Assembly (NCBI RefSeq): GCF_021129235.1
Contig: NZ_JAJOMA010000018.1
Span: 62,001 to 126,000, forward strand
DNA length: 64,000 bases
Direction: 5' to 3'
Origin: Kineosporia mesophila
GTDB lineage: Bacteria; Actinomycetota; Actinomycetes; Actinomycetales; Kineosporiaceae
Part shown: positions 1 to 64,000 of the stretch, piece by piece
Layout: each line of letters begins with the position of its first letter
How positions within the stretch are numbered: the first letter of the stretch is position 1
Made by a program: the position numbers and the translations under genes
Notes under the pieces: generated by a model
What the model was told of the DNA's origin: nothing
Seen by the model: only the letters and a program-made list of their open reading frames with translations
Database searches by the model: none

Positions 1-351
1 GGCCGCGAACGCCTGCAGCTGCACCGCGGAGTCCTCGAGCTGCACGGTCGCCGCGATCACCTTGCTGGTCTCCTCCTCGATCTCGAGGCGGATCTGGATC
101 GTGCCCTCCTTGGCGGGCAGCCGGATCGCGCCGAGATCGATGTAGGTCTCCTCGGCGTCGGCCTCCGACTCGTCCCAGGGACCCTTCGACCGGTCGTAGA
201 CGTCGGTGAGGGGCGACAGTTTCCTGCCTGCGCTCTCCTCACCCGGCGTCCCGTCCGCGTCGGCCACCGCGTCGTCCGTGAAGCCCGTGGACGCCGTGCC
301 CTCGTCGACGCCGGAGGCGTCGTCCCCCTTGTTACGTCGGAACCAGCTCAT
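1..351 (-). CDS. DUF3710 domain protein, partial (3' end outside window)
   Basis: Only the first 117 codons are visible; the gene runs off the left edge. It starts with MSWFRRNKGDDASG, has an acidic, disordered stretch to about residue 70, then enters a folded region (GPWDESEADAEE, then DLGAIRLPAKEG and QLQAFAA) typical of the actinobacterial DUF3710 family, which commonly sits beside dut. Its ATG overlaps the dut TGA by one base (TGATG), so the two are probably one transcript with coupled translation. The molecular function of the family is unknown. The assignment rests on remembered family sequence and on the dut neighbourhood. Confidence 0.85.
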   Translation of the reverse strand, partial: MSWFRRNKGDDASGVDEGTASTGFTDDAVADADGTPGEESAGRKLSPLTDVYDRSKGPWDESEADAEETYIDLGAIRLPAKEGTIQIRLEIEEETSKVIAATVQLEDSAVQLQAFAA

Positions 352-899
352 CAGTGTTCTCCTCGTTGCGTTGCCTGCCCCGTCGCCTGCACCGTCGCCG
401 TGCCCGTGGACCCGAACCCACCCTCACCGCGGGCCGAGCCCGGCAACCGACCGGCCTCGACGAAGTACGCCCGGCTCACCGGTTGCACCACCAGCTGGGC
501 GATCCGGTCACCCCGCTTCAGCTCGACCGGCGTCTCGCGGTCGGTGTTCAGCAGCGTGACCCTGATCTCCCCGCGATATCCGGCGTCGACCGTGCCGGGG
601 GCGTTGACCACCGTCAGACCGCACCGCGCGGCCAGACCGGACCGCGGGTGCACGAAGGCGGCGTACCCGTCGGGCAGCGCGATCGCGACACCGGTCGGGA
701 CCGTCTGGCGCTCACCGGGCCCCAGGGTCACGTCGACGGTCGTGACGAGGTCGGCCCCGGCGTCACCGGGATGGGAGTAACCGGGCACGGGGATCTCGGG
801 GTCGAGGCGCTGCAGCAGCACCTCGACCTGGCCGGGCGCGAAGCCAGACCGGCCGGGACCCTCGTCGATGGCGCCGGCGGGCGCGGAAGGCGTGCTCAC
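351..899 (-). CDS. dut: dUTP diphosphatase
   Basis: Hydrolyses dUTP to dUMP and PPi in the cytosol, keeping uracil out of DNA and supplying the dTMP precursor. All five trimeric dUTPase motifs are present in 182 residues: HPGDAGADL (43-51), PRSGLA (85-90), NAPGTVDAGYRG (99-110), RGDRIAQLV (129-137) and the glycine-rich GEGGFGSTG tail (158-166). A GTG at 899 (VSTPSAPAG) is taken as start. An ORF continues upstream but lacks homology, and a shorter start near residue 25 would give the usual ~150-residue size. The gene is directly coupled to the downstream DUF3710 gene. Confidence 0.95.
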   Translation of the reverse strand: MSTPSAPAGAIDEGPGRSGFAPGQVEVLLQRLDPEIPVPGYSHPGDAGADLVTTVDVTLGPGERQTVPTGVAIALPDGYAAFVHPRSGLAARCGLTVVNAPGTVDAGYRGEIRVTLLNTDRETPVELKRGDRIAQLVVQPVSRAYFVEAGRLPGSARGEGGFGSTGTATVQATGQATQRGEH

Positions 900-971
900 G
901 GTGGAACAGCCTAGCCAGCGCTCGCCACCACCTGGCGCACACTCCGGATCCGGGCGTGGGAAGCTGATTTC

Positions 972-1433
972 ATGAGCTCGGATCAGCAGCGCAAGACCGG
1001 CGTCACGAACCTCGTGGAGTCCCTCCGCCCCTCCCCCGTGATGTGGCTGGTCCTCGTCGTGCTCGGTGCCTCGTTCGGGCTGATCCCCGGCCCCATCAAC
1101 ACCACGATCGCCGTGGTCACCGGGGTGGCCACGGCCGTGCTGGCGGTGGTGCTGGTGGTCGTCTTCACCCCGCGCCTGCAGCTGGCGAAGGGCGTCTTCT
1201 CGGCCGGCCGGGCCAAGGTGCCCGCATCGCTGGTCGCGAAGGTCGAGCCGCTGGACGCGGCTCAGATGAGGGCCGCGCACGGCGTCGATCTGGACGCGCG
1301 CGCGTACCTCTGCACCCGGGCCTGGGTGCACACGGGGATCAGGGTCACCCTGAACGACCCGCAGGACCCCACGCCCTACTGGCTGATCTCGACCCGCAGG
1401 CCGCAGGAATGGGTGCGGGCGCTGGGCTCGTGA
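972..1433 (+). CDS. DUF3093 membrane protein
   Basis: A 153-residue protein with two predicted membrane helices (about residues 23-41 and 44-66), followed by a soluble domain ending in [16 protein letters not shown]. That layout and ending match the actinobacterial DUF3093 family, which is typically divergent from dut as here. No catalytic motif is apparent and the function is unknown. The gap to the divergent dut start is about 70 bp, so the two genes must share a compact promoter region. Confidence 0.9.
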
Positions 1434-1477
1434 CCGAACCCGCGCGCCCCCCACTCAGTTCGTCCGCCGCCTGAACC

Positions 1478-1777
1478 TCAGGCCGCGCACTCCTTGCAGA
1501 TGAGCTGACCGTTCTTCTCGCCCGCCAGCTGGCTGCGGTGGTGTACCAGGAAGCAGCTCATGCAGGTGAACTCGTCGGCCTGGCGGGGCAGGACCCGGAC
1601 GGAGAGCTCCTCGTTGGAGAGGTCGGCGCCGGGGAGCTCAAAGCCCTCCGCCGCTTCGGTCTCGTCCTCGTCGACCGAGCCGGTCGACTTGTCGACCCGG
1701 CGGGCCTTGAGCTCTTCGAGCGAGTCCTCGTTGAGGTCGTCGTCGGTCTTGCGCGGCGCGTCGTAGTCGGTTGCCAT
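1478..1777 (-). CDS. DUF4193 zinc-ribbon-like protein
   Basis: A 99-residue acidic protein beginning MATDYDAPRKTDDDLNEDSL, the conserved N-terminus of DUF4193. The C-terminus carries two CxxC pairs (C72/C75 and C94/C97) that should bind zinc. The family is widespread in actinobacteria and often lies near dut/DUF3093. Its role is unknown. It converges on the DUF3093 gene with a gap of 44 bp. Confidence 0.92.
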   Translation of the reverse strand: MATDYDAPRKTDDDLNEDSLEELKARRVDKSTGSVDEDETEAAEGFELPGADLSNEELSVRVLPRQADEFTCMSCFLVHHRSQLAGEKNGQLICKECAA

Positions 1778-2377
1778 GGTTGAGTCACGCTCCGGTGTGT
1801 GGAACCCAGGAGGACGGGCCCTCCCTCCGCGCCCGCACGTGCGGCAACGGTCGAGGTCGCGTTTGCCCCCTGGGAACGGGGATTGCTGATCGTTACTGGT
1901 GGTACTGGCCTTGCTGTCTTACGCCGAGGTGACGGTGCTCGCGCCCTGCACGTTCGAGGTCGTTGCTACCGGACTGTGGACCAACGCATCCGGAGCCTGA
2001 TTTGTGCCCGCTCTCGCGGCAGGGATTGTGCACCAGTCCAGCGCCGTTGGCCATACCGCCACCCCGGCAGACCGCCACGAATTCCCGTCACTGTGCGGAT
2101 GAGCGCTCACTGTCCGTCGTCAGACAGGGCCCCTAACGGGTGGTCGTCACGAAATGTTCCCGCACCGGTCGGCTCCCCGGGCCCTGGGACCCGTTACGAC
2201 CACGGAGGGTAGAACGTAGAGTGGCAGGCGGTGCAGTGCGCCTCACAGATGACTCCGGCCTGTTCGCAGTACGTCGTCATCTGTGGGAAACACCATGCAC
2301 CAGCGCCGGGTGGAGATGGCCCCCGTCGCTGAAGGGCTCGCCGGACACTGTTCGGGGGCGAGTGAGGGAGATAGCTC
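1778..2377. other. 600-bp divergent intergenic region
   Basis: No convincing gene was found between the divergent DUF4193 and 2378 genes; the ORFs here lack ribosome-binding sites and resemble no family. The one structure seen is a 10-bp inverted repeat, CACAGATGAC at 2244-2253 and its complement at 2276-2285, separated by 22 bp. It could be an operator or a weak hairpin. Confidence 0.5.
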
Positions 2378-2608
2378 ATGAGCGAGTTCGTCGCGCAGAT
2401 CCGGGGCCGTGCGGAAGAGGCGCTGACCTGGCTGCAGCAGGCGCAGGCCAGCGGGGACGAGTACCTCGTCAACGTCTCGCTCGACCAGATCGAGTCGATC
2501 GCCCGCGTCGCGGCCGACCACCAGATCCCGCTGGAAGGGCTGGCCGAGTCACTGAGTGCCTACGGCCTGCCGGTCCCCCAGGGCCGCGCCAACGGGGCGA
2601 CGGCCTGA
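2378..2608 (+). CDS. Small conserved hypothetical protein
   Basis: 76 residues, predicted largely helical (MSEFVAQIRGRAEEALTWLQ at the N-terminus). The start is supported by a purine-rich GAGGGAG about 8 bases upstream. There are no cysteines, membrane helices or catalytic motif. It resembles short helical proteins found as singletons in actinobacterial genomes, but I do not recognise a named family. It could be a regulator or a partner subunit; nothing nearby decides this. Confidence 0.65.
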   Translation: MSEFVAQIRGRAEEALTWLQQAQASGDEYLVNVSLDQIESIARVAADHQIPLEGLAESLSAYGLPVPQGRANGATA

Positions 2609-2656
2609 GGGACCGGGCCGGAACCATGGTTCAGCGGTGTGGGCGCCCGTAAGGGG

Positions 2657-3508
2657 TCACACCGGGTCGGAGTCGGCGTCCAGCTGCCCAAGGACGTCGC
2701 AGAGCCCCTCCAGGAGGGGTGACGCCGCTCCGACGACCATCGCCCCGCCCGCCGGGGCACCCCGCAGGCCGCTCAGCACCCCACCGGCCTCGGTGAGCAC
2801 CAGCACCGCGGCGGCGATGTCCCAGACGTTCACCCCGCGCTCGTAGTAGGCGTCGACCGTTCCGGTCGCCACGCCGCACAGGTCGAGCGACGCACTGCCG
2901 ATCCGGCGGATGTCCCGGATTCGCGGCAGCACCCCCGTCAGCACCCGGGCCTGGCCCGCCCGACGGGTCGCGGCGTAGCCGAACCCGGTGGCCACCAGGG
3001 CCTGATCGAGCTCCGGCGGGGTGCCCAGCTTCAGCTCCCGCACCCCCGACCCGTCACCGGGAGCCAGCGCCGCTCCCAGCCCCCGGCCGGCCGTCCAGGT
3101 GTCCCCGGTGGCCGGGTTGTGCACGCAGGCCGCGACCGGCGTCCAGGCACCGTCGACCGTCGGGTCACCCTCGACCACGGCCACGCTGACCGCGTACGCG
3201 TCGATGCCGTACCGATAGTTCACGGTGCCGTCGATCGGGTCGAGCACCCAGGTCAGGCCGGAGTCGCCGGGGGCGTAGCCGTTCTCCTCGCCGAGCAGGC
3301 CGTCGTCCGGCCGCTGCGCCGCCAGCTGCTCGCGCAGCAGCCTCTCCACGGCCCGGTCCATCGCCGTGACGATGTCGGTCGCCGTGGACTTCGTCGACTC
3401 CACCGCGCGGGCGTCCGGGTCGTCGGCCAGGCCGGCCCGGATCAGGTCGCCCCCGGCCCGGGCGACCCGCTCGGCCAGGGCGCGCAGGGCCGCGGCGTCG
3501 TGGCTCAT
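2657..3508 (-). CDS. Inositol monophosphatase family protein
   Basis: A 283-residue Mg-dependent phosphatase of the IMPase/FBPase/CysQ fold. The metal site is visible as GEEN (in [12 protein letters not shown]), DPIDGTVNY, and the C-terminal [17 protein letters not shown]. Substrate could be inositol-1-phosphate, histidinol-phosphate or a related sugar phosphate; sequence alone does not decide. The ATG at 3508 overlaps the end of cpfC by 4 bases (ATGA), so it is translationally coupled to the ferrochelatase gene; that pairing suggests co-transcription rather than a shared pathway. Confidence 0.93.
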
Positions 3509-4647
3509 CGGGACACCGGCGCCGGGGAACCGCTCTGAACCGGCTTGTCGATGGGCAGCACCCAGTCCACCCCGCAGGCCGCGGGCTTGTCCGGGTTCCG
3601 CAAATTGGCGCAGCAACCGGCCGGGCAGACGTCGTGCCAGGGACCCGGACCGGCCTTCGAGGGCCGGTCGGGGTTCTCCCCGCGTTCGGCGGCGGCGCGC
3701 TCGACCACCAGGGCGGCCAGCGTCTGCGCGAACGCCGCGGCCCGGCCCGAGGTGGCGGCCCGCACGAACGGCAGGTCGAGGTCGTGGGCGATCTCGAGCG
3801 CCTCGGTGTCCAGGTCGAAGACGACCTCCATGTGGTCGCTCACGAACCCGATCGGCACGCACACCACGCCCGGGGCGCCGGCCTGCTTCAGCGCGGCCAG
3901 GTGGTCACCGATGTCCGGCTCCAGCCAGGGCTGCGACGGCGGGCCGGAGCGCGAGCAGTAGACCAGGTCCCACTCGGGCACGGTGTCGAGGCCGAGCCGG
4001 GAGACCACGGCCTCGCAGGCCTGGCGGTGGGTCGTCGTGTAGGCGTTGCCGTCGGGACCCGAGGCGTCGTCCATGGCATCCGGGATCGAGTGCGTCACGA
4101 AGGCGATGCGCGAACCGGCCGGCAGCGACCCCAGACCCTCGCGGATCGAGTCGGCGATCGGCTGCAGGAACCCGTCCTGGTCGAAGTAGTGGCGGATCTT
4201 GTCAACCCGCATCGAACGGCCCTCGTGGGCCAGCGTGACCAGGGCCTCGGCCAGGTCCTCGCGGTACTGGCGGCAGCCCGAGTAGCTGGGGTAGGCGCTG
4301 GTGACCACGGCCAGCACGCGCCGGGCCCCGGCCTCGTGCGCCTCACGCAGCACGTCGGTGGTGAACGGCGCCCAGTTGCGGTTGCCCCAGTAGACCGGGG
4401 TGGTCTCCAGGTCGACACCGGCGGCGGCGAGCTGCTCGCGCAGGTTCGCCAGCAGCAGGCGGTTCTCGTCATTGATCGGGCTGCGGCCGCCGAAGTGCTG
4501 GTAGTGCTCGGACACCTCCAGCAATCGCTCCCGCGGGATGCCCCGCCCCCGGGTCACGTTCTCCAGGAACGGCATGACCTCGTCCGGGGCCTCGGGGCCC
4601 CCGAACGAGAGCAGGAGGACTGCGTCGTACGGCTTCAAGGAGCTCAC
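3505..4647 (-). CDS. cpfC: Coproporphyrin III ferrochelatase
   Basis: Inserts Fe(II) into coproporphyrin III in the heme pathway of Gram-positive bacteria (older name hemH). The 380-residue protein has the ferrochelatase N-terminus [12 protein letters not shown], the catalytic-histidine region [12 protein letters not shown] and the [19 protein letters not shown] segment. The C-terminal cysteine cluster [10 protein letters not shown], together with the internal YCSRSGPP cysteine, matches the [2Fe-2S]-binding set known in actinobacterial enzymes. It is divergent from sepH and coupled by a 4-base overlap to the phosphatase gene that follows. The role as a coproporphyrin rather than protoporphyrin enzyme is inferred from the lineage. 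Confidence 0.95.
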
Positions 4648-4956
4648 GGGTTAGATCCTGCCAAGCCGGGGACCGAACCGCGCGCCCGGGTGGCGTGTCG
4701 GGGCTCGTGTCGGGGCGCGTGTCCCGGCGTGCCGCATCATCGGCGGTGCCCACCCGCGTCCATAATCGGGTTCGCCTCCCCATCAACCGCACAACGTGAT
4801 TTCATCGGCACCCAGGTCACGATGGACACTGGGTGCTCAGCCGTGGAATCGGCCGCCGGGCGAAATCGGCGCCGACTCGCCCATGCACGTGCTTCGCCGA
4901 CGAGGTACGAAGTGGCACAGTCTTCACGCAGGCCGCGGTTGCCGGAGGGAGTGGAC
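4648..4956. other. Divergent promoter region cpfC / sepH
   Basis: 309 bp between the divergent cpfC and sepH starts. No gene, strong hairpin or clear operator was recognised. It should hold the promoters of both genes. The last part contains GGAGGGA at 4944-4950, the ribosome-binding site that fixes the sepH ATG. Confidence 0.5.
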
Positions 4957-6291
4957 ATGGAAGATCTTTCGCTCGTCGGCGTCCATGATGACGGTGAACA
5001 CCTACTGGTGGCGGGCCCCAACGGCCAGCGGTTCCGGTTGCGGGTGGACGATGCGTTGCGGGCGGCGATCCGTCGCGACCGCGCCCGTCTGAGCCAGATC
5101 CAGATCGAGTCGGAGGGGCGGCTGCGCCCCCGCGAGATCCAGGCGCGGATCCGGGCGGGAGAAACGGCCGAGGAGGTCGCGGAGACCGCCGGCCTTTCGA
5201 TCGACCATGTGCGGAAGTACGAGGGCCCGGTCCTCGCCGAGCGCGGCTATGTGGCCGAGCAGGCCCGCCGGGTGCGGGTGCGCCGTGGTGGTGGCGCCGA
5301 GTCGCTGTCGCTGGACGACACCGTCGCCGAGCGGCTGTCCGCCCGCGAGGTGGACTCCGACTCCGTCACCTGGGACGCCTGGCGCGGAGACGACGGGCTC
5401 TGGGTGCTGGTACTCGAGTTCATCGCCGGCTCCACGCTGCGTCAGGCCCGCTGGCTGTACAACGCCGGGCTGCGCAACGTCTCGGCGCACAACGACGAGG
5501 CCCGCTGGCTGACCGAGGACGAGCCGCAGCCCGACCGCGGCACCGGAACGGCCCCCACCGCCACCTCCCCCAACGGCATGCGCCGCCTCAGCCCGGTGCG
5601 CGGCTTCGACCCCTACGACCAGGAACGGGCCGACTCCCCGGTGGCCCGGGCCCCGTACGAGGAGCCCGCCGCCGTCAACCTGCTCGACACCCTGCGCGAG
5701 CGCCGTGGCCGCCGCAGCCGCGTGATCAGCGATGACGACGGCCACACCGGGCACGCCGACCCGGTGCGCGAGGCGATCGACTCCCTGCTCAGCCGCTCCG
5801 ACACGATGGGTGAGCCGCCGGCCGCCCACCCGGCCCGCTCCCGGCCGCAAGACGCCCGTGACGGCGAGGTCCTGGTGCTGCCCGACGCCGAGTCGCTGTA
5901 CGACCTCGACGACCTGAGCGACCCGGACGATGATGATGATGACGACGACACCGAACCCCCGGTGACCCGCACGGCCCAGCAGCGCAGCGACCGCAGCGAC
6001 CGGGATCGTCTCGACCGCGACCGCAGTGAGCGGGAACGCTCCGAACGGGAGCGCGAGCGGGCCGAGCGCGAGCGCCGGGAACGCGCCGAACGGGAGCGGG
6101 CCGAGCAGGACCGCCTTGAGCGGGAGGCTTCCGCCGCCGACACACCGGAGAAGGCCGAGGTGGACGTGGACGCGGTGGCCCCCGAAGAGGCGCCGGTCCC
6201 GGCCGGCCGCCGCACCGGTGGCAACCGCAAGCAGCGCCGCGCGAGCGTGCCGTCCTGGGACGACATCGTCTTCGGGCAACGGCGCGACTGA
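4957..6291 (+). CDS. sepH: Septation protein SepH
   Basis: SepH binds FtsZ and promotes its assembly at division sites in actinobacteria. This 444-residue protein starts MEDLSLVGVHDDGEHLLV and carries the conserved DUF3071 N-terminal region with a helix-turn-helix-like segment (about residues 65-95, ETAEEVAETAGLSIDHVRKY). The middle is disordered and acidic, with a run of Asp near residue 325. After that comes a long charged region rich in Arg and Glu (RSERERSERERERAERE), likely a single helix or coiled coil, and a basic tail ending SWDDIVFGQRRD. ATG 4957 is chosen for the GGAGGGA six bases upstream; a GTG at 4951 is less likely. Confidence 0.95.
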   Translation: MEDLSLVGVHDDGEHLLVAGPNGQRFRLRVDDALRAAIRRDRARLSQIQIESEGRLRPREIQARIRAGETAEEVAETAGLSIDHVRKYEGPVLAERGYVAEQARRVRVRRGGGAESLSLDDTVAERLSAREVDSDSVTWDAWRGDDGLWVLVLEFIAGSTLRQARWLYNAGLRNVSAHNDEARWLTEDEPQPDRGTGTAPTATSPNGMRRLSPVRGFDPYDQERADSPVARAPYEEPAAVNLLDTLRERRGRRSRVISDDDGHTGHADPVREAIDSLLSRSDTMGEPPAAHPARSRPQDARDGEVLVLPDAESLYDLDDLSDPDDDDDDDDTEPPVTRTAQQRSDRSDRDRLDRDRSERERSERERERAERERRERAERERAEQDRLEREASAADTPEKAEVDVDAVAPEEAPVPAGRRTGGNRKQRRASVPSWDDIVFGQRRD

Positions 6292-6307
6292 GTTCCCGTC
6301 AACCACT

Positions 6308-6352
6308 GATGAAGGACGCCCACCACGACAGTCGTGGTGGGCGTCCTTCATC
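6308..6352. terminator. Bidirectional hairpin terminator
   Basis: A perfect 22-bp inverted repeat (6308-6329 and 6331-6352) with a single unpaired base. It lies between the convergent ends of sepH and the 6393-7493 gene, so it can serve both strands. There is no long T tract, as is common for actinobacterial terminators. Confidence 0.8.
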
Positions 6353-6392
6353 GTGTGGTCGGCGGCAACCGCGAACGTTCGCGGCCACCGCT

Positions 6393-7493
6393 CTAGCTCT
6401 GGTGCACCAGCATCGGGATCTCGGTCTCGACGCTGGTGCGGGAGCCGTGCAGCCCGAGCAGCCGCAGCACCTGGGGCCGGGCCGTGCGGGAGTCCACCAC
6501 CGCGACCGGCCCGGTCGCGGCCGTCACCACGTCGCCGATGCGGGGCAGCACGTGCGGTGAGACCGGCCCGAACCAGTTCTCGGCCACGGCCTGCTCCCTG
6601 GTGACCACGACCATGTCGCCGCCGACCCGGGCGTGCCAGGCCGCGGCCACGTCGTCAGCCGCGCCGTTCTCGCAGTAGAGCTGCAGCGAGCGCGGTTCCC
6701 CGCCCAGGTGCCGCACCCCGGTGAGCATCTCGGGCTCGTTCGCGAGGTCGAGGCGGTTCTCGAAGGGGACGTCGACCATGCCGTGGTCGGCGGTGACCAC
6801 CATCAGGCAGTTGCCCGGCAGGCCGGCCGCGAGCTGCTGGGCGCAGGCGTCGATGCGCTCCAGTTCACCGGTCCAGTTCCAGGAGCGGCAGCCCTGCTCG
6901 TGGCCGATCTTGTCGAGGTCGCCCCAGTAGACGTAGATGAGCGCGCCCTGGGACCTCCGGGCAGCGGCGATCGCGACGTCGACCCGTTCCTCGAGCGACC
7001 GGGCGGCGATGAACTGGCCCCCGCGCTGCACCGCCTCGGTGAGGCCGGAGCCGTCGAAGAAGGCCGGGCCGATCCGGAACACATCCCGGCCGGTGGCCAC
7101 GACCTGCTCGAACACGGTGGGCGCGGGTTGCCAGCGGCGCGGGTCGACCTCCGGGTCCCACATCAGCTCGTTGAACACGCGGTCACGGTCCGGGTCGAGC
7201 ACCTCCAGGCCGACCAGGCCGTGGGCACCGGGCAGGAGCCCGGTGCCGAGCATGCCCAGGCTGGTGGCCGTGGTGCTGGGGAAGCCGGAGGTGAGGGTGC
7301 GGGAGTGCGTGTGCTCACGGAGGCGGCGCAGGAACGGCGCGTGCCCGGAGCTGGCCGCGAGCAGCTGGTCACCCAGGCCGTCGACGAGCAGCACCACGAC
7401 GGTGCGGGCCTTCGGCAGCAGCCTCCCGCCCTTCTTCGCGGACAGCGAGAGGGCCGCGGACGGCAGGACGTCCGCGAGGGTGGGGAGAGCCAA
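6393..7493 (-). CDS. Alkaline phosphatase superfamily protein (nucleotide pyrophosphatase/phosphodiesterase type)
   Basis: 366 residues with the metal-site layout of type I phosphodiesterase/nucleotide pyrophosphatases: VVVLLVDGLGDQLL (first Asp), GFPSTTATSLGML (nucleophile Thr), YVYWGDLDKIGHEQG (Asp and His) and VVTADHGMVDVP (Asp-His pair). There is no signal peptide, so it is probably cytoplasmic. It is followed by no other minus-strand gene and preceded by DUF5998 with a 3-bp gap. The same order (DUF5998 then this phosphatase, next to sepH) is familiar in actinobacteria. The physiological substrate is unknown. Confidence 0.92.
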   Translation of the reverse strand: MALPTLADVLPSAALSLSAKKGGRLLPKARTVVVLLVDGLGDQLLAASSGHAPFLRRLREHTHSRTLTSGFPSTTATSLGMLGTGLLPGAHGLVGLEVLDPDRDRVFNELMWDPEVDPRRWQPAPTVFEQVVATGRDVFRIGPAFFDGSGLTEAVQRGGQFIAARSLEERVDVAIAAARRSQGALIYVYWGDLDKIGHEQGCRSWNWTGELERIDACAQQLAAGLPGNCLMVVTADHGMVDVPFENRLDLANEPEMLTGVRHLGGEPRSLQLYCENGAADDVAAAWHARVGGDMVVVTREQAVAENWFGPVSPHVLPRIGDVVTAATGPVAVVDSRTARPQVLRLLGLHGSRTSVETEIPMLVHQS

Positions 7494-7496
7494 GGG

Positions 7497-8108
7497 TCAG
7501 ACCCGGGCCGTCGCCGCGGACAGGGCCCGGGCGAAGGCCTTGGCCGCCTGCACGGCCGGTTCACCCTCGGCCTCGGCGGACAGCCGCACGGTGATGTCGT
7601 CGGCGGCCAGGGTGCCGGTGTAGCCGTGGTCGGCCTCGCAGTCCGGATCGGCGCAGGAGGCGGGCTCCAGGTCGACGCGGGTCAGGGAGCCCCAGCCGAT
7701 GGTCAGGCTCAGCTCGCGCGGCACCACTCCCTTGCGGTGGTGCTCGGGGGCCGTGACGGCGTGCGAGAGCACCACCGACGTGACCTTGCTGAGCGGTACC
7801 GCCTCGGTCGAGGCCGAGGCGTAGGGCTCCGGGCTGAGGGCGTCCGGATCATGGTCGTCGGCGTGCGCGACCACCAGCCGGGTCGGGGTCAGTGACAGCA
7901 CGGTGACGTGCCGGCGCACCTCCACCCTGTCGAAGGTGGTCTCCTGCTGCACCAGGTACGACACCACCTCCTCACCGGCGATGGCGACGTCCAGCGCGTC
8001 GAGCACGAGCGAGGGGTAGAAACCCGCCCGCTCCACCTCGGCGACCAGTTCGTCGGGCAGGCCGCTCTTCTCGCTCACGGTGGCGTCCGTCCCGGGTCCT
8101 TCACGCAT
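7497..8108 (-). CDS. DUF5998 family protein
   Basis: 203 residues, no membrane helix or signal. The sequence LPDELVAEVERAGFYPSLV, then the central HVTVLSLTPTRLVVAHADD and the CADPDCEADHGYTG segment, match the actinobacterial DUF5998 family adjacent to the phosphatase gene. Probably co-transcribed with that gene (3-bp gap). The fold suggests a pleckstrin-like or YcfP-like beta domain, but the function is unknown. The ATG at 8108 is the longest start; a GTG at codon 11 (VSEKSGLPDEL) is an alternative. Confidence 0.85.
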   Translation of the reverse strand: MREGPGTDATVSEKSGLPDELVAEVERAGFYPSLVLDALDVAIAGEEVVSYLVQQETTFDRVEVRRHVTVLSLTPTRLVVAHADDHDPDALSPEPYASASTEAVPLSKVTSVVLSHAVTAPEHHRKGVVPRELSLTIGWGSLTRVDLEPASCADPDCEADHGYTGTLAADDITVRLSAEAEGEPAVQAAKAFARALSAATARV

Positions 8109-8219
8109 TGCCCCATCTTGTCACTCCGGGAAGAGGTCGGCGCAGGCCCACGCCCGGCGGAGGCGTTCCTCGTCCACCATTCGGCTTTTCCGGCCGGGCC
8201 GGTCGAGGCTCCGTCGGGC

Positions 8220-10859
8220 TCAGGTGGAGAGCTCGCGCCGGACCGTGTCGGACCGTTCGGCCGGCCGGGACACCCGGATCACGGCGTCGAGCACCGCGAG
8301 CCCGCTCCCGGCGACGACCACCGGGTTGAGCTCAAGCTCCGCCACCTCGGGCAGCTCGTCGGCCAGGCAGGCGAGGCGGCCGAGCACGTCCTCCAGGGCG
8401 GGCACGTCGACCGGCGCGGCTCCCTGGTGGCCGAAGAGCTTGGGCGCGGCGCGCACCGAGCGCACCAGGTCGGAGATGTCCACCGTGGTCAGCGGCGGGA
8501 TGCGGTGGGCGACGTCACCGAGCAGGCCGCTCGCGTCACCGCCCAGCCCGAACGAGACCACCGGGCCGAACAGCGGGTCCTCCACCGTGCGCAGCACACA
8601 GGCCACGCCGGGCTCGGCCATGCTCTGCACCACCAGCCCACCCGTGCCGAGCGTCGCCCGCATCTGGGCGAAGTCGGCCACCAGCTCGTCCTCGTCCTCG
8701 ATGTTCAGCCGCACTCCCCCGAGATCGACGCGATGACGCAGGTGGGGTGCGGTGGTCTTGAGCACCACCGGATATCCGATCCGGTTGGCGGCCGCGGCGG
8801 CCTCCGGCGCGGTGGTGACCGGGGTCCGCGGCCAGAGGTCGATGCCGAAGGCCTTCAGGAGTACCGCCGAGGCATCGGGATCGAGGGTGGCGCTGTCTTC
8901 CCAGGGGGACGCGGCCAGTGCCCGCGCCACCACGGCCCGGGCGGCGTCCAGGTCGAGGTCGTCCGGGTCGAACCGCTCCCCCGGGTCACGGCGGCGCCAG
9001 CGGGCGTACCACTCGGCCTTCGCCAGGGCCCGCACGGCCTCTTCGGGCGTCGGGTACGACGGGATCAGGCGCGGGTTGGACAGGGCCCGGTTCACCCCGT
9101 GCACGCCGAGGAAGCACGCGGCCACCGTGATGTCCGGGGCCTGGGCGGACACCTCGGACAGAGCCCGGGCCACCTCCCCGGCCTCGGTGGCGATGGGCGG
9201 GATGAACGCGGCCACCACCGACTGCACGCCCTCGGCGGCGAACGCCTCGGTGAGGGCGGCGCGGAACTGGGCCGGGTCGGCCTGCGGGTGCAGGGCGACG
9301 GGCTTGTGGACGACGACCAGGCCGGCCGCCACGCACCCGTCCGCGATCAGGGTACTGAGGGCGTCGCTGTTGCCGACGATGGCCACGTTGGGCCCGGCGG
9401 GCAGCGGCTGGTTCATCACCAGCTGCGCCACGTCGAGCATCTCGGCCACGGTCTGCACCCGGATGCAGCCCGACTGCCGCAGCATGGCGTCGAACGCCTC
9501 CCGCGGCGCGGTGCTCGCCCGCACCGAATGACCCGGCGGCACACCGAAACTCGACAGGCCGGACTTCAGCACGATGACCGGCTTGGACCGGGCCAGGCGG
9601 CGGGCGATGCGGGAGAACTTGCGCGGGTTGCCGAAGCTCTCCAGGTACAGGCCCACGGCGTCGGTGCCCGCGTCCTCCTCCCAGTACTGCATGCAGTCGT
9701 TGCCGGAGACGTCGGCGCGGTTGCCCGCGGACAGGAACGTGGACACCCCCAGACCTCGCCGCTCGACCGCGTCGAGCACCGCCACGGCCAGCCCGCCGGA
9801 CTGGGAGAACAGGCCCAGACGGCCCTCTTCCGGCAGGACGGGGATGAGCGAGACGTTCAGCCGCACGGCCTGGCCGGCGTTGATCAGGCCCCACGAGTTC
9901 GGCCCGACCACGCGCATGCCGTGCGAGCGCGCCAGCCGCACCAGTTCGCGCTGGCGGGCCAGGCCCTCGTCGCCGGTCTCGGCGAAACCGCTGGAGACGA
10001 CCACGATTCCGCGGACCCCGTGCTCGGCGCACTCGCGCACCACCTCGAGCACCCCCTCGGCCGGGATGGCGACCAGGGCCAGGTCGACCGGGCCCTGGAT
10101 GTCGCGCAGGCTCTTCACGGTGGCCAGTCCGAGCAGTTCGCCGGCCTCCTGGTGCACCACGTGCAGGGTGCCGGTGAAGCCGCCCGCGATGATGTCTTCC
10201 AGCAGCCGGTGCCCGACGGTCGCCGTGCGGCGGCTCGCCCCGATCAGCACCACCGACGAGGGGTTGAGCAGCCGCTCCATGCTGCGCGACTCGGCGCGGT
10301 GCTCCCGGGCCTCCATCACCGCCCGCGACCTCTCGGTCGGGTCGATGGTGAACCGCACCTCGATCACCCCGTCGTCGAACCGTGAGGTCAGCTCGTACCC
10401 GGCCTCCTGGAACACGGTGATCATCTTGCGGTTGCGCGGCAGCACGTCGGCGACGAACCGGCGGATGCCGTTCTCCCGGGCCGCCGCGGCCAGGTGCTCC
10501 AGCAGCACCGAGCTGACACCCCGGCCCTGGTGCGCGTCGCTGATGTTGAACGCGACCTCGGCGGCGTCGGAGCCGGAGTCGAGCCGGTCGTAGCGGCCCA
10601 CCCCCACGATGTCGTCACCGAGCATCGCGATCAGGGCCACCCGGTCGGCGTGGTCGACGTTGGTGAAGTGATGCAGGTCGCGCGGGGACAGCCGGGGCAT
10701 CGGCGCGAAGAACCGCAGGTAGATCGATTCCGGTGACTGGTGCACATGGAACCGCTGCAGCGCGTCGGCGTCATCGGCCGTGATCGGGCGCAGGTGCGCC
10801 GTCGCGCCGTCCCGCAGGACGACGTCCGCTTCCCAGTGCAGGGGGTAGTCCCGGGCCAT
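8220..10859 (-). CDS. GNAT acetyltransferase fused to acyl-CoA synthetase (NDP-forming) domains
   Basis: 879 residues. Residues 1-175 are a GNAT domain with the acetyl-CoA binding motif HQGRGVSSVLLEHL. Then follow a CoA-binding Rossmann domain (SVVLIGASRRTATVGHRLLE, from about 205), a succinyl-CoA-ligase-like flavodoxin domain, and a C-terminal ATP-grasp domain (from about 660) with VLLKAFGIDLWPRTPVT. This is the architecture of Pat-type protein lysine acetyltransferases, with GNAT at the N-terminus as often in actinobacteria, rather than at the C-terminus as in enterobacterial Pat. It probably acetylates acyl-CoA synthetases or other proteins. Catalytic competence of the ligase half is uncertain. 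Confidence 0.9.
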   Translation of the reverse strand: MARDYPLHWEADVVLRDGATAHLRPITADDADALQRFHVHQSPESIYLRFFAPMPRLSPRDLHHFTNVDHADRVALIAMLGDDIVGVGRYDRLDSGSDAAEVAFNISDAHQGRGVSSVLLEHLAAAARENGIRRFVADVLPRNRKMITVFQEAGYELTSRFDDGVIEVRFTIDPTERSRAVMEAREHRAESRSMERLLNPSSVVLIGASRRTATVGHRLLEDIIAGGFTGTLHVVHQEAGELLGLATVKSLRDIQGPVDLALVAIPAEGVLEVVRECAEHGVRGIVVVSSGFAETGDEGLARQRELVRLARSHGMRVVGPNSWGLINAGQAVRLNVSLIPVLPEEGRLGLFSQSGGLAVAVLDAVERRGLGVSTFLSAGNRADVSGNDCMQYWEEDAGTDAVGLYLESFGNPRKFSRIARRLARSKPVIVLKSGLSSFGVPPGHSVRASTAPREAFDAMLRQSGCIRVQTVAEMLDVAQLVMNQPLPAGPNVAIVGNSDALSTLIADGCVAAGLVVVHKPVALHPQADPAQFRAALTEAFAAEGVQSVVAAFIPPIATEAGEVARALSEVSAQAPDITVAACFLGVHGVNRALSNPRLIPSYPTPEEAVRALAKAEWYARWRRRDPGERFDPDDLDLDAARAVVARALAASPWEDSATLDPDASAVLLKAFGIDLWPRTPVTTAPEAAAAANRIGYPVVLKTTAPHLRHRVDLGGVRLNIEDEDELVADFAQMRATLGTGGLVVQSMAEPGVACVLRTVEDPLFGPVVSFGLGGDASGLLGDVAHRIPPLTTVDISDLVRSVRAAPKLFGHQGAAPVDVPALEDVLGRLACLADELPEVAELELNPVVVAGSGLAVLDAVIRVSRPAERSDTVRRELST

Positions 10860-10925
10860 CGTCCCAGGCTACGCAGGAAAGGGGCGGGCCGGGCAGGGCC
10901 CTGGTCCCCCCACCTTTCCTTTGTT

Positions 10926-11008
10926 CGTGATCATGCAAAACCTCCCCGACGTTCTAGAACTCTCCGGGCCATAGTTCTAGAACTCCGGGGAGGTTTTGCA
11001 TGATCACG
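10926..11008. repeat. 83-bp interspersed palindrome, copy 1
   Basis: Two 36-base arms (10926-10961 and 10973-11008), paired at 34 of 36 positions, around an 11-base loop. Arms begin CGTGATCATGCAAAACCTCC and end in GTTCTAGAACT. Three further 83-bp copies (24884, 44683, 52709) share nearly the same arms, while the loops differ. This copy lies between the divergent GNAT fusion gene and the nitroreductase gene, so it is not simply a 3'-end terminator. Confidence 0.92.
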
Positions 11009-11045
11009 ACCGGATTTGTGGTCGCCCGCACGGCAGGATCGGGGC

Positions 11046-11672
11046 ATGGAATTCGAGGACGTCGTCCGCGGACGACGGATGGTGCGCACCTACGACCCCG
11101 ATCGCCCCGTGGGCCGGGAGGTGCTGGGCCGGATCCTGGATCTCGCGGTCCGGGCCCCCAGTGCCGGGTTCAGCCAGGGGTGGGACTTCGTGGTGCTGAG
11201 CACTCCGGAGCAGGTGGAGCGGTTCTGGGACGCCACCGCGCCCGGGGAGGGCGAGGCGGACCGCTGGCTGCGCGGCATGCGCACGGCCCCGGCGCTGATC
11301 CTGTGCCTGTCCGACCGTGACGCCTACCTGGACCGCTACGCCGAGCCGGACAAGGGCTGGACCGACCGCGACGAGGCGCGCTGGCCGGTGCCGTACTGGG
11401 ACGTGGACACCGGCATGGCCTCGATGATCATCCTGCTGGCCGCGGTGGACGCCGGGCTGGCGGGCTGCTTCTTCGGGGTGCCGCCGGAGCGTCGTGAGGC
11501 GGTGCTGGAGACCTTCACGATCCCGGCCGGCCGGCGCATCGTGGGGGTGATCAGCCTGGGCCATCCCCCGGCCCCGGGCACCGACCGCCGGTCCCCGTCG
11601 CTGCGCCGGGGCCGCCGTGGTGTCGAAGAGGTCTCACATGAAGGAACTTTCGGGAATCCGTTCCGCCCCTGA
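11046..11672 (+). CDS. Nitroreductase family protein
   Basis: 208 residues with the FMN-dependent nitroreductase fold: an N-terminal RRMVRTYDPDRPVGREVL, the RAPSAGFSQGWDFVVL phosphate/FMN-binding segment, and VDAGLAGCFFGVP near the C-terminus. Family members reduce nitro groups, quinones or enones with NAD(P)H, and some are dehydrogenases in peptide natural-product pathways. ATG 11046 is chosen because conserved sequence begins there. The gene precedes the micro-ORF/ABC-exporter cassette by 127 bp; whether it belongs to it is unknown. Confidence 0.9.
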   Translation: MEFEDVVRGRRMVRTYDPDRPVGREVLGRILDLAVRAPSAGFSQGWDFVVLSTPEQVERFWDATAPGEGEADRWLRGMRTAPALILCLSDRDAYLDRYAEPDKGWTDRDEARWPVPYWDVDTGMASMIILLAAVDAGLAGCFFGVPPERREAVLETFTIPAGRRIVGVISLGHPPAPGTDRRSPSLRRGRRGVEEVSHEGTFGNPFRP

Positions 11673-11799
11673 GCAGTTCCCTGTCAATCCTGTCAGAGGT
11701 GACTACCAGGATTCCCGCCCGGTCCTGCCAGGAAGCACCGGCAGAGTTCTTCTCACGACAGCGAAACAGTCGCTGGCACAGCGAAGAAGGAGTTCCACC

Positions 11800-11913
11800 A
11801 TGGCGAGGATCCTGAAGGCCCGCAAGCGTCGCCCGGTCGAGAAGGTGCAGGAGCAGCCCCAGCGTCGGCCGGAGGACCGGGACAGCGGCCCCGCCCCCGA
11901 CCAGCGCGGCTGA
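11800..11913 (+). CDS. Micro-protein 1 of tandem basic family (37 aa)
   Basis: A 37-codon ORF with a strong ribosome-binding site (GAAGGAG about 8 bases upstream). Residues 1-15 read MARILKARKRRPVEK, nearly identical to the next ORF (one R/K change). The rest is Pro-, Gln-, Arg- and Asp-rich, with no Cys, no hydrophobic stretch and no membrane helix. Eleven Arg/Lys against six Asp/Glu make it basic. I do not recognise the family. The conserved N-terminus could be a leader, a nucleic-acid-binding tag or a protein docking segment. Confidence 0.75.
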   Translation: MARILKARKRRPVEKVQEQPQRRPEDRDSGPAPDQRG

Positions 11914-11957
11914 CCCGACCCGACCACACCGTAAACCCCACTCAAGGAGCAACAGTC

Positions 11958-12071
11958 ATGGCGAAGATCCTCAAGGCCCGCAAGCGCCGTCCCGTCGAGA
12001 AGCCGCAGCCGAAGAAGCGCCAGGACGAGCAGCAGCCGCAGCCGGAGCAGGGCCCCGCACCGCGGGACTGA
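11958..12071 (+). CDS. Micro-protein 2 of tandem basic family (37 aa)
   Basis: A second 37-codon ORF, 44 bp after the first, with its own AAGGAG. Its N-terminus MAKILKARKRRPVEK differs from micro-protein 1 only at residue 3, while the C-terminal halves diverge to a Gln/Pro/Lys-rich tail ending GPAPRD (GPAPDQRG in the first). Conservation at protein level with divergent tails indicates a real duplicated gene rather than chance. It is followed by a strong hairpin at 12107-12143. Function is unknown. Confidence 0.78.
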   Translation: MAKILKARKRRPVEKPQPKKRQDEQQPQPEQGPAPRD

Positions 12072-12106
12072 ACCGTTCGCTGACGCCGATCTCACCCTCG
12101 GCAGGC

Positions 12107-12143
12107 CGGGGCCGGTGGACACCTCAGGTGTCCACCGGCCCCG
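12107..12143 (+). terminator. Hairpin terminator or attenuator between micro-ORFs 2 and 3
   Basis: An 18-bp perfect stem (12107-12124 with 12126-12143) followed within a few bases by GGATTTT. It may end the micro-ORF transcript or attenuate read-through into the third micro-ORF and ABC exporter. Confidence 0.75.
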
Positions 12144-12273
12144 CCGGATTTTGCCGCCCGACCCGGAGAGCCGGTCAAAGACCGCTCCCAGCAAGCAATC
12201 GGCCACCGGTCAGGCAGCACCGGGAGGATCACCGGCGAGAGTGCCGCTGTCCCGAAACCCGAAGGAGCTCATC

Positions 12274-12318
12274 ATGGTCAAGGCCCCGCCAGCGCGTCAC
12301 CGGCGTGCAGTGACCTGA
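12274..12318 (+). CDS. Micro-ORF 3 (14 aa), truncated relative or leader peptide of the exporter
   Basis: A 14-codon ORF, MVKAPPARHRRAVT, with a good GAAGGAG about 7 bases upstream. Aligned without gaps to micro-protein 2 it matches at Met1, Lys3, Ala7, Arg8, Arg10, Arg11 and Val13, i.e. 7 of 14 positions, so it looks like a shortened member of the same family. Its stop lies 7 bases before the ABC exporter ATG, which has no clear ribosome-binding site of its own; translational coupling is likely. It could also be only a leader peptide. Confidence 0.55.
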   Translation: MVKAPPARHRRAVT

Positions 12319-12325
12319 TCCGCCC

Positions 12326-14215
12326 ATGACCACCACAGATTTCGACGACGACGGGACCGGGGACGACTCGGCCCGGCTGAGCTGGCCCGCGGTGCTGCGC
12401 CGGTTCTGGCCCCTGACCCGCGGCCGGCGCCTGGCCGTCGGGGCCGCGCTGATCTTCTACACCGCGGCCGTGACCGGCGACGCGATCGGCGTGGGGCTAC
12501 TGGCCACCCTGATCGACGGCGCGGTCGAGAACGGCAGCCTGGAAGAGTTCTGGCACCCGGCCGCGCTCTGGGCCGCCATCACCCTGGGTGCCGCCCTGCT
12601 CACCTACCTCGGTTCGGTGCTCACCGCGTCCGCCGCCGAGCGGTTCAGCCGGCGCCTGCGCGCCCGCACCCACGACCACCTGCTCACCGTGGCCCCCGAG
12701 GAACTCGACCGCCGGCGCCTGGGCGACGTGCTCTCCCGGGTGGTCGACGACACCGAGGAGGTGGAGCACCTGGTGGTCACCGGCCTGCTCGACGCCGCCT
12801 GCTCGATCCTGGCGGTGATCGTGTTCGGGGTGGCGGCGTTCCGCCAGAGCTGGCTGCTGGCCCTGGTGGTCGTCGCCGCGGCGCCCGTGCTCTGGCTGCT
12901 CAACCGCTGGCTGACCGGGCGCACCCACCAGGTCTCGATGCGCACCCGGGTCGCCCTCGGCGAGCTGACCTCGGCCCTGGAGCAGAGCCTGACCAACTCG
13001 GCCCTGGTGCAGGCCTACAACGGGCAGCGCAGCGAGCACAGCCGGCTGGCCACCGTCTCGGGCCGGCTGATGCGCGCCCGGCTGCGCCAGACCCGGCTGG
13101 CCGCGGTGCAGGGCCCGCTCACCGAACTCGTCGAGATGGGTGGGCTTCTCGCCGTCATCGGAATCGGTGTCTACGACATCGCCCGCGGCGAGCTGACCAC
13201 CGGCGGGCTGCTGGCCTTCACCGCGTACCTGACCTACCTGTACCCGCCGATCACCGCGGTCGGCCGGCTCGGCCTGACCGCTGCCTCGTCCGGCACCAGC
13301 GCGGCGCGGCTGACGGAACTGCTGGACCTGAAGCCCGCGGTGACCCCGGCCCGGGCCGACGGCGCCCTGCTGCTGCCCGCCCCGGCCCACCGGCCGGCCT
13401 CGACCGGGCCGCTGCAGTCGGGCCTGCTGATCGAGGATGTCACCGTGCACTCCCCCGGCCGGGCCGACCGGCTGCACGACGTGCGCCTGTGGATCCCGCC
13501 GGGAGCCCTGGTGATGGTGACCGGGCCGAGCGGTGCCGGGAAGTCGACCCTGGTCGAGCTGCTCGTGCGGTTCCGCGACCCGGACCGCGGGCGGGTGCTG
13601 CTGGACGGGCGCGATCTGCGGGACTATCCGCTCAGTGAACTGCGCAACCAGGTGACCCTGCTGCCCCAGGAACCCTTCATGTTCGACGAGAGCGTGCGGG
13701 AGAACATCACGTACGGCGTCGCCGACGATCCCGGCACCGGGGCGATCACCCGGGCCGCGCGGGACAGCGGCGCGGCCGAGTTCCTCGATCGGCTGCCCGA
13801 CGGCCTGGCCACCCAGGTCGGCCAGCGGGGCCGGGCCCTGTCCGGCGGGCAGCGGCAGCGGATCGCCCTGGCCCGGGCCCTGCTGCGGGAGGGACCGGTC
13901 CTGGTGCTCGACGAGCCGACCACCGGTCTCGACCCGGAGGCCGCCGGCCATCTGATCGGTACCCTGCGGCTGCTGACGGCCCGGGGCCGCACCGTGCTGC
14001 TCGTCACGCACGACCTGGAGCTGACCCGGCACGCCGATCAGGTGATCGAGCTGAGAGCCGGCCAGGTGCACCGCACGGTCGTGGCGCCCGAGGCCGCGAC
14101 CCGGCCGATCGATCAGGGGCGGCCGGGACCACACCGCAGCCGGGCCGAGCGCATCCGATCCGAACGCGCGCGTTCCCCCCGGACCGCGGTGGCCCGGGCG
14201 GGACTCAGAGAATGA
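12326..14215 (+). CDS. ABC exporter, fused membrane and ATPase domains
   Basis: 629 residues. An N-terminal six-helix exporter domain (about residues 30-330) is followed by an ABC ATPase with Walker A GPSGAGKST, signature LSGGQRQRIALARALL, Walker B VLVLDEPTTG and the H-loop LLVTHDLEL. No peptidase C39 domain is present, so it does not process a double-glycine leader. The C-terminus is a basic, disordered tail (RSRAERIRSERARSPR). Lying just after three related micro-ORFs, it may export or protect against a small product, though lipid, peptide and drug substrates are all possible. Its 3' end overlaps the convergent DUF456 gene by 11 bp. Confidence 0.92.
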   Translation: MTTTDFDDDGTGDDSARLSWPAVLRRFWPLTRGRRLAVGAALIFYTAAVTGDAIGVGLLATLIDGAVENGSLEEFWHPAALWAAITLGAALLTYLGSVLTASAAERFSRRLRARTHDHLLTVAPEELDRRRLGDVLSRVVDDTEEVEHLVVTGLLDAACSILAVIVFGVAAFRQSWLLALVVVAAAPVLWLLNRWLTGRTHQVSMRTRVALGELTSALEQSLTNSALVQAYNGQRSEHSRLATVSGRLMRARLRQTRLAAVQGPLTELVEMGGLLAVIGIGVYDIARGELTTGGLLAFTAYLTYLYPPITAVGRLGLTAASSGTSAARLTELLDLKPAVTPARADGALLLPAPAHRPASTGPLQSGLLIEDVTVHSPGRADRLHDVRLWIPPGALVMVTGPSGAGKSTLVELLVRFRDPDRGRVLLDGRDLRDYPLSELRNQVTLLPQEPFMFDESVRENITYGVADDPGTGAITRAARDSGAAEFLDRLPDGLATQVGQRGRALSGGQRQRIALARALLREGPVLVLDEPTTGLDPEAAGHLIGTLRLLTARGRTVLLVTHDLELTRHADQVIELRAGQVHRTVVAPEAATRPIDQGRPGPHRSRAERIRSERARSPRTAVARAGLRE

Positions 14216-14684
14216 CGATCCCGGCGATCCAGACCGCGGTGGCGAGGAGGCCGGCAGCCAGTTCGATGAGCATGGACAGGCCGACGGCCTTCACCGCCTG
14301 GACGGTGGAGGGCCACGCGGACGCATGGTTGCCCAGCCGCAGGATCTCGGCCAGGTAGATGCCCAGGACGAAGCCGATGGGCAACCCGATCACCGGGATG
14401 ATGAAGAATCCGAACACACCGAGTAACGCCCCGGCCGCCATGGTGATCCACGGCACACCGTCTTCCCGGAGCCGCCGGCCGGGCAGGATGTACTTCACCA
14501 CCGTGCCCAGAACCAGCACGGCGGCGGCCAGGCCGAACACGGCCCAGCCGCCGGCGGAGCTCTCGGCGTAGGCCCAGAGCAGCACGCCGACGGCCACGAG
14601 GACCAGTCCGGGCAGCACCGGCACGATCACGCCGGCGAGCCCGCACACGACGAACACCGCGGCCAGGACGGTCGCGGTGTTCAT
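14205..14684 (-). CDS. DUF456 membrane protein
   Basis: 159 residues composed almost wholly of hydrophobic, Gly-rich helices (about four to five membrane spans), including LAGVIVPVLPGLVLVAVGVL and the FFIIPVIGLPIGFVLGIYLAE segment characteristic of DUF456. Function is unknown. It converges on and overlaps the ABC exporter gene by 11 bp, and is followed upstream by the small zinc protein gene on the same strand. Confidence 0.9.
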   Translation of the reverse strand: MNTATVLAAVFVVCGLAGVIVPVLPGLVLVAVGVLLWAYAESSAGGWAVFGLAAAVLVLGTVVKYILPGRRLREDGVPWITMAAGALLGVFGFFIIPVIGLPIGFVLGIYLAEILRLGNHASAWPSTVQAVKAVGLSMLIELAAGLLATAVWIAGIVIL

Positions 14685-14742
14685 CGGTAGCCCATCAGAT
14701 CGGTCTAGGAGTGGTGATTAGGGAGTTGGGGTGGCCCCTGGC

Positions 14743-14970
14743 TCAGCGCTCGCCCTCGGGAGCGGTGGCAGGGGTGGGCGAGAGATTCTTCGTCTCGTCC
14801 TGGATCAGGGCCTCGGCGGCCGCCAGCGCATCCTTGTGCGCGTGCCCGTGGTGAGCACAGAAGAGGAGCTCGCCCCCGGCGGGCAGCGTGACCCGCATGT
14901 AGGCCCGGGCTCCGCAGCGGTCACAGCGGTCGGCCGCGGTCAGCGTTTCTTGAGCAATGGCAGCACCCAC
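14743..14970 (-). CDS. Small zinc-ribbon protein (DUF7455-like)
   Basis: 75 residues. LTAADRCDRCGARAYMRV followed by GGELLFCAHHGHAHKD gives a CxxC plus CxHH set likely to bind one zinc. This pattern, ending with IQDETKNL, is a familiar actinobacterial small protein found divergent from the parE gene, as here. Function is unknown. A purine-rich AAGGAGGT lies just before the ATG at 14970. Confidence 0.85.
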   Translation of the reverse strand: MGAAIAQETLTAADRCDRCGARAYMRVTLPAGGELLFCAHHGHAHKDALAAAEALIQDETKNLSPTPATAPEGER

Positions 14971-15383
14971 AGGTGACCTCCTTGAACATCCCGTCCGGGA
15001 CCCTGACGGGAATGGACATCGGTGACACTGAGAGAACAGTCAAGCAGGCTTTACCCTTCCCTGGCACGGTCAGATCGGTCCGTTCGCTGTCCGCGTAGTC
15101 ACAGCGGGACCACTGGACGCATCCCGACGGTCACCCAGTGCTACCGAGAGCGACGGGTCCGGAGTGACGGGAGAGACCCCGGGTCCGGCGCGTTGGTAAC
15201 CGCGGCTTGCGGGCATCCGGGTAATCTGCCCGGAAGCGGGCCGAAACCACGCTGTCCGGTGCGGTCCGGGGACCTGTCGCGCCCCGGGTATATTCGAACG
15301 GACGTTCGACCCGCACGCACACCCGACCCACGCCAGACCCCAGCCGCACCCCCAGACGCACCACCGACAGCAAGGAGCCGCCC
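14971..15383. other. Divergent promoter region with LexA box
   Basis: 413 bp between the small zinc protein gene and parE. No gene was found. It contains a perfect LexA box at 15294-15309 and a TATATT (15289-15294) that could be the -10 element of the parE promoter, which would put the LexA box over the promoter core. CAAGGAG just before 15384 supports the parE GTG. Confidence 0.6.
15294..15309. promoter_or_regulatory. LexA (SOS) box upstream of parE
   Basis: TCGAACGGACGTTCGA is a perfect match to the actinobacterial LexA consensus TCGAAC-N4-GTTCGA. It is 75 bp before the parE GTG and overlaps a TATATT -10 candidate, an ideal place for repression. The chance of a perfect 12-base match in the window is low, and a second one lies before the exonuclease gene at 60587. 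Confidence 0.88.
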
Positions 15384-17573
<2,190 letters not shown>

Positions 17574-17625
17574 AACTTCACCCTGTGGGCTCAAGGCGGA
17601 GCGGAGTCGGCCCGAAGATCTGGCC

Positions 17626-18393
17626 ATGAAGCGCCCGAGGTTGTCATCAGCCACTCCCTCCAGCCTCAGCCCGCGGGGGAAGTCCATCAGTACGCAACTC
17701 ATGTCCCACCTGCAGAACCTGCAGGTACCGAGCACGCTGCAGAACCATCTGCCGGGTCTCGGCCCCGGCCGGAAACAGCGCCGCAGCCGCCGGCTCCTGG
17801 TCGGTTCCGGGATGGCGATCGCCCTGATCGCCGCGGTCGGCGCGGCCTACGCCGCGCGGGGTCGCCTGCGTCAGCTGGTGGGCAGGCCGCCGGCCGAGAA
17901 CTCCGAACGCGGCCTGGACACGCTGACCGGCCTGCCCAACCGGGCCGAGGCCCAGTGGTGGCTCAACACCCGGCTGGCCCGGGCCCGGAACCGGAACCAC
18001 CGGCTGGCCGTGATGATCCTCGACATCAACGGTTTCGCGGAGCTCAACGAGATCCACGGCCGTGAGGTCGGCGACCACGTGCTCCAGGTGACCGCGGCCC
18101 GCATGCAGTCGCAGCTGCGCACCGGCGACATGGTCTGCCGCGTCGCGAACGACACCTTCATGGTGATCATGGACGCGATCGGCCCCGACCACCTGATCGC
18201 CCGCATCGGCGAGCGCGTCGTGAACACGGTCAGCGAGACGGTCAGCTTCCACGGCGAGCCGATCGCCATCTCGGCCAGCGTCGGGTTCGCGATCTCGCAG
18301 GACAAGGACAGGACACCGGATCTGCTGCTGGACCGCGCCGATCGGGCGCTGGTGCAGGCAAAGGCCTCCAACCGCAACGTGGTTCAGTACTGA
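17626..18393 (+). CDS. Membrane-anchored degenerate GGDEF protein
   Basis: 255 residues from ATG 17626; ATG 17701 is a shorter alternative and neither has a strong ribosome-binding site. One membrane helix (about residues 57-75, LLVGSGMAIALIAAVGAAYA) precedes a GGDEF domain: DTLTGLPNRAEAQWW, VMILDINGFAELNEIHG, then the signature position reads VANDTF instead of GGDEF. Loss of the signature argues against diguanylate cyclase activity; such domains often bind c-di-GMP or GTP, or regulate other proteins. It starts 52 bp after parE and may be co-transcribed with it. Confidence 0.8.
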   Translation: MKRPRLSSATPSSLSPRGKSISTQLMSHLQNLQVPSTLQNHLPGLGPGRKQRRSRRLLVGSGMAIALIAAVGAAYAARGRLRQLVGRPPAENSERGLDTLTGLPNRAEAQWWLNTRLARARNRNHRLAVMILDINGFAELNEIHGREVGDHVLQVTAARMQSQLRTGDMVCRVANDTFMVIMDAIGPDHLIARIGERVVNTVSETVSFHGEPIAISASVGFAISQDKDRTPDLLLDRADRALVQAKASNRNVVQY

Positions 18394-18403
18394 CAGCCAA
18401 CCG

Positions 18404-18444
18404 ATGGTGGACGTCCACGCGCTCGGGCCGTGGGCGTCCACCAT
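18404..18444. terminator. Bidirectional hairpin terminator
   Basis: A 16-bp stem (18404-18419 with 18429-18444, one G-U pair) around a 9-base loop, between the convergent ends of the degenerate GGDEF gene and the CGNR gene. The arm contains GGTGGACGTCCAC, also present in the palindrome at 42027. Confidence 0.78.
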
Positions 18445-18462
18445 GGTGGTTTGTGGTTGCCT

Positions 18463-18990
18463 TTAAACTTCTTTCGCGGCCTGCTGACGACGGCGCAGCG
18501 CCGCGACATTCATCCGGGTACTGCACCGCGTCGAGCAGAACCGTCGTGACCGGTTCGCTGACGTGTCGATGAAGGCGTTGTCGCAGTCGGTGGCCGCGCA
18601 GCGACCGATCCGGGTGGCCCCGTGCTCGGCGACCAGCAGGGCCAGGCCGAACAGCGCCTCGGCGCAGACCGTCTCACCGGCGGAGCCGGACTCGTCGTAG
18701 ACGTGCAGGTGCCAGCTGCTCTCGTCGTGTCCCGAGATCATCGGCCGGATCGGGTGTTTCGCGAGCAGCTGGTTCAGTGCGACCACCGCCGCCGCACCGT
18801 CGCCGACCGCCGACGCGTCGACCATCCCGGTCAGCCCGGCCCGCAGACCGGCGAGCACGCCGACGTCGTCCGCCGTCAGCCGGTCGGTCACCCAGGGGCG
18901 GTCCCCCACATAGGTGCGCACGTCGTCCTCCGTGTCGATCGGGGTGTTCACCAGATCCACGGCCCGTTGTGCGTAAGCGGCAAAGTCCAC
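18463..18990 (-). CDS. CGNR zinc-finger (ABATE-type) regulator
   Basis: 175 residues. The N-terminal ABATE-like region (DFAAYAQRAVDLVNTPI) is followed by a C-terminal zinc finger with cysteines in GRCAATDCDNAFID and RRFCSTRCSTRMNVAA, the CGNR-type layout. These proteins are putative stress-related transcription regulators. It is divergent from the methyltransferase gene across 76 bp, and a 31-bp imperfect palindrome lies between them, so it probably controls that gene and itself. Confidence 0.9.
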   Translation of the reverse strand: MDFAAYAQRAVDLVNTPIDTEDDVRTYVGDRPWVTDRLTADDVGVLAGLRAGLTGMVDASAVGDGAAAVVALNQLLAKHPIRPMISGHDESSWHLHVYDESGSAGETVCAEALFGLALLVAEHGATRIGRCAATDCDNAFIDTSANRSRRFCSTRCSTRMNVAALRRRQQAAKEV

Positions 18991-19018
18991 TTGTGTAGCT
19001 TACAGCCGCCGGGTTAGC

Positions 19019-19049
19019 GTAATGAGCAGATTGCCAATCAGCCCATTAC
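19019..19049. promoter_or_regulatory. 31-bp dyad, candidate CGNR operator
   Basis: An imperfect palindrome centred at 19034: GTAATGAGCAGATTG, one base, then CAATCAGCCCATTAC, matching at 13 of 15 paired positions. It lies between the divergent CGNR regulator and methyltransferase genes. Its position supports ATG 19067 over 19022 as the methyltransferase start. Binding is inference. Confidence 0.55.
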
Positions 19050-19066
19050 AAGGACAGGGGACGCCC

Positions 19067-19924
19067 ATGACCAGCACCTCCGCCCGGCCGGACTGGCAGG
19101 CCTGGCAGGACCAGTGGGACGCGCAGCAGGAGGCGTACCTGCCCGATCGGGAGCAGCGGTTCGCCGCGATGCTCGACGCCGTCGAGGCGACCCGGCTGCC
19201 CGCCGGCCCGGAGCGCTCCGCCGGCCGGCACGACGAGAGCGTCGAGGTGCCCCGGGAGCAGATCGCCCCGCGCATCCTCGACCTGGCCGGGGGCACCGGC
19301 TCGATCAGCCGCCGGGTGCTGTGGCGGTTCCCGCAGGCCTCCACCGTGGTGCTCGACGTGGACGCGGCCCTGCTGGCCATCGCCCGTGGAACCTTCGCCG
19401 ACGACCCGCGGGTGCGGGTCGCGTCCGTCGATCTGGGGTTCCCGAACTGGCCCGCCGCACTGGCTTCCGAGCTGGGCGAGGAGGTCACCGGATCGTTCGA
19501 CGCGATTCTGACCGCCACCGCGCTGCACTGGCTGACACCGGAACGAGTGACCGGCGTCTACGCCGAGGCCCGCGACCTGCTGCGGCCCGGCGGGCTCTTC
19601 ATCAACGCCGACTACATGCCCGACGAGGGCCTGGCCTCGCTGACGGACGGCCTGGCCCGGGTGGAACGACGGGAGCGCACCGCCCGCTGGGAGGGCGGGG
19701 TGCCGAGCTGGGAGAAGTGGTGGGAACTGATGCGCGCCGACCCGGACCTGGCCGGGCCGACGGCCGAGCGCGACGCCTTCTACGCCGAGCGCCGCGGTGA
19801 CCACCACACCGAGTCGCTCAGGCCGTCGGCGTGGCACCTGCAGGCGATGCGCACGGCCGGCTACCCCGAAACCGGGCTGGTGTGGCGGGGTCTGCTGGAC
19901 GCCGCGGTCACTGGCCGCGTCTGA
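19067..19924 (+). CDS. SAM-dependent methyltransferase, class I
   Basis: 285 residues. Motif I is ILDLAGGTGSISRRVL; the Asp after beta-2 is in VVLDVDAALLAIARG, and FDAILTATALHWLTPERV followed by LLRPGGLFINADY gives the usual motif order. The substrate is not evident, and the sequence resembles small-molecule methyltransferases. ATG 19067 is chosen because a 31-bp operator-like palindrome covers the alternative start at 19022. It is divergent from a CGNR regulator and converges on parC, with a 73-bp palindrome between the two 3' ends. Confidence 0.9.
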   Translation: MTSTSARPDWQAWQDQWDAQQEAYLPDREQRFAAMLDAVEATRLPAGPERSAGRHDESVEVPREQIAPRILDLAGGTGSISRRVLWRFPQASTVVLDVDAALLAIARGTFADDPRVRVASVDLGFPNWPAALASELGEEVTGSFDAILTATALHWLTPERVTGVYAEARDLLRPGGLFINADYMPDEGLASLTDGLARVERRERTARWEGGVPSWEKWWELMRADPDLAGPTAERDAFYAERRGDHHTESLRPSAWHLQAMRTAGYPETGLVWRGLLDAAVTGRV

Positions 19925-19934
19925 GAAATCCGTT

Positions 19935-20007
19935 CGTGATCATGCAATCCCCCAGCCTTCGGCCGGGAGGTGCCCCCACTTCACCGGAGAGGGATTGCAT
20001 GATCACG
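19935..20007. repeat. 73-bp palindrome, variant copy of the interspersed family
   Basis: The outer 17 bases of each arm (CGTGATCATGCAATCCC and its complement) match the ends of the four 83-bp copies through GTGATCATGCAA, but the middle is different: a CCTTCGG-type inner hairpin of the kind CCAGCCTTCGGCCGG. It lies between the convergent 3' ends of the methyltransferase and parC genes and may act as a terminator. Confidence 0.85.
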
Positions 20008-20014
20008 GAAGGGA

Positions 20015-22555
20015 TCACTCCTCGCCGGGCGCCGTTTCCCGGCTGGTCTCACCCGTGGCCGCGGCCTCGACGTCCGCGCCGAAAAGTGGCCTGGGGCCAC
20101 TGATCGCGGCCACGGCGGACTTGAGCGGCAGACCCGAACCGTCGCGACGGGAGTCGGGGGCGGGCAGCTCGACCGCCGCCCCGGTGGCACCGGCGGCCAG
20201 GGCGGGCGAGGGACCGGCCCAGGCGAGCAGCAGGGTGTCTTCGCCCCGCACGAAGCGGTGGCAGCGGACGCCGGCGGTGGCCCGGCCCTTGGCCGGGTAC
20301 TCGGCGAACGGGGTCAGCTTGGCGGCCCCGGTCTGGGTGCCGGGCAGCGCCGAACCGGCGCCTGAGACCGTCACCACGACGTTGCCCCACTCGCCGTCCT
20401 TGACGGTGAGATCGATGGCTCCGAACCAGATCACCCTGGCCCCGGCGGGCAGGTTGATACCGGCCATGCCACCGGCCGCGCGGCCCTGCGGGCGCACCAG
20501 TTTGGCGCCGAACCGCAGTAGCTGTGCCTCGGAGCTGATGAACACCAGGTCGACCTCGTCGGTGGGCAGCTCGACCACGCCGACGACCTCGTCGCCGTCG
20601 CGCAGGCCGATGACCTCCCACTCGTCCTTGTTGCCGGGGTAGTCGGTGACGACGCGCTTGACCACGCCCTTCGCCGTACCGAGCGCCAGGCCGGCGGTCT
20701 CGGTGGCCAGCGAGGTCAGGGCCAGCAGCCGCTCGCCCTTGGCCAGGGTCACGAACTCGGTGGCCGGGGCCCCGCCCGACAGCGTCGGCGCGGAGGACGT
20801 GGGCGGCAGCGCGGGCATGTCGACCACCGGCACGCGGATCATCCGGCCCTGGCTGGTGATCGCGGCGACCTCACCGCGCACGCTGGTGCGCACGGCCGAC
20901 ACCAGCACGTCGTGGGCCTGACGCTGGGCCGGGTCGGACGGGATCAGCGGCTCGGTGTTCGTGGTGCGGGCGAGCAGTCCGGTGGAGGAGAGCAGCACCC
21001 AGCACGGCGCGTCGGCGACCTCGAGCGGTGTGGCCGAGGTGGTGACCGCGGTGCCCGATCCCTCCAGCAGCACCGTGCGACGGGGCGTGCCGTAGGTCTT
21101 GGCGACCTGGGCGAGCTCGCCGGAGATCAGCTTCCGCAGCACCTTGTCGTCGGCCAGGATCACGCTGAGCTCGTCGATCTCGCGCTGCAGCTCGGCCTTC
21201 TCCTTGTCGAGCTCGAGCTTGGAGTACTTGGTGAGGCGGCGCAGCGGCATCTCGAGGATGTAGTCGGCCTGGGTCTGAGTCAGCTCGAACGCCGCGATCA
21301 GGCGCTCGCGGGCCATCGCCGTGTCGTCGCTGGAACGGATGATCCGGATCACCTCGTCGATGTCGACGATGGCGATCAGCAGACCGTCGACCAGGTGCAG
21401 CCGGTCCTGGCGCTTCTTGCGGCGGAACGAGGTGCGGCGGCGGACCACGGTGATGCGGTGCTCGACGTAGACCGTGAGCAGCTCGACCAGGCCCAGGGTG
21501 CGCGGCTGGCCGTCGACCAGCGCGACGTTGTTGATGCCGAACGACTCCTCGAGCGGGGTCAGCCGGTAGAGGTGCTCGAGCACGGCCTCGGGGTTGAAGC
21601 CGGTCTTGATCTCGATGACCAGGCGCAGGCCCTGGGTGCGGTCGGAGAGGTCGACGACGTCGGAGATGCCCTGCAGCTTCTTGGCCTGCACGAGCTCCTT
21701 GATCTTGCCGATCACCTTCTCCGGGCCGACCAGGTACGGCAGCTCGGTGACCACGACACCCTGCTTGCGGGCCGTGACGTTCTCGATCGCGATGGTCGCG
21801 CGGGTCTTGAAGCTGCCGCGGCCGCCCTTGTAGGCGTCGCGGATGCCCTCCAGCCCGATGATGCGCCCACCGGTGGGCAGGTCGGGACCGGGGATGAACC
21901 GCATCAGGTCGTCGAGCGTCGCGTTCGGGTGCATCAGCAGGTGCCGCGCCGCCGCGATCACCTCGATCAGGTTGTGCGGCGCCATGTTCGTCGCCATCCC
22001 GACCGCGATCCCGCTCGCGCCGTTCACCAGCAGGTTCGGGAACGACGCGGGCAGCACCTCGGGCTGGCTGAGGCTGTTGTCGTAGTTCGGGACGAAGTCG
22101 ACCGTGTCCTCGTCGAGACCGTTGGTCAGCTCGGTGGTCAGCGGGGCGGGCCGGGCCTCGGTGTACCGGGCGGCCGCCGGGCCGTCGTCCAGGGAGCCGA
22201 AGTTGCCGTGCCCGTCGACCAGGGGTGCCCGCATGGTGAAGCCCTGGGCCAGTCGCACCAGCGCGTCGTAGATGGCCGTGTCGCCGTGCGGGTGCAGCTT
22301 GCCCATCACGTCGCCGACCACGCGGGACGACTTCACGTGCGGGCGCTCGGGCCGCAGGCCCATGTCCTGCATCGTGTAGATGATGCGCCGCTGCACCGGC
22401 TTCAGCCCGTCACGCGCGTCGGGCAGGGCACGCGAGTAGATGACGGAGTATGCGTACTCGAGGAACGCGCCCTGCATCTCCTGCTCGACGTCGATGTCGA
22501 CGATCCGCTCGGTGAAGTCCTCAGGCGGCGGGGTGTTGCGCGAACGACTGGCCAT
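20015..22555 (-). CDS. parC: DNA topoisomerase IV subunit A (ParC)
   Basis: The cleavage subunit of type IIA topoisomerase, partner of ParE. 846 residues from ATG 22555. [20 protein letters not shown] and [15 protein letters not shown] are the conserved N-terminus; the quinolone-resistance region is [16 protein letters not shown], with Thr93 and Asp97 at the E. coli GyrA Ser83/Asp87 positions; the catalytic tyrosine is Tyr131 in [11 protein letters not shown]. The C-terminal third forms a beta-pinwheel without a clear GyrA box (QRRGGKG), consistent with ParC rather than GyrA. parE lies 2.4 kb away on the other strand. Confidence 0.94.
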
Positions 22556-22657
22556 GCCCGCATTGTCCCCCGTCCGGACACCTGTTCGTACACCGGGCAC
22601 GCGGGATGCGGTGAGAATTACTCCGGAGTGGCTCCGGTGAGGCCCTGTTCGGTGTTT

Positions 22658-23560
22658 TCAATTCGGTTCGGACGGGTTCGGTGCCTGCAGGAAGGCCAGG
22701 AAGCGAGCCACCGCGGGGCTGTGCCGGCCGTGCGAGGGCCAGGCGATACCGATCTGCCGCTCCGCCCCCGGGTCGGTCAGCGGCAGGTGCACGGTGCCGG
22801 GCGTGGTGCTGGTGGTCGGCTGCGGGATCACCGCCACGCCCAGCCCGGCCGCCACGAGGGCCCGGGCGGTGGCCACCTCACCGGTCTGGAGCGCCACGGA
22901 CGGGACGAAACCGGCCTGACGACAGAGATGTTCGGTGAGCAGCCGGAGCTCCGCCCGGGGCCAGAAGGTGATGAACGGCTCGTCGGCCGCCTGGACCAGG
23001 GCCACCCGTCCCCACTCCGCGAGCGGATGATCGTCGGCCACCACCAGGCACAGCCGTTGCCGCTCGATCGGGGTCCAGGTCACGTCCTTCCAGTCCGGCA
23101 CCGTGTCCGGACGGGTGCGCCCGGTGAGCGCCAGGTCGACCCGGCCCTCCGCCAGCCAGTCCGCGATGTCGTTCGAATGCCCCTCCTGCAGAACGAATCT
23201 CACCTTGGGAGCCTGGGCCCGATAACGATTGAGGACGAGGGGCACCACCGACTCCCCCAGCGACGCCACGAAACCCATCCGGATCAGGCCCCGCTCGGGA
23301 TGGTTCAGCTCGGTGATGCGCTCGCGGGCCGTGTCGATCTCGTGCACCACCCGCCGCGCGTGGCCCACGGCCAGCCGCCCGCTCGCGTTCAGCCGCAGCC
23401 GCCCGCCGACCCGGTCGAACAGCGGCGCCCCCAGATCCGCCTCCAGCCGGGCCAGGGCCCGGGACACCGTGGGTTGCGGCACCCGCAGCTGGGCGGCGGC
23501 CAGCGACACGTTCTCGGTCTCCGCGAGCACCGTCAGCCAGCGCAGATCCCGGTCATCCAT
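22658..23560 (-). CDS. LysR-family transcriptional regulator
   Basis: 300 residues: N-terminal winged helix-turn-helix (DLRWLTVLAETENVSLAAAQ, then VPQPTVSRALARLEADLG) and a C-terminal substrate-binding domain with GLIRMGFVASLGESVVP and ATARALVAAGLGVAVIPQP. It is divergent from an MFS transporter gene across about 70 bp that holds an inverted repeat GCATAT-N12-ATATGC, so it most likely regulates that transporter in response to its substrate. ATG 23560 is chosen because the HTH starts right after it. Confidence 0.93.
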   Translation of the reverse strand: MDDRDLRWLTVLAETENVSLAAAQLRVPQPTVSRALARLEADLGAPLFDRVGGRLRLNASGRLAVGHARRVVHEIDTARERITELNHPERGLIRMGFVASLGESVVPLVLNRYRAQAPKVRFVLQEGHSNDIADWLAEGRVDLALTGRTRPDTVPDWKDVTWTPIERQRLCLVVADDHPLAEWGRVALVQAADEPFITFWPRAELRLLTEHLCRQAGFVPSVALQTGEVATARALVAAGLGVAVIPQPTTSTTPGTVHLPLTDPGAERQIGIAWPSHGRHSPAVARFLAFLQAPNPSEPN

Positions 23561-23580
23561 ACCGGGACTATACGTCTGAC

Positions 23581-23604
23581 GCATATTTGCGCGCCGGTAT
23601 ATGC
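23581..23604. promoter_or_regulatory. Candidate LysR operator
   Basis: GCATAT at 23581-23586 and ATATGC at 23599-23604 form an inverted repeat with 12 bases between, in the intergenic region of the divergent LysR and MFS genes. LysR sites typically have such a dyad. The right half covers the ATG at 23601, which makes 23634 the more likely MFS start. Confidence 0.45.
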
Positions 23605-23633
23605 ATTTCACAGATGGGTGCCGCGAATCGACC

Positions 23634-24869
23634 ATGGAGGCTGTGTCCCCGGCCCCCAGCTTCACCCGCGCCGCCCTGACGGCCGCGGGCATCGCCTCGC
23701 TCGGCACCCTGCCGATGCAGCTGCTCAGCAACCAGTCCGTGCTGATCCGCGTCGACCTGCACTTCGGTGACGCCGCGCAGGGACTCCTGATCTCCGCGTC
23801 CTCCGCCACCGCCGCCCTGGCCTCCGTGGCCATCACCGGGTTCGGCGAGCGCCGGGGCCGTCGCGCCCTCACCCTGCTGGCCGCGTCCGGCACCCTGGTC
23901 TGCGCCCTCGGCGCCAGTGCGGTCGCGCACTCGTACTGGGTGCTGCTCGCGTTCATCTGCGTCGGTGGCATCGGCAACGCCGGTCTCACCACGGCCGCCA
24001 ACTTCAGCCTGTCGGCGAACGTCCCACCCGGCCGGCAGGGCCTGGGCTTCGGGATCAAGCAGTCCGCTCCCCCGGCCGCCGCGCTGATCGCGGGCCTGGC
24101 CGTGCCCGCTGTCGGCCTCTGGCTGGGGTGGCGCTGGAGCTACGCGATCCTCGGCCTCCTGGCGCTGGTCCTGATCCGGGTGGCCACCCGGATCCCGCGC
24201 CCGTCCTCGTCCTCCATCTCGAAGGTGCGGGCCGCGGACGGTGACCCGGACGCCGCACCCCGCCTCGCCCTCCTGCTCACCGCCGTGGCGATGTGCACGG
24301 CCAACGGCGCGGCGATGGCGCTGGTCGCCTTCCTGCCGCAGTGGGCCCACGAGTCGGGACTGAGGACGTCGGCGGCGGGTTTCCTGGTGGCCGCCGGCAG
24401 TGCGCTGGCGATCGCGGGGCGGTTGTTCGTGGGCTTCGGGGCCGATCGCCGGGTCGGCCGGAACCTGCCGGTCGTGACCGGGCAGATGGCGCTGGGTGCG
24501 ATCGGTTTCGCCGTGCTGGCGCTGGGCACCGGGCCGGCGGTGGTGATCGGTGGGCTGCTGGCCTTCGCGATCGGCTGGTCGTGGCCCGGCCTGCTGATCT
24601 TCGCCGTGGTGCGCCTGGGCCGCGACCGCCCGAACAGCGCGGCGGCGGTGGTGCAGGCGGGCGCGTTCGCCGGCGGAGGTTTCGGCCCCCTCCTGTTCGG
24701 CCTGGTCGCGAGTGTCTGGGGCTACCCGGTGGCCTGGTGGGTGATGGCGGTCGGGATGTGCGCCGGCGCGGTGCTGCTGTTCGTGGCGAGGCGCCTGTTC
24801 GTGAGCGACCTGAACCTCCGCCCGATGCCCCAGGACGCCCACCCCACATCCCTGCCCACGCCTGCGTGA
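23634..24869 (+). CDS. MFS transporter
   Basis: 411 residues with about 12 membrane helices; the loop after helix 2 reads GFGERRGRRALTLLAASGTLV (major-facilitator motif A region). It lacks close features of a named subgroup, though CynX/NIMT-like cyanate and nitroimidazole transporters have a similar size. Divergent from a LysR regulator that probably controls it. The start at 23634 (MEAVSPAPSF) is preferred because ATG 23601 falls inside the operator-like repeat. A palindromic repeat follows its 3' end. Confidence 0.9.
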   Translation: MEAVSPAPSFTRAALTAAGIASLGTLPMQLLSNQSVLIRVDLHFGDAAQGLLISASSATAALASVAITGFGERRGRRALTLLAASGTLVCALGASAVAHSYWVLLAFICVGGIGNAGLTTAANFSLSANVPPGRQGLGFGIKQSAPPAAALIAGLAVPAVGLWLGWRWSYAILGLLALVLIRVATRIPRPSSSSISKVRAADGDPDAAPRLALLLTAVAMCTANGAAMALVAFLPQWAHESGLRTSAAGFLVAAGSALAIAGRLFVGFGADRRVGRNLPVVTGQMALGAIGFAVLALGTGPAVVIGGLLAFAIGWSWPGLLIFAVVRLGRDRPNSAAAVVQAGAFAGGGFGPLLFGLVASVWGYPVAWWVMAVGMCAGAVLLFVARRLFVSDLNLRPMPQDAHPTSLPTPA

Positions 24870-24883
24870 CCCCTCCTTTCTTC

Positions 24884-24966
24884 CGTGATCATGCAAAACC
24901 TCCCCGGAGTTCTAGAACTCTTGCGCTCACAGTTCCAGAACTCCGGGGAGGTTTTGCATGATCACG
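24884..24966. repeat. 83-bp interspersed palindrome, copy 2
   Basis: Arms of 36 bases with one mismatch (TTCTAGAA opposite TTCCAGAA) around a loop of 11 bases. It lies between the convergent ends of the MFS and sigma-factor genes and next to the sigma-factor terminator. Confidence 0.92.
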
Positions 24967-24992
24967 GGGAGGGTGGGGCATGCACCAACGCA

Positions 24993-25025
24993 AGAAGCCC
25001 CCGGTCGTGATGACCGGGGGCTTCT
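24993..25025 (-). terminator. Terminator of the principal sigma factor gene
   Basis: A 14-bp perfect stem, AGAAGCCCCCGGTC and its complement, with a 5-base loop (25007-25011), 12 bp after the sigA stop codon on the minus strand. Confidence 0.85.
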
Positions 25026-25037
25026 GGGCGGGCTGGA

Positions 25038-26648
25038 TCAGTCGAGGTAGTCGCGCAGGACCTGCGAGCGGCTCGGGTGACGCAGCTTCGACATCGTCTT
25101 GCTCTCGATCTGCCGGATGCGCTCACGGGTGACCCCGTAGACCTTGCCGATCTCGTCGAGGGTCTTCGGCTGGCCGTCGGTGAGACCGAAGCGCATGGAG
25201 ACCACGCCGGCCTCCCGCTCGGACAGGGTGTCGAGCACCGAGTGCAGCTGTTCCTGCAGCAGGGTGAACGAGACCGCGTCGGCCGGGACGACCGCCTCGG
25301 AGTCTTCGATCAGGTCACCGAACTCGCTGTCACCGTCTTCACCGAGCGGCGTGTGCAGCGAGATCGGCTCGCGGCCGTACTTCTGGACCTCGATGACCTT
25401 CTCGGGGGTCATGTCGAGTTCCTTGGCCAGCTCCTCCGGGGTGGGCTCGCGGCCCAGGTCCTGGAGCATCTGGCGCTGCACGCGGGCCAGCTTGTTGATG
25501 ACCTCGACCATGTGCACCGGGATACGGATGGTGCGGGCCTGGTCGGCCATGGCGCGGGTGATGGCCTGACGGATCCACCAGGTGGCGTACGTGGAGAACT
25601 TGTAGCCCTTGGTGTAGTCGAACTTCTCGACCGCGCGGATCAGACCGAGGTTGCCCTCCTGTATCAGGTCCAGGAACTGCATGCCACGGCCGGTGTAGCG
25701 CTTGGCCAGGGAGACGACCAGTCGCAGGTTGGCCTCGAGGAGATGGTTCTTGGCCCGGCGACCGTCTTCCGCGATCCACTGCATCTCGCGGCGGGCCTTG
25801 GTCTCCATCTTCTCGCCGGAGTTCAGCTGCTCCTCGGCGAACAGACCGGCCTCGATGCGCTTGGCGAGCTCGACCTCCTGCTCGGCGTTGAGCAGCGCGA
25901 CCTTACCGATCTGCTTCAGGTAGTCCTTGATCGGGTCGGCGGTGGCGCCGGCCGTCATGACCTGCTGCGCGGGCGCGTCGTCGTCGTCGTTGTTGGAGAG
26001 GACGAACGCGCCCTCCTCCTCCTTCGCCGGCGCCGCGGGAGCAGCTTCCTTGGCAGCCGGGGCCGCACCGTCCTTGGCGGCGGGGCTCGCGGAGTCGTCC
26101 GTCTCGTCGTCCGAGTCGTCGACGACCTCGACCTCGACCTCTTCGAGGTCACCGTCGACGAGTTCGACGTCTTCGATCTCCTCGTCGCCGTCGGCGGCGT
26201 CCTTCGGCTTGGCCGCGGTCTTCTTGGCCGTCGCCTTCTTGGCGGCAGCCTTCTTCGCCGGCTTGGCCGGCTTCGCCGCGGGAGCGGCCGCGTCGGCCCC
26301 ACCCTCGGCGGAACCCACGGTGGCGGTCGTGGTGGTGGTGGTCTTGACCACGGCGGGCTGCACCCGGGCCGGGGTCTTGGCGGTGGCCGCGGTGACCCGC
26401 GAGGCCGTGGCCGCGACGGCACGCCGCGAGCTCTTGGCCTCCTGCGGGACCTCGATCACGACCCCCGCGTCGTCGAGTGCGCGGAGGACGGGGCGCATAC
26501 GCGCCATCGGGACGGCCGCCTCCTCACAAGCGACCCGCACGGCGGCGGCATCGACCGAACCACGCGTGGCGCCGAGGCGGAGCAGCTCTTGGAGTGCGGG
26601 GTGACCGAACTCGGGCGGGAGAGGCCGGGGGGACGGAACCGACGACAC
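25038..26648 (-). CDS. sigA: RNA polymerase principal sigma factor (SigA/HrdB)
   Basis: The housekeeping sigma-70 factor. 536 residues. An N-terminal region 1.1-like part is followed by a low-complexity stretch (about 75-215) with an Ala/Lys-rich segment ([16 protein letters not shown]) and acidic runs. Region 1.2 begins at [16 protein letters not shown]; region 2 has [19 protein letters not shown], the promoter-melting [10 protein letters not shown] and IRIPVHMVE; region 4.2 is [20 protein letters not shown], near the end. The length and long N-terminal insert are like streptomycete HrdB. It stands alone with its own terminator. Confidence 0.96.
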
Positions 26649-26963
26649 GGACTACCTTTCGTCGTGGGCGTATGCGGGCTCGACTGAGCCACGCTGCGCT
26701 GTTAACTACGGCTTGGAACTACGTCTGATGAGTGAGTGGGCGACCCAAGTACTCAACGCAGGAAGGGCCCCGATGATGCCCAGTTAGCGTCGGTGATGTT
26801 GTGCGTCAAGCCCAGTCAACTGTTCATTGTTGCACACCTACGGGCAGGATGGCTAAACCCGCCGCAACATCCAGGGTAAGGCCTACAGGCCGTCTGACCA
26901 CCTGGATTGTGGCGCGTGCCGACCGTATGAAGCCGCTGTGACTACTCCCCGTTCACCGGAAGG
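26649..26963. other. Intergenic region upstream of the sigma factor gene
   Basis: 315 bp between the sigA start (minus strand) and the end of the HhH-GPD gene. No gene was recognised. It is less GC-rich than its neighbours. On the minus strand a TTGACG (26809-26804), 17 bases, then TAACTG (26786-26781) could be a -35/-10 pair for sigA; the -10 is weak. Confidence 0.4.
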
Positions 26964-27545
26964 TCATCCCCGAGCAGCTTTTGCTGCCGCTTTGACCGAC
27001 TTCTTGTGGTCACGGACCTTCAGCAGAGAGTCGTCGTCGGTGACGTCGGCCACCGAGCGGAAGCCCTCCAGGCCGTAGTCACCGGCCGCCTTCCGCCACC
27101 CCTCCGGGCGTACCGCCGCCTGCTTGCCCAGCAGGGCGACGAAGATCTTCGCCTTCTGCGGGCCGAAACCGGGCAGCGCGTTCAGCCGCTGGTACAGCTC
27201 CGTGCCGGTGGTCACATCGCGCCAGATCGCCGCGGCGTCGCCCTCGTACTCCTCGACCACGGCCCGGGCCAGGTCTTGCACGCGAGCACCCATCGACTTG
27301 GGGTAACGGTGCACCGCGGGCGGCCCGGACATGATCTCGGTGAAGCGCTCCGGGTCGGTCGCGGACACCCGCTCCGGGTCGAGACCGTCGGTGCCGAGGC
27401 GGTCGGCGATCAGCCGCGGCCCGGCGAAGGCCTTCTCCATCGGCACCTGCTGGTCGAGCAGCATGCCGGTGAGTAGGGCGAACGGGTCACGGCCGAGCAG
27501 TTCGTCGGCCGTTTCCTGCTGAGCCAGACGGATCCGCAGGGTCAC
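26964..27545 (-). CDS. HhH-GPD-type base excision repair protein
   Basis: 193 residues. The DNA-glycosylase helix-hairpin-helix reads LNALPGFGPQKAKIFVALLG. The start MTLRIRLAQQETADELLGRDPFALL and the short length match an actinobacterial group annotated as HhH-GPD base-excision repair protein. A classic catalytic lysine is not obvious, so substrate and even activity are unknown. The ATG at 27545 overlaps the preceding universal stress gene by 4 bases, so the two are co-transcribed. Confidence 0.85.
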   Translation of the reverse strand: MTLRIRLAQQETADELLGRDPFALLTGMLLDQQVPMEKAFAGPRLIADRLGTDGLDPERVSATDPERFTEIMSGPPAVHRYPKSMGARVQDLARAVVEEYEGDAAAIWRDVTTGTELYQRLNALPGFGPQKAKIFVALLGKQAAVRPEGWRKAAGDYGLEGFRSVADVTDDDSLLKVRDHKKSVKAAAKAARG

Positions 27546-28036
27546 CGGATGCCCTGGTGCTCGTCGACACTGCTCACGGAGAGAGTGAAGACCTCACCGT
27601 CGTGACCGGAGTCGTCGAGCGGCGAGCGCTGGTCGACCTTCACCGCCAGGACCGGGCAGGAGGAGTCGAGCAGGATGCGCTGGGCGCTGCCCCCGAGGAT
27701 GCGCTTGCCCACCCCGGTGCGGCGGCGCAGGCCGATGACGATCAGCTCGGCGCCGGTCTCCTCGGCCACGGCGAGGATGTCGTCGGCCGGCTCGTAGGCG
27801 TCGCGGATCCAGCGGATCTCGAGTTCGCCCCCGTCGAGCCCCAGTTCGGCGCAGACCCGGCGGACCTCGGCCTCCGGGGCGACCGGGGCCGGACGGCGAT
27901 TGCCGAAGGGATCCACCGACGGTTGCTCGGAACTCACCACAATCAACCGGGTTCCGCGCAGGCGGCACTCCTCGACGGCGCGCCGCAGTGCGGCCCGCCC
28001 CTCGGTCGTGGGCACAAATCCGACCAGTACTGGCAT
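27542..28036 (-). CDS. Universal stress protein (UspA family)
   Basis: 164 residues, one Usp domain. The ATP-binding loop GLRRRTGVGKRILGGSAQRI fits the Gx2Gx9G(S/T) pattern, and SSCPVLAVK is the typical terminal strand. The start ATG 28036 has GCAGGAGG upstream. It is the first gene of a two-gene unit with the HhH-GPD repair gene (4-base overlap), a link between stress response and DNA repair. Confidence 0.9.
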   Translation of the reverse strand: MPVLVGFVPTTEGRAALRRAVEECRLRGTRLIVVSSEQPSVDPFGNRRPAPVAPEAEVRRVCAELGLDGGELEIRWIRDAYEPADDILAVAEETGAELIVIGLRRRTGVGKRILGGSAQRILLDSSCPVLAVKVDQRSPLDDSGHDGEVFTLSVSSVDEHQGIR

Positions 28037-28106
28037 AGGAAACCTCCTGCCCGGGACGTTACCCCACCGGACACCCGGACGACACCGGCAACGTACGGTG
28101 ATCCCC

Positions 28107-28595
28107 ATGGCCGGCGGCGATGGCAATGGATGGGTGACCTGCGGGTGCGGCCATCAGCACTGGGGCGTACACGGGGCAGCCGGTCTGGCGCTGGTGCGCC
28201 CCGGCGCGCGGGGGCCGCAGATGCTGCTGCAGTTACGGGCCGAATGGACGCACGAGGGCGGCACCTGGGGTCTGGTCGGGGGCGCCCGCGACAGTCACGA
28301 GACCGTGGCCGAGGCCGCCCTGCGCGAGGCCGCCGAAGAGGCGGAGGTCGACCCCGCCCTGGTGACCGTCTCCGGCGAGTTCGTCGGCACGGACCACGGC
28401 GACTGGTCGTACACCTACGTGATCGGGCTCGCCGGCCCGTCTTTGACCGTCGCCGACGTGACCCCGGAGAGCGACGCCCTGGAGTGGGTCGACCTGGACG
28501 ATGTGGCGTCCCGCACCCTGCACACCGCCTTCGCCCGGACCTGGCCGACCCTGCTCGGCGCGATCCGGGCCGAGCCGGCCGTCGTTCCGGACTGA
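28107..28595 (+). CDS. NUDIX hydrolase
   Basis: 162 residues. The NUDIX box is GGARDSHETVAEAALREAAEE, followed by VDPALVTVSGEFVG. An N-terminal segment CGCGHQHWGVHGAAGLALV precedes the fold, as in MutT-like actinobacterial proteins. Substrate unknown; oxidised nucleotide or ADP-ribose derivatives are possible. ATG 28107 is chosen because the conserved CGCGHQHWG motif follows closely. Confidence 0.92.
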   Translation: MAGGDGNGWVTCGCGHQHWGVHGAAGLALVRPGARGPQMLLQLRAEWTHEGGTWGLVGGARDSHETVAEAALREAAEEAEVDPALVTVSGEFVGTDHGDWSYTYVIGLAGPSLTVADVTPESDALEWVDLDDVASRTLHTAFARTWPTLLGAIRAEPAVVPD

Positions 28596-28728
28596 CGGCA
28601 GCACCGCCCCGGCCACCGGGCCGCGGCGGTCGCTCTGCTCCCGGCGGCATCGTGTGCATTCGTGACGGGCGGAACGCCACGAACGCACACGGTCCGGCGG
28701 GGAGACCCGGTGAGCAGGCCGGCCCGGC

Positions 28729-29916
28729 TCAGTGGGTCGCGAGGGCCGGCTGCGCCGGTTCGCCCAGCAGCTCGACGAGGATCTCCCCCACCCGCTCGAC
28801 CTCCACCAGGAAGCCGTCGTGCCCGTACGGCGAGTCGATGACACGCAGCGGGGCGCAGTCCGGGATGCCGGCGGCGATCTCGGCGTTCTGCCCCGGTGTG
28901 TAGAGCCGGTCGCTGGAGATCGCGGCGATGGCGGTGCGGGCGGTGACCCGCCCCAGCCCGGCGGCCACGCCGCCCCGGCCGCGACCGACGTCGTGCGAGT
29001 TCATCGTCTGGGTGAGCACCAGGTAGGAGTTGGCGTCGAACCGGTGGGTGAGCTTGTCCGCGTGGTGGTCGAGGTACGACTCGACCGCGAAACGCCCGTC
29101 CCCGCCGAGCGGGTTCTCCCCGGGCTGGGGCAGACGGCCGAAGCGCAGGTTGATCTCCGCCTCCGACCGGTAGGTGGTGTGCGCGATCCGGCGGGCCACG
29201 CCGAGACCGTTGTGCGGGCCCTCACCGGGCCCGGCACCGTAGTAGTCACCGCCGTGGAAGTTCGCGTCGCACCGGATCGCCATCATCTGCGCCGAGCACC
29301 AGGCGATCTGGTCACCGGTCGCGGCCGCGGTGGAGGCCAGGACGAACAGCCGTTCCACCCGCTCCGGCTCCATGACCGCCCACTCCAGGGCGCGCATGCC
29401 GCCCATCGAGCCGCCGACCACGAGGGCCCAGCGGTCGATGCCGAGCCGGTCGGACAGTGCCACCTCGGCAGTGACCTGGTCCCGCACCGTGATGTAAGGG
29501 AACCGGCTGCCGTACGGGCTGCCGTCGGCACTGCCCGGGTCGGGGCTGGACGGCCCGGTGCTGCCCTGGCAGCCCCCGAGCACGTTGGGGGCCACCACGA
29601 ACCAGCGATCGGTGTCGAGCTCGCGCCCGGGACCGATCAGGCCGTTCCACCAGCCCGGGGTGGGATGGCCGGGACCGGCGTCACCCGTGACGTGGCTGTC
29701 ACCCGTGAGGGCGTGCAGCACCAGCACGGCATTGTCACCCGTGGGCGAGAGCGTGCCCCAGGTCTCGTAGGCCATCTCGACGTCGTCGAGACGCCCGCCG
29801 CGTTCGAGCGTCACATTCCCGATCCGGCTGAACTTGCGGCCCCCACGGGAATCTCCGGCCCGCCAGGCCCCGGATGCCGGTGGCACAGCGGGCACGGAAA
29901 CCTCCTGCGTACTCAT
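28729..29916 (-). CDS. metX: Homoserine O-acetyltransferase
   Basis: Acetylates (or, in some members, succinylates) homoserine as the first committed step of methionine synthesis. 395 residues, alpha/beta-hydrolase fold: NAVLVLHALTGDSHVTG, the nucleophile elbow VVGGSMGGMRALEWAV, and the final Asp/His region ending SPYGHDGFLVEVERVG. It directly follows metY with no gap, and both are probably under the SAM-IV riboswitch. The acyl donor cannot be told from sequence alone. Confidence 0.95.
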   Translation of the reverse strand: MSTQEVSVPAVPPASGAWRAGDSRGGRKFSRIGNVTLERGGRLDDVEMAYETWGTLSPTGDNAVLVLHALTGDSHVTGDAGPGHPTPGWWNGLIGPGRELDTDRWFVVAPNVLGGCQGSTGPSSPDPGSADGSPYGSRFPYITVRDQVTAEVALSDRLGIDRWALVVGGSMGGMRALEWAVMEPERVERLFVLASTAAATGDQIAWCSAQMMAIRCDANFHGGDYYGAGPGEGPHNGLGVARRIAHTTYRSEAEINLRFGRLPQPGENPLGGDGRFAVESYLDHHADKLTHRFDANSYLVLTQTMNSHDVGRGRGGVAAGLGRVTARTAIAAISSDRLYTPGQNAEIAAGIPDCAPLRVIDSPYGHDGFLVEVERVGEILVELLGEPAQPALATH

Positions 29917-31233
29917 TCAGCCGACCTTAACCGCCCGGAATCCGGTCTCCAGGTCGGCGAGGATGTCAGTGATGTTCTCCAGGCCGACGGCCAGGCGCAC
30001 CAGCCCCGGCGTGACGCCGGTGGCCAGCTGCTCCTCCTCGGAGAGCTGGCTGTGGGTGGTGCTGGCCGGGTGGATGACCAGACTGCGGACGTCTCCGATG
30101 TTGGCGACCAGGCTGTGCAGCTCGAGGGCGTCGACGAAACGGCGACCGGCCTCGACCCCACCGTTGATCTCGAAGGCCACGACGGCCCCGGCACCCTTCG
30201 GCGCGTACTTCTGGGCCAGCTCGTACCAGGGACTGCTGGGCAGACTGGCGTAGGCGACCGAGGCCACCTCGTCCCGCCCCTGCAGCCAGGTGGCGACCGC
30301 CTGGGCGTTCTCCACGTGCCGTTCGATCCGCAGGCTCAGCGTCTCCAGGCCCTGGGCGATCACCCAGGCGTTGAACGGCGACGCGGCCGGGCCGAGGTCG
30401 CGCAGCAGCTGCACCCGGGCCTTGAGGATGTAGGACAGGTTCGCCCCGAGCGGGCTGCCGACGCCGAGATCCCGCCCGTAGACCAGCCCGTGGTAGCTGG
30501 GGTCGGGCTGGTTGAAGCCCGGGAAACGCTCCGGCTGGGCGGTGTAGTCGAAGTTGCCGCCATCGACGATCACGCCGGCGATCGCGCCACCGTGCCCGCC
30601 GATGTACTTCGTGGCCGAGTGCACGACCACGTCGGCGCCCCACTCCAGCGGGCGGATCAGGTACGGCGTGGCCACCGTGTTGTCGACGATCAGCGGCACG
30701 CCCACCTCGTGCGCCACCCCGGCCACACCCTCGATGTCGAGGATGTCCTGCTTGGGGTTGGAGATGGTCTCACCGAAGAAGGCCTTCGTGTTCGGGCGCA
30801 CCGCGGCCCGCCAGGAGGCGAGGTCGTCGGGGTTCTCGACGAAACTGACCTGGATGCCGAGCTTCGGGAAGGTGTAGTGGAACAGGTTGTAGGTACCGCC
30901 GTAGAGGCTCGGGCTGGACACGATGTGGTCACCGGCCTCGGCCACGTTCAGCAGCGCGAGGGTCTCGGCGGACTGCCCGGACGCCACCAGCAGCGCCCCG
31001 ACACCGCCCTCCAGGTTGGCCAGGCGCTGCTCCACCACGTCGGTGGTGGGGTTGTTGAGCCGGGTGTAGATGTTCCCGAACTCCTTGAGCCCGAACCGGT
31101 TCGCGGCCTGCTCGGTGTTCTCGAACACGTACGACGTGGTCTGGTAGATCGGCAGCGCCCGCGCGCCGGTCACGGGGTCGGGGCTCTGCCCCGCATGGAT
31201 CTGACGAGTTTCGAACGACCAGCCGGTGCTCAT
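29917..31233 (-). CDS. metY: O-acetylhomoserine sulfhydrylase
   Basis: PLP enzyme converting O-acetylhomoserine plus sulfide to homocysteine. 438 residues: FETRQIHAGQSPDPVTGARA at the N-terminus, YTRLNNPTTDVVEQRLANLE, PLP-lysine motif VVHSATKYIGGHG, and RLAVGLENITDILADLE at the end. Length and long second domain fit MetY rather than MetB or MetC. It is first in the metY-metX operon and preceded by a SAM-IV riboswitch, so it should be repressed when S-adenosylmethionine is abundant. Confidence 0.95.
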   Translation of the reverse strand: MSTGWSFETRQIHAGQSPDPVTGARALPIYQTTSYVFENTEQAANRFGLKEFGNIYTRLNNPTTDVVEQRLANLEGGVGALLVASGQSAETLALLNVAEAGDHIVSSPSLYGGTYNLFHYTFPKLGIQVSFVENPDDLASWRAAVRPNTKAFFGETISNPKQDILDIEGVAGVAHEVGVPLIVDNTVATPYLIRPLEWGADVVVHSATKYIGGHGGAIAGVIVDGGNFDYTAQPERFPGFNQPDPSYHGLVYGRDLGVGSPLGANLSYILKARVQLLRDLGPAASPFNAWVIAQGLETLSLRIERHVENAQAVATWLQGRDEVASVAYASLPSSPWYELAQKYAPKGAGAVVAFEINGGVEAGRRFVDALELHSLVANIGDVRSLVIHPASTTHSQLSEEEQLATGVTPGLVRLAVGLENITDILADLETGFRAVKVG

Positions 31234-31323
31234 ATGGGCACTCCTCCAGGCTCAGGGGCACAGGCCATCGACCCGTGCCCGGGCGGACCCGGAGGTCCGC
31301 CGGCAATGAGACGGGTCGACTGA

Positions 31324-31438
31324 CGTCGACCGCGCTTGCTGTCGCATCTGCGACAGCCTGGTCATCACCCGGGGCACCCCACCGCGGAACGAGGGTTGCC
31401 GACCAGCAAGCCGGGGCTTGTCGCTGGTACTCATGACC
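31324..31438 (-). promoter_or_regulatory. SAM-IV riboswitch controlling metY-metX
   Basis: On the minus strand the leader begins GTCATGAGTACCAGCGACAA, then CCCCGGCTTGCTGGTCGGCA, ACCCTC, CCGCGGTGGGGTGCCCCGGG and TGATGACCAGG, followed by a stem (TGTCGCAGATGCGACA) and CAAGCGCGGTCGAC. This is the SAM-IV class consensus as I recall it. It lies about 90 bp before metY, where an S-adenosylmethionine sensor is expected. Exact ends are approximate. Confidence 0.92.
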
Positions 31439-31524
31439 TAGGACTGCACAGTAATTGAGCCGGCCGGGGTTGGCCACGACCGTCTCAGGATCTGGACTAT
31501 TCCGGGGATGTCGTGCGGGACACG

Positions 31525-32670
31525 TCATTCCGCGTCCGCCTGCACCGGAACCTCCACCCACGGCGGGGCAATGCCTGCGGTGCAGAGCATCTCGACCAGC
31601 CCGGCGAGACGGGGCAGGGCATCGGGCAGTTCCGGCCCCTCCTCCCGCAGCCGCTCCATCAGCAGCCGGGTGCGCACCCCGTTGCCCCGGTACCAGGCCA
31701 GCAGGGCCAGAATCGCCAGCAGGGGCGCGCGCTCGGCGGCCGTGCCCCGCCGGGCCAGCGCCGCGAGGATCTCCTCGCCCCGGGCCAGCAGCACCCGGTC
31801 GGGCAGCTCGCCGAACAGCTCCTCCCAGTAGCCGGACAGATCGGGTGGGGACTGCCCCGCCAGTAACTGGTTCAGGAACCGCTGCCGGGTCGGGCCGGGC
31901 GCCGCCGCCAGCCGGACGAAGATCGCATCGCGCAGGAACGAGTCGTGCAGCGGCGCCAGCCCCAGCTGGTCGGTGCTCCAGCCCTTCGCGTTCCCCAGGA
32001 GGGCGTTCCAGGTACGCCACCAGATCCGCCGGGCCCGCTCGCCGGGCTCGCCGGGCACCTGAGGCCCGTCTCCCTCCCCGGCCGGCACGGCCTGCCCCAC
32101 GTCACCGATCACGTCGGCCTCGCTCGGGGCCAGCCGGTCACCGCGCAGCACGTGGGCCATCGCCACCCGGCTGGCCTCCACCTCGCTCAGCGGCCGCCCG
32201 TCCGGTGGGCAGCACGACCCGTCCGGGCAGAGCAGCGACCGGTAGGCCGTGGGCGTGACCCCGATCAGGTCGTACAGCCACACCCCGGCCCGGGAGATGC
32301 GCTGCGGCAGGGCCCGGACCACCATCGGCGGCGGCACGGCGAGTGCGTCCGGCACCGCGACCAGGGCGACCACCCGGGAGGGCAGGCCGTCCTGCGCGTC
32401 TTTCCCCGGTTCCCCCGGCGCCCCGCCGAAAGCGGCCGCCGCCGGACCGGTCAGGGCCTCGACCGCGGCGTCGAGCACCGCGGTCACCCCGGAGGGGCCG
32501 AACCAGGCCGGGGTCATGTCGATGCGCAGCATCGAGCCGACCCGCCCCCGCGGGCCGTTCAGGGCGACCAGGACGAGACTGTTGAGCGGCCGGAAGCCGA
32601 GGGTGTACCAGACGGCCGCGATCAGGTCGGCGGGCCCGGCTTCGTTCACGGTGAGGTCGGAGGAGGACAT
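31525..32670 (-). CDS. DUF4192 domain protein
   Basis: 381 residues. The N-terminus SDLTVNEAGPADLIAAVWYTLG followed by RPLNSLVLVALNGPRGRVG is the DUF4192 signature; the C-terminus is helical (LLAILALLAWYRGNGVRTRLL). Typical of actinobacteria; function unknown. ATG 32670 has GGAGGA-like bases nearby and begins at the conserved sequence. It is preceded by the matrixin gene with a gap of 104 bp. Confidence 0.88.
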   Translation of the reverse strand: MSSSDLTVNEAGPADLIAAVWYTLGFRPLNSLVLVALNGPRGRVGSMLRIDMTPAWFGPSGVTAVLDAAVEALTGPAAAAFGGAPGEPGKDAQDGLPSRVVALVAVPDALAVPPPMVVRALPQRISRAGVWLYDLIGVTPTAYRSLLCPDGSCCPPDGRPLSEVEASRVAMAHVLRGDRLAPSEADVIGDVGQAVPAGEGDGPQVPGEPGERARRIWWRTWNALLGNAKGWSTDQLGLAPLHDSFLRDAIFVRLAAAPGPTRQRFLNQLLAGQSPPDLSGYWEELFGELPDRVLLARGEEILAALARRGTAAERAPLLAILALLAWYRGNGVRTRLLMERLREEGPELPDALPRLAGLVEMLCTAGIAPPWVEVPVQADAE

Positions 32671-32774
32671 GCCCCGACCCTGCCCGGAAGCCCTGCCCCG
32701 CCGGGCGGTCCCGGCCGCCCCTGTGGACAACCCCGGCGTCGTGCCTGCTGTGGACGGCAGGACCGGAGGACGGT

Positions 32775-33632
32775 TCAGAAGTCGCGGAAGCACGGGCCGC
32801 CGGACAATTGCGCCAGCCCGCGCCGGTCGCCGACCTCGAACCCGGCGGTGTGCGGCTGCGCGGTCGGGGTGCGATACATCAGCTCGGCCGGGTCGTCGAC
32901 GTGGTCCAGGCCGATCACGTGCCCGAACTCGTGCAGCACCACGGCGTCGATGCGGGCCTGCCCGTCGGCCCAGGCGGCCACCTCGGACAGGTGCTCACGG
33001 TTGAGGTAGACCACCCCGCTGACGTAGCGCCGGGTACCCGGCCCGGCCCCCGACACGGTGTCCGGGCCGCCGAGCCCGGCGTAGCCCTTCATGTGCGGGT
33101 ACTCGGTCGGGTCGGTCCAGGCCACCAGCACCGGCGACCAGCGGTCCCCGTAGCGCTCGCGGTTCTGGGCCGGCCGGTTGACCGTCGGCACCTCGTCGGT
33201 GGCGCCGTCGTAGGTGAACCGCAGCCCGGTGATCCGCCCGGCCTCGGCGACGGCCCGGTCGATCGCCTTCTGCCCGCCGGGCGGGGCGCCCGCGCCGCGC
33301 ACCACGTAGTGCACCGGCCGGCACGGGTCCCAGCGCACCGGGACGGTGGAGCCGTCGTCCTGGTACGCCAGCAGCTTGTAGCCGCCGGTGCCGGACGGCG
33401 CCGGGGCCGGGGCGGCCAGGGGGGAGCTGGCCAGGTCCTGCGGCAGGGCGGGGTGCATGCCCTCTCCACCACCGCGCATCCAGCGTCCGGTGGAGTCGGA
33501 GGCGAAGACCAGGGAGATGCCGAACATCAGCACCAGGCCGACGGCGAGGGTGACCGTCAGGAGGGTCGATAGGCGTGGCGCGCCGGAGGCGCCCGGAGCG
33601 CCCGCCGACGGCTCCCGACGGGCCGTGTCCAT
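32775..33632 (-). CDS. Exported matrixin-like zinc metalloprotease
   Basis: 285 residues. A membrane helix (about 22-45, LLTVTLAVGLVLMFGISLVF) serves as anchor or signal, followed by a Pro/Ala-rich linker and a metzincin domain: the zinc motif is VVLHEFGHVIGLDHVDD with an LMYR methionine after it. WDPCRPVHYVVRG is typical of matrixin-family proteins in actinobacteria. Probably degrades extracellular or wall proteins; substrate unknown. The ATG at 33632 has GAAAGGAGG upstream. Confidence 0.92.
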   Translation of the reverse strand: MDTARREPSAGAPGASGAPRLSTLLTVTLAVGLVLMFGISLVFASDSTGRWMRGGGEGMHPALPQDLASSPLAAPAPAPSGTGGYKLLAYQDDGSTVPVRWDPCRPVHYVVRGAGAPPGGQKAIDRAVAEAGRITGLRFTYDGATDEVPTVNRPAQNRERYGDRWSPVLVAWTDPTEYPHMKGYAGLGGPDTVSGAGPGTRRYVSGVVYLNREHLSEVAAWADGQARIDAVVLHEFGHVIGLDHVDDPAELMYRTPTAQPHTAGFEVGDRRGLAQLSGGPCFRDF

Positions 33633-33763
33633 GGAAAGGAGGTCGTCCGGGAGGCCGGGCGGCTACATCGGCCCAAAGGGTGGTAACGCCGGTTCACCCG
33701 GGTGGACAGGACGCCGGAGCCGACCACCGGACCGGACGGACGTGCGTCCTCAGCTGTCGATCC

Positions 33764-35371
33764 CTACCCGACCACCGCGGAATTGCCACCCGCGCGCTTG
33801 GCCGCGTACATCGCCTCGTCGGCCCGGCGCAGCCATTCGTGCTCGTCGATGGGCGCGGTGCGCACGGCCACACCGATGCTCGCACTGATGTGCGCCCCCG
33901 CCGACTGCGGGCAGTGGCGGATCGTCTCCTGCAGGCGCTCCGCCAGGGCCACCGCGCGCCCCTCCTCCAGGGCCGCGATCACCACGAACTCGTCCCCGCC
34001 CCACCGGGCCACCACGTCTTCCAGCCGGGCCGCGGTGCGCAGGGCCGTCGAGACCTCGCGCAGCACCACGTCGCCGGCCAGGTGCCCGTGCGAGTCGTTG
34101 ACCTCCTTGAACCCGTCGAGGTCGATGAGCAGCAGGGCCACGGGCTCCCCGACCGGCAGGGAGGCCGCCTCGGAGATCGCGTCGGCTCCCCCGCGCCGGT
34201 TCACCAGGTTGGTCAGCGAGTCCAGCCGGGCGGCCCGGGCCAGCACCTTGCGCTCGTCCGCGCCCCGCAGCAGATCGACCCGGGCCCGGAAGAGCGCGTC
34301 GAGCAGGGTGGAGGTCTCGTCCGCCCGCCGGCCGGCCAGGGTCAGGTACTCGATCGTCCCGCTGCCCGGGTCGTTCAGCGGCGGGTGCTCGGCCAGCGCC
34401 ACCTCGTAGGCGAGCACCTGCCGTTCGGAGTCCACGACGTGCCCGCGCACGACCGCCAGGGCCCGGGCCCCGATCGCCGCGCCCTCGACGGCCCGGCCCT
34501 GGCGGGCCAGGGCCCGGACCACGCCGATCGCCCAGAAGACCTGTGCGGACGCGGCCTCGGGACCCCGCTCGAGAACGCCGGGGATGGCGGTGAGCTGGGT
34601 CAGGGCCGGGGCGGGGTCGCCGAGCATCGCCTCGTACAGGGCGATGAGCACCTGGCGTTCCAGCTCGACCACCCGGTACGTGCGGCCACCGTCGGCGTCG
34701 GCGGCCCGGGTGATGGTGGTGACCGCCTCGGCCAGGTCGTCGCGACCGGGGGCGAAGGGCGGGCGGTGCGCTGCCCGGACCCCGCGCTCGGCGTGCTCGA
34801 AGGCCAGGTTGCTCAGCTGGGAGACCTGCTGGTGACGGGGCAGGAACTGCTCCACGGTGTCGAGGCGCAGCCGGATCTCCCGGGCGCCCTCGCGGACCCC
34901 GATCATGCGGTGGGCCAGGACCAGCGCGGCCAGCGCGGTCTGCACCTGGGGGTCGAGCAGGTCGTCCAGGGCCGAGGCGGCCGCCGCGCCGTGGGCGAGC
35001 TGCTCGACGGCCTGCTCCAGCTGCCCCTCGCGGCGCAGCAGTTCGACCAGCAGCGCGCGGGCCTGCACGGCCCCGGCGACCTGCCCGGTGCGGCGGCACA
35101 GCGCGATCAGCTCCCGGGCGACCGTGACGGCGATGGAGGTCTCCCCCAGCGTCATCAGGCACAGGCCCTGCACGTAGAGGGCCGCCGCGTGGGCGTGGGG
35201 TTCGGGTACGGACCGCAGCGCCTCCTCGACCTCGGCGAGAACATCCTCGGCGAAGCCGTCCTGGGCCCGGACGACCCAGTCCTGCCGCGCCTCGAGCACG
35301 GCCTCGGCGGTCCACCGCACGTGGGCGCCCGCGCCGGAACCGGCGAGCGGGACCAGGCCCGGGCCGGACAT
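33764..35371 (-). CDS. Diguanylate cyclase with helical-repeat sensor region
   Basis: 535 residues from ATG 35371. A long all-helical region (TPR-like, about residues 1-355) is followed by a GGDEF domain with DSLTNLVNRRGGADAISE, VALLLIDLDGFKEVNDSHGH and an intact RWGGDEFVV active site, so it should make c-di-GMP. No I-site (RxxD) is obvious. No membrane helix. The start is uncertain: an AGGAGG near 35425 has no ATG at the right distance, only a GTG too close, while ATG 35371 lacks a strong ribosome-binding site. Confidence 0.87.
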   Translation of the reverse strand: MSGPGLVPLAGSGAGAHVRWTAEAVLEARQDWVVRAQDGFAEDVLAEVEEALRSVPEPHAHAAALYVQGLCLMTLGETSIAVTVARELIALCRRTGQVAGAVQARALLVELLRREGQLEQAVEQLAHGAAAASALDDLLDPQVQTALAALVLAHRMIGVREGAREIRLRLDTVEQFLPRHQQVSQLSNLAFEHAERGVRAAHRPPFAPGRDDLAEAVTTITRAADADGGRTYRVVELERQVLIALYEAMLGDPAPALTQLTAIPGVLERGPEAASAQVFWAIGVVRALARQGRAVEGAAIGARALAVVRGHVVDSERQVLAYEVALAEHPPLNDPGSGTIEYLTLAGRRADETSTLLDALFRARVDLLRGADERKVLARAARLDSLTNLVNRRGGADAISEAASLPVGEPVALLLIDLDGFKEVNDSHGHLAGDVVLREVSTALRTAARLEDVVARWGGDEFVVIAALEEGRAVALAERLQETIRHCPQSAGAHISASIGVAVRTAPIDEHEWLRRADEAMYAAKRAGGNSAVVG

Positions 35372-35777
35372 CGACGGGGCCGGGTGTGCGTGGTGGGCGT
35401 CGGACGAACTGATGGTGCCCACCTCCTGGTGCGGGTGCGTCTGCTTCGTAGGGCTAACGTCACTTCCTGTCGCTACGGCACGCACAGTGCGACGTACCGG
35501 GCTTTCCGTAGTATTCCGCTCACGGCCGCGTCGCGCTTCCCTCCACGCCGATGTTTCGGCACCGAGCGCCAGAATCGGGGCCTCACCCGCCGATAAACGA
35601 CAAAGTATTCTTCGGCGTTTCATCGGGGCGAAGAGTTCAGCTGAGACTAATGTCACGATTCGCTACTGATCCATCGCGCGACGTGTCCGACCCGAAGGGC
35701 CCGGAGCCCAGCCGGGCGAAGGTCCCCGGCTAGTGTGGAAGCCGGAACAGCCACTCGGTTTCTCGGGAGCGCCCAGC
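35372..35777. other. Divergent region upstream of the diguanylate cyclase and phosphofructokinase genes
   Basis: 406 bp with lower GC around 35580-35670. No gene was recognised. It should hold the promoters of both divergent genes; part of it may code for the N-terminus of the cyclase if a start upstream of 35371 is used. A GGGAG before 35778 serves the phosphofructokinase ATG. Confidence 0.4.
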
Positions 35778-37001
35778 ATGTCCGTACGTCGTGTCGCACT
35801 GCTCACCGCAGGTGGCCTGGCCCCCTGCCTGTCCTCCGCCGTCGGCGGCCTGATCGAGCGCTATACCGAGATCGCGCCGGATGTCGAGATCATCGGCTAC
35901 CGCAACGGTTACGCCGGCCTCCTGGGTGGTGACCACATCGAGGTCACACCGCAGATCCGCGAGCGCGCCCACCTGCTGCACCAGTTCGGCGGCAGCCCGA
36001 TCGGCAACAGCCGGGTCAAGCTCACCAACGTCGCCGACTGCGTGAAGCGCGGTCTGGTGCAGGAGGGCCAGGTGCCGCTCCAGGTCGCCGCGGAGCAGCT
36101 CACGAAAGACGGCATCGACGTGCTGCACACGATCGGCGGCGACGACACCAACACCACCGCCGCCGACCTGGCCGCGTACCTGCACGAGAACGGCTACGAG
36201 CTGACCGTGGTCGGCCTGCCGAAGACCATCGACAACGACGTGATCCCGATCCGCCAGAGCCTGGGCGCCTGGACCGCGGCCGAGCAGGGCGCCGTCTACG
36301 CGCGCAACGTCGTCGCCGAGCACTCCTCGAACGAGCGCATGCTCATCGTGCACGAGGTGATGGGCCGTAACTGCGGCTGGCTGACCGCCGCCACCGCCGC
36401 CGAGTACCACGAGTGGGTCACCACCCAGCAGTACGCGGGCTTCGGCAACGACCCGAAGGCCTGGGACGTGCACGCCGTGTTCGTGCCGGAGCTGAGCTTC
36501 GACATCGAGGCCGAGGCCACCCGCCTGCGCCGGCAGATGGACGAGGTCGGTGCGGTGAACATCTTCCTGTCCGAAGGGGCAGGGGTGGAGACCATCGTCG
36601 AGGAACTCATCGCCCGCGGCGAGGAGCCCGACCGCGACGCGTTCGGTCACGTCAAGCTGGACACGATCAACCCGGGTCAGTGGTTCGCGAAGCAGTTCGC
36701 CGAGAAGGTCGGCGCGAACAAGGTGCTCGTGCAGAAGAGCGGCTACTTCGCCCGCTCGGCCGCGGCCAACGCGCAGGACCTGCGCCTGATCCAGGGCTGC
36801 GTCGACCTGGCGGTGCAGAGCGCGCTGGAGGGCACCAGCGGCGTCATCGGCCACGACGAGGAGCAGGGCGGCCGGCTGCGGGCCATCGAGTTCCCGCGGA
36901 TCAAGGGCGGTAAGCCCTTCGACACCGAGCAGGCCTGGTTCGGCGGGCTGCTCGGCGCGATCGGCCAGGAGAAGGGCAAGCCGGTGGCGACGAGCCACTA
37001 G
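35778..37001 (+). CDS. pfp: Pyrophosphate-dependent 6-phosphofructokinase
   Basis: Phosphorylates fructose-6-phosphate, probably with PPi. 407 residues: VALLTAGGLAPCLSSAVGG, the donor motif IGGDDTNTTA, and PKTIDNDVIP. The Asp in GGDD (ATP enzymes have GGDG) and the Lys in PKTIDND are the two residues known to mark PPi-type enzymes. Start ATG 35778 has GGGAG at a good distance. A classical terminator follows. Confidence 0.9.
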   Translation: MSVRRVALLTAGGLAPCLSSAVGGLIERYTEIAPDVEIIGYRNGYAGLLGGDHIEVTPQIRERAHLLHQFGGSPIGNSRVKLTNVADCVKRGLVQEGQVPLQVAAEQLTKDGIDVLHTIGGDDTNTTAADLAAYLHENGYELTVVGLPKTIDNDVIPIRQSLGAWTAAEQGAVYARNVVAEHSSNERMLIVHEVMGRNCGWLTAATAAEYHEWVTTQQYAGFGNDPKAWDVHAVFVPELSFDIEAEATRLRRQMDEVGAVNIFLSEGAGVETIVEELIARGEEPDRDAFGHVKLDTINPGQWFAKQFAEKVGANKVLVQKSGYFARSAAANAQDLRLIQGCVDLAVQSALEGTSGVIGHDEEQGGRLRAIEFPRIKGGKPFDTEQAWFGGLLGAIGQEKGKPVATSH

Positions 37002-37020
37002 GTTTCCGCGCATCGGATGC

Positions 37021-37064
37021 AACCCCCACCGGCTCTACCGCGTCAGCGCACCGGTGGGGGTTTT
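37021..37064 (+). terminator. Rho-independent terminator after pfp
   Basis: A 12-bp stem (37021-37032 with 37051-37062) followed by TTTT. It follows the pfp stop by about 20 bp. Confidence 0.85.
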
Positions 37065-37099
37065 CATCTGCCCAACCGCACGGAAGCTAAGGGGTCCCC

Positions 37100-37513
37100 A
37101 TGAGCGCCATCCGATTCGTCCTCAATGTTCTCTGGTTCGTTCTCGCCGGGTTCTGGCTGTCGCTGGGCTACGCGCTCGCCGGCGTGCTCATGTTCCTTCT
37201 CATCGTCACGATCCCGTTCGGTGTCGCGTCGTTCCGCCTGGCCGGGTTCGTGCTCTGGCCGTTCGGGCGCACGATCGTTCCCCAGCACGACGCGGGCACT
37301 CCGTCGCTCGTCGGTAACGTGCTCTGGTTCGTTCTGGCCGGGGTCTGGATCGCGATCGCCCACGTGATCACCGGAATCGGGCTCTGCCTGACCATCATCG
37401 GTATCCCGTTCGGCTGGGCCAACATCAAGCTCGCCCTGGTGGCGCTGGCGCCCCTGGGCAAGGAGGTCGTCTCCTCCGACGACCCGCGCGCGCTGCCGGT
37501 GGCCTGGGCGTAA
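37100..37513 (+). CDS. YccF-domain inner membrane protein
   Basis: 137 residues with two repeated YccF units: FVLNVLWFVLAGFWLSLGY near the N-terminus and VGNVLWFVLAGVWIAIAH in the second half, each followed by a TIPFG or GIPFGWANI motif. About four membrane helices. Function of the family is unknown. A GGGG purine stretch lies before the ATG. Confidence 0.93.
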   Translation: MSAIRFVLNVLWFVLAGFWLSLGYALAGVLMFLLIVTIPFGVASFRLAGFVLWPFGRTIVPQHDAGTPSLVGNVLWFVLAGVWIAIAHVITGIGLCLTIIGIPFGWANIKLALVALAPLGKEVVSSDDPRALPVAWA

Positions 37514-37555
37514 ACGATTTGGCGAGCGGGGCGCCCATGCAAGACGCTTCTCCTC

Positions 37556-39211
37556 ATGTCTGCAACCCTGCTCGCCCGCGACCTCGCAGCCGGGCACGGT
37601 GACCGTCAGCTCTTCGCCGGGCTCGACCTGGTCGTCGGCCCCGGTGACGTGGTGGGCCTGGTCGGCGCCAACGGCGCCGGCAAGTCCACCCTGCTGAAAA
37701 TCCTTGCCGGGCTGGAAGATTCCGAGAACGGCACGGTCTCCCTGAGCCCCGAGCAGGCCATCGTCGGTTACCTGCCGCAGGAGCACGAGCGGCGGCCCGA
37801 AGAGACCGTGCTCGAGTTCCTGGCCCGGCGCTGCGGCATCACCGCCGTCCAGGCCGAGTTCGACGCCGCCACCGAGGAGCTCGCCGGAGGCGGGGACGGT
37901 GACGCCTACTCGGTCGCGTTCGACCGCTGGATGGCTCTGGGCGCCGCGGACTTCGACGAGAGGGCCGAGCAGGTCGCCGGCGAGATCGGCCTGAGTTCGG
38001 GTCTGGTCGGCGGACTGGGGACGCCGATGGTGTCGTTGTCGGGCGGCCAGGCCGCCCGCGCGGGGCTGGCGTCGCTGCTGCTCAGCCGGTACGACGTGAT
38101 TCTGCTCGACGAGCCGACGAACGACCTCGACCTGGCCGGACTGGACCGGCTGGAGCAGTTCGTCACCGACCTGCGCTCGGGCGTCGTGGTGGTCAGCCAC
38201 GACCGGGAGTTCCTGGCCCGCACGGTGACCCGCGTGGTGGAGCTCGACCTGGCCCAGCAGCAGGTCAGCGTGTACGGCGGCGGGTACGAGGCGTACCTGG
38301 AAGAGCGGGAGGTGGCCCGGCGGCACGCCCGCGAGGCCTACGAGGAGTACGCCGACACCCGGTCCGGCCTGGAGGAACGCGGCCGCACGCAGCGGAACTG
38401 GATGGAGAAGGGCGTGCGCAACGCCCGGCGCAAAGCTCCCGACAACGACAAGATCGGCGCGGCACACCGGGCCGAATCGTCGGAGAAGCAGGCCGCCAAG
38501 GCCCGGCAGACGCAGAGGATGATCGAGCGGCTCGACGTGGTCGAGGAACCCCGCAAGGAGTGGCAGCTGCAGTTCGAGATCGCGACCGCCTCCCGCTCCG
38601 GCGCGGTGGTGGCCTCGCTCGACAGCGCTGTGGCCGAGCGTGGCGACTTCCGCCTCGGGCCCCTGACCCTGCAGATCGACTGGGCCGACCGGATCGCCAT
38701 CACCGGGCCCAACGGCGCGGGCAAGACCACGCTGCTGTCCCTGCTGCTCGGCCGGCTCGCCCCCACGTCGGGCCGGGCCTCGCTGGGTTCGGGCGTGGTG
38801 GTCGGCGAGATCGACCAGGCCCGCTCGGCCTTCACCGGTGAGAACACCGTGATGCAGGCTCTGGGCGCGCAGGTGCCGGACTGGCCCGACGCCGACGTGC
38901 GCACCCTGCTGGCGAAGTTCGGGCTCGGCGCCCGCCACGTGGCCCGCCCGGCCGGCACCCTCTCCCCCGGCGAGCGCACCCGCGCCGGGCTGGCCCTGCT
39001 GCAGGCCCGGGGGGTGAACCTGCTGGTGCTCGACGAGCCCACCAACCACCTCGACCTGCCCGCCATCGAGCAGCTGGAGCAGGCACTGGACTCGTTCGGC
39101 GGCACCTTGCTGCTGGTCTCGCACGACCGGCGGATGCTGGAGGCGGTGCGGGTGACCCGCCGCTTGAGTGTGTCCGCCCAGGACGGGATCGGCACGGTCA
39201 CGGAGTCCTGA
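37556..39211 (+). CDS. ABC-F family ATPase
   Basis: 551 residues with two ABC cassettes and no membrane helices: Walker A GLVGANGAGKSTLL and GPNGAGKTTLL, signatures LSGGQAARAGLA and LSPGERTRAGLA, Walker B LLDEPTNDLDL and VLDEPTNHLDL. The linker between them is charged and helical (residues about 245-330). ABC-F proteins act on the ribosome; some protect against antibiotics (macrolide, lincosamide, pleuromutilin), others help translation. Which applies here cannot be told from sequence. It starts 42 bp after the YccF gene. Confidence 0.92.
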   Translation: MSATLLARDLAAGHGDRQLFAGLDLVVGPGDVVGLVGANGAGKSTLLKILAGLEDSENGTVSLSPEQAIVGYLPQEHERRPEETVLEFLARRCGITAVQAEFDAATEELAGGGDGDAYSVAFDRWMALGAADFDERAEQVAGEIGLSSGLVGGLGTPMVSLSGGQAARAGLASLLLSRYDVILLDEPTNDLDLAGLDRLEQFVTDLRSGVVVVSHDREFLARTVTRVVELDLAQQQVSVYGGGYEAYLEEREVARRHAREAYEEYADTRSGLEERGRTQRNWMEKGVRNARRKAPDNDKIGAAHRAESSEKQAAKARQTQRMIERLDVVEEPRKEWQLQFEIATASRSGAVVASLDSAVAERGDFRLGPLTLQIDWADRIAITGPNGAGKTTLLSLLLGRLAPTSGRASLGSGVVVGEIDQARSAFTGENTVMQALGAQVPDWPDADVRTLLAKFGLGARHVARPAGTLSPGERTRAGLALLQARGVNLLVLDEPTNHLDLPAIEQLEQALDSFGGTLLLVSHDRRMLEAVRVTRRLSVSAQDGIGTVTES

Positions 39212-39284
39212 CGGGGAGGTGCTCCTCCTTCCCCGGTGATGGTTTCGAAGTGTTCTTGTCGGTGGTCGCGGGCAGAGTAGGTGC

Positions 39285-40877
39285 GTGCTCCTCACCGAGA
39301 TCGCCGCGGCCTCCGAGGCCGTGGCCGCCGCGTCCGCCCGGCGCGACAAGGTCGCGCTGCTGGCGGCCTGCCTGCGCCGGGCCAGCGGTTCGGACGCGCC
39401 GGTGGTGGCGGCCTGGCTGTCCGGGCGCACCTTCCAGCGGCGTACCGGGCTCGGGTGGGCCTCCTTGCGGTCGGCTCCCCCACCTGCGGTGTCGCCGTCC
39501 CTCACGGTGCAGATGGTGGACGCGCAACTCGCCCGGGCCTCTCTGCTCACCGGTGCGGGGTCGAGCGGTGAGCGGCAGAAGATCGTGCTCGAGCTCCTCT
39601 CCGCGGCCACCGCCGGCGAACAGCGGCTGCTGTCCGGCCTGATCTCCGGCGAACTGCGCCAGGGCGCCGCGGCCGGGCTGATCGTCGACGCCGTGGCCAA
39701 GGCCGCCGAGGTCCCCCTGGCCTCGGTGCGCCGGGCCCTGTCGGTGCACGGCGACCTGCCCGACGTGGCCGCGGCCGCGCTGGAGGGCGGCGAGAGCGCC
39801 CTGTCGGCGTTCCAGCTCTCGATCGGCCGGGCCCTGGCCCCGATGCTCGCCGCGCCGGCCCCCGAACTCGGTGCGGCCCTGGCGAAGACCGGTCCCGCCG
39901 GGGTGGAGTGGAAGCTCGACGGGGTACGGGTACAGATCCACCGGCAGGGCTCCGACGTGTCCGTGTTCACCCGCACCCTCGACGACATCACCGCGCGCGT
40001 GCCCGAAGTGGTCGAGGCGGTGCGGGGTCTCGACGTGGCCGACGCCATCCTCGACGGCGAGGTGATCGCGTACACCGCCTCCGGCCGGCCCGCACCGTTC
40101 CAGGTCACCTCCGCCCGGGTGGCCCGCCATGACCTCGAGAAGGCACGGGCGGCAACCCCTCTGAGCCTCACCCTGTTCGACGCGCTACACGTGGACGGCG
40201 ACGACCTGATCGACCGGCCCGGCGCCGACCGGCGTACCCGCCTCGAGGTCGCGGCCCCGGAACTGATCGTGCCCCGGCACGTCGTCGACGACCCGTCCGA
40301 CGAGGCTGCGGTGACCGGGGCGCAGGCGTTCGCGGCCGACACCCTGGCCCGGGGGCACGAGGGTGTGGTGGTGAAGTCGCTGGCCTCCGCCTACACGATG
40401 GGCCGGCGCGGCGCGGGCTGGGTGAAGGTCAAGCCCCGTATCACCCTCGACCTGGTGGTGCTCGCCGCCGAGTGGGGCCACGGCCGGCGCACCGGAAAGC
40501 TCTCGAACCTGCACCTCGGCGCCCGCGACCCGGAGGGCGAGTACGGCCCGCCCGGCGGTTTCGTGATGCTGGGCAAGACCTTCAAGGGCCTCACCGACGT
40601 GATGCTCGACTGGCAGACCGGGAAGCTGCGCGAGCTGGCCGAGCGTGAGTCGAAGTGGGTCGTGCACGTGCGCCCCGAACTGATCGTCGAGATCGCCTTC
40701 GACGGCGTGCAGCGCTCGCCGCGCTACCCGGCCGGCCTCGCCCTGCGCTTCGCCCGGGTCCTGGCCCACCGTCCGGACAAGCCCGCGGCTCAGGCCGACA
40801 CGATCGCGACCGTCCGCAGCCACCACGTCGTGGAAGACGGCGCAGAGAACTCATCCGCCGACGAGGCCGAGACATGA
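39285..40877 (+). CDS. ligB: ATP-dependent DNA ligase
   Basis: 530 residues. An N-terminal helical DNA-binding domain (about 1-180), adenylation domain with the catalytic lysine K210 in GVEWKLDGVRVQIH, LDGEVIAY, GHEGVVVKS and WVKVKP motifs, and a C-terminal OB fold. It resembles the mycobacterial LigB type and joins nicks with ATP; it is a supplementary repair ligase beside NAD-dependent LigA. The start is GTG. It follows the ABC-F gene by 74 bp and precedes a low-complexity gap. Confidence 0.93.
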   Translation: MLLTEIAAASEAVAAASARRDKVALLAACLRRASGSDAPVVAAWLSGRTFQRRTGLGWASLRSAPPPAVSPSLTVQMVDAQLARASLLTGAGSSGERQKIVLELLSAATAGEQRLLSGLISGELRQGAAAGLIVDAVAKAAEVPLASVRRALSVHGDLPDVAAAALEGGESALSAFQLSIGRALAPMLAAPAPELGAALAKTGPAGVEWKLDGVRVQIHRQGSDVSVFTRTLDDITARVPEVVEAVRGLDVADAILDGEVIAYTASGRPAPFQVTSARVARHDLEKARAATPLSLTLFDALHVDGDDLIDRPGADRRTRLEVAAPELIVPRHVVDDPSDEAAVTGAQAFAADTLARGHEGVVVKSLASAYTMGRRGAGWVKVKPRITLDLVVLAAEWGHGRRTGKLSNLHLGARDPEGEYGPPGGFVMLGKTFKGLTDVMLDWQTGKLRELAERESKWVVHVRPELIVEIAFDGVQRSPRYPAGLALRFARVLAHRPDKPAAQADTIATVRSHHVVEDGAENSSADEAET

Positions 40878-40955
40878 GACACGGGGGTGCACCGGCCGGG
40901 TGGTCCCGATGAATGAGCCGCCGGACGCCGGCCCGCACCGGGGACGGACCGCACC

Positions 40956-41100
40956 GTGACCCCGGACGCGGGCCAGGCCGGACCGGCAGGACTCAGGCCG
41001 GCACAACCCAGAGCAGCACCACGCAGGCCAGCACGACCCGGGCCAACACGACCCGGACCCGCACGACACCGGCCCGGACGGAGCAGAACAGCCGGGGCAC
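40956..41100. repeat. Low-complexity degenerate short repeats
   Basis: Imperfect units of about 15-18 bases (AGCACGACCCGGGCCAACAC and similar) run for about 110-145 bp between the ligase and PAP2 genes. All overlapping reading frames encode Thr/Ala/Arg-rich or Pro/Arg-rich simple sequence, so I do not call a gene. It may be a decayed region or a variable repeat. Confidence 0.5.
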
Positions 41101-41145
41101 CTCACGGGGGCCCCGCCGTACGACGAGGGAAAGGCGCGCGACCGC

Positions 41146-41982
41146 ATGGCATCACAGCCCGGCAACGCGGCCTCAGGACCTGAGGCCTCGACAGCGGTGC
41201 ACGACGACGACCACCTGGACCCCGGCAACCTCGAGTCGCACCTGGCCGGTGACACCCCGTCCGAGCACGAGGGCCGGCTGGTGCTGGCCGGGTTGCTGCT
41301 GTTCCTCGGGACGGCGCTGCTCGGTGGCTTCGTGCTGATCGGTGTGCTCGTGGCGACGGGTCTTCCCGACGTGCCGAAGATCGATCACGACGTGTCGACC
41401 GGGGCGCACGGCTACGTGGTGGACCGGCCCTGGCTGGCCGACATCCTGACGGTGATCGGGCACGCCACCGAGCCGTTCGCGATCCGCGCGATCTTCCTGG
41501 TGCCGGCGATCGTGCTCTGGCGACGGGGAGCCCGCCGGGCGGTGTCCTGGATGGTCGCCACGCTGGTCATCGGCGGCACGCTCAACCCCCTGATCAAGCT
41601 GCTGGTCGAGCGGAACCGGCCGGACCTGCCCGACCCGGTCTACCTGGCCTCCGGGTCGAGTTTTCCCTCGGGCCACACCACCAACGCCGTGATGTTCGCC
41701 GGCATCGTGCTGGTGCTGCTCGAGCCCAGCCTGCGCCACCACGTGCGGGCCCCCGGCGACGGCCGGTCCGTGCGCAGCACCCGGGGGCGGGTCGCGCTGT
41801 GGGTGGGAGCGTTCGCCTGGCCGGTCTTCGTCGCGCTCGACCGGCTCGGCCTGGGCGTGCACTACCTGACCGACGTCGTCGGCGGGTTCTTCTTCGGCCT
41901 GTCGGTGCTGCTGATCACGCTGGTGGCGTTCAGCCGGAGCAGCACGCTGAAACACTGGCCGCGGAAACAGGCGAACACCTGA
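41146..41982 (+). CDS. PAP2-family membrane phosphatase
   Basis: 278 residues with about six membrane helices. PAP2 motifs are KLLVERNRPDLP, GSSFPSGHTTNAVMFAG and RLGLGVHYLTDVVGG. Probably a lipid phosphatase (phosphatidate or undecaprenyl pyrophosphate). The N-terminus up to residue 45 is hydrophilic and acidic. An upstream GTG cannot be excluded. It converges on the DUF397 gene. Confidence 0.92.
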   Translation: MASQPGNAASGPEASTAVHDDDHLDPGNLESHLAGDTPSEHEGRLVLAGLLLFLGTALLGGFVLIGVLVATGLPDVPKIDHDVSTGAHGYVVDRPWLADILTVIGHATEPFAIRAIFLVPAIVLWRRGARRAVSWMVATLVIGGTLNPLIKLLVERNRPDLPDPVYLASGSSFPSGHTTNAVMFAGIVLVLLEPSLRHHVRAPGDGRSVRSTRGRVALWVGAFAWPVFVALDRLGLGVHYLTDVVGGFFFGLSVLLITLVAFSRSSTLKHWPRKQANT

Positions 41983-42026
41983 CCCGAACCCGACAGCCCC
42001 GCCGGGTGACGGGCACCGGGCGGGGC

Positions 42027-42042
42027 TGGTGGACGTCCACCA
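42027..42042. terminator. 16-bp palindrome between convergent genes
   Basis: TGGTGGACGTCCACCA is a perfect palindrome between the ends of the PAP2 and DUF397 genes. It shares GGTGGACGTCCAC with the hairpin at 18404, also at convergent 3' ends. It may act as a short terminator. Confidence 0.5.
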
Positions 42043-42066
42043 TTGGTGCAGGTGAAAGGCGCCCCC

Positions 42067-42267
42067 CTACACGAGGTGGTCGAACTCGCCCTTCTTGGCG
42101 CCGTCGAGCCACGCGTCCCACTCACCGGGGGTGAAGGAGAGCACGTCGCCCGTCTCGCCGTCTTTCGAGTAGCGCACCTCGATCATCTCGCCGCTGCGAC
42201 GCATCTCGACGAACTCGTCACTGCCGTCGGCGCCGCTGGCCCTGATCCACCCGCTGTCGATGCTCAT
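42067..42267 (-). CDS. DUF397 protein
   Basis: 66 residues: GWIRASGADGSDEFVEMRRSG, then VRYSKDGETGDVLSFTPGEW, the DUF397 pattern. These small proteins usually partner HTH regulators of the DUF397/XRE type in actinobacteria, but no such gene is next to it here. ATG 42267 has GGGGAG six bases upstream; GTG 42270 is too close. Confidence 0.9.
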   Translation of the reverse strand: MSIDSGWIRASGADGSDEFVEMRRSGEMIEVRYSKDGETGDVLSFTPGEWDAWLDGAKKGEFDHLV

Positions 42268-42324
42268 CACGAACTCCCCGTATGCCGGAAATCACCGTAC
42301 GAACACCGGCAGCGTAGCGATAGG

Positions 42325-43254
42325 TCAGACGTCGCCGCGGCCCTTGCGGTCGTTCTCCTCGGCGAGGAAGCGCTCGAGCTCGGCGCCCAGCTCGTCGGCG
42401 GTGGGCAGCTCGCCCGGACCGTCCGCGAGCGGCAGCGCATTGCCCTCACCGGCGACGTAGGCGTCGTACTGCTGCTCCAGGGCACTCACCACGGCGGCCA
42501 CCTCGGGCTGCCCGGCGACCTGCTCCTCGATGGCGGCGCGGGTCTCGATGCCGGCCTCGATGAGCGTGCCGGTGGGCAGTGTCAGGTCACTGACATCGGC
42601 CACGGCATCGACCAGCACCACGGCGGCGTCGGGGAACTCGGCCTGGGTCAGGTAGTGCGGCACGTGCACGGCGAAACCCGCGGCATCCTTACCCGCCTGG
42701 CCCAGCCGCAGCTCCAGCAGACCGGCGACGTTGCCCGGGACCTGCACGTTGCCGGCCCAGATGTTCTTGATGTCGATGAGGTTCTTACGGGTGGCGTGCG
42801 CGGTCATACCGGAGGGGCGCGTGTGCGGCACCGCCATCGGGATCGCGTGCACACCGATGGTCAGGCGCACGTTGTAGTGGTCGACGAGCTCCGTGACCGC
42901 GGCCACGAACCGTTCCCACTGAATGTCCGGCTCCGGCCCCGTCAGCATCAGGAAGCCGCGCCCCTCGACGTCTTTGACCTCCTCGAGCACCAGCTGGGGA
43001 GCCTCGTAGCTCTCCCAGCGGTTCTCCATGAAGGTCATCGCCGGGCGCCGCGCGCGGTAGTCGTACAGCTGGTCGACATCGAACGTGGCCAGCACCCGGT
43101 GCTCCAGCGAGCTGAGCAGGTGCTCGCCCGCCAGCCGGCCGGCGTTGCCCGCGTCGATGAAACCTCCGAGCGCGTGCAGCAGTACAGGGTGTTCGAGAGC
43201 GCCCTCGTCGGGCTGCTCGTCGGCGAGCGTGTAAAGATCCCGCGGATCCAGCAC
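42325..43254 (-). CDS. PAC2-family protein
   Basis: 309 residues with the PAC2 (proteasome-assembly-chaperone-like) fold: ALGGFIDAGNAGRLAGEHL, MLTGPEPDIQWERFV, IGVHAIPMAVPHTRP and LVDAVADVSDLTLP. In actinobacteria PAC2 proteins are linked to the proteasome system; the exact role is not known. The start is GTG with GGAGGA about 8 bases upstream. Upstream lie 250 bp without a gene, after the PadR gene on the same strand. Confidence 0.9.
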   Translation of the reverse strand: MLDPRDLYTLADEQPDEGALEHPVLLHALGGFIDAGNAGRLAGEHLLSSLEHRVLATFDVDQLYDYRARRPAMTFMENRWESYEAPQLVLEEVKDVEGRGFLMLTGPEPDIQWERFVAAVTELVDHYNVRLTIGVHAIPMAVPHTRPSGMTAHATRKNLIDIKNIWAGNVQVPGNVAGLLELRLGQAGKDAAGFAVHVPHYLTQAEFPDAAVVLVDAVADVSDLTLPTGTLIEAGIETRAAIEEQVAGQPEVAAVVSALEQQYDAYVAGEGNALPLADGPGELPTADELGAELERFLAEENDRKGRGDV

Positions 43255-43502
43255 GAGCGTCCTCCTCCATCGCCGGGCGCGGTTACTCACCGTCGCGCAT
43301 TGTGCTCGTCCCGGCCCGTTCCGCGACGAGCATCGACGATGGCGCCGATGCGCCGAAACGGGCACCCGGCATCTACAACGCTACCGGCACGTCGGTAAAT
43401 CCCCGATCCGGCTCCACCCTCAGCGAACAGGCTGCCGCACACCCGGGGATGCCGCATCCGGCCAGGTACCGGACGCGACATCCACGGTGCGGATCAACCG
43501 GT

Positions 43503-44534
43503 TCACTCAGCGTCATCCGAAGCGCCGTCCGGAGCGCCGTCCGAAGCGCCGTCCGAAGCGCCGCCCGAAGCGCCCGGCTCCGGGGCCGGCCCGGCGGCCT
43601 GGTCCTCGGCGAGGATCAGGTAGATCCGGCGCCGGGCCTCGTCCAGCGCCAGCCGCGCGCGCTCGACCTGCTCGTCCGAACCCAGCCGCGCGACCTGCTG
43701 CGTGGCCTGACCGAGAGCACCCATGCCCTCGAACAGGGTCTGGACCCGCTGCCGCTGGCCGGGACCGGCCATCGCCCACGGCTCGGCATACTCGGACGGG
43801 TTCTGCTGCACCGACTCGCGCCCGGCATCGGTGATCGAGAAGACCTTGCGGCCTCCCTCGGCGTCCTCCGCCCGGACCAGTCCCTCGTCCTGCAGCTGCT
43901 GCAGCACCGGGTAGACCGATCCCGGGCTGGGACGCCACAGGCCACCGCTGCGCTTGGTCAGTTCACCCATGATGGCGTAACCGTGGTAGCCCTGAGCGGG
44001 CTCCTCGGCCAGCAGCGCGAGGATCGCGGCCCGCACGTTGCCCCGCGGACGACGCCCGCCCCGGCCACCGCGTCCCTCCCCGCGACCGGGACCACCACCA
44101 CCGGGACCCCAGCCACCCCGGCCGAAGCCGCCGGGACCGAACCCACCCGGGCCGAATCCCCCCGGACCGAACCCGCCGGGACCGAAGGGCCCCTGCCCGA
44201 ACCGGCCGAAACCCCGATGCCCACCGGGACGCCCGTCACCGAACCCACCGCGACCGTCCTCGTCCTCCGGGAAGTCCTCGGGGTCGATGCCCCGCCCGGC
44301 CGCCCGCGGCCCGAAACCCGGACCGAAACCCAGACCGCCGGGACCGAAACCCGGACCGGACCCGCGTCCACCAGGAGAACCGAGCCCCCGACCAGGACCG
44401 AACCGGCCCCGCCCGAACCGCCGGCCCCGACCGCGCCGCCCGTCACCCTCGTCGGCATCCGGGGAACCCCAGGCCGGGTCGTCGTGGCCGGCCTCGTACG
44501 CCTGCTCATCGTTGTTCTTCTCTGCCTGCTTCAT
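43503..44534 (-). CDS. PadR-family regulator with glycine-rich N-terminal domain
   Basis: 343 residues from ATG 44534 with GAAGGAG upstream. Residues about 1-170 are disordered, rich in Gly, Phe, Pro and Arg, with repeated FGPGG units, then a PadR winged helix (about 175-255: NVRAAILALLAEEPAQGYHG, LQDEGLVRAEDAEGGRK) and a helical C-terminus, ending in a tail of GASDGAPDGASD repeats encoded by a 12-bp tandem repeat at 43514-43572. A 34-bp palindrome lies 43 bp upstream and is the likely autoregulatory site. Confidence 0.9.
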   Translation of the reverse strand: MKQAEKNNDEQAYEAGHDDPAWGSPDADEGDGRRGRGRRFGRGRFGPGRGLGSPGGRGSGPGFGPGGLGFGPGFGPRAAGRGIDPEDFPEDEDGRGGFGDGRPGGHRGFGRFGQGPFGPGGFGPGGFGPGGFGPGGFGRGGWGPGGGGPGRGEGRGGRGGRRPRGNVRAAILALLAEEPAQGYHGYAIMGELTKRSGGLWRPSPGSVYPVLQQLQDEGLVRAEDAEGGRKVFSITDAGRESVQQNPSEYAEPWAMAGPGQRQRVQTLFEGMGALGQATQQVARLGSDEQVERARLALDEARRRIYLILAEDQAAGPAPEPGASGGASDGASDGAPDGASDDAE

Positions 44535-44576
44535 CGATTGCTCCTTCAGATCGGCCGGAGCTCCCGATGAGCTTCG

Positions 44577-44610
44577 GCGATACGTTGACGATATATCGGT
44601 AACGTATCGC
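44577..44610. promoter_or_regulatory. PadR operator candidate, 34-bp dyad
   Basis: Outer arms GCGATACGTT and AACGTATCGC are a perfect 10-bp inverted repeat around the inner palindrome CGATATATCG, all centred on 44593.5. Only a few positions fail to pair. It is AT-rich against its GC-rich surroundings and lies just before the PadR start, typical for autoregulation. Confidence 0.65.
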
Positions 44611-44682
44611 TGTCGATAGGGTTCCCGAAAAGAGCAGCCGCCAGAGGACGAGGCGACCGGCGCCCGAACCAAAAAAACCCGC

Positions 44683-44765
44683 CGTGATCATGCAAAACCT
44701 CCCCGGAGTTCTAGAACTCTCGATCCCACAGTTCTAGAACGCCGGGGAGGTTTTGCATGATCACG
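44683..44765. repeat. 83-bp interspersed palindrome, copy 3
   Basis: Arms of 36 bases (one mismatch, GGAG opposite GGCG) around a loop of 11 bases. It is between the PadR gene and the 3' end of the PhoD-like gene; the symmetry extends weakly into flanking bases (GAACC and GGTTC). Confidence 0.92.
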
Positions 44766-44803
44766 AACGGGTTGTGGGGTTCTTCGCCTCCCTCAAGCCA
44801 CCC

Positions 44804-46624
44804 TCAGCGGCCCGAGAGGTCCCGGGCCACCGCGATCTTGAGTGGGTAGCGGGCCGGGTCCCAGTCCTGCTCGGTGAGGGCCCACTGGTTCTCCGGCTCG
44901 TGCCCGCCGGAGGGGATGGACAGCCGGTTGCGTGGGGGCAGGGGCTGCGCGTCGCGGGTCGACTCCAGCATCACGCGGGCCGCCCGACCCTCGAGAACCA
45001 GCGTGGAGATGGCGTTCCCGAAGATCGGCCCACCGATGGACCCCCACGACATCACGGTCTCGGGGATGGTGCGCGGACGGGTGAACAGCAGGCGGGCCAG
45101 GCGGGTGACGGGGCTGGTCCAGGAGATGCTGAACGCCAGGCGCATGACCCACGGGATGGTGTTGTGCACCGGCGAGCAGGTGAGCTGGTAGACCTTCGAG
45201 GCCCTCTCGGGCACGGAGGACATCAGCGCGGTGACGTCGGCCTCGCAGATGTAGCTGTGGTGCACGTCGCCGGACAGCACGCACACGGTGGCCGGGGCCT
45301 GCGGGCCCGACGCCACGTCGGCGATCAGCCGGGCCAGCCGGTCGAACGACTCCCGGAACGCCGGCCAGTGCTCCAGATCGGCCGCACGGCGCAGCTTCTC
45401 ACCCAGCACGGCCCGGCGGCCGGTGCCCTCGGCGAGGTGCTCGCTCCAGGCCTCGATCTGGTGCAGGGCGGGAGCCATCAGCCAGGGCAGGGAGGTGCCG
45501 ATGAGCAGGTGGTCGTAGTCGCCCCGGGTGTGCTCCTCGACCCAGGCGAACTCGTCCTCGGACAGCATCGACCGGTGGTCGCCGTCGAGCATCCGCCCGC
45601 ACCGCGAGTCGATCACCACCAGCCGGGTCCGCCCCAGGTCCCGCCAGAACGACCAGCGGTAGCCCTTGCCCCCGTCGGCCTCGGCGTCGGCCATCACCGC
45701 GAACTCGCGCAGCATCGGCGCGCAGTCCTGCCCGGCGGCGGCCAGCGCCCGCACCCGCTGGTACACCTCGTCGTCGGCCAGCTCGTCCGGTGAGAGGTTC
45801 CCGATGTGCTGGTACACCCAGTACGAGACCAGCCCGCCGACGATGCGCTCGGCCCACCAGCCGGTCTTCTTCACGTCGGCCCGCCACGAGCGCGAGGTGT
45901 TCCAGTCGTCGTGCACGTCGTGGTCGTCGAAGATCATCGCGATCGGCACCGTGGACATCAGCCAGCGGATCTGCGGGTCGCTCCACGACTCGTGATAGAG
46001 CCAGGTGTACTCCTCGAAGTCGGCGACCTCGCCGTGCGGAGGCTTCGAGATGTCCCGGTGACCGGCGATGCGCCGCTGGGTGATCTCCGTGGTCTCGTCC
46101 GCGTAGACCTGGTCGCCGAGCATGACCATCAGATCAGGCCGGCCGTCACCGGGATCGTGGGCCACCCGGACGGCGTAGGCCTCCAGGGCGTCCACCCCGT
46201 ACTTGCGCTGTCCCTCGACCGTGCGCTGGGTGGCGACCCGGCACGATCCGTAGGCGATGCGCTGCGGGCGATCGGGGTCGAGCGTGCGGATCTGTGAGGC
46301 GGGGAGAACGCCGGGGGCCGGATGTGGCGAATCCGACACGCCGGGCGTCTGCGGCAGTCCGGAACTGTGTACCGGTGGCCACACCAGTTCGCCGTCCAGG
46401 CGCACGTCGTACTCGATCACCTCTCCCCGAGGAAGACCGGTGACCGCCACGAGGGCGTAGTGATGGCCACTGACCTCGAAGGTCTTGTCGGTCGTGCCGA
46501 GCACGGAGACTTCACATCGAGTGTCCACCTCGACCCAGACAGTGGCGTGAGCAGCACCGACGTGCCGGAGGACAGGACCGAGGATCAGGGAGGGCACCTT
46601 CCCTTCGTACCGCAGGCCCGGCAT
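44804..46624 (-). CDS. PhoD-like alkaline phosphatase
   Basis: 606 residues of the alkaline phosphatase D family. An N-terminal Ig-like domain (to about 110) is followed by the phosphatase core: RIAYGSCR, MVMLGDQVYADETTE, AMIFDDHDVHDDWN, and the LSGDVHHSYICEADV near residue 430. There is no signal peptide or twin-arginine motif, unlike exported PhoD, so a cytoplasmic role is likely. The substrate is unknown. It has no operon partner downstream. Confidence 0.92.
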   Translation of the reverse strand: MPGLRYEGKVPSLILGPVLRHVGAAHATVWVEVDTRCEVSVLGTTDKTFEVSGHHYALVAVTGLPRGEVIEYDVRLDGELVWPPVHSSGLPQTPGVSDSPHPAPGVLPASQIRTLDPDRPQRIAYGSCRVATQRTVEGQRKYGVDALEAYAVRVAHDPGDGRPDLMVMLGDQVYADETTEITQRRIAGHRDISKPPHGEVADFEEYTWLYHESWSDPQIRWLMSTVPIAMIFDDHDVHDDWNTSRSWRADVKKTGWWAERIVGGLVSYWVYQHIGNLSPDELADDEVYQRVRALAAAGQDCAPMLREFAVMADAEADGGKGYRWSFWRDLGRTRLVVIDSRCGRMLDGDHRSMLSEDEFAWVEEHTRGDYDHLLIGTSLPWLMAPALHQIEAWSEHLAEGTGRRAVLGEKLRRAADLEHWPAFRESFDRLARLIADVASGPQAPATVCVLSGDVHHSYICEADVTALMSSVPERASKVYQLTCSPVHNTIPWVMRLAFSISWTSPVTRLARLLFTRPRTIPETVMSWGSIGGPIFGNAISTLVLEGRAARVMLESTRDAQPLPPRNRLSIPSGGHEPENQWALTEQDWDPARYPLKIAVARDLSGR

Positions 46625-46644
46625 GACCGCTACCGTCGGGCACC

Positions 46645-48582
46645 GTGAACCGTCGTGTCCTGATCTATGTCCTGGTGGCCGTGCTGGTCCTCGCGGGAGC
46701 AGGGGGTACAGCCCTGTACCGGTTACGCGGGGGCGACAACAGCGGAGCGCAGAAGACCGCGGCCGAGGCCTTCGGCCGGGCCTGGTCCGGCGGAAATCTC
46801 GGCACCATCGGCTGGGCCAGTGGCCAGGCGGGCACCACGGACGACCCGGCCAAGGCCGTCCAGACCACCACGGCCGGCCTGACGTCCGAGAAGACGGACA
46901 AGCCCTCCGGCATCACCGTGGGCAAGGTCACCGAGTCGGCGAGCGGCGACACGGCGACCGCCCCGCTGCACGTGACCTGGACGCTGGCCCGCGACCGGAC
47001 GTGGGAGTACGACACCACGCTGACGCTGGTGGACCAGGACGGCAGCTGGCGGCCGCAGTACGCGTCCACTCTGGTGCACCCGGACCTGACCGGTGACCTC
47101 GCCACGGCCACGCTGAAGGCGAGCACGGTGACGGGCCGGCGTGGCCAGATCCTCGGCGCGAACGACAAGGTGCTGGTCGAGGACCGCCCGGTGGTCGTGG
47201 TCGGGATCCACAAGGCGAAGACGGACGACGTGGAACAGACGGTGACCAAGGTCGCCGGCGTGGTCGGCGTGGACGGCGCGGCCCTGCTGAAGCGGGTGAA
47301 GGCGGCCGGCGCCGACACCTTCGTCGACGTGATCACGCTGCGCAAGGCCGCCTACAACCAGGTGAGCGCCCGGCTCAAACCGATCCCCGGGGTGGTGTTC
47401 CAGACCAAGGACGTCGCGCTCACCCCCTCCTCCGACTTCGCCCGGCCGCTGTTCGGCAACGTCGGGGCGGCGACGGCCGACATCGTCAAGGAGTCGGACG
47501 GGCGGGTGCAGGCCGGTGACGAGACCGGCCTGTCCGGCCTGCAGCGCACCTATGACGAGCAGCTGGCCGGCACCCCGGGCGTGGTCGTGACGGCCGAGCC
47601 GAAGGAGGGCGAGGGAAAGGAGCTCTTCCGGGCCGACGCGACCGACGGCAAGGACCTGAAGCTCACCCTCGATCTGGAGATCCAGAACGCCGCGGACAAG
47701 GCGATCGCCACGGCGACGCACCTGGCCGGCATGGTCGCGATCGACACGAAGACCGGCAACATCCTGGCGATCGCCAACGGCGGCCCGAACGGCAACAGCT
47801 ACAACCGCGCCCTGCTCGGCCAGTACGCACCCGGCTCGACCTTCAAGATCGCGTCCGGCCTGGGCCTGGTGGAGTACGGCGGGATGACCGCGAACAAGAT
47901 CGTGGCCTGCCCCAAGGCCCTGACGGTCAGCGGCAAGAAGTTCACCAACGCCGAGGACGAGGTCCTCGGCAAGGTGCCTTTCTCCAGTGACTTCGCCCAC
48001 TCCTGCAACACCGCCTTCGTCGGCAGCGCGAAGCTCATCAGCCAGGCGCAGCTGGCCCAGGCGGCGGGCTCGCTGGGCTACGGACAGCCCAACGCCACCG
48101 GCGTGACGGCCTTCACCGGCCAGGTCCCGGCCAAGGGCGACACCGTCGCGCACGCCGCCGCGATGATCGGTCAGGGCACTGTGCTCGTCAGCCCGATGGC
48201 CGTGGCGAGCGCCTCCGCCGGGATCGCCTCCGGCACCTGGCACGCCCCCCGGCTGGTGCTCGACGGAACCGGGAACGACAAGGCCACGGCCGATGTCGAC
48301 CCGGTGAAGCTGGATGCCAGGAGCGTGCGGACGATGCGCTCACTGATGCGCACGGTGGTCACCAGCGGGACGGGTACCGGCATGAAGAACGTGCCCGGCG
48401 GGCCGGTCTCCGGCAAGACCGGCACGGCCGAGTACGGCACCGACACGCCCCCGAAGACGAACGCCTGGTTCACCGGTTTCCAGGGCGACATCGCGTTCGC
48501 GATCCTGGTCGAGGACGGGGGTTTCGGCGCCAAGAGTGCGGTGCCGGTGGCCAAGAAGTTCCTGACCGATCTTGCGTCGTAG
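46645..48582 (+). CDS. Class B penicillin-binding protein
   Basis: 645 residues. A signal-anchor helix (about 4-24), an NTF2-like MecA N-terminal domain, a dimerization domain, and a transpeptidase domain with SxxK at S398-K401 (GSTFKIA), SCN at 453-455 and KTGTAE at 591. It crosslinks peptidoglycan. The MecA-type N-terminus is shared by low-affinity and sporulation-type PBPs of actinobacteria. The start is GTG. It is followed by a GT87 gene after 37 bp. Confidence 0.92.
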   Translation: MNRRVLIYVLVAVLVLAGAGGTALYRLRGGDNSGAQKTAAEAFGRAWSGGNLGTIGWASGQAGTTDDPAKAVQTTTAGLTSEKTDKPSGITVGKVTESASGDTATAPLHVTWTLARDRTWEYDTTLTLVDQDGSWRPQYASTLVHPDLTGDLATATLKASTVTGRRGQILGANDKVLVEDRPVVVVGIHKAKTDDVEQTVTKVAGVVGVDGAALLKRVKAAGADTFVDVITLRKAAYNQVSARLKPIPGVVFQTKDVALTPSSDFARPLFGNVGAATADIVKESDGRVQAGDETGLSGLQRTYDEQLAGTPGVVVTAEPKEGEGKELFRADATDGKDLKLTLDLEIQNAADKAIATATHLAGMVAIDTKTGNILAIANGGPNGNSYNRALLGQYAPGSTFKIASGLGLVEYGGMTANKIVACPKALTVSGKKFTNAEDEVLGKVPFSSDFAHSCNTAFVGSAKLISQAQLAQAAGSLGYGQPNATGVTAFTGQVPAKGDTVAHAAAMIGQGTVLVSPMAVASASAGIASGTWHAPRLVLDGTGNDKATADVDPVKLDARSVRTMRSLMRTVVTSGTGTGMKNVPGGPVSGKTGTAEYGTDTPPKTNAWFTGFQGDIAFAILVEDGGFGAKSAVPVAKKFLTDLAS

Positions 48583-48619
48583 TGCCCACCCACGGGAAGG
48601 ATCGGTAGAGTCCCGGCCG

Positions 48620-49999
48620 ATGACCGGGATGACCAGCAGATTCGACCGAGGGCTGCGGATATGGCTGGTTGTGATGCTGCTGGCCTGCGTGGGCCTGGCG
48701 GTGGGCTGGGCCGCCAAGGCCCCCTGCGTCGACACGTACACCACCCCGGACGGCCAGGTGGCGCTCGACTGGCGCGACGCGCGGCAGTACTCGCTGCACT
48801 GTTACTCCGACGCGATCCCGCTCTACGGGGTGGACCACCTCCAGGACGGCACGCTGCCGTACAAGACCACCTGGACCGACGCCGACGGCACCGTGCGGGC
48901 GATGGAGTACCCGGTGGTGACCGGCATGCTCCAGTACGTCGGCATGCGGTTCACGAAGGTCTACGTGGGCGTCACCGGCGACACCGGGCCGGAGGTGGTG
49001 CCCTACTTCGTGATCATGGCGATCGTGCTGGCGATCTCCTGGCTGGTGGCGGTGGCCTGCACGATCCCGCTGGCGGTGCGCAAGTGGGACGTGGTGCTGA
49101 TGGCGCTCTCCCCGCTGGTGTTCGTGCACGCCTTCACCAACTTCGACACCCTGGCCGTGGCCCTGGCCGCCGCCGGGATGCTCGCCTGGGCCCGGCAACG
49201 ACCGCTGCTGGCCGGGCTGCTGCTGGGGATCGGCGCGGCGGCCAAGCTCTACCCGTTGTTCATCCTCGGGCCGCTGCTGATCCTCTGCTGGCGCTCGGGA
49301 ACGCTGAAGCCGTGGTGGAAGGCCACCCTGGCGGCCGCCGGGGCCTGGATCGCCTGCAACGCCCCGTTCGCGCTGCTCTACCCGCGCGGCTGGTGGGAGT
49401 TCTTCCGGCTGAACTCGACCCGTCCGGCCGACCACGACTCGATCTACAACGCGCTCACGACCTTCACCAGCTGGCGGGGGTTCGACGGCCCGCTGTACGC
49501 GGGTCAGTCGCCGGAGAAGCTGAACACCTTCAGCCTGGCGGCCTTCCTGGTGCTGTGCCTGGTGATCGGGGTGATCGGTCTCACCTCGCCGCGCCGGCCC
49601 CGGCTGGCCTCGCTGGTCTTCCTGGTGGTGGCCGCGTTCCTGCTGACCAACAAGGTGTGGAGCCCGCAGTACTCGCTGTGGCTGGTGCCCCTGGCCGTGC
49701 TGGCCCTGCCCCGGGTCTGGGTGCTGCTGGTCTGGATGGTCACGGACGCCTACCTCTGGTACCCCCGGCTGGGGTACTTCCTCGGTCTGCAGGACCCGGC
49801 CCGGGGCAACTCCCCCGAGCGGTTCCTCACCGTGGTGGTGCTGCGTGACCTGCTGGTGCTGCTCATCTGCGCGATGATCGTCCACACGATCTACCGGCCC
49901 CAGGCCGATCCGGTGCGGCAGCGGGGTGTGGACGATCCGGCCTTCGGGCCCGTCGATGATCAACTTCCGGACCGCAGACTCGTTCCCCGACGGGCATGA
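48620..49999 (+). CDS. GT87-family membrane glycosyltransferase
   Basis: 459 residues with about ten membrane helices; a GT87-like (DUF2029) alpha-1,2-mannosyltransferase. ARQYSLHCYSDAIPLYG and VLMALSPLVFVHAFTNFDTL, then LLLGIGAAAKLYPLFILGPL are the conserved segments. It uses polyprenyl-phosphate mannose for cell-envelope glycans. ATG 48620 is chosen over 48572 because the membrane part starts soon after. It follows the PBP gene by 37 bp and its stop overlaps the M50 gene start (ATGA), so these three may form an operon. Confidence 0.9.
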   Translation: MTGMTSRFDRGLRIWLVVMLLACVGLAVGWAAKAPCVDTYTTPDGQVALDWRDARQYSLHCYSDAIPLYGVDHLQDGTLPYKTTWTDADGTVRAMEYPVVTGMLQYVGMRFTKVYVGVTGDTGPEVVPYFVIMAIVLAISWLVAVACTIPLAVRKWDVVLMALSPLVFVHAFTNFDTLAVALAAAGMLAWARQRPLLAGLLLGIGAAAKLYPLFILGPLLILCWRSGTLKPWWKATLAAAGAWIACNAPFALLYPRGWWEFFRLNSTRPADHDSIYNALTTFTSWRGFDGPLYAGQSPEKLNTFSLAAFLVLCLVIGVIGLTSPRRPRLASLVFLVVAAFLLTNKVWSPQYSLWLVPLAVLALPRVWVLLVWMVTDAYLWYPRLGYFLGLQDPARGNSPERFLTVVVLRDLLVLLICAMIVHTIYRPQADPVRQRGVDDPAFGPVDDQLPDRRLVPRRA

Positions 50000-50757
50000 C
50001 CCCTACCCTTGGCGAAATGTCAGCGGTGAACTCCGATTTCTCCTGGGACAACCTCTCCTGGGACTCCCTCGGCGACGAGCGCGTCATGGTGATCGTGCTG
50101 GGGGTCGCGGCCATCGTGCTGACCGGCGAACGCACCACCTGGCACGTGCTGCGCAACGTGGTGACGATCGCCCACGAGGGTGGCCACGCCGTGATCGCGC
50201 TGCTCATGGGCCGCGAGCTGGCCGGGATCAAGCTGCACTCGGACACCTCCGGGGTGACGCTCTCCCGGGGCAAGCCACGCGGCCTGGGCATGATCTTCAC
50301 CGCGCTCGCGGGCTACCCGGCGCCGGCCGTGATGGGTGTGGGGCTGGCGGCACTGATCGGGCTCGACCTGATCACCGTGCTGCTGTGGGTGGTGGTGGGC
50401 CTGCTGGCGGTGCTGCTGACCCAGATCCGCAACGCCTTCGGGGTGCTCACCGTGGTCGTCACCGGCGGTGCGGCGGTCGCGGTGATGGTCTGGGGCAACG
50501 AGCGCACGGCCCTGGGCTTCGCCTGCGCGGTGACCTGGCTGCTGCTGATCGGCGGGCTGCGCGCGGTGATCGAGCTGCAGAGTTCCCGCCGGGCGCAGGG
50601 CAGCGGGCGGCGCGGTGGGCCCCCGGTGACCTCCGACGCCGATCAGCTGGCCTGGCTGAGCCACGTCCCGGGGGTGTTCTGGGTCACGGTGTTCTTCCTG
50701 CTGTCCCTGGCCTCGATCGTGGCCGGGGGCTGGCTGATGCTGAGCTGGAACCCGTAA
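49996..50757 (+). CDS. M50-family membrane metallopeptidase
   Basis: 253 residues with the site-2 protease zinc motif HEGGH (VVTIAHEGGHAVIALLMG) and about six membrane helices; M50B class of actinobacteria. It may cleave membrane-bound substrates. Start ATG 49996 overlaps the preceding stop (ATGA), suggesting coupling; ATG 50017 (MSAVNSDFSWD) is an alternative. Confidence 0.87.
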   Translation: MTPTLGEMSAVNSDFSWDNLSWDSLGDERVMVIVLGVAAIVLTGERTTWHVLRNVVTIAHEGGHAVIALLMGRELAGIKLHSDTSGVTLSRGKPRGLGMIFTALAGYPAPAVMGVGLAALIGLDLITVLLWVVVGLLAVLLTQIRNAFGVLTVVVTGGAAVAVMVWGNERTALGFACAVTWLLLIGGLRAVIELQSSRRAQGSGRRGGPPVTSDADQLAWLSHVPGVFWVTVFFLLSLASIVAGGWLMLSWNP

Positions 50758-50771
50758 GTCGTCACGACGGG

Positions 50772-50800
50772 CCCCCGGCCGGGTTCACACCGACCGGGGG
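50772..50800. terminator. Bidirectional hairpin terminator
   Basis: An 11-bp stem (50772-50782 with 50790-50800, one G-U pair) between the convergent ends of the M50 and SRPBCC genes. Confidence 0.7.
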
Positions 50801-50810
50801 AATCCAGGTC

Positions 50811-51260
50811 CTAGAGACAGACCTGGGCGAAGTCGTCCAGCCGGTGCTCCCACTCCTCCTGCATGTGCGGCCGCTGGTCCGAGGGCAGGCCCTCGTGCCA
50901 CAACCGCAGCCGCGTACCGCCCGCGACCGGGGTCAGATCGAGCTCGACCAGGCTGGGCTCGTCCTCCGCGTCCCCGGAGTGCCACGACAGCCGCAGCTGC
51001 TCCAGCGGGTGGTAGCTCCGCACCATGCCCGCCTCCCCCTCGTCACTCATGAAGCTGTGCCCCTCGCCGCGCAGCACGGCACCGGGACCCAGCCAGACCG
51101 AGGTGCCGACGGGACTTACCAAGATGTGCCAGACGTGACCCGCGCTACCCGCGAGCACCCTGCGCACGAACACCAGCTGCGGTCCGGGTACGACATCATC
51201 GTCGGTGAGTGCGGGTGGCAGCCCAGCCTCCACCCGACCCAACTGCACGAATGTGGACAT
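50811..51260 (-). CDS. SRPBCC-family (AHSA1-like) protein
   Basis: 149 residues. VWHILVSPVGTSVWLGPGA, then YHPLEQLRLSWHS and the C-terminal WEHRLDDFAQVCL fit an AHSA1/START-like lipid or small-ligand-binding domain. Start ATG 51260 has AAGGGGG five bases upstream; a start 24 bases earlier (MAESQGG) is possible. Function unknown. It is divergent from prs. Confidence 0.8.
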   Translation of the reverse strand: MSTFVQLGRVEAGLPPALTDDDVVPGPQLVFVRRVLAGSAGHVWHILVSPVGTSVWLGPGAVLRGEGHSFMSDEGEAGMVRSYHPLEQLRLSWHSGDAEDEPSLVELDLTPVAGGTRLRLWHEGLPSDQRPHMQEEWEHRLDDFAQVCL

Positions 51261-51439
51261 GTAGCCCCCTTGCGATTCAGCCATACCGATCAGCACCCCC
51301 TCCCCGAGCCGGAGGGGCCAGTTTTCGGTCATCGTCGATACACCGTCGGCCGATGGGAAGGGTGCTTCAATCCCCCAAAAGCTTGTCGCATGAAAAGTCT
51401 GGGAACATGGCGGCAACACCCCCGTGAGAGGTACCGCTG

Positions 51440-52432
51440 GTGAATACTGTTTCGATCCAAAGCCGGAAGACGCTCCAGGTCTTCTCCGGCCGGGCATACC
51501 CAGAGCTGGCTGAGGAGATCGTCAAGTATCTCGACGTGAGCCTGACGCCTCAGTCCGCCTACGAATTCGCCAACGGCGAGATCTTCGTGCGCTTCGAGGA
51601 GTCGGTGCGTGGGGCGGACGCGTTCGTGGTCCAGTCCTGCGGCGCAGGCATCAACACCTGGGTGATGGAGACCCTGATCATGATCGACGCGCTCAAGCGC
51701 GCGTCGGCCGACCGGATCACCGTGGTGCTGCCGTTCTACCCGTACGCACGGCAGGACAAGAAGCACCGGGGCCGGGAGCCGATCTCCGCCCGGCTGATCT
51801 CCGACCTGCTGCGTACGGCCGGTGCCGACCGCCTGATGACGGTCGATCTGCACACCGACCAGACGCAGGGCTTCTTCGACGGCCCGGTCGATCACCTCTT
51901 CGCCCTGCACCTGCTCACCGACCACGTCGCGAGCAAGTACAAGGGCGAGGAGATCACCGTGGTCGCGCCCGACTCCGGCCGCGTGCGCGTGGCCGAGCGC
52001 TGGGCCGACCGTCTGGGCGGCACGCCACTGGCCTTCATCCACAAGACCCGTGACCCGCGCATGCCGAACACCGTGGTCACGAACCGGGTCGTCGGTGACG
52101 TCGAGGGCCGCACCTGTGTGCTGGTCGACGACATGATCGACACCGGTGGCACGATCACCAAGGCCGCCACCAAGCTCTTCGAGCAGGGCGCGAAAGACGT
52201 GATCATCGCCGCCACCCACGGCATCCTGTCCGACCCCGCCACCGAGCGGCTACGCGACTGCGGTGCCACGGAGATCGTGCTGACCAACACGCTGCCGATC
52301 GACTCCGACCGGCTGCTGCCGAACTTCACCGTGCTCTCGATCGCCCCGCTGATCGCCCAGGCGATCCACGAGGTCTTCGAGGACGGGTCGGTCACCTCGC
52401 TCTTCAACCTGGACGAGGTGTCGGGCGAGTAG
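51440..52432 (+). CDS. prs: Ribose-phosphate pyrophosphokinase
   Basis: Makes PRPP from ribose-5-phosphate and ATP. 330 residues: LQVFSGRAYPELAEEI, GEIFVRFEESVRGADAFVVQ, FYPYARQDKKHRGREPISAR, DLHTDQTQGFF, and the PRPP loop CVLVDDMIDTGGTITKAA. It uses a GTG start at 51440. It stands alone, though prs is often next to glmU in actinobacteria; a hairpin follows. Confidence 0.95.
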   Translation: MNTVSIQSRKTLQVFSGRAYPELAEEIVKYLDVSLTPQSAYEFANGEIFVRFEESVRGADAFVVQSCGAGINTWVMETLIMIDALKRASADRITVVLPFYPYARQDKKHRGREPISARLISDLLRTAGADRLMTVDLHTDQTQGFFDGPVDHLFALHLLTDHVASKYKGEEITVVAPDSGRVRVAERWADRLGGTPLAFIHKTRDPRMPNTVVTNRVVGDVEGRTCVLVDDMIDTGGTITKAATKLFEQGAKDVIIAATHGILSDPATERLRDCGATEIVLTNTLPIDSDRLLPNFTVLSIAPLIAQAIHEVFEDGSVTSLFNLDEVSGE

Positions 52433-52449
52433 TACGCCCCACTGCGCCT

Positions 52450-52485
52450 GTCGCCGTCTCCGGGGTCGTCCCCCGAGGCGGCGAC
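52450..52485 (+). terminator. Terminator after prs
   Basis: Arms GTCGCCGTCTCCGGGG and CCCCGAGGCGGCGAC pair with small imperfections, beginning 17 bp after the prs stop. Confidence 0.65.
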
Positions 52486-52708
52486 CTGCTTTGGTGGGCC
52501 CTGAACGGCAGGCTCACCGTCGCTGACGATCACGGGTCCCCGGGGGATCCTGCTGTATTCGAAACGTCCTGACCGGCGGACCCGCCCGCGCCGAGTCCAC
52601 CCTCCCGCTGCACGCCCAGGTGAGGAACGTGCGACTCCTGGGGCCTCGTCCACCGGTGTGGCCGTGCTGTGGCAATACTTCAATCGAACTGAACCCCCCA
52701 AGACCCTT

Positions 52709-52791
52709 CGTGATCATGCAAAACCTCCCCGGCGTTCTAGAACTCTCGGAACCACAGTTCTAGAACGCCGGGGAGGTTTTGCATGATCACG
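52709..52791. repeat. 83-bp interspersed palindrome, copy 4
   Basis: Perfectly paired 36-base arms around a loop of 11 bases, the most symmetrical copy. Flanks CCCCCCAAGACCCTT and AAGGTTGGGGGGGTC continue the symmetry imperfectly. It lies between two plus-strand genes. Confidence 0.93.
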
Positions 52792-52993
52792 GAAGGTTGG
52801 GGGGGTCGAAGGGGTGGTTTTGCGGCGGGTCCCTTCCAATTGCGGACGCGGTCGGTGAACGGCACGCGGGGTGGACCGGTTTCAGGCCTTCGTCGTGGGC
52901 CCGCATCGAGGTGGGGCTGGTGGGATGCGTGCATCCACACCGTTCCGGGGGCACCATGCCCAGGTGTCCGGATCCACGGTGGGAGAACCTCAG

Positions 52994-55270
52994 ATGAGCC
53001 GCGCGACGCCGGTCGCCCCGTCGCTGGTCGTGCGTCCGCGCTCGGCCCCGGATCTGGAAGTCCGGATCTCGCCCGACGACGACCTCAGCGTGTCCCGGAC
53101 CGTCCCACCGACCCCGCCGCCCGCCGGTGTCCATCCGTCGGAGAACCCACCGGACAACGCGATCCGCTACGCCCGCCTGGCCCCCGGCGTCCTGGCGCTC
53201 TCCCTCGTCCTCACCGGCGCCGTCGACGCCCCGGACAGCACCGGCGAACCGGTCCGCACCCGGGCCCAGGCCCTGGCCGCGCGCACGGTGGCGCCGGCGG
53301 CGACGCTGCGGATCGCCGGGCACCCGGCGTCCACCGCGGTCCGGCTGATCGGTGCCTCCGAGGACGGCATCGCGATCTGGCAGGGCGCCCCCCAGGGTGT
53401 CGGCAGCGACGGGACGCCCGCCCCCGCCACCGTCTACACCGGGGCCCTGACCAGCCGGGACGGCACGATGCGCCTGGCCGCGCGGCCCGGAGCCGGGGCA
53501 CCCACCCGGGCCGGGTCACTGCTGCGCCTCAGCGTGACCGGCCCCACGCTGGCCTGGTACGAACTCGGCGGCGGGGACGGCGGCAGCTCCGCCTACCCGC
53601 AGGAGCACCGCCTCGACCTGGCCGGGGGCCGTGACCTCACCGACGACCGGGCCGGTTCGCTGGCCGTACGGCAGAAACTGCAGGGCGGCGACGCGACCGC
53701 GCCGTACGCCCAGATCGACCCGGACGGCCTGCTCGCCACCCAGAAACCGGGCCGCTGGCTGGAGTTCGGCGGGATGCAGGCCCGGATCGTGGCCCGGGAG
53801 GGCCGCTGGGTGCTCGAGTCCCGCCGGGCGAACCGGAAGAAGGTGACCCGGGCCCTGCTGCCGCACGGCATCAACGTCAACTCCGGGCTCGACGCCGTGG
53901 GCGACCGCTTCTACACCGCCTCCAGCGGACTGGACCCGGCCGTCTACGTGGTCCAGGGCCGTTCGGTGACCCAGGTCGCGAAGATCCCGGCCGCCCGCTA
54001 CCCGATCACGTCGTGGGCCCTGTCCGCCGGCACGCTGCACTTCACCGACCAGTCGGCCGGGAAGAAGACCACGAACGTCTTCAGCACCACCCTGACCAGC
54101 ACGGCGGACACGGTCACCCGCAGCCCCTCGGCCCGGCTGCCGCAGACCACCGGGCCGGTCCCGCTCGCCTTCTCGGCCGGTCGCGGTGCCCTCGCCGCCC
54201 CGGGTGCCCCCGGGGAGTGGCAGCTGCTCGACCAGGGCGCCACCACCGCGCGGGTGGCCCAGCGCCTGATCACCCGCAAGGGCGTCCAGCAGCGCATCGA
54301 CGACGACTCCCCCGCCGTCTCCGGCCCGTACGCGCTGGTCGCGGGCCAGGTGTTCCGGCCCGACGGCGAGCTGGTCTGGCGGGAGCCGGCCGCGGCCGCC
54401 CTCGCCGGGCAGGACGACCTGTACGGCGCGGACGTCGTCTACTCGGTACCCGAGGGCGGGAAGGACACGAAGGGCCACGACCTGGCCGGGGTCTGGTCGG
54501 TCGGCGTCGAGCGCCCGCTGCCGGTGCGCCTGGACACCACCCGCTGTGCGCAGGCCCCGCCGGTCGCGATCTGGGCGGGTTCGGCCGCCTGGGCGAACTG
54601 CGACGGCAGCCACATCACCGTGCAGGACCTGCGGACCGGCGGGATCCGCGACGTCGACACCGGGCTGGGCCTGATCATCGGCTCCGGCCCGGCGCCGATC
54701 ACCGGCCTGAGCCTGCGCGAAGGGGTGCTGGCCTGGATCGACGGCGACGCGCTCAGCCTGCTCGACCTGGCCGACCCGCACTCCTCACCCCTCGTGCTGC
54801 CGGGCTCCACCGCCCGCTTCATGCTGGACGGGAACCTGGTGGCCCGGCAGACCGGGCAGGGGCTGGTGGTCGACCGGCTGCCGTTCCCGGTGAACTCCCG
54901 CCCGCGCCTGATCGCCGCCGCCGCACCGCTGGGCTTCACCCCGGACGGCGACGGGAAGTTCGACCGCTGGCAGCCGCAGTTCGATGTCACCCGGCCGGTA
55001 CGCAACGCCCGGCTGCGCATCGTGGCCCCGTCGGGACGGGTGGTGCGCACGTTCCGGATCCCCGGCGGCGCCGACGGCAGCCTGCGCGGCATCACCTGGG
55101 ACGGGCGCTCCGACGCGGGCCGGCCACTGGCCGAGGGCCCCTACACCTGGGAGCTCACCGCCCGGGCCGTGGACGGCGGCGGCACCCTGACCTCGGCCGC
55201 CTCCCTCGCCCGGGCCCGGGGCTCGATCGAGATCAGCTCCACGGGCCCGAGCAGGCCGAAGGCCCGATAA
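52994..55270 (+). CDS. Large exported protein with FlgD-like C-terminal Ig domain
   Basis: 758 residues from ATG 52994 (GGGAGAA upstream). A membrane/signal-like helix (about 61-80, LAPGVLALSLVLTGAVDA) follows a hydrophilic N-terminus. The middle looks like a repeated beta-sheet or propeller structure (GLDAVGDRFYTASSGLDPAV, GSAAWANCDGSHITVQDL). The C-terminus (from about 670) has PDGDGKFDRWQPQFDVTRP and ITWDGRSDAGRPLAEGPYTW, the FlgD/Ig-like type seen in surface and secreted proteins. No enzyme motif was recognised. It converges on the Rieske gene. Confidence 0.8.
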   Translation: MSRATPVAPSLVVRPRSAPDLEVRISPDDDLSVSRTVPPTPPPAGVHPSENPPDNAIRYARLAPGVLALSLVLTGAVDAPDSTGEPVRTRAQALAARTVAPAATLRIAGHPASTAVRLIGASEDGIAIWQGAPQGVGSDGTPAPATVYTGALTSRDGTMRLAARPGAGAPTRAGSLLRLSVTGPTLAWYELGGGDGGSSAYPQEHRLDLAGGRDLTDDRAGSLAVRQKLQGGDATAPYAQIDPDGLLATQKPGRWLEFGGMQARIVAREGRWVLESRRANRKKVTRALLPHGINVNSGLDAVGDRFYTASSGLDPAVYVVQGRSVTQVAKIPAARYPITSWALSAGTLHFTDQSAGKKTTNVFSTTLTSTADTVTRSPSARLPQTTGPVPLAFSAGRGALAAPGAPGEWQLLDQGATTARVAQRLITRKGVQQRIDDDSPAVSGPYALVAGQVFRPDGELVWREPAAAALAGQDDLYGADVVYSVPEGGKDTKGHDLAGVWSVGVERPLPVRLDTTRCAQAPPVAIWAGSAAWANCDGSHITVQDLRTGGIRDVDTGLGLIIGSGPAPITGLSLREGVLAWIDGDALSLLDLADPHSSPLVLPGSTARFMLDGNLVARQTGQGLVVDRLPFPVNSRPRLIAAAAPLGFTPDGDGKFDRWQPQFDVTRPVRNARLRIVAPSGRVVRTFRIPGGADGSLRGITWDGRSDAGRPLAEGPYTWELTARAVDGGGTLTSAASLARARGSIEISSTGPSRPKAR

Positions 55271-55318
55271 AGTCGGTTGACTCATCGGGCCCCCGGCTGA
55301 AAACTGGGCGGGAATGGG

Positions 55319-55873
55319 TCAGGACGTGACGATGTTGCCGTCCTCGACCGAAACCGTGATGGGGGTCAGCGACTTGTTCGCCGGCCCGGAGACGAAAGCG
55401 CCCGTGGTCTTCTCGAATACCGAATTGTGCAGCGGGCACACCAGCTGGTCACCCTTGACGGCCACGGTGGCACCCTGGTGCGGGCAGACCGCGGAGAACG
55501 CCGCAGGCTGGTCGGCCTCGGGCATCGCGACGATGATCGGTGCGCCGTCGAGCGTGAAACTGGCGGCGTCGCCCACCGCGATGTCGGACACCGGGGCGAT
55601 CACCTCCGCGCTTCCCGCACCGGCCGACGTGGTCGCGTCGGCCGCGGCCGACGTCTCCCCGGCCGCCGAGGTCTCGCTCGAGGTGCTGCCCGCGCCCGAC
55701 GAGGCAGTATCGTCATCGCTCCCGCCGCCACAGGCCGCCAGGCCCGCGGCACCCAGCAGGGTGAACGAGCAGACCGCCATGGCCCGCCGGCGGCTCAGCC
55801 CGTTGGTCCCTGCGGTGGCTTCCTCGGTGACGGAAGTCTGCGTCTCTCCGGTGCTGCGGAGGGTTGCAGTCAT
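55319..55873 (-). CDS. Rieske-type [2Fe-2S] lipoprotein
   Basis: 184 residues. A twin-arginine-like signal (SRRRAMAVCSFTLLGAAG) ends in the lipobox LAAC, then a Ser/Ala/Thr-rich linker, and a Rieske domain with CPHQGATVAV and CPLHNSVFEKTTGAF. It is a membrane-tethered, exported iron-sulfur protein, probably an electron carrier on the outer face. ATG 55873 has GGGGAGGA upstream. It is divergent from hrpA, with 96 bp between the starts. Confidence 0.9.
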   Translation of the reverse strand: MTATLRSTGETQTSVTEEATAGTNGLSRRRAMAVCSFTLLGAAGLAACGGGSDDDTASSGAGSTSSETSAAGETSAAADATTSAGAGSAEVIAPVSDIAVGDAASFTLDGAPIIVAMPEADQPAAFSAVCPHQGATVAVKGDQLVCPLHNSVFEKTTGAFVSGPANKSLTPITVSVEDGNIVTS

Positions 55874-55969
55874 GGTTGGTCCTCCCCTGAGGTCGTTGAA
55901 TGTGCAAATAGTAGTGACAGGGACTGTGCGAAACGCAAGTTCTTCTGCCGTGTCGAGGATTTCGCGAAG

Positions 55970-58900
55970 ATGAGCACACAAACCTGGGACCGGGCTGTAC
56001 GCGAGCTGCGGGTTGACCTGAACGACGTGTCCCTGAGTGACGCCCGCCGGATCGGCCGTCAGCTCGATTCCGTGCTGCACTCACGCCGCCGCAGCGACGA
56101 CGAGAAGACGGCCGAACTGGCCCGGATCGAACGGGAGATCGGCACGGCGCGGGCGAAGGTTGAGACCCGCCGCGCCGCCGTGCCCACGATCACCTATCCG
56201 GAGCAGCTGCCGGTCAGTCAGCGTCGTGACGACCTGATGAAGGCGATCGCCGAGAACCAGGTCGTGATCGTCGCGGGCGAAACCGGTTCGGGCAAGACCA
56301 CCCAGCTGCCGAAGATCTGCCTGGAACTGGGCCGCGGCGTGCGCGGGCTGATCGGGCACACCCAGCCCCGGCGCCTGGCCGCCCGTTCGGTGGCCGAGCG
56401 CATCGCCGAGGAGGTCGGCTCCGAGCTCGGCGAAACCATCGGCTATACAGTGCGTTTCACCGACCAGGCGAGCGACTCGACCCTGGTCCGGCTGATGACC
56501 GACGGCATCCTGCTGGCCGAGATCCAGCGCGACCGGCTGCTGTCCCGCTACGACACGATCATCATCGACGAGGCGCACGAGCGCAGTCTGAACATCGACT
56601 TCCTGCTCGGTTACCTCAAGCAACTGCTCCCCCGCCGCCCCGACCTGAAAATCATCATCACCTCGGCCACGATCGACCCGCAGGCGTTCTCCCGGCACTT
56701 CGCCGACGCGCCGATCGTCGAGGTCTCGGGCCGTACCTACCCGGTCGAGGTGCGCTACCGGCCCCTGGTGCTGGTCGAGGAGACCGACGAAGAGGGCATC
56801 GTCAGCGAGATCACCCGCGACCCGATCGAGGCCGTGATCGAGGCGGTCGACGAGCTCGAGGCGCAGGGACCGGGCGACGTCCTGGTCTTCTTCAGCGGCG
56901 AGCGCGAGATCCGCGACGCCGCCGAGGCTCTCAACCGGCACGTGGGCGCGCACACCGAAGTGGTGCCGCTGTACGCCCGCCTCAGCGCGGCCGAGCAGCA
57001 CAAGGTCTTCTCCCCGCACAGCGGCCGGCGCATCGTGCTGGCCACGAACGTCGCCGAGACCTCGCTCACCGTGCCGGGAATCCGCTACGTGATCGACCCC
57101 GGCACGGCGCGCATCAGCCGCTACAGCTTCCGCACCAAGGTGCAGCGGCTGCCGATCGAGCCGGTCTCGCAGGCCTCGGCCAACCAGCGCAAAGGCCGCT
57201 GCGGACGGCTCTCCGACGGCATCTGCATCCGCCTCTACAGCGAGGACGACTTCGAGAACCGGCCCCCGTTCACCGATCCCGAGATCCTGCGCACCAACCT
57301 GGCGGCGGTCATCCTGCAGATGACGTCGCTGAACCTCGGCGAGGTGGAGAAGTTCCCCTTCCTCGACCCGCCCGACCCGCGCCAGATCAAAGACGGTGTG
57401 GCGCTGCTGCACGAGCTCGGGGCGATCGACCCGGCCGAGACCGACGCGCGCAAGCGCCTCACCGGCATGGGCCGCACCCTGGCCCAGCTGCCGGTCGACC
57501 CGCGCCTGGCCCGCATGCTCGTCGAGGCCGACCGGAACGGCTGCCTGGGCGACGTTCTCGTCATCGTGGCAGCGCTGTCGATCCAGGACCCGCGCGAGCG
57601 GCCGAGCGACCAACAGGCCCAGGCCGACCAGTCGCACGCCCGCTTCAAAGACCCGCGCTCGGACTTCCTGGCCTACATCAACCTCTGGAACTACGTCGTC
57701 GGCAAGCAGAAGGAGTACGGCTCCGGGCGCTTTCGCCGGATGTGCCGCGACGAGTTCCTGCACGGCCAGCGCATCCGCGAGTGGCAGGACCTGCACGGTC
57801 AGCTGCGCCAGGTGCTGCGCAGCGCCGGGATCCGGGTGGCGGGTGGACGCGCGACGTCCAGTTTCGATCCCGACGCGGCCGATGTGGAGGAGATCGAGGA
57901 CGCGTTGGAGCCCGTCGACGACGGGACGGCCGAGAAGGTGCATCTCTCCCTGCTGTCCGGTCTGCTCTCGCAGGTCGGCCTGAAGGAGGGTGAGACCCGG
58001 GAGTACCTGGGCGCCCGAAGCGCGAAGTTCGCGATCCAGCCCGGTTCGGCCCTGGTGCGCAGTACTCCCCGCTGGGTGATGGTGGGCGAGCTGGTGGAGA
58101 CCACCCGGCTCTGGGGCCGCACCGCCGCGCGCATCGACCCGCTGTGGATCGAGCGGCTGGGCGGGCACCTGGTCAGGCGGCACTACAGCGAGCCGCGCTG
58201 GGAACGGAAGCGCGGCTCCGCCGTGGCGACGGAACGTGTGACGCTGTACGGCATTCCGGTGGTCACGGGCCGCACGGTGGGCTACGGCCGGATCGACCCG
58301 GAGGTCTCGCGCGAGCTGTTCGTCCGGCACGCCCTGGTCGAGGGCGACTGGCGCACCCAGCACGAGTTCTTCCACGAGAACCGCAAGCTGCTGGGTGATG
58401 TCGAGTCGCTGGAGGACAAGGTCCGGCGCCGCGACATCGTGGTGGACGACCAGGCCCTGTTCGACTTCTACGACGAGCGCATCCCCGCCGACGTGGTGTC
58501 GGTGGCGCACTTCGACTCGTGGTGGAAGAAGGCCCGCCGCGACCGGCCGGACCAGCTGAGCTTCTGGACCTCCATGCTCTTCGCCCCCGAGGCCCCCCAG
58601 GTCGCGGCCGAGGACTACCCGGCCGCCTGGCGGGCCGCCGGGCTGGACCTGAAGGTGACCTACCAGTTCGAGCCGGGCACGGCCGCCGACGGCGTGACCG
58701 TGCACCTGCCCCTGGCCGCGCTGAACCAGGTGCGCGAGCAGGACTTCGAGTGGCAGATCCCGGGCCTGCGCACGGAACTGGTCACCGAGCTGATCCGCTC
58801 ACTGCCCAAGCCGATCCGCAAGGGCCTGAGCCCGGCCCCCGACCGGGCCAAGGGGGTGCTGGATCGGCTGGCCGACACCGAACCCGGCTCCGAGCCGCTG

Positions 58901-59980
58901 TTCCCGGCGCTGGAGGACGAGCTGTACGAGCTGACCGGGGTCGACATCCCGGAGGGCTCGTGGGACCTGACCAAGGTGCCCGACCACCTGCTGGTGACGT
59001 TCCGGGTGCACGACGAGAAGGGCGCGCGCCTGGCCGAGGGCAAGAGCCTGGCGAAGCTGCGGGAGAAGCTCCGGCCGAAGCTGCGTCAGGAGATCTCCTC
59101 CGCCGTCGCCCAGGTCGAGGCGAAGAACCTGAAGACCTTTCCGGAGAAGGCCGTTCCGCGCAGCGTGGAGCACCGGGTCGCGGGTCTCACCGTGCAGGGC
59201 CACCCGGCGCTGGTCGACCGGGGCGACCACGTCGACGTGAAGGTGCTGGAGACCCCGGAGGAACAGCGCCGGGCGATGAAGGCGGGCACCCGGCGGCTGC
59301 TCCTGCTGAACATGGCCTCGCCGGCCAAGAGTGTGCTCGCCCGCCTCAGCAACCGGCAGAAGCTGGCGCTGGCCCAGGCCCCGCACAAGACGCCGTCCGA
59401 CCTGTTCGACGACTGCCTGGGGGCGGCCGTCGACCATCTCGTCGACCTGTGCGGCGGACCGGCCTGGGACAAGCCGGCTTTCGAGTCGCTCCTGCTCCTG
59501 GTCCGGCAGGATGTCCACCCGACCGTGACCGACGCACTGGCCACGACGTCCACCGTTCTGGGTCTGGCCCGGGAGATCGAGCTGGAGCTGAAGACCACGT
59601 CGAGCCCGGCCCTGCTGCCCGGCCTGACCGATCTGCGGTCGCAGCTGGCGGCGCTGGTGTTCCCGGGCTTCGTGACCGCGACCGGTGCGACCAAGCTGCC
59701 CGACCTCGTCCGTTATCTCCAGGCGATGCAGCGCCGGCTGGAGAAACTTCCCGAGCGCTACCAGCGCGACCGGGGCCTGCAGGAACAGGTTCTGGCCCTG
59801 CGGGCCGAGTTCCAGGCGGCCGTGGCGAAACTGCCGGCTCCCCGGCGGCACAGCGACGACGTGATCGGGGTCCGCTGGATGCTCGAGGAACTACGCGTCA
59901 GCCTCTTCGGCTCCGGCCTGAAAACCGCCTACCCGGTGTCGGAGCAGCGGGTGCGCAAGGCGATCAGCGACCTGCGGTGA
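55970..59980 (+). CDS. hrpA: ATP-dependent RNA helicase HrpA
   Basis: 1336 residues of the DEAH-box helicase family: Walker A GETGSGKTTQLPKI (about 102), DEAHERS (about 200), SATID, and QRKGRCGRL in the second RecA domain, followed by helicase-associated and OB domains and a long C-terminal DUF3418 region (from about 780), the HrpA signature. Acts on mRNA or stalled ribosomes. The ATG at 55970 lacks a strong ribosome-binding site, but conserved sequence starts here. It converges on the MarR gene. Confidence 0.95.
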   Translation: MSTQTWDRAVRELRVDLNDVSLSDARRIGRQLDSVLHSRRRSDDEKTAELARIEREIGTARAKVETRRAAVPTITYPEQLPVSQRRDDLMKAIAENQVVIVAGETGSGKTTQLPKICLELGRGVRGLIGHTQPRRLAARSVAERIAEEVGSELGETIGYTVRFTDQASDSTLVRLMTDGILLAEIQRDRLLSRYDTIIIDEAHERSLNIDFLLGYLKQLLPRRPDLKIIITSATIDPQAFSRHFADAPIVEVSGRTYPVEVRYRPLVLVEETDEEGIVSEITRDPIEAVIEAVDELEAQGPGDVLVFFSGEREIRDAAEALNRHVGAHTEVVPLYARLSAAEQHKVFSPHSGRRIVLATNVAETSLTVPGIRYVIDPGTARISRYSFRTKVQRLPIEPVSQASANQRKGRCGRLSDGICIRLYSEDDFENRPPFTDPEILRTNLAAVILQMTSLNLGEVEKFPFLDPPDPRQIKDGVALLHELGAIDPAETDARKRLTGMGRTLAQLPVDPRLARMLVEADRNGCLGDVLVIVAALSIQDPRERPSDQQAQADQSHARFKDPRSDFLAYINLWNYVVGKQKEYGSGRFRRMCRDEFLHGQRIREWQDLHGQLRQVLRSAGIRVAGGRATSSFDPDAADVEEIEDALEPVDDGTAEKVHLSLLSGLLSQVGLKEGETREYLGARSAKFAIQPGSALVRSTPRWVMVGELVETTRLWGRTAARIDPLWIERLGGHLVRRHYSEPRWERKRGSAVATERVTLYGIPVVTGRTVGYGRIDPEVSRELFVRHALVEGDWRTQHEFFHENRKLLGDVESLEDKVRRRDIVVDDQALFDFYDERIPADVVSVAHFDSWWKKARRDRPDQLSFWTSMLFAPEAPQVAAEDYPAAWRAAGLDLKVTYQFEPGTAADGVTVHLPLAALNQVREQDFEWQIPGLRTELVTELIRSLPKPIRKGLSPAPDRAKGVLDRLADTEPGSEPLFPALEDELYELTGVDIPEGSWDLTKVPDHLLVTFRVHDEKGARLAEGKSLAKLREKLRPKLRQEISSAVAQVEAKNLKTFPEKAVPRSVEHRVAGLTVQGHPALVDRGDHVDVKVLETPEEQRRAMKAGTRRLLLLNMASPAKSVLARLSNRQKLALAQAPHKTPSDLFDDCLGAAVDHLVDLCGGPAWDKPAFESLLLLVRQDVHPTVTDALATTSTVLGLAREIELELKTTSSPALLPGLTDLRSQLAALVFPGFVTATGATKLPDLVRYLQAMQRRLEKLPERYQRDRGLQEQVLALRAEFQAAVAKLPAPRRHSDDVIGVRWMLEELRVSLFGSGLKTAYPVSEQRVRKAISDLR

Positions 59981-59992
59981 ACCACCCTGTTC

Positions 59993-60484
59993 TCACTCGC
60001 CGCCGGGCGGGGGCGGTACCAGCGTGCCGTCCGGGTCGATCTTGGCCAGGATCGCCGAGGAGATCTCGTTGAGCTGCTGCACCTGCTCGGCGGTGAGAGC
60101 GTCGAACACGAAGCGGCGCACCGCCCCGACGTGGCCCGGGGCGAACTCGGAGATGGCGTTCATGCCGTCGTCGGTCATCTGGGCCACCTGGCCGCGACCG
60201 TCTTCGGCGGCCCGGGCCCTCTGCACGTAGCCGCGGTTCTCCAGCCGGCTGATGGTGTGCGAGAGCCGGCTGGGCGAACTGCTGGAGCGGGCGGCCAGCT
60301 CACTCATCCGCAGGGCCCGGTCGGGCGCCTCGGAGAGCATGGCCAGCGCGAAGTAGGCGAAGTGGGTGAGCTGCGCGTCGTGCTGCAGCTGGGCATCGAG
60401 GGAGGCCGGTAGCAGGGTGAAGACCGCGGCGAACTTCCGCCAGGCCTTCTGTTCCTCTTCGCTCAGCCACTGCGGTTCACTCAC
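59993..60484 (-). CDS. MarR-family transcriptional regulator
   Basis: 163 residues: a winged helix-turn-helix (MSELAARSSSSPSRLSHTIS, then RLENRGYVQRARAAEDGRGQ) flanked by dimer helices. The Ser-rich recognition helix and the RLENRGY pattern are typical of the family. Ligand unknown. It is divergent from the 5'-3' exonuclease gene across 170 bp. Confidence 0.93.
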   Translation of the reverse strand: MSEPQWLSEEEQKAWRKFAAVFTLLPASLDAQLQHDAQLTHFAYFALAMLSEAPDRALRMSELAARSSSSPSRLSHTISRLENRGYVQRARAAEDGRGQVAQMTDDGMNAISEFAPGHVGAVRRFVFDALTAEQVQQLNEISSAILAKIDPDGTLVPPPPGGE

Positions 60485-60586
60485 CGGGACACCTTATCCA
60501 GGGTTTTTGCCCCGTGACCCCGTGGGACGCTCCGGCCGTTTCCCCCAGCAACAAGTGGCATGACTCACAACGCTGTGCACACGGTC

Positions 60587-60602
60587 GAACACTCGTTCGA
60601 GA
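60587..60602. promoter_or_regulatory. LexA (SOS) box upstream of the 5'-3' exonuclease
   Basis: TCGAACACTCGTTCGA, a perfect TCGAAC-N4-GTTCGA match, 52 bp before the exonuclease start and on the far side of the MarR start. It is the second perfect site in the window. It is expected to place the exonuclease under SOS control. Confidence 0.88.
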
Positions 60603-60654
60603 TTTTGCCCGGTGATGCGTGCGCGGACCGGATCCAGGCGGCATCCTGGAACGC

Positions 60655-61722
60655 GTGCCCGTACCCCTGCTGCTGGCTGTCGACGGCAACAGCCTCCTGC
60701 ACCGCGCTCACCACGCGATGTCGCAGGGGGATCTGCGCGATGCCGACGGCGCGCCGATCTGGGCGCTGAAGGGTCTCATCAGTTTCCTGGCCACCGCCTC
60801 GGCCCGGCTGCGACCCGATGCGCTGGTGGTCGGCTTCGACTGCGCGGCCGGTGAGTCGGTGCGGCGCGGGGACTACGACGGGTACAAGGCGCACCGCCCG
60901 GAGAAATCCGAAGACCTCTGTCTCCAGCTCGACGCCGCCCCCGGTTTCCTGGCCGCCGCCGGCGTCACCGTGGTGGTGCCGAAGGGCTACGAGGCGGACG
61001 ACGTGATGGCCTCCTCGGCCCGGGCCGCCCGCAAGCACGGCTGGCAGGCCACCGTGGTGACCAGCGACCGCGACATGTTCGCCCTGGTCGACCAGAACAC
61101 CTCGGTGCTGCGGGTGATGAACGGGGGCATCGACGGCTCCCCGCTGATCGACCCGCAAGGGCTGCAGGCGCAGTACGGCGTGCGGCCCGACCAGTACAAG
61201 GACTTCGCCGCCCTGCGGGGAGACGCCTCCGACAACCTGCCCGGCGCCTTCGGCGTCGGCCCCAAGCGCGCCGCGAAGCTGCTCGCCGAGTTCGACACGG
61301 TCGAGAGGGTCTACGAGATCCTCGACGAGGGGCGTGAGGACGAGGTGGCCACCCTGATCGGGCCGGCCGCCACGGCCGCGCTGGCCGGCGAGGAGGCCCG
61401 GGCCAACGTCGCCCGCAACCAGCACCTGATGGAGCTGCGGCGCGACCTGCGTCTGCCGAAGATCGCCACGATGGCCCTGCCGCTCGATCAGGACCGCCTT
61501 CAGGGCACGCTGCGCGCCCGCGACATCCGGCTCGGTGGTTCGTTGTGGTCGCTCACCGGCGGCGAGCCGCCGTCCTGGTACGGCGAGCGCGTCTACGGCC
61601 AGGGCCCGCGCCGGCCGGCCGCGCCTCCCGACCGGGTGATCACCCTGCCGCGCCCCCTGGGCAACCGGGCGTCCCGGAAAGCCGCGGCCCTGGCCGACGC
61701 CGGGCAGATGTCGCTGTTCTAG
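60655..61722 (+). CDS. 5'-3' exonuclease / flap endonuclease (PolA N-domain-like)
   Basis: 355 residues from GTG 60655 (VPVPLLLAVDGNSLLHRA); GTG 60619 is possible but lacks similarity. A stand-alone 5' nuclease related to the first domain of DNA polymerase I and to mycobacterial FenA: the acidic residues are seen in LAVDGNS, GFDCAAGES, EADDVMASSA, TSDRDMFALVD, RGDASDNLPGAFGVGPKRAA (helix-turn-helix H3TH). The C-terminus is disordered and ends QMSLF, which matches the sliding-clamp-binding consensus QxxLF. A perfect LexA box lies upstream. Confidence 0.93.
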   Translation: MPVPLLLAVDGNSLLHRAHHAMSQGDLRDADGAPIWALKGLISFLATASARLRPDALVVGFDCAAGESVRRGDYDGYKAHRPEKSEDLCLQLDAAPGFLAAAGVTVVVPKGYEADDVMASSARAARKHGWQATVVTSDRDMFALVDQNTSVLRVMNGGIDGSPLIDPQGLQAQYGVRPDQYKDFAALRGDASDNLPGAFGVGPKRAAKLLAEFDTVERVYEILDEGREDEVATLIGPAATAALAGEEARANVARNQHLMELRRDLRLPKIATMALPLDQDRLQGTLRARDIRLGGSLWSLTGGEPPSWYGERVYGQGPRRPAAPPDRVITLPRPLGNRASRKAAALADAGQMSLF

Positions 61723-61749
61723 CGGTCCCACCGCGGCGCAGGACAGGGT

Positions 61750-61920
61750 CTCCCGGGCGCCGGTACACGCCAGCAGGGCGAAGGCCTGCCCGGCGGTGGC
61801 GATCAGCAGGACACGCCGGGCGCCGAACCGGTCACACGCCCGTCCGGCCCCGAAAGACCCTGCGACACCGATTGCTCCGGCGATCGTCAGCCCCAGGCCG
61901 ACCGTGGTGGCGGGCAGCCC
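61750..61920 (-). pseudogene. MFS transporter relic
   Basis: On the minus strand, about 55 codons read LPATTVGLGLTIAGAIGVAG, then CDRFGARRVLLIATAGQAFA and further hydrophobic residues. This matches a major-facilitator helix-2/loop/helix-3 segment with its DRFGARR loop. No start or remainder of a transporter surrounds it; it runs into the exonuclease 3' end on one side and loses similarity on the other. It is a decayed fragment. Confidence 0.7.
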
Positions 61921-62089
61921 GGATGTTCGACGGCCCTTCCCCCACGCCGGGCTGCTCACCTCCGACCGGTCCGGCCGGTCGGTGCTCTACCGGCAGTCCG
62001 GCCTGGGCGAGGCCCCGGTGACCCGCCCGGGCACCGATGACCGGCGTCCTGGGGTGCAAAAGCCCTGTTCACCCCGATACCGTGCGCGG

Positions 62090-62812
62090 ATGAGCCACGG
62101 ACGGCGTTCAGCACTGCTCGACCAGCTCGAGCCACGCCGCACCGGCAGCCCGCAGCAGGCGATCCTCGACGAGCTGCGGCGCGTGATCCTCGACGGCGGG
62201 GTGCCGCCCGGCACCCCGATCCCCCTCGCCGAGGTGGCGGCGCTGTTCGGGGTCAGCCCGATCCCGGTGCGCGAGGCCCTGAAGACGCTGGTGGGCGAGA
62301 ATCTGGTGGCGCACCGGCCGAACGCCGGGTACGTGGTGGCGCAGCTGACCCGCCGCGAGCTGGCCGAGATCTACCTGGTGCGTGGAGTGTTGGAGTCCGC
62401 GGCCCTGCGGGCGGCGATCGAGACGGCGACACAGGACGATGTGGTCGCCGCCCGTGAGGCCCATGCGGCTCTCGAGGCGCTCCAGACCGACTGGGATCCG
62501 CGCAGTTATCACCGGGAGAGCCGGCACTTCCATCTGGCGCTGATCATGCCCTGCCGGATGCAGCGCCTGCTGCGGATGTTCGAGTCGGCGTGGAACGTGA
62601 CCGAGCCGTTCCAGCCGATGCGCTGGCTGGAACCCTCCGCCCGCGAGCACCTGCACGGGGAACACACGGCGATGCTGGAGGCATTCGTCGCCCGCGACGG
62701 TGACGTGCTGCTCGACGTCGCCGCGCGGCACCACCAGCGTCTGGAGTCGGTGATCGCCGTGCTCCCCGAGCGGGCGGGACTGCTGGCCGACCCCGGCGGG
62801 GAAGATATATGA
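62090..62812 (+). CDS. GntR/FadR-family (FCD domain) regulator
   Basis: 240 residues: winged helix (QAILDELRRVILDGGVPPGT, PLAEVAALFGVSPIPVREAL) followed by an FCD-type ligand-binding domain (LAEIYLVRGVLESAALRAAI, RESRHFHLALI). It precedes an NCS1-type permease gene by 79 bp in the same direction and likely controls it in response to a purine, pyrimidine or hydantoin. ATG 62090 is chosen because conserved sequence begins shortly after; the upstream frame is an MFS-relic antisense ORF. Confidence 0.92.
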   Translation: MSHGRRSALLDQLEPRRTGSPQQAILDELRRVILDGGVPPGTPIPLAEVAALFGVSPIPVREALKTLVGENLVAHRPNAGYVVAQLTRRELAEIYLVRGVLESAALRAAIETATQDDVVAAREAHAALEALQTDWDPRSYHRESRHFHLALIMPCRMQRLLRMFESAWNVTEPFQPMRWLEPSAREHLHGEHTAMLEAFVARDGDVLLDVAARHHQRLESVIAVLPERAGLLADPGGEDI

Positions 62813-62891
62813 ACTGCGTCATCGGCCAGCAACAATCCGCACCTAGCGTCATGAGGGCCCCTTCACCCCTGATGCCCGCCGGGAGCAGTCG

Positions 62892-64000
62892 ATGGCCGAA
62901 GACCTCTCAGTCCACCTGACCCCCGATCACCCGGCCGGTGTGCCGCTGATCAAGGAGGGCTACGACCCCCGCCTCACCAACCAGGACCTCGCGCCGCTGG
63001 CCGAGCAGAAATGGGGCACGTACAACATTTTCGCGTTCTGGATGTCCGACGTGCACAGCGTCGGCGGCTACGTGACCGCGGGAAGTCTCTTCGCGCTCGG
63101 CCTGACCTCCTGGCAGGTGCTCATCTCGCTGGTCGTCGGCATCGTCATCGTCCAGTTCTTCTGCAATCTGGTGGCGAAACCCAGCCAGGTTTCCGGTGTT
63201 CCGTACCCGGTGATCTGCCGCGCGCCGTTCGGCGTGAAGGGCGCGAACATCCCGGCCATCATCCGGGGCTCGATCGCGGTGGCCTGGTACGGCATCCAGA
63301 CCTACCTGGCCTCGGCCGCGCTCGACGTGGTGATGGTGCGCCTGTTCGACGGCCTCGCGCCCTACGCCGACGCCTCGCGACACGGGTTCCTCGGGCTCTC
63401 CACCCTCGGCTGGGGCACGTACGCCCTGCTCTGGGTGCTTCAGGCGGGTGTGTTCTGGATGGGCATGGAGAGCATCCGCCGGTTCATCGACTTCTGCGGA
63501 CCGGCCGTCTACGTGGTGATGTTCGCGCTCTGCGGCTACCTGCTGTGGAAATCGGAATGGCATGTGGCGCTAAACCTGTCGTCGGAGAACCGGTCTGGCT
63601 GGCAGGTGGTCACCACCATGCTCTCGGCGATCGCCCTGGTGGTCTCGTACTTCTCCGGCCCGATGCTGAACTTCGGTGACTTCTCCCGCTACGGGCGCAG
63701 TTTCGACGCGGTCAAGCGTGGCAACCTCCTCGGTCTGCCGGTGAACTTCCTGGTCTTCTCCATCCTCACCGTGGTCACCGCGGCCGCCACCCTGCCGGTG
63801 TTCGGCGAGCTGATCACCGACCCGGTCGAGACGGTCTCGCGCATCGACAACACCTTCGCCATCGTGCTCGGCGCGCTGACCTTCACCACCGCCACGATCG
63901 GCATCAACATCGTCGCGAACTTCATCTCACCCGCCTTCGACTTCTCGAACGTCAGCCCGCAGCGGATCAGCTGGCGGATGGGCGGCATGATCGCGGCGGT
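62892..64000 (+). CDS. NCS1-family nucleobase permease, partial (3' end outside window)
   Basis: About 369 codons are visible; the gene continues past the right edge. It starts MAEDLSVHLTPDHPAGVP, has NQDLAPLAEQKWGTYNIFAF and membrane helices typical of NCS1 (cytosine/purine/hydantoin/allantoin) symporters, such as CRAPFGVKGANIPAIIRG and DFSRYGRS. The substrate cannot be told from the visible part. The adjacent GntR gene upstream is its likely regulator. Confidence 0.92.
   Translation, partial: MAEDLSVHLTPDHPAGVPLIKEGYDPRLTNQDLAPLAEQKWGTYNIFAFWMSDVHSVGGYVTAGSLFALGLTSWQVLISLVVGIVIVQFFCNLVAKPSQVSGVPYPVICRAPFGVKGANIPAIIRGSIAVAWYGIQTYLASAALDVVMVRLFDGLAPYADASRHGFLGLSTLGWGTYALLWVLQAGVFWMGMESIRRFIDFCGPAVYVVMFALCGYLLWKSEWHVALNLSSENRSGWQVVTTMLSAIALVVSYFSGPMLNFGDFSRYGRSFDAVKRGNLLGLPVNFLVFSILTVVTAAATLPVFGELITDPVETVSRIDNTFAIVLGALTFTTATIGINIVANFISPAFDFSNVSPQRISWRMGGMIAA

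Follow-up and report, generated by a model that had tools for sequence, protein, structure and literature searches.

Micro-ORFs paired with ABC exporters in Kineosporia and other actinobacteria: candidate genes for unmodified, mostly cationic exported peptides

INTRODUCTION

The window (the whole 64,000-nucleotide stretch of Kineosporia mesophila DNA analyzed here) contains a group of very short ORFs followed by a gene for an ABC exporter. The question raised by this locus is whether (i) the micro-ORFs encode peptides that the exporter carries out of the cell or (ii) they are a leader or regulator of the exporter. The first-pass annotation left this choice open. Its coordinates and sequence are correct on recheck, its description of a cassette of micro-ORFs, hairpin and ABC exporter is confirmed in part, and the choice can now be narrowed: a peptide product is favored as the best explanation, with a leader as the main rival. 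We consider it somewhat probable that the locus is a two-part cassette, in which unmodified peptides are paired with a dedicated exporter that would carry them out.

ARCHITECTURE OF THE LOCUS

The features of the locus are the following.

11046..11672, + strand: nitroreductase-family gene, a neighbor outside the cassette
11723..11799, + strand: conserved 5′ element before micro-ORF 1 (TCCTGCCAGGAAGCACCGGCAGAGTTCTTCTCAC...), ending in the ribosome-binding site AGAAGGAG and a spacer
11800..11913, + strand: micro-ORF 1, MARILKARKRRPVEKVQEQPQRRPEDRDSGPAPDQRG, net charge +5; 6 genomes have 13 ORFs of this kind
11958..12071, + strand: micro-ORF 2, MAKILKARKRRPVEKPQPKKRQDEQQPQPEQGPAPRD, net charge +6
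12107..12143, + strand: hairpin with a 17-pair stem, then CCGGATTTTG; a terminator-like separator of peptides and exporter
12274..12318, + strand: ORF3, 14 codons (MVKAPPARHRRAVT), with a good ribosome-binding site; in genomes G000 and G008 only
12326..14215, + strand: ABC exporter half-transporter of 629 aa with ABC_membrane and ABC_tran domains and no C39 peptidase domain

Micro-ORFs 1 and 2 bear out the claim of two related ORFs with good ribosome-binding sites. Each has 37 codons and their third-position GC is 0.95; the first 15 residues are identical at 14 positions, and codons 2–15 differ by four synonymous changes and one non-synonymous change.

ORF3 had been taken as a third member of the family. 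Its position is as described, with the stop 7 bases 5′ of the exporter ATG (12326) and an exporter that has no Shine–Dalgarno sequence of its own, but its membership in the peptide family is doubtful because it matches the basic motif at only 7 of 14 positions, has a low third-position GC (0.71, and 0.64 in the counterpart) and recurs in no genome but its sister G008, motif scans having found nothing like it in the four remaining genomes searched from the genus. ORF3 is probably a re-initiation ORF or a remnant serving exporter translation rather than a family peptide, and the window exporter would probably be translated by re-initiation following it.

MICRO-ORFS OF KINEOSPORIA

The first-pass annotation had suggested searching related genomes for homologues next to the exporter, and this was successful: all six same-genus genomes searched carry one to five such micro-ORFs next to the exporter (13 in total), and analogues occur in further groups. 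The start block of these peptides is MAKILKARxRRP, within which K6-x-R8-x-R10-R11-P12 is kept in all 13, and the third-position GC of their ORFs is 0.89–1.00. None of the 13 contains Trp, Phe, Tyr or Cys, no 12-residue Kyte–Doolittle mean exceeds −0.58, there is no hydrophobic segment and no double-glycine leader was seen by eye. The earlier statement that Cys is absent thus holds for these peptides but not for the wider set described below, which has a Trp/Arg/Cys-rich type. Pfam, NCBIfam and PHROGs returned no family for the members scanned.

Selection differs along the peptide. In Kineosporia pN/pS is 0.38 for codons 2–15 and 1.25 for the tails (12 non-independent pairs), the latter reflecting relaxed or fast evolution; peptides of genus g42 give 0.42 for the start and 0.50 for the tail. 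A ratio near 1, named beforehand as an argument against the family, is therefore found for the Kineosporia tails but not for codons 2–15 or for either part of the g42 peptides.

The Kineosporia type appears to be confined to its genus. Among 394 genomes of the class, four outside the genus gave one match each (E 0.006–0.009), all partial and within longer frames, which we judged to be chance, and the type was not found in viral contigs. A pattern search of genome contigs returned 27 stretches, one of which was confirmed; it belongs to K. babensis (JCM 31032), where micro-ORF and exporter lie together at a different genomic position, following a TetR gene.

The nitroreductase, which the first-pass annotation had noted just upstream, is not linked to the cassette. 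Of 13 family genomes 12 retain the gene, six of these having no cassette, and in K. babensis (G005) it is on contig C7 and the cassette on C23. A role as tailoring enzyme was rejected on these grounds.

A further observation, absent from the first-pass annotation, is the 5′ element of ∼77 nt. It stands before 11 of the 13 Kineosporia micro-ORFs, micro-ORF 1 included, and the 11 copies, from six genomes, were aligned. Over 13 family genomes model R1 gave 11 strong matches, every one at a cassette locus, and one weak extra copy (25 bits) immediately 5′ of the exporter in G009; the remaining matches had E values of at least 0.1. An Rfam search of the leader returned 11 matches up to E 10, the best at 0.53, all judged to be chance. 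Single folds of the element look good, and the proposed structure pairs 80% of cells against 28–48% for slid versions, a comparison in which the structure was derived from the same sequences. On that measure 31 of 500 shuffles reach the observed value. Covariation, in an alignment with helix 2 misaligned in rows with insertions, is unsupported, since 189, 218, 245 and 82 of 500 shuffles reach the observed values, and we rejected the element as a structured RNA. Phage N-type arginine-rich peptides and their nut sites were also dropped as a parallel, there being no library match.

EXPORTER-PAIRED MICRO-ORFS IN OTHER GROUPS

Homologues of the exporter in other actinobacterial groups (39–45% identical) are also preceded by tiny low-complexity ORFs, which are K/P/A-, Pro-, Arg-, Gly/Arg-, Trp/Arg/Cys- or His-rich. 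By eye, a micro-ORF is present at 67 of 67 exporters of a first set and at 27 of 28 in a second order (L264 is without one). Many relatives begin with M[SA][FIL]xK[ILV]xP, and the start motif occurs at 52 of the 67 loci and at none of 38 controls, which are other PF00664 exporters of genera g42 and g1, picked from among the matches listed at a stage when their sequences had yet to be read.

A charge rule was applied to the same question, requiring an ATG, 30–70 codons, a Shine–Dalgarno (SD) match ≥5 and a net charge ≥+7 within 1000 nt. Of 66 exporter loci 45 pass (by group, 28/34, 5/7 and 12/25), and of 38 controls none does; seven rules were run in all, this one among them, and the controls scored 0/38 on six and 1/38 on one. 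The 66 loci are the 59 distinct exporter matches listed, with the window's own excluded, plus seven from Kineosporia; L218 was added for the 67 of the tree and start-motif tests. Both the rule and the motif were shaped after the first peptides had been seen, and the second order is the only fresh test of the rule. There, 33 places yielded 28 new loci (three had no locus and two were already read), and the unchanged rule is passed by 17 of 28, or 24 of 28 at SD ≥4, as compared with the 38 g42/g1 controls rather than controls from that order.

Could the micro-ORFs be chance or annotation artefacts? Basic short ORFs are abundant in GC-rich intergenic DNA, arginine codons are GC-rich, and a test on composition alone also scores controls (13/38 at SD ≥4 with entropy <3.4 and 3/38 at SD ≥5), for which reason low complexity by itself was not accepted as a criterion. 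The charge rule and start motif, however, pick no control, the third-position GC of the 13 Kineosporia ORFs is high, non-synonymous changes in codons 2–15 are, per site, less frequent than synonymous ones, and the peptide profile is linked reciprocally to the exporter. In that test, which used 42 of 52 exporter places, the K/P/A-type profile gave 35 matches in 21 of 150 genomes; 32 sit 89–933 nt upstream of an exporter match, and the other three precede a broken-frame exporter in G538. These counts make chance very improbable for micro-ORFs 1 and 2; ORF3 is outside their reach.

Up to five micro-ORFs stand in tandem (L120), and several peptide types coexist within one genome. On the exporter tree, with seven His-rich-type exporters entered as ‘none’, the 11 labels of peptide type can be explained by 10 changes, the smallest number possible, and 0 of 200 shuffles are as low. 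Charge is not universal, because the His/Asp/Gly-rich type (seven exporters) is hardly cationic.

No modification enzyme was recognized by Pfam among 20 neighboring proteins, two of which have no family at all; they come from eight g42/f25 neighborhoods, K. babensis (the TetR only) and G538 (one protein). None was recognized among the window's neighbors either. With no RiPP enzyme recognized nearby and the nitroreductase unlinked, a lanthipeptide or other enzyme-modified RiPP was rejected.

THE EXPORTER

Above the Pfam cut-off the exporter has only ABC_membrane, ABC_tran and an AAA_21 match overlapping ABC_tran, so that the reported absence of a C39 peptidase stands, and a double-glycine bacteriocin with a C39 exporter was set aside accordingly. 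The exporter shares domain order and sequence family with MsbA/Sav1866-type ABC half-exporters. It differs from them in falling below the curated NCBIfam cut-off, although MsbA-like by profile, in all 25 listed of 203 matched families, and in having extra acidic residues in TM1 (D52) and TM5 (E267 and E270).

The membrane helices of cassette exporters are more acidic than those of other ABC exporters in TM1 and TM5. Taking helix boundaries as approximate, TM1 averages 3.0 acidic residues against 1.45 in other ABC exporters, and TM5 averages 2.0 in Kineosporia and 3.15 in the other cassette exporters against 0.63. TM6 has fewer acidic residues than in controls, as does TM3 outside Kineosporia. 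The acidity does not follow peptide charge, because the exporter clade of the hardly cationic His/Asp/Gly-rich peptides has acidic membrane residues too (TM1 4.0, TM5 2.0).

An MsbA-like exporter below family cut-off would also suit an intracellular microprotein, one that stays in the cell, binds RNA, DNA, the ribosome, the exporter or a metal, and controls the neighboring exporter, whose substrate would be something else, such as a lipid or drug. Arginine-rich and lysine/proline-rich peptides such as these are common among nucleic-acid binders, and the 5′ element before 11 Kineosporia micro-ORFs could be the target. The Gly-, Trp/Cys- and His-rich types, however, fit no single intracellular target, and the shuffles give no support to covariation in that element. 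We regard this reading as improbable.

THE HAIRPIN AND THE CASE FOR ATTENUATION

The strong hairpin reported between ORFs 2 and 3 is real. Its 17 pairs are followed by TTTT, and the fold of 12096–12160 has z = −6.5, equaled by 0 of 200 shuffles; a consensus terminator scan, which requires five T, does not call it, and several g42 hairpins have no T run. In a survey of 95 loci, of which L092 and L264 gave no pattern match and were excluded, folding with z ≤ −2 occurs 3′ of the last micro-ORF at 84 of the remaining 93; control windows placed at three offsets reach it in 0, 7 and 7 of 38 cases. Measured from the stop codon, the best perfect stem begins at a median distance of 16 nt.

This arrangement suggests the main rival to export. 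In leader-peptide attenuation, an antibiotic would stall the ribosome within the basic, Pro-rich micro-ORF and so keep the hairpin from forming; transcription would read through into the exporter and the drug would be pumped out, leaving the peptide itself without a function. A ribosome positioned at the stop could reach a stem 16 nt beyond it. Macrolide arrest motifs include basic-x-basic, a pattern present in all 13 Kineosporia peptides within K6-x-R8-x-R10-R11-P12, and the constraint there on codons 2–15, with none on the tail, is as attenuation would have it. The order of small ORF, terminator-like hairpin and ABC transporter also resembles bmrB-bmrCD (PMC4191407). Moreover, adjacency and a shared tree are equally compatible with co-inheritance of any leader–gene pair.

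Several observations fit attenuation poorly. Where g42 micro-ORFs stand in tandem, the strong hairpin is confined to the end of the series, which can be up to five ORFs long: in nine g42 tandem loci it is present 3′ of the last ORF in 9/9, against 3/14 inter-ORF gaps with z ≤ −2, all weak. In Kineosporia, a separate hairpin is found in four of the seven gaps that separate micro-ORFs, in addition to the 5′ elements that 11 of 13 micro-ORFs possess. A start block is held in common while the tails are quite different, the g42 tails are themselves constrained and the exporter has extra acidic residues. Attenuation thus appears unlikely, yet it is the alternative to be taken most seriously.

For the export reading, we envisage the following. 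Translation of the micro-ORFs would yield between one and five peptides of ∼30–70 residues, disordered, unmodified and for the most part cationic, with no leader or signal peptide, and the dedicated half-size ABC exporter would move them out of the cell, perhaps recognizing the type-specific conserved start block. The fast-changing low-complexity tail would act outside, on an anionic target (membrane, teichoic acid or nucleic acid) or a metal. The hairpin would end most transcripts after the last peptide gene, giving peptide in excess over exporter. An antimicrobial or surface-active function is a first guess.

COMPARISON WITH KNOWN SYSTEMS

Among the closest counterparts are the class IId leaderless bacteriocins, which share with the cassette short cationic leaderless peptides and a neighboring ABC exporter. 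Aureocin A70 and garvicin KS are leaderless, sometimes with several peptides per operon, and have ABC transporter machinery adjoining. Unlike class IId members, which are Trp-containing and amphipathic, the Kineosporia peptides have no aromatic residue, Cys or hydrophobic stretch, although a Trp/Arg/Cys-rich type exists elsewhere; cassette tails are of low complexity and the scanned members match no Pfam, NCBIfam or PHROGs family. Aureocin A53 and Actinomycetota relatives are likewise described as short cationic leaderless peptides with adjoining ABC transporter machinery (PMC11580447).

In Bacillus subtilis, BmrB/BmrCD comprises a small ORF, a terminator and an MDR-type ABC transporter in one operon, and antibiotic induction requires both bmrB translation and its terminator (PMC4191407). 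As described there, BmrB is one translated ORF with the terminator inside it and is followed by two transporter genes, whereas the cassette has one to five predicted ORFs, a hairpin after the stop and one half-transporter gene.

Antimicrobial peptides of animals include Pro-rich, Arg/Trp-rich, Gly-rich and His-rich classes. These compositional classes are mirrored across the cassettes, a likeness of composition; the cassettes differ in being bacterial, in having many types with one short start block and in their linked ABC exporter.

IMPLICATIONS

That the pieces of the cassette are kept together across distant groups suggests an overlooked kind of exported peptide, easily missed because its ORFs are very short and of low complexity. 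More tentatively, the cassettes may represent a widespread, undescribed actinobacterial class of unmodified low-complexity, mostly polycationic peptides, in which each type has an ABC exporter of its own, lined with acidic residues. They would then be bacterial equivalents of the animal Pro-, Arg/Trp-, Gly- and His-rich defense peptides, sharing a short export tag while their tails diversify freely. Were the micro-ORFs attenuators instead, the ABC pump would be under a widespread switch that senses the ribosome through leader peptides of an extreme composition. Export would make these actinobacterial peptides a source of short, charged, unmodified and gene-encoded molecules that has attracted little notice, and the exporter clade would serve as a genomic handle for finding more of them.

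Structure of the window cassette

The first-pass annotation described two micro-ORFs, a hairpin, a 14-codon ORF and an ABC exporter, and all of these were confirmed as described. The cassette lies on contig C10 of a 7.78-Mb genome and consists of the following features:

11800–11913, micro-ORF 1; third-position GC 0.95, strong ribosome-binding site
11958–12071, micro-ORF 2; third-position GC 0.95, strong ribosome-binding site
12107–12143, hairpin, directly followed by TTTT
12274–12318, 14-codon ORF
12326–14215, ABC exporter with ABC_membrane and ABC_tran domains

The domain scan found no C39 domain in the exporter, in agreement with the claim that it lacks this peptidase. RNA folding of the hairpin region gives an energy of −48.8 kcal/mol (z = −6.5). 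The nitroreductase gene, in contrast, does not hold up as a cassette member: 12 of the 13 family genomes carry it, including six that lack the cassette, and in K. babensis it lies on another contig than the cassette, which there sits after a TetR gene. The stretch from the GNAT/CoA-ligase gene to the nitroreductase gene contains a long inverted repeat (10926–10948 and 10986–11008, located by eye), whose 23-nt arms, one reading CGTGATCATGCAAAACCTCCCCG and the other its reverse complement, are 37 nt apart.

Cassettes in Kineosporia

Among the 13 family genomes searched, the exporter is found at E ≤ 1e-100 only in the six genomes of the window's genus, at seven places, and homologues of the micro-ORFs stand beside it in 6/6. 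These total 13: two in the window's genome (G000), one in Kineosporia babensis JCM 31032 (G005), five in G006, where two tandem exporter copies each have micro-ORFs ahead of them, one in G007 and two each in G008 and G009. Residues M1, I4, K6, R8, R10, R11 and P12, together with one late R, are invariant. A profile of these peptides recovers all 13 from the family genomes (E ≤ 7.6e-13), with no further match better than E 0.09. A conserved 5′ element of ~77 nt precedes 11 of the 13 micro-ORFs, and the two without it (window ORF2 and one in G006) each lie directly behind another micro-ORF. The model of this element gives 11 strong matches, all at cassette loci. A twelfth, weak copy (25 bits) in G009 (C1:317339–317413, locus L012) is directly ahead of the exporter gene, with no recognised micro-ORF in between.

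A wider family with diverse peptides

Across the class, the exporter is found at E ≤ 1e-110 in 11 of 394 genomes, the window's own counted, and small low-complexity ORFs lie upstream of it in all 10 others. Genus g42 has it at E ≤ 1e-100 in 36/150 genomes (52 places, 39–45% identity), and the order of genome G327, the second order below, at E ≤ 1e-90 in 31/150. The peptides of the class-wide set and of g42 fall into several types:

K/P/A-rich, MSFHKIAPVKK..., C-terminal end mostly near KRRPVxHK
Pro-rich, MSFKKLAPLPPKPK...
Arg-rich, MSFRKVFPRRRR...
Lys/His-rich, MSFAKITLAKKAKKK...
His/Asp/Gly-rich, MAIFSDLFPAKHRD...
Gly/Arg-rich and Asn/Pro/Arg-rich, two further classes

The His/Asp/Gly-rich micro-ORFs belong to a lower-scoring exporter clade (L131, L132, L135, L136, L138, L140 and L118), start with MAIF..L.P and are hardly cationic; their composition suggests that they bind metal. 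Loci L257–L284 of the second order have Trp/Arg/Cys/Gly-rich micro-ORFs, many ending in WWW. A named carrier, Nonomuraea gerenzanensis (NZ_LT559118.1), has a Trp/Arg/Cys-rich micro-ORF, and its exporter clusters with two from family f25 in the exporter tree (support 100/100). Upstream of the first micro-ORF, 19 aligned K/P/A-type g42 loci (L120, L127, L129, L089 and others) share the near-invariant block CCGTArTGTTTTCCATGTCGAAAGCGAAC. The ATG inside this block (ATG in 16, GTG in two and TTG in one) is possibly a leaderless start or a transcription start. A TetR-type regulator gene adjoins the cassette in four of 10 neighbourhoods with scanned proteins (L069, L142, L145 and L148).

Linkage of peptide and exporter

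A charge rule (ATG start, 30–70 codons, SD match of at least 5, net charge of at least +7, within 1000 nt) is passed by 28/34, 5/7 (Kineosporia) and 12/25 (lower-scoring) exporter loci, and by none of 38 control exporters (PF00664 exporters of genera g42 and g1 other than these). Six alternative rules gave 0/38 on the same controls in five cases and 1/38 in one. Applied unchanged to the second order, the charge rule passes 17 of 28 loci (24 at SD ≥ 4). The start motif, which was shaped after the peptides had been seen, occurs at 52/67 cassette exporters versus 0/38 controls. Low complexity alone is not specific, matching 13/38 controls at SD ≥ 4 and 3/38 at SD ≥ 5. In the reverse direction, a profile made from 19 K/P/A-type peptides matched 35 times in 21 of 150 genomes, with 32 of these matches 89–933 nt upstream of an exporter match. 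The other three are in tandem in genome G538 (L199), ahead of an exporter whose broken frame is either a sequencing error or decay.

Peptide type on the 67-exporter tree requires 10 changes for 11 labels (one being 'none', afterwards recognised as a peptide type), the least possible, and 0/200 shuffles were as low. What this agreement shows is that peptide and exporter are inherited together; it does not show a function. Several types coexist in single genomes, e.g. G486.

Possible roles: leader peptide or exported product

The fold after the last micro-ORF reaches z ≤ −2 in 84 of 93 loci (median −4.0), and the best perfect stem begins a median of 16 nt past the stop; for 80-nt windows at three offsets in the 38 controls, 0, 7 and 7 do so. 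Such a gene order is similar to that of bmrB–bmrCD, where, in the excerpted account of PMC4191407, antibiotic induction requires both leader translation and a terminator. By this analogy, the possibility that the micro-ORF is a leader peptide controlling the exporter by attenuation carries real weight. Because a T run is missing from several g42 hairpins, though present at that of the window, we only infer termination at the hairpin. All nine g42 loci with tandem micro-ORFs have the hairpin after the last ORF (−41.8 kcal/mol or lower); between their ORFs, 3/14 gaps pass z ≤ −2, and energies there do not fall below −20.3 kcal/mol. At four Kineosporia loci a strong hairpin is also present in 4/7 gaps between micro-ORFs.

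In Kineosporia, pN/pS is 0.38 for codons 2–15 and 1.25 for the tail (12 pairs), and in g42 0.42 for the start and 0.50 for the tail (all pairs of 21 peptides); in both sets the pairs are non-independent and the tail alignments gapped. The exporters are rich in acidic residues, as counted on approximate membrane helices: TM1 has 3.0 versus 1.45 in the 38 controls, and TM5 has 2.0 (Kineosporia) and 3.15 (other cassette exporters) versus 0.63. The sum over six helices differs from controls with Mann–Whitney p of 1.3e-3 and 1.8e-13. Counts lower than in controls are seen in TM6 and, for the non-Kineosporia exporters, also in TM3. This excess is compatible with cationic cargo, but it is also present in the clade that has the His-rich peptides.

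No convincing family emerged when peptides were scanned against Pfam, NCBIfam, PHROGs and PDB sequences (best E 0.079), and the cassettes were not found described in the open-licence PMC literature, as covered by the beginnings of abstracts. The nearest known product type, judging from an excerpt of PMC11580447, is the leaderless bacteriocins of Actinomycetota, from which the window peptides differ in being without their Trp and hydrophobic character. We favour a peptide with a dedicated exporter over a leader peptide, because the g42 tandem copies have the hairpin after the last, the start is constant and the tails varied, constraint in g42 spans the whole peptide and the exporter is acidic.
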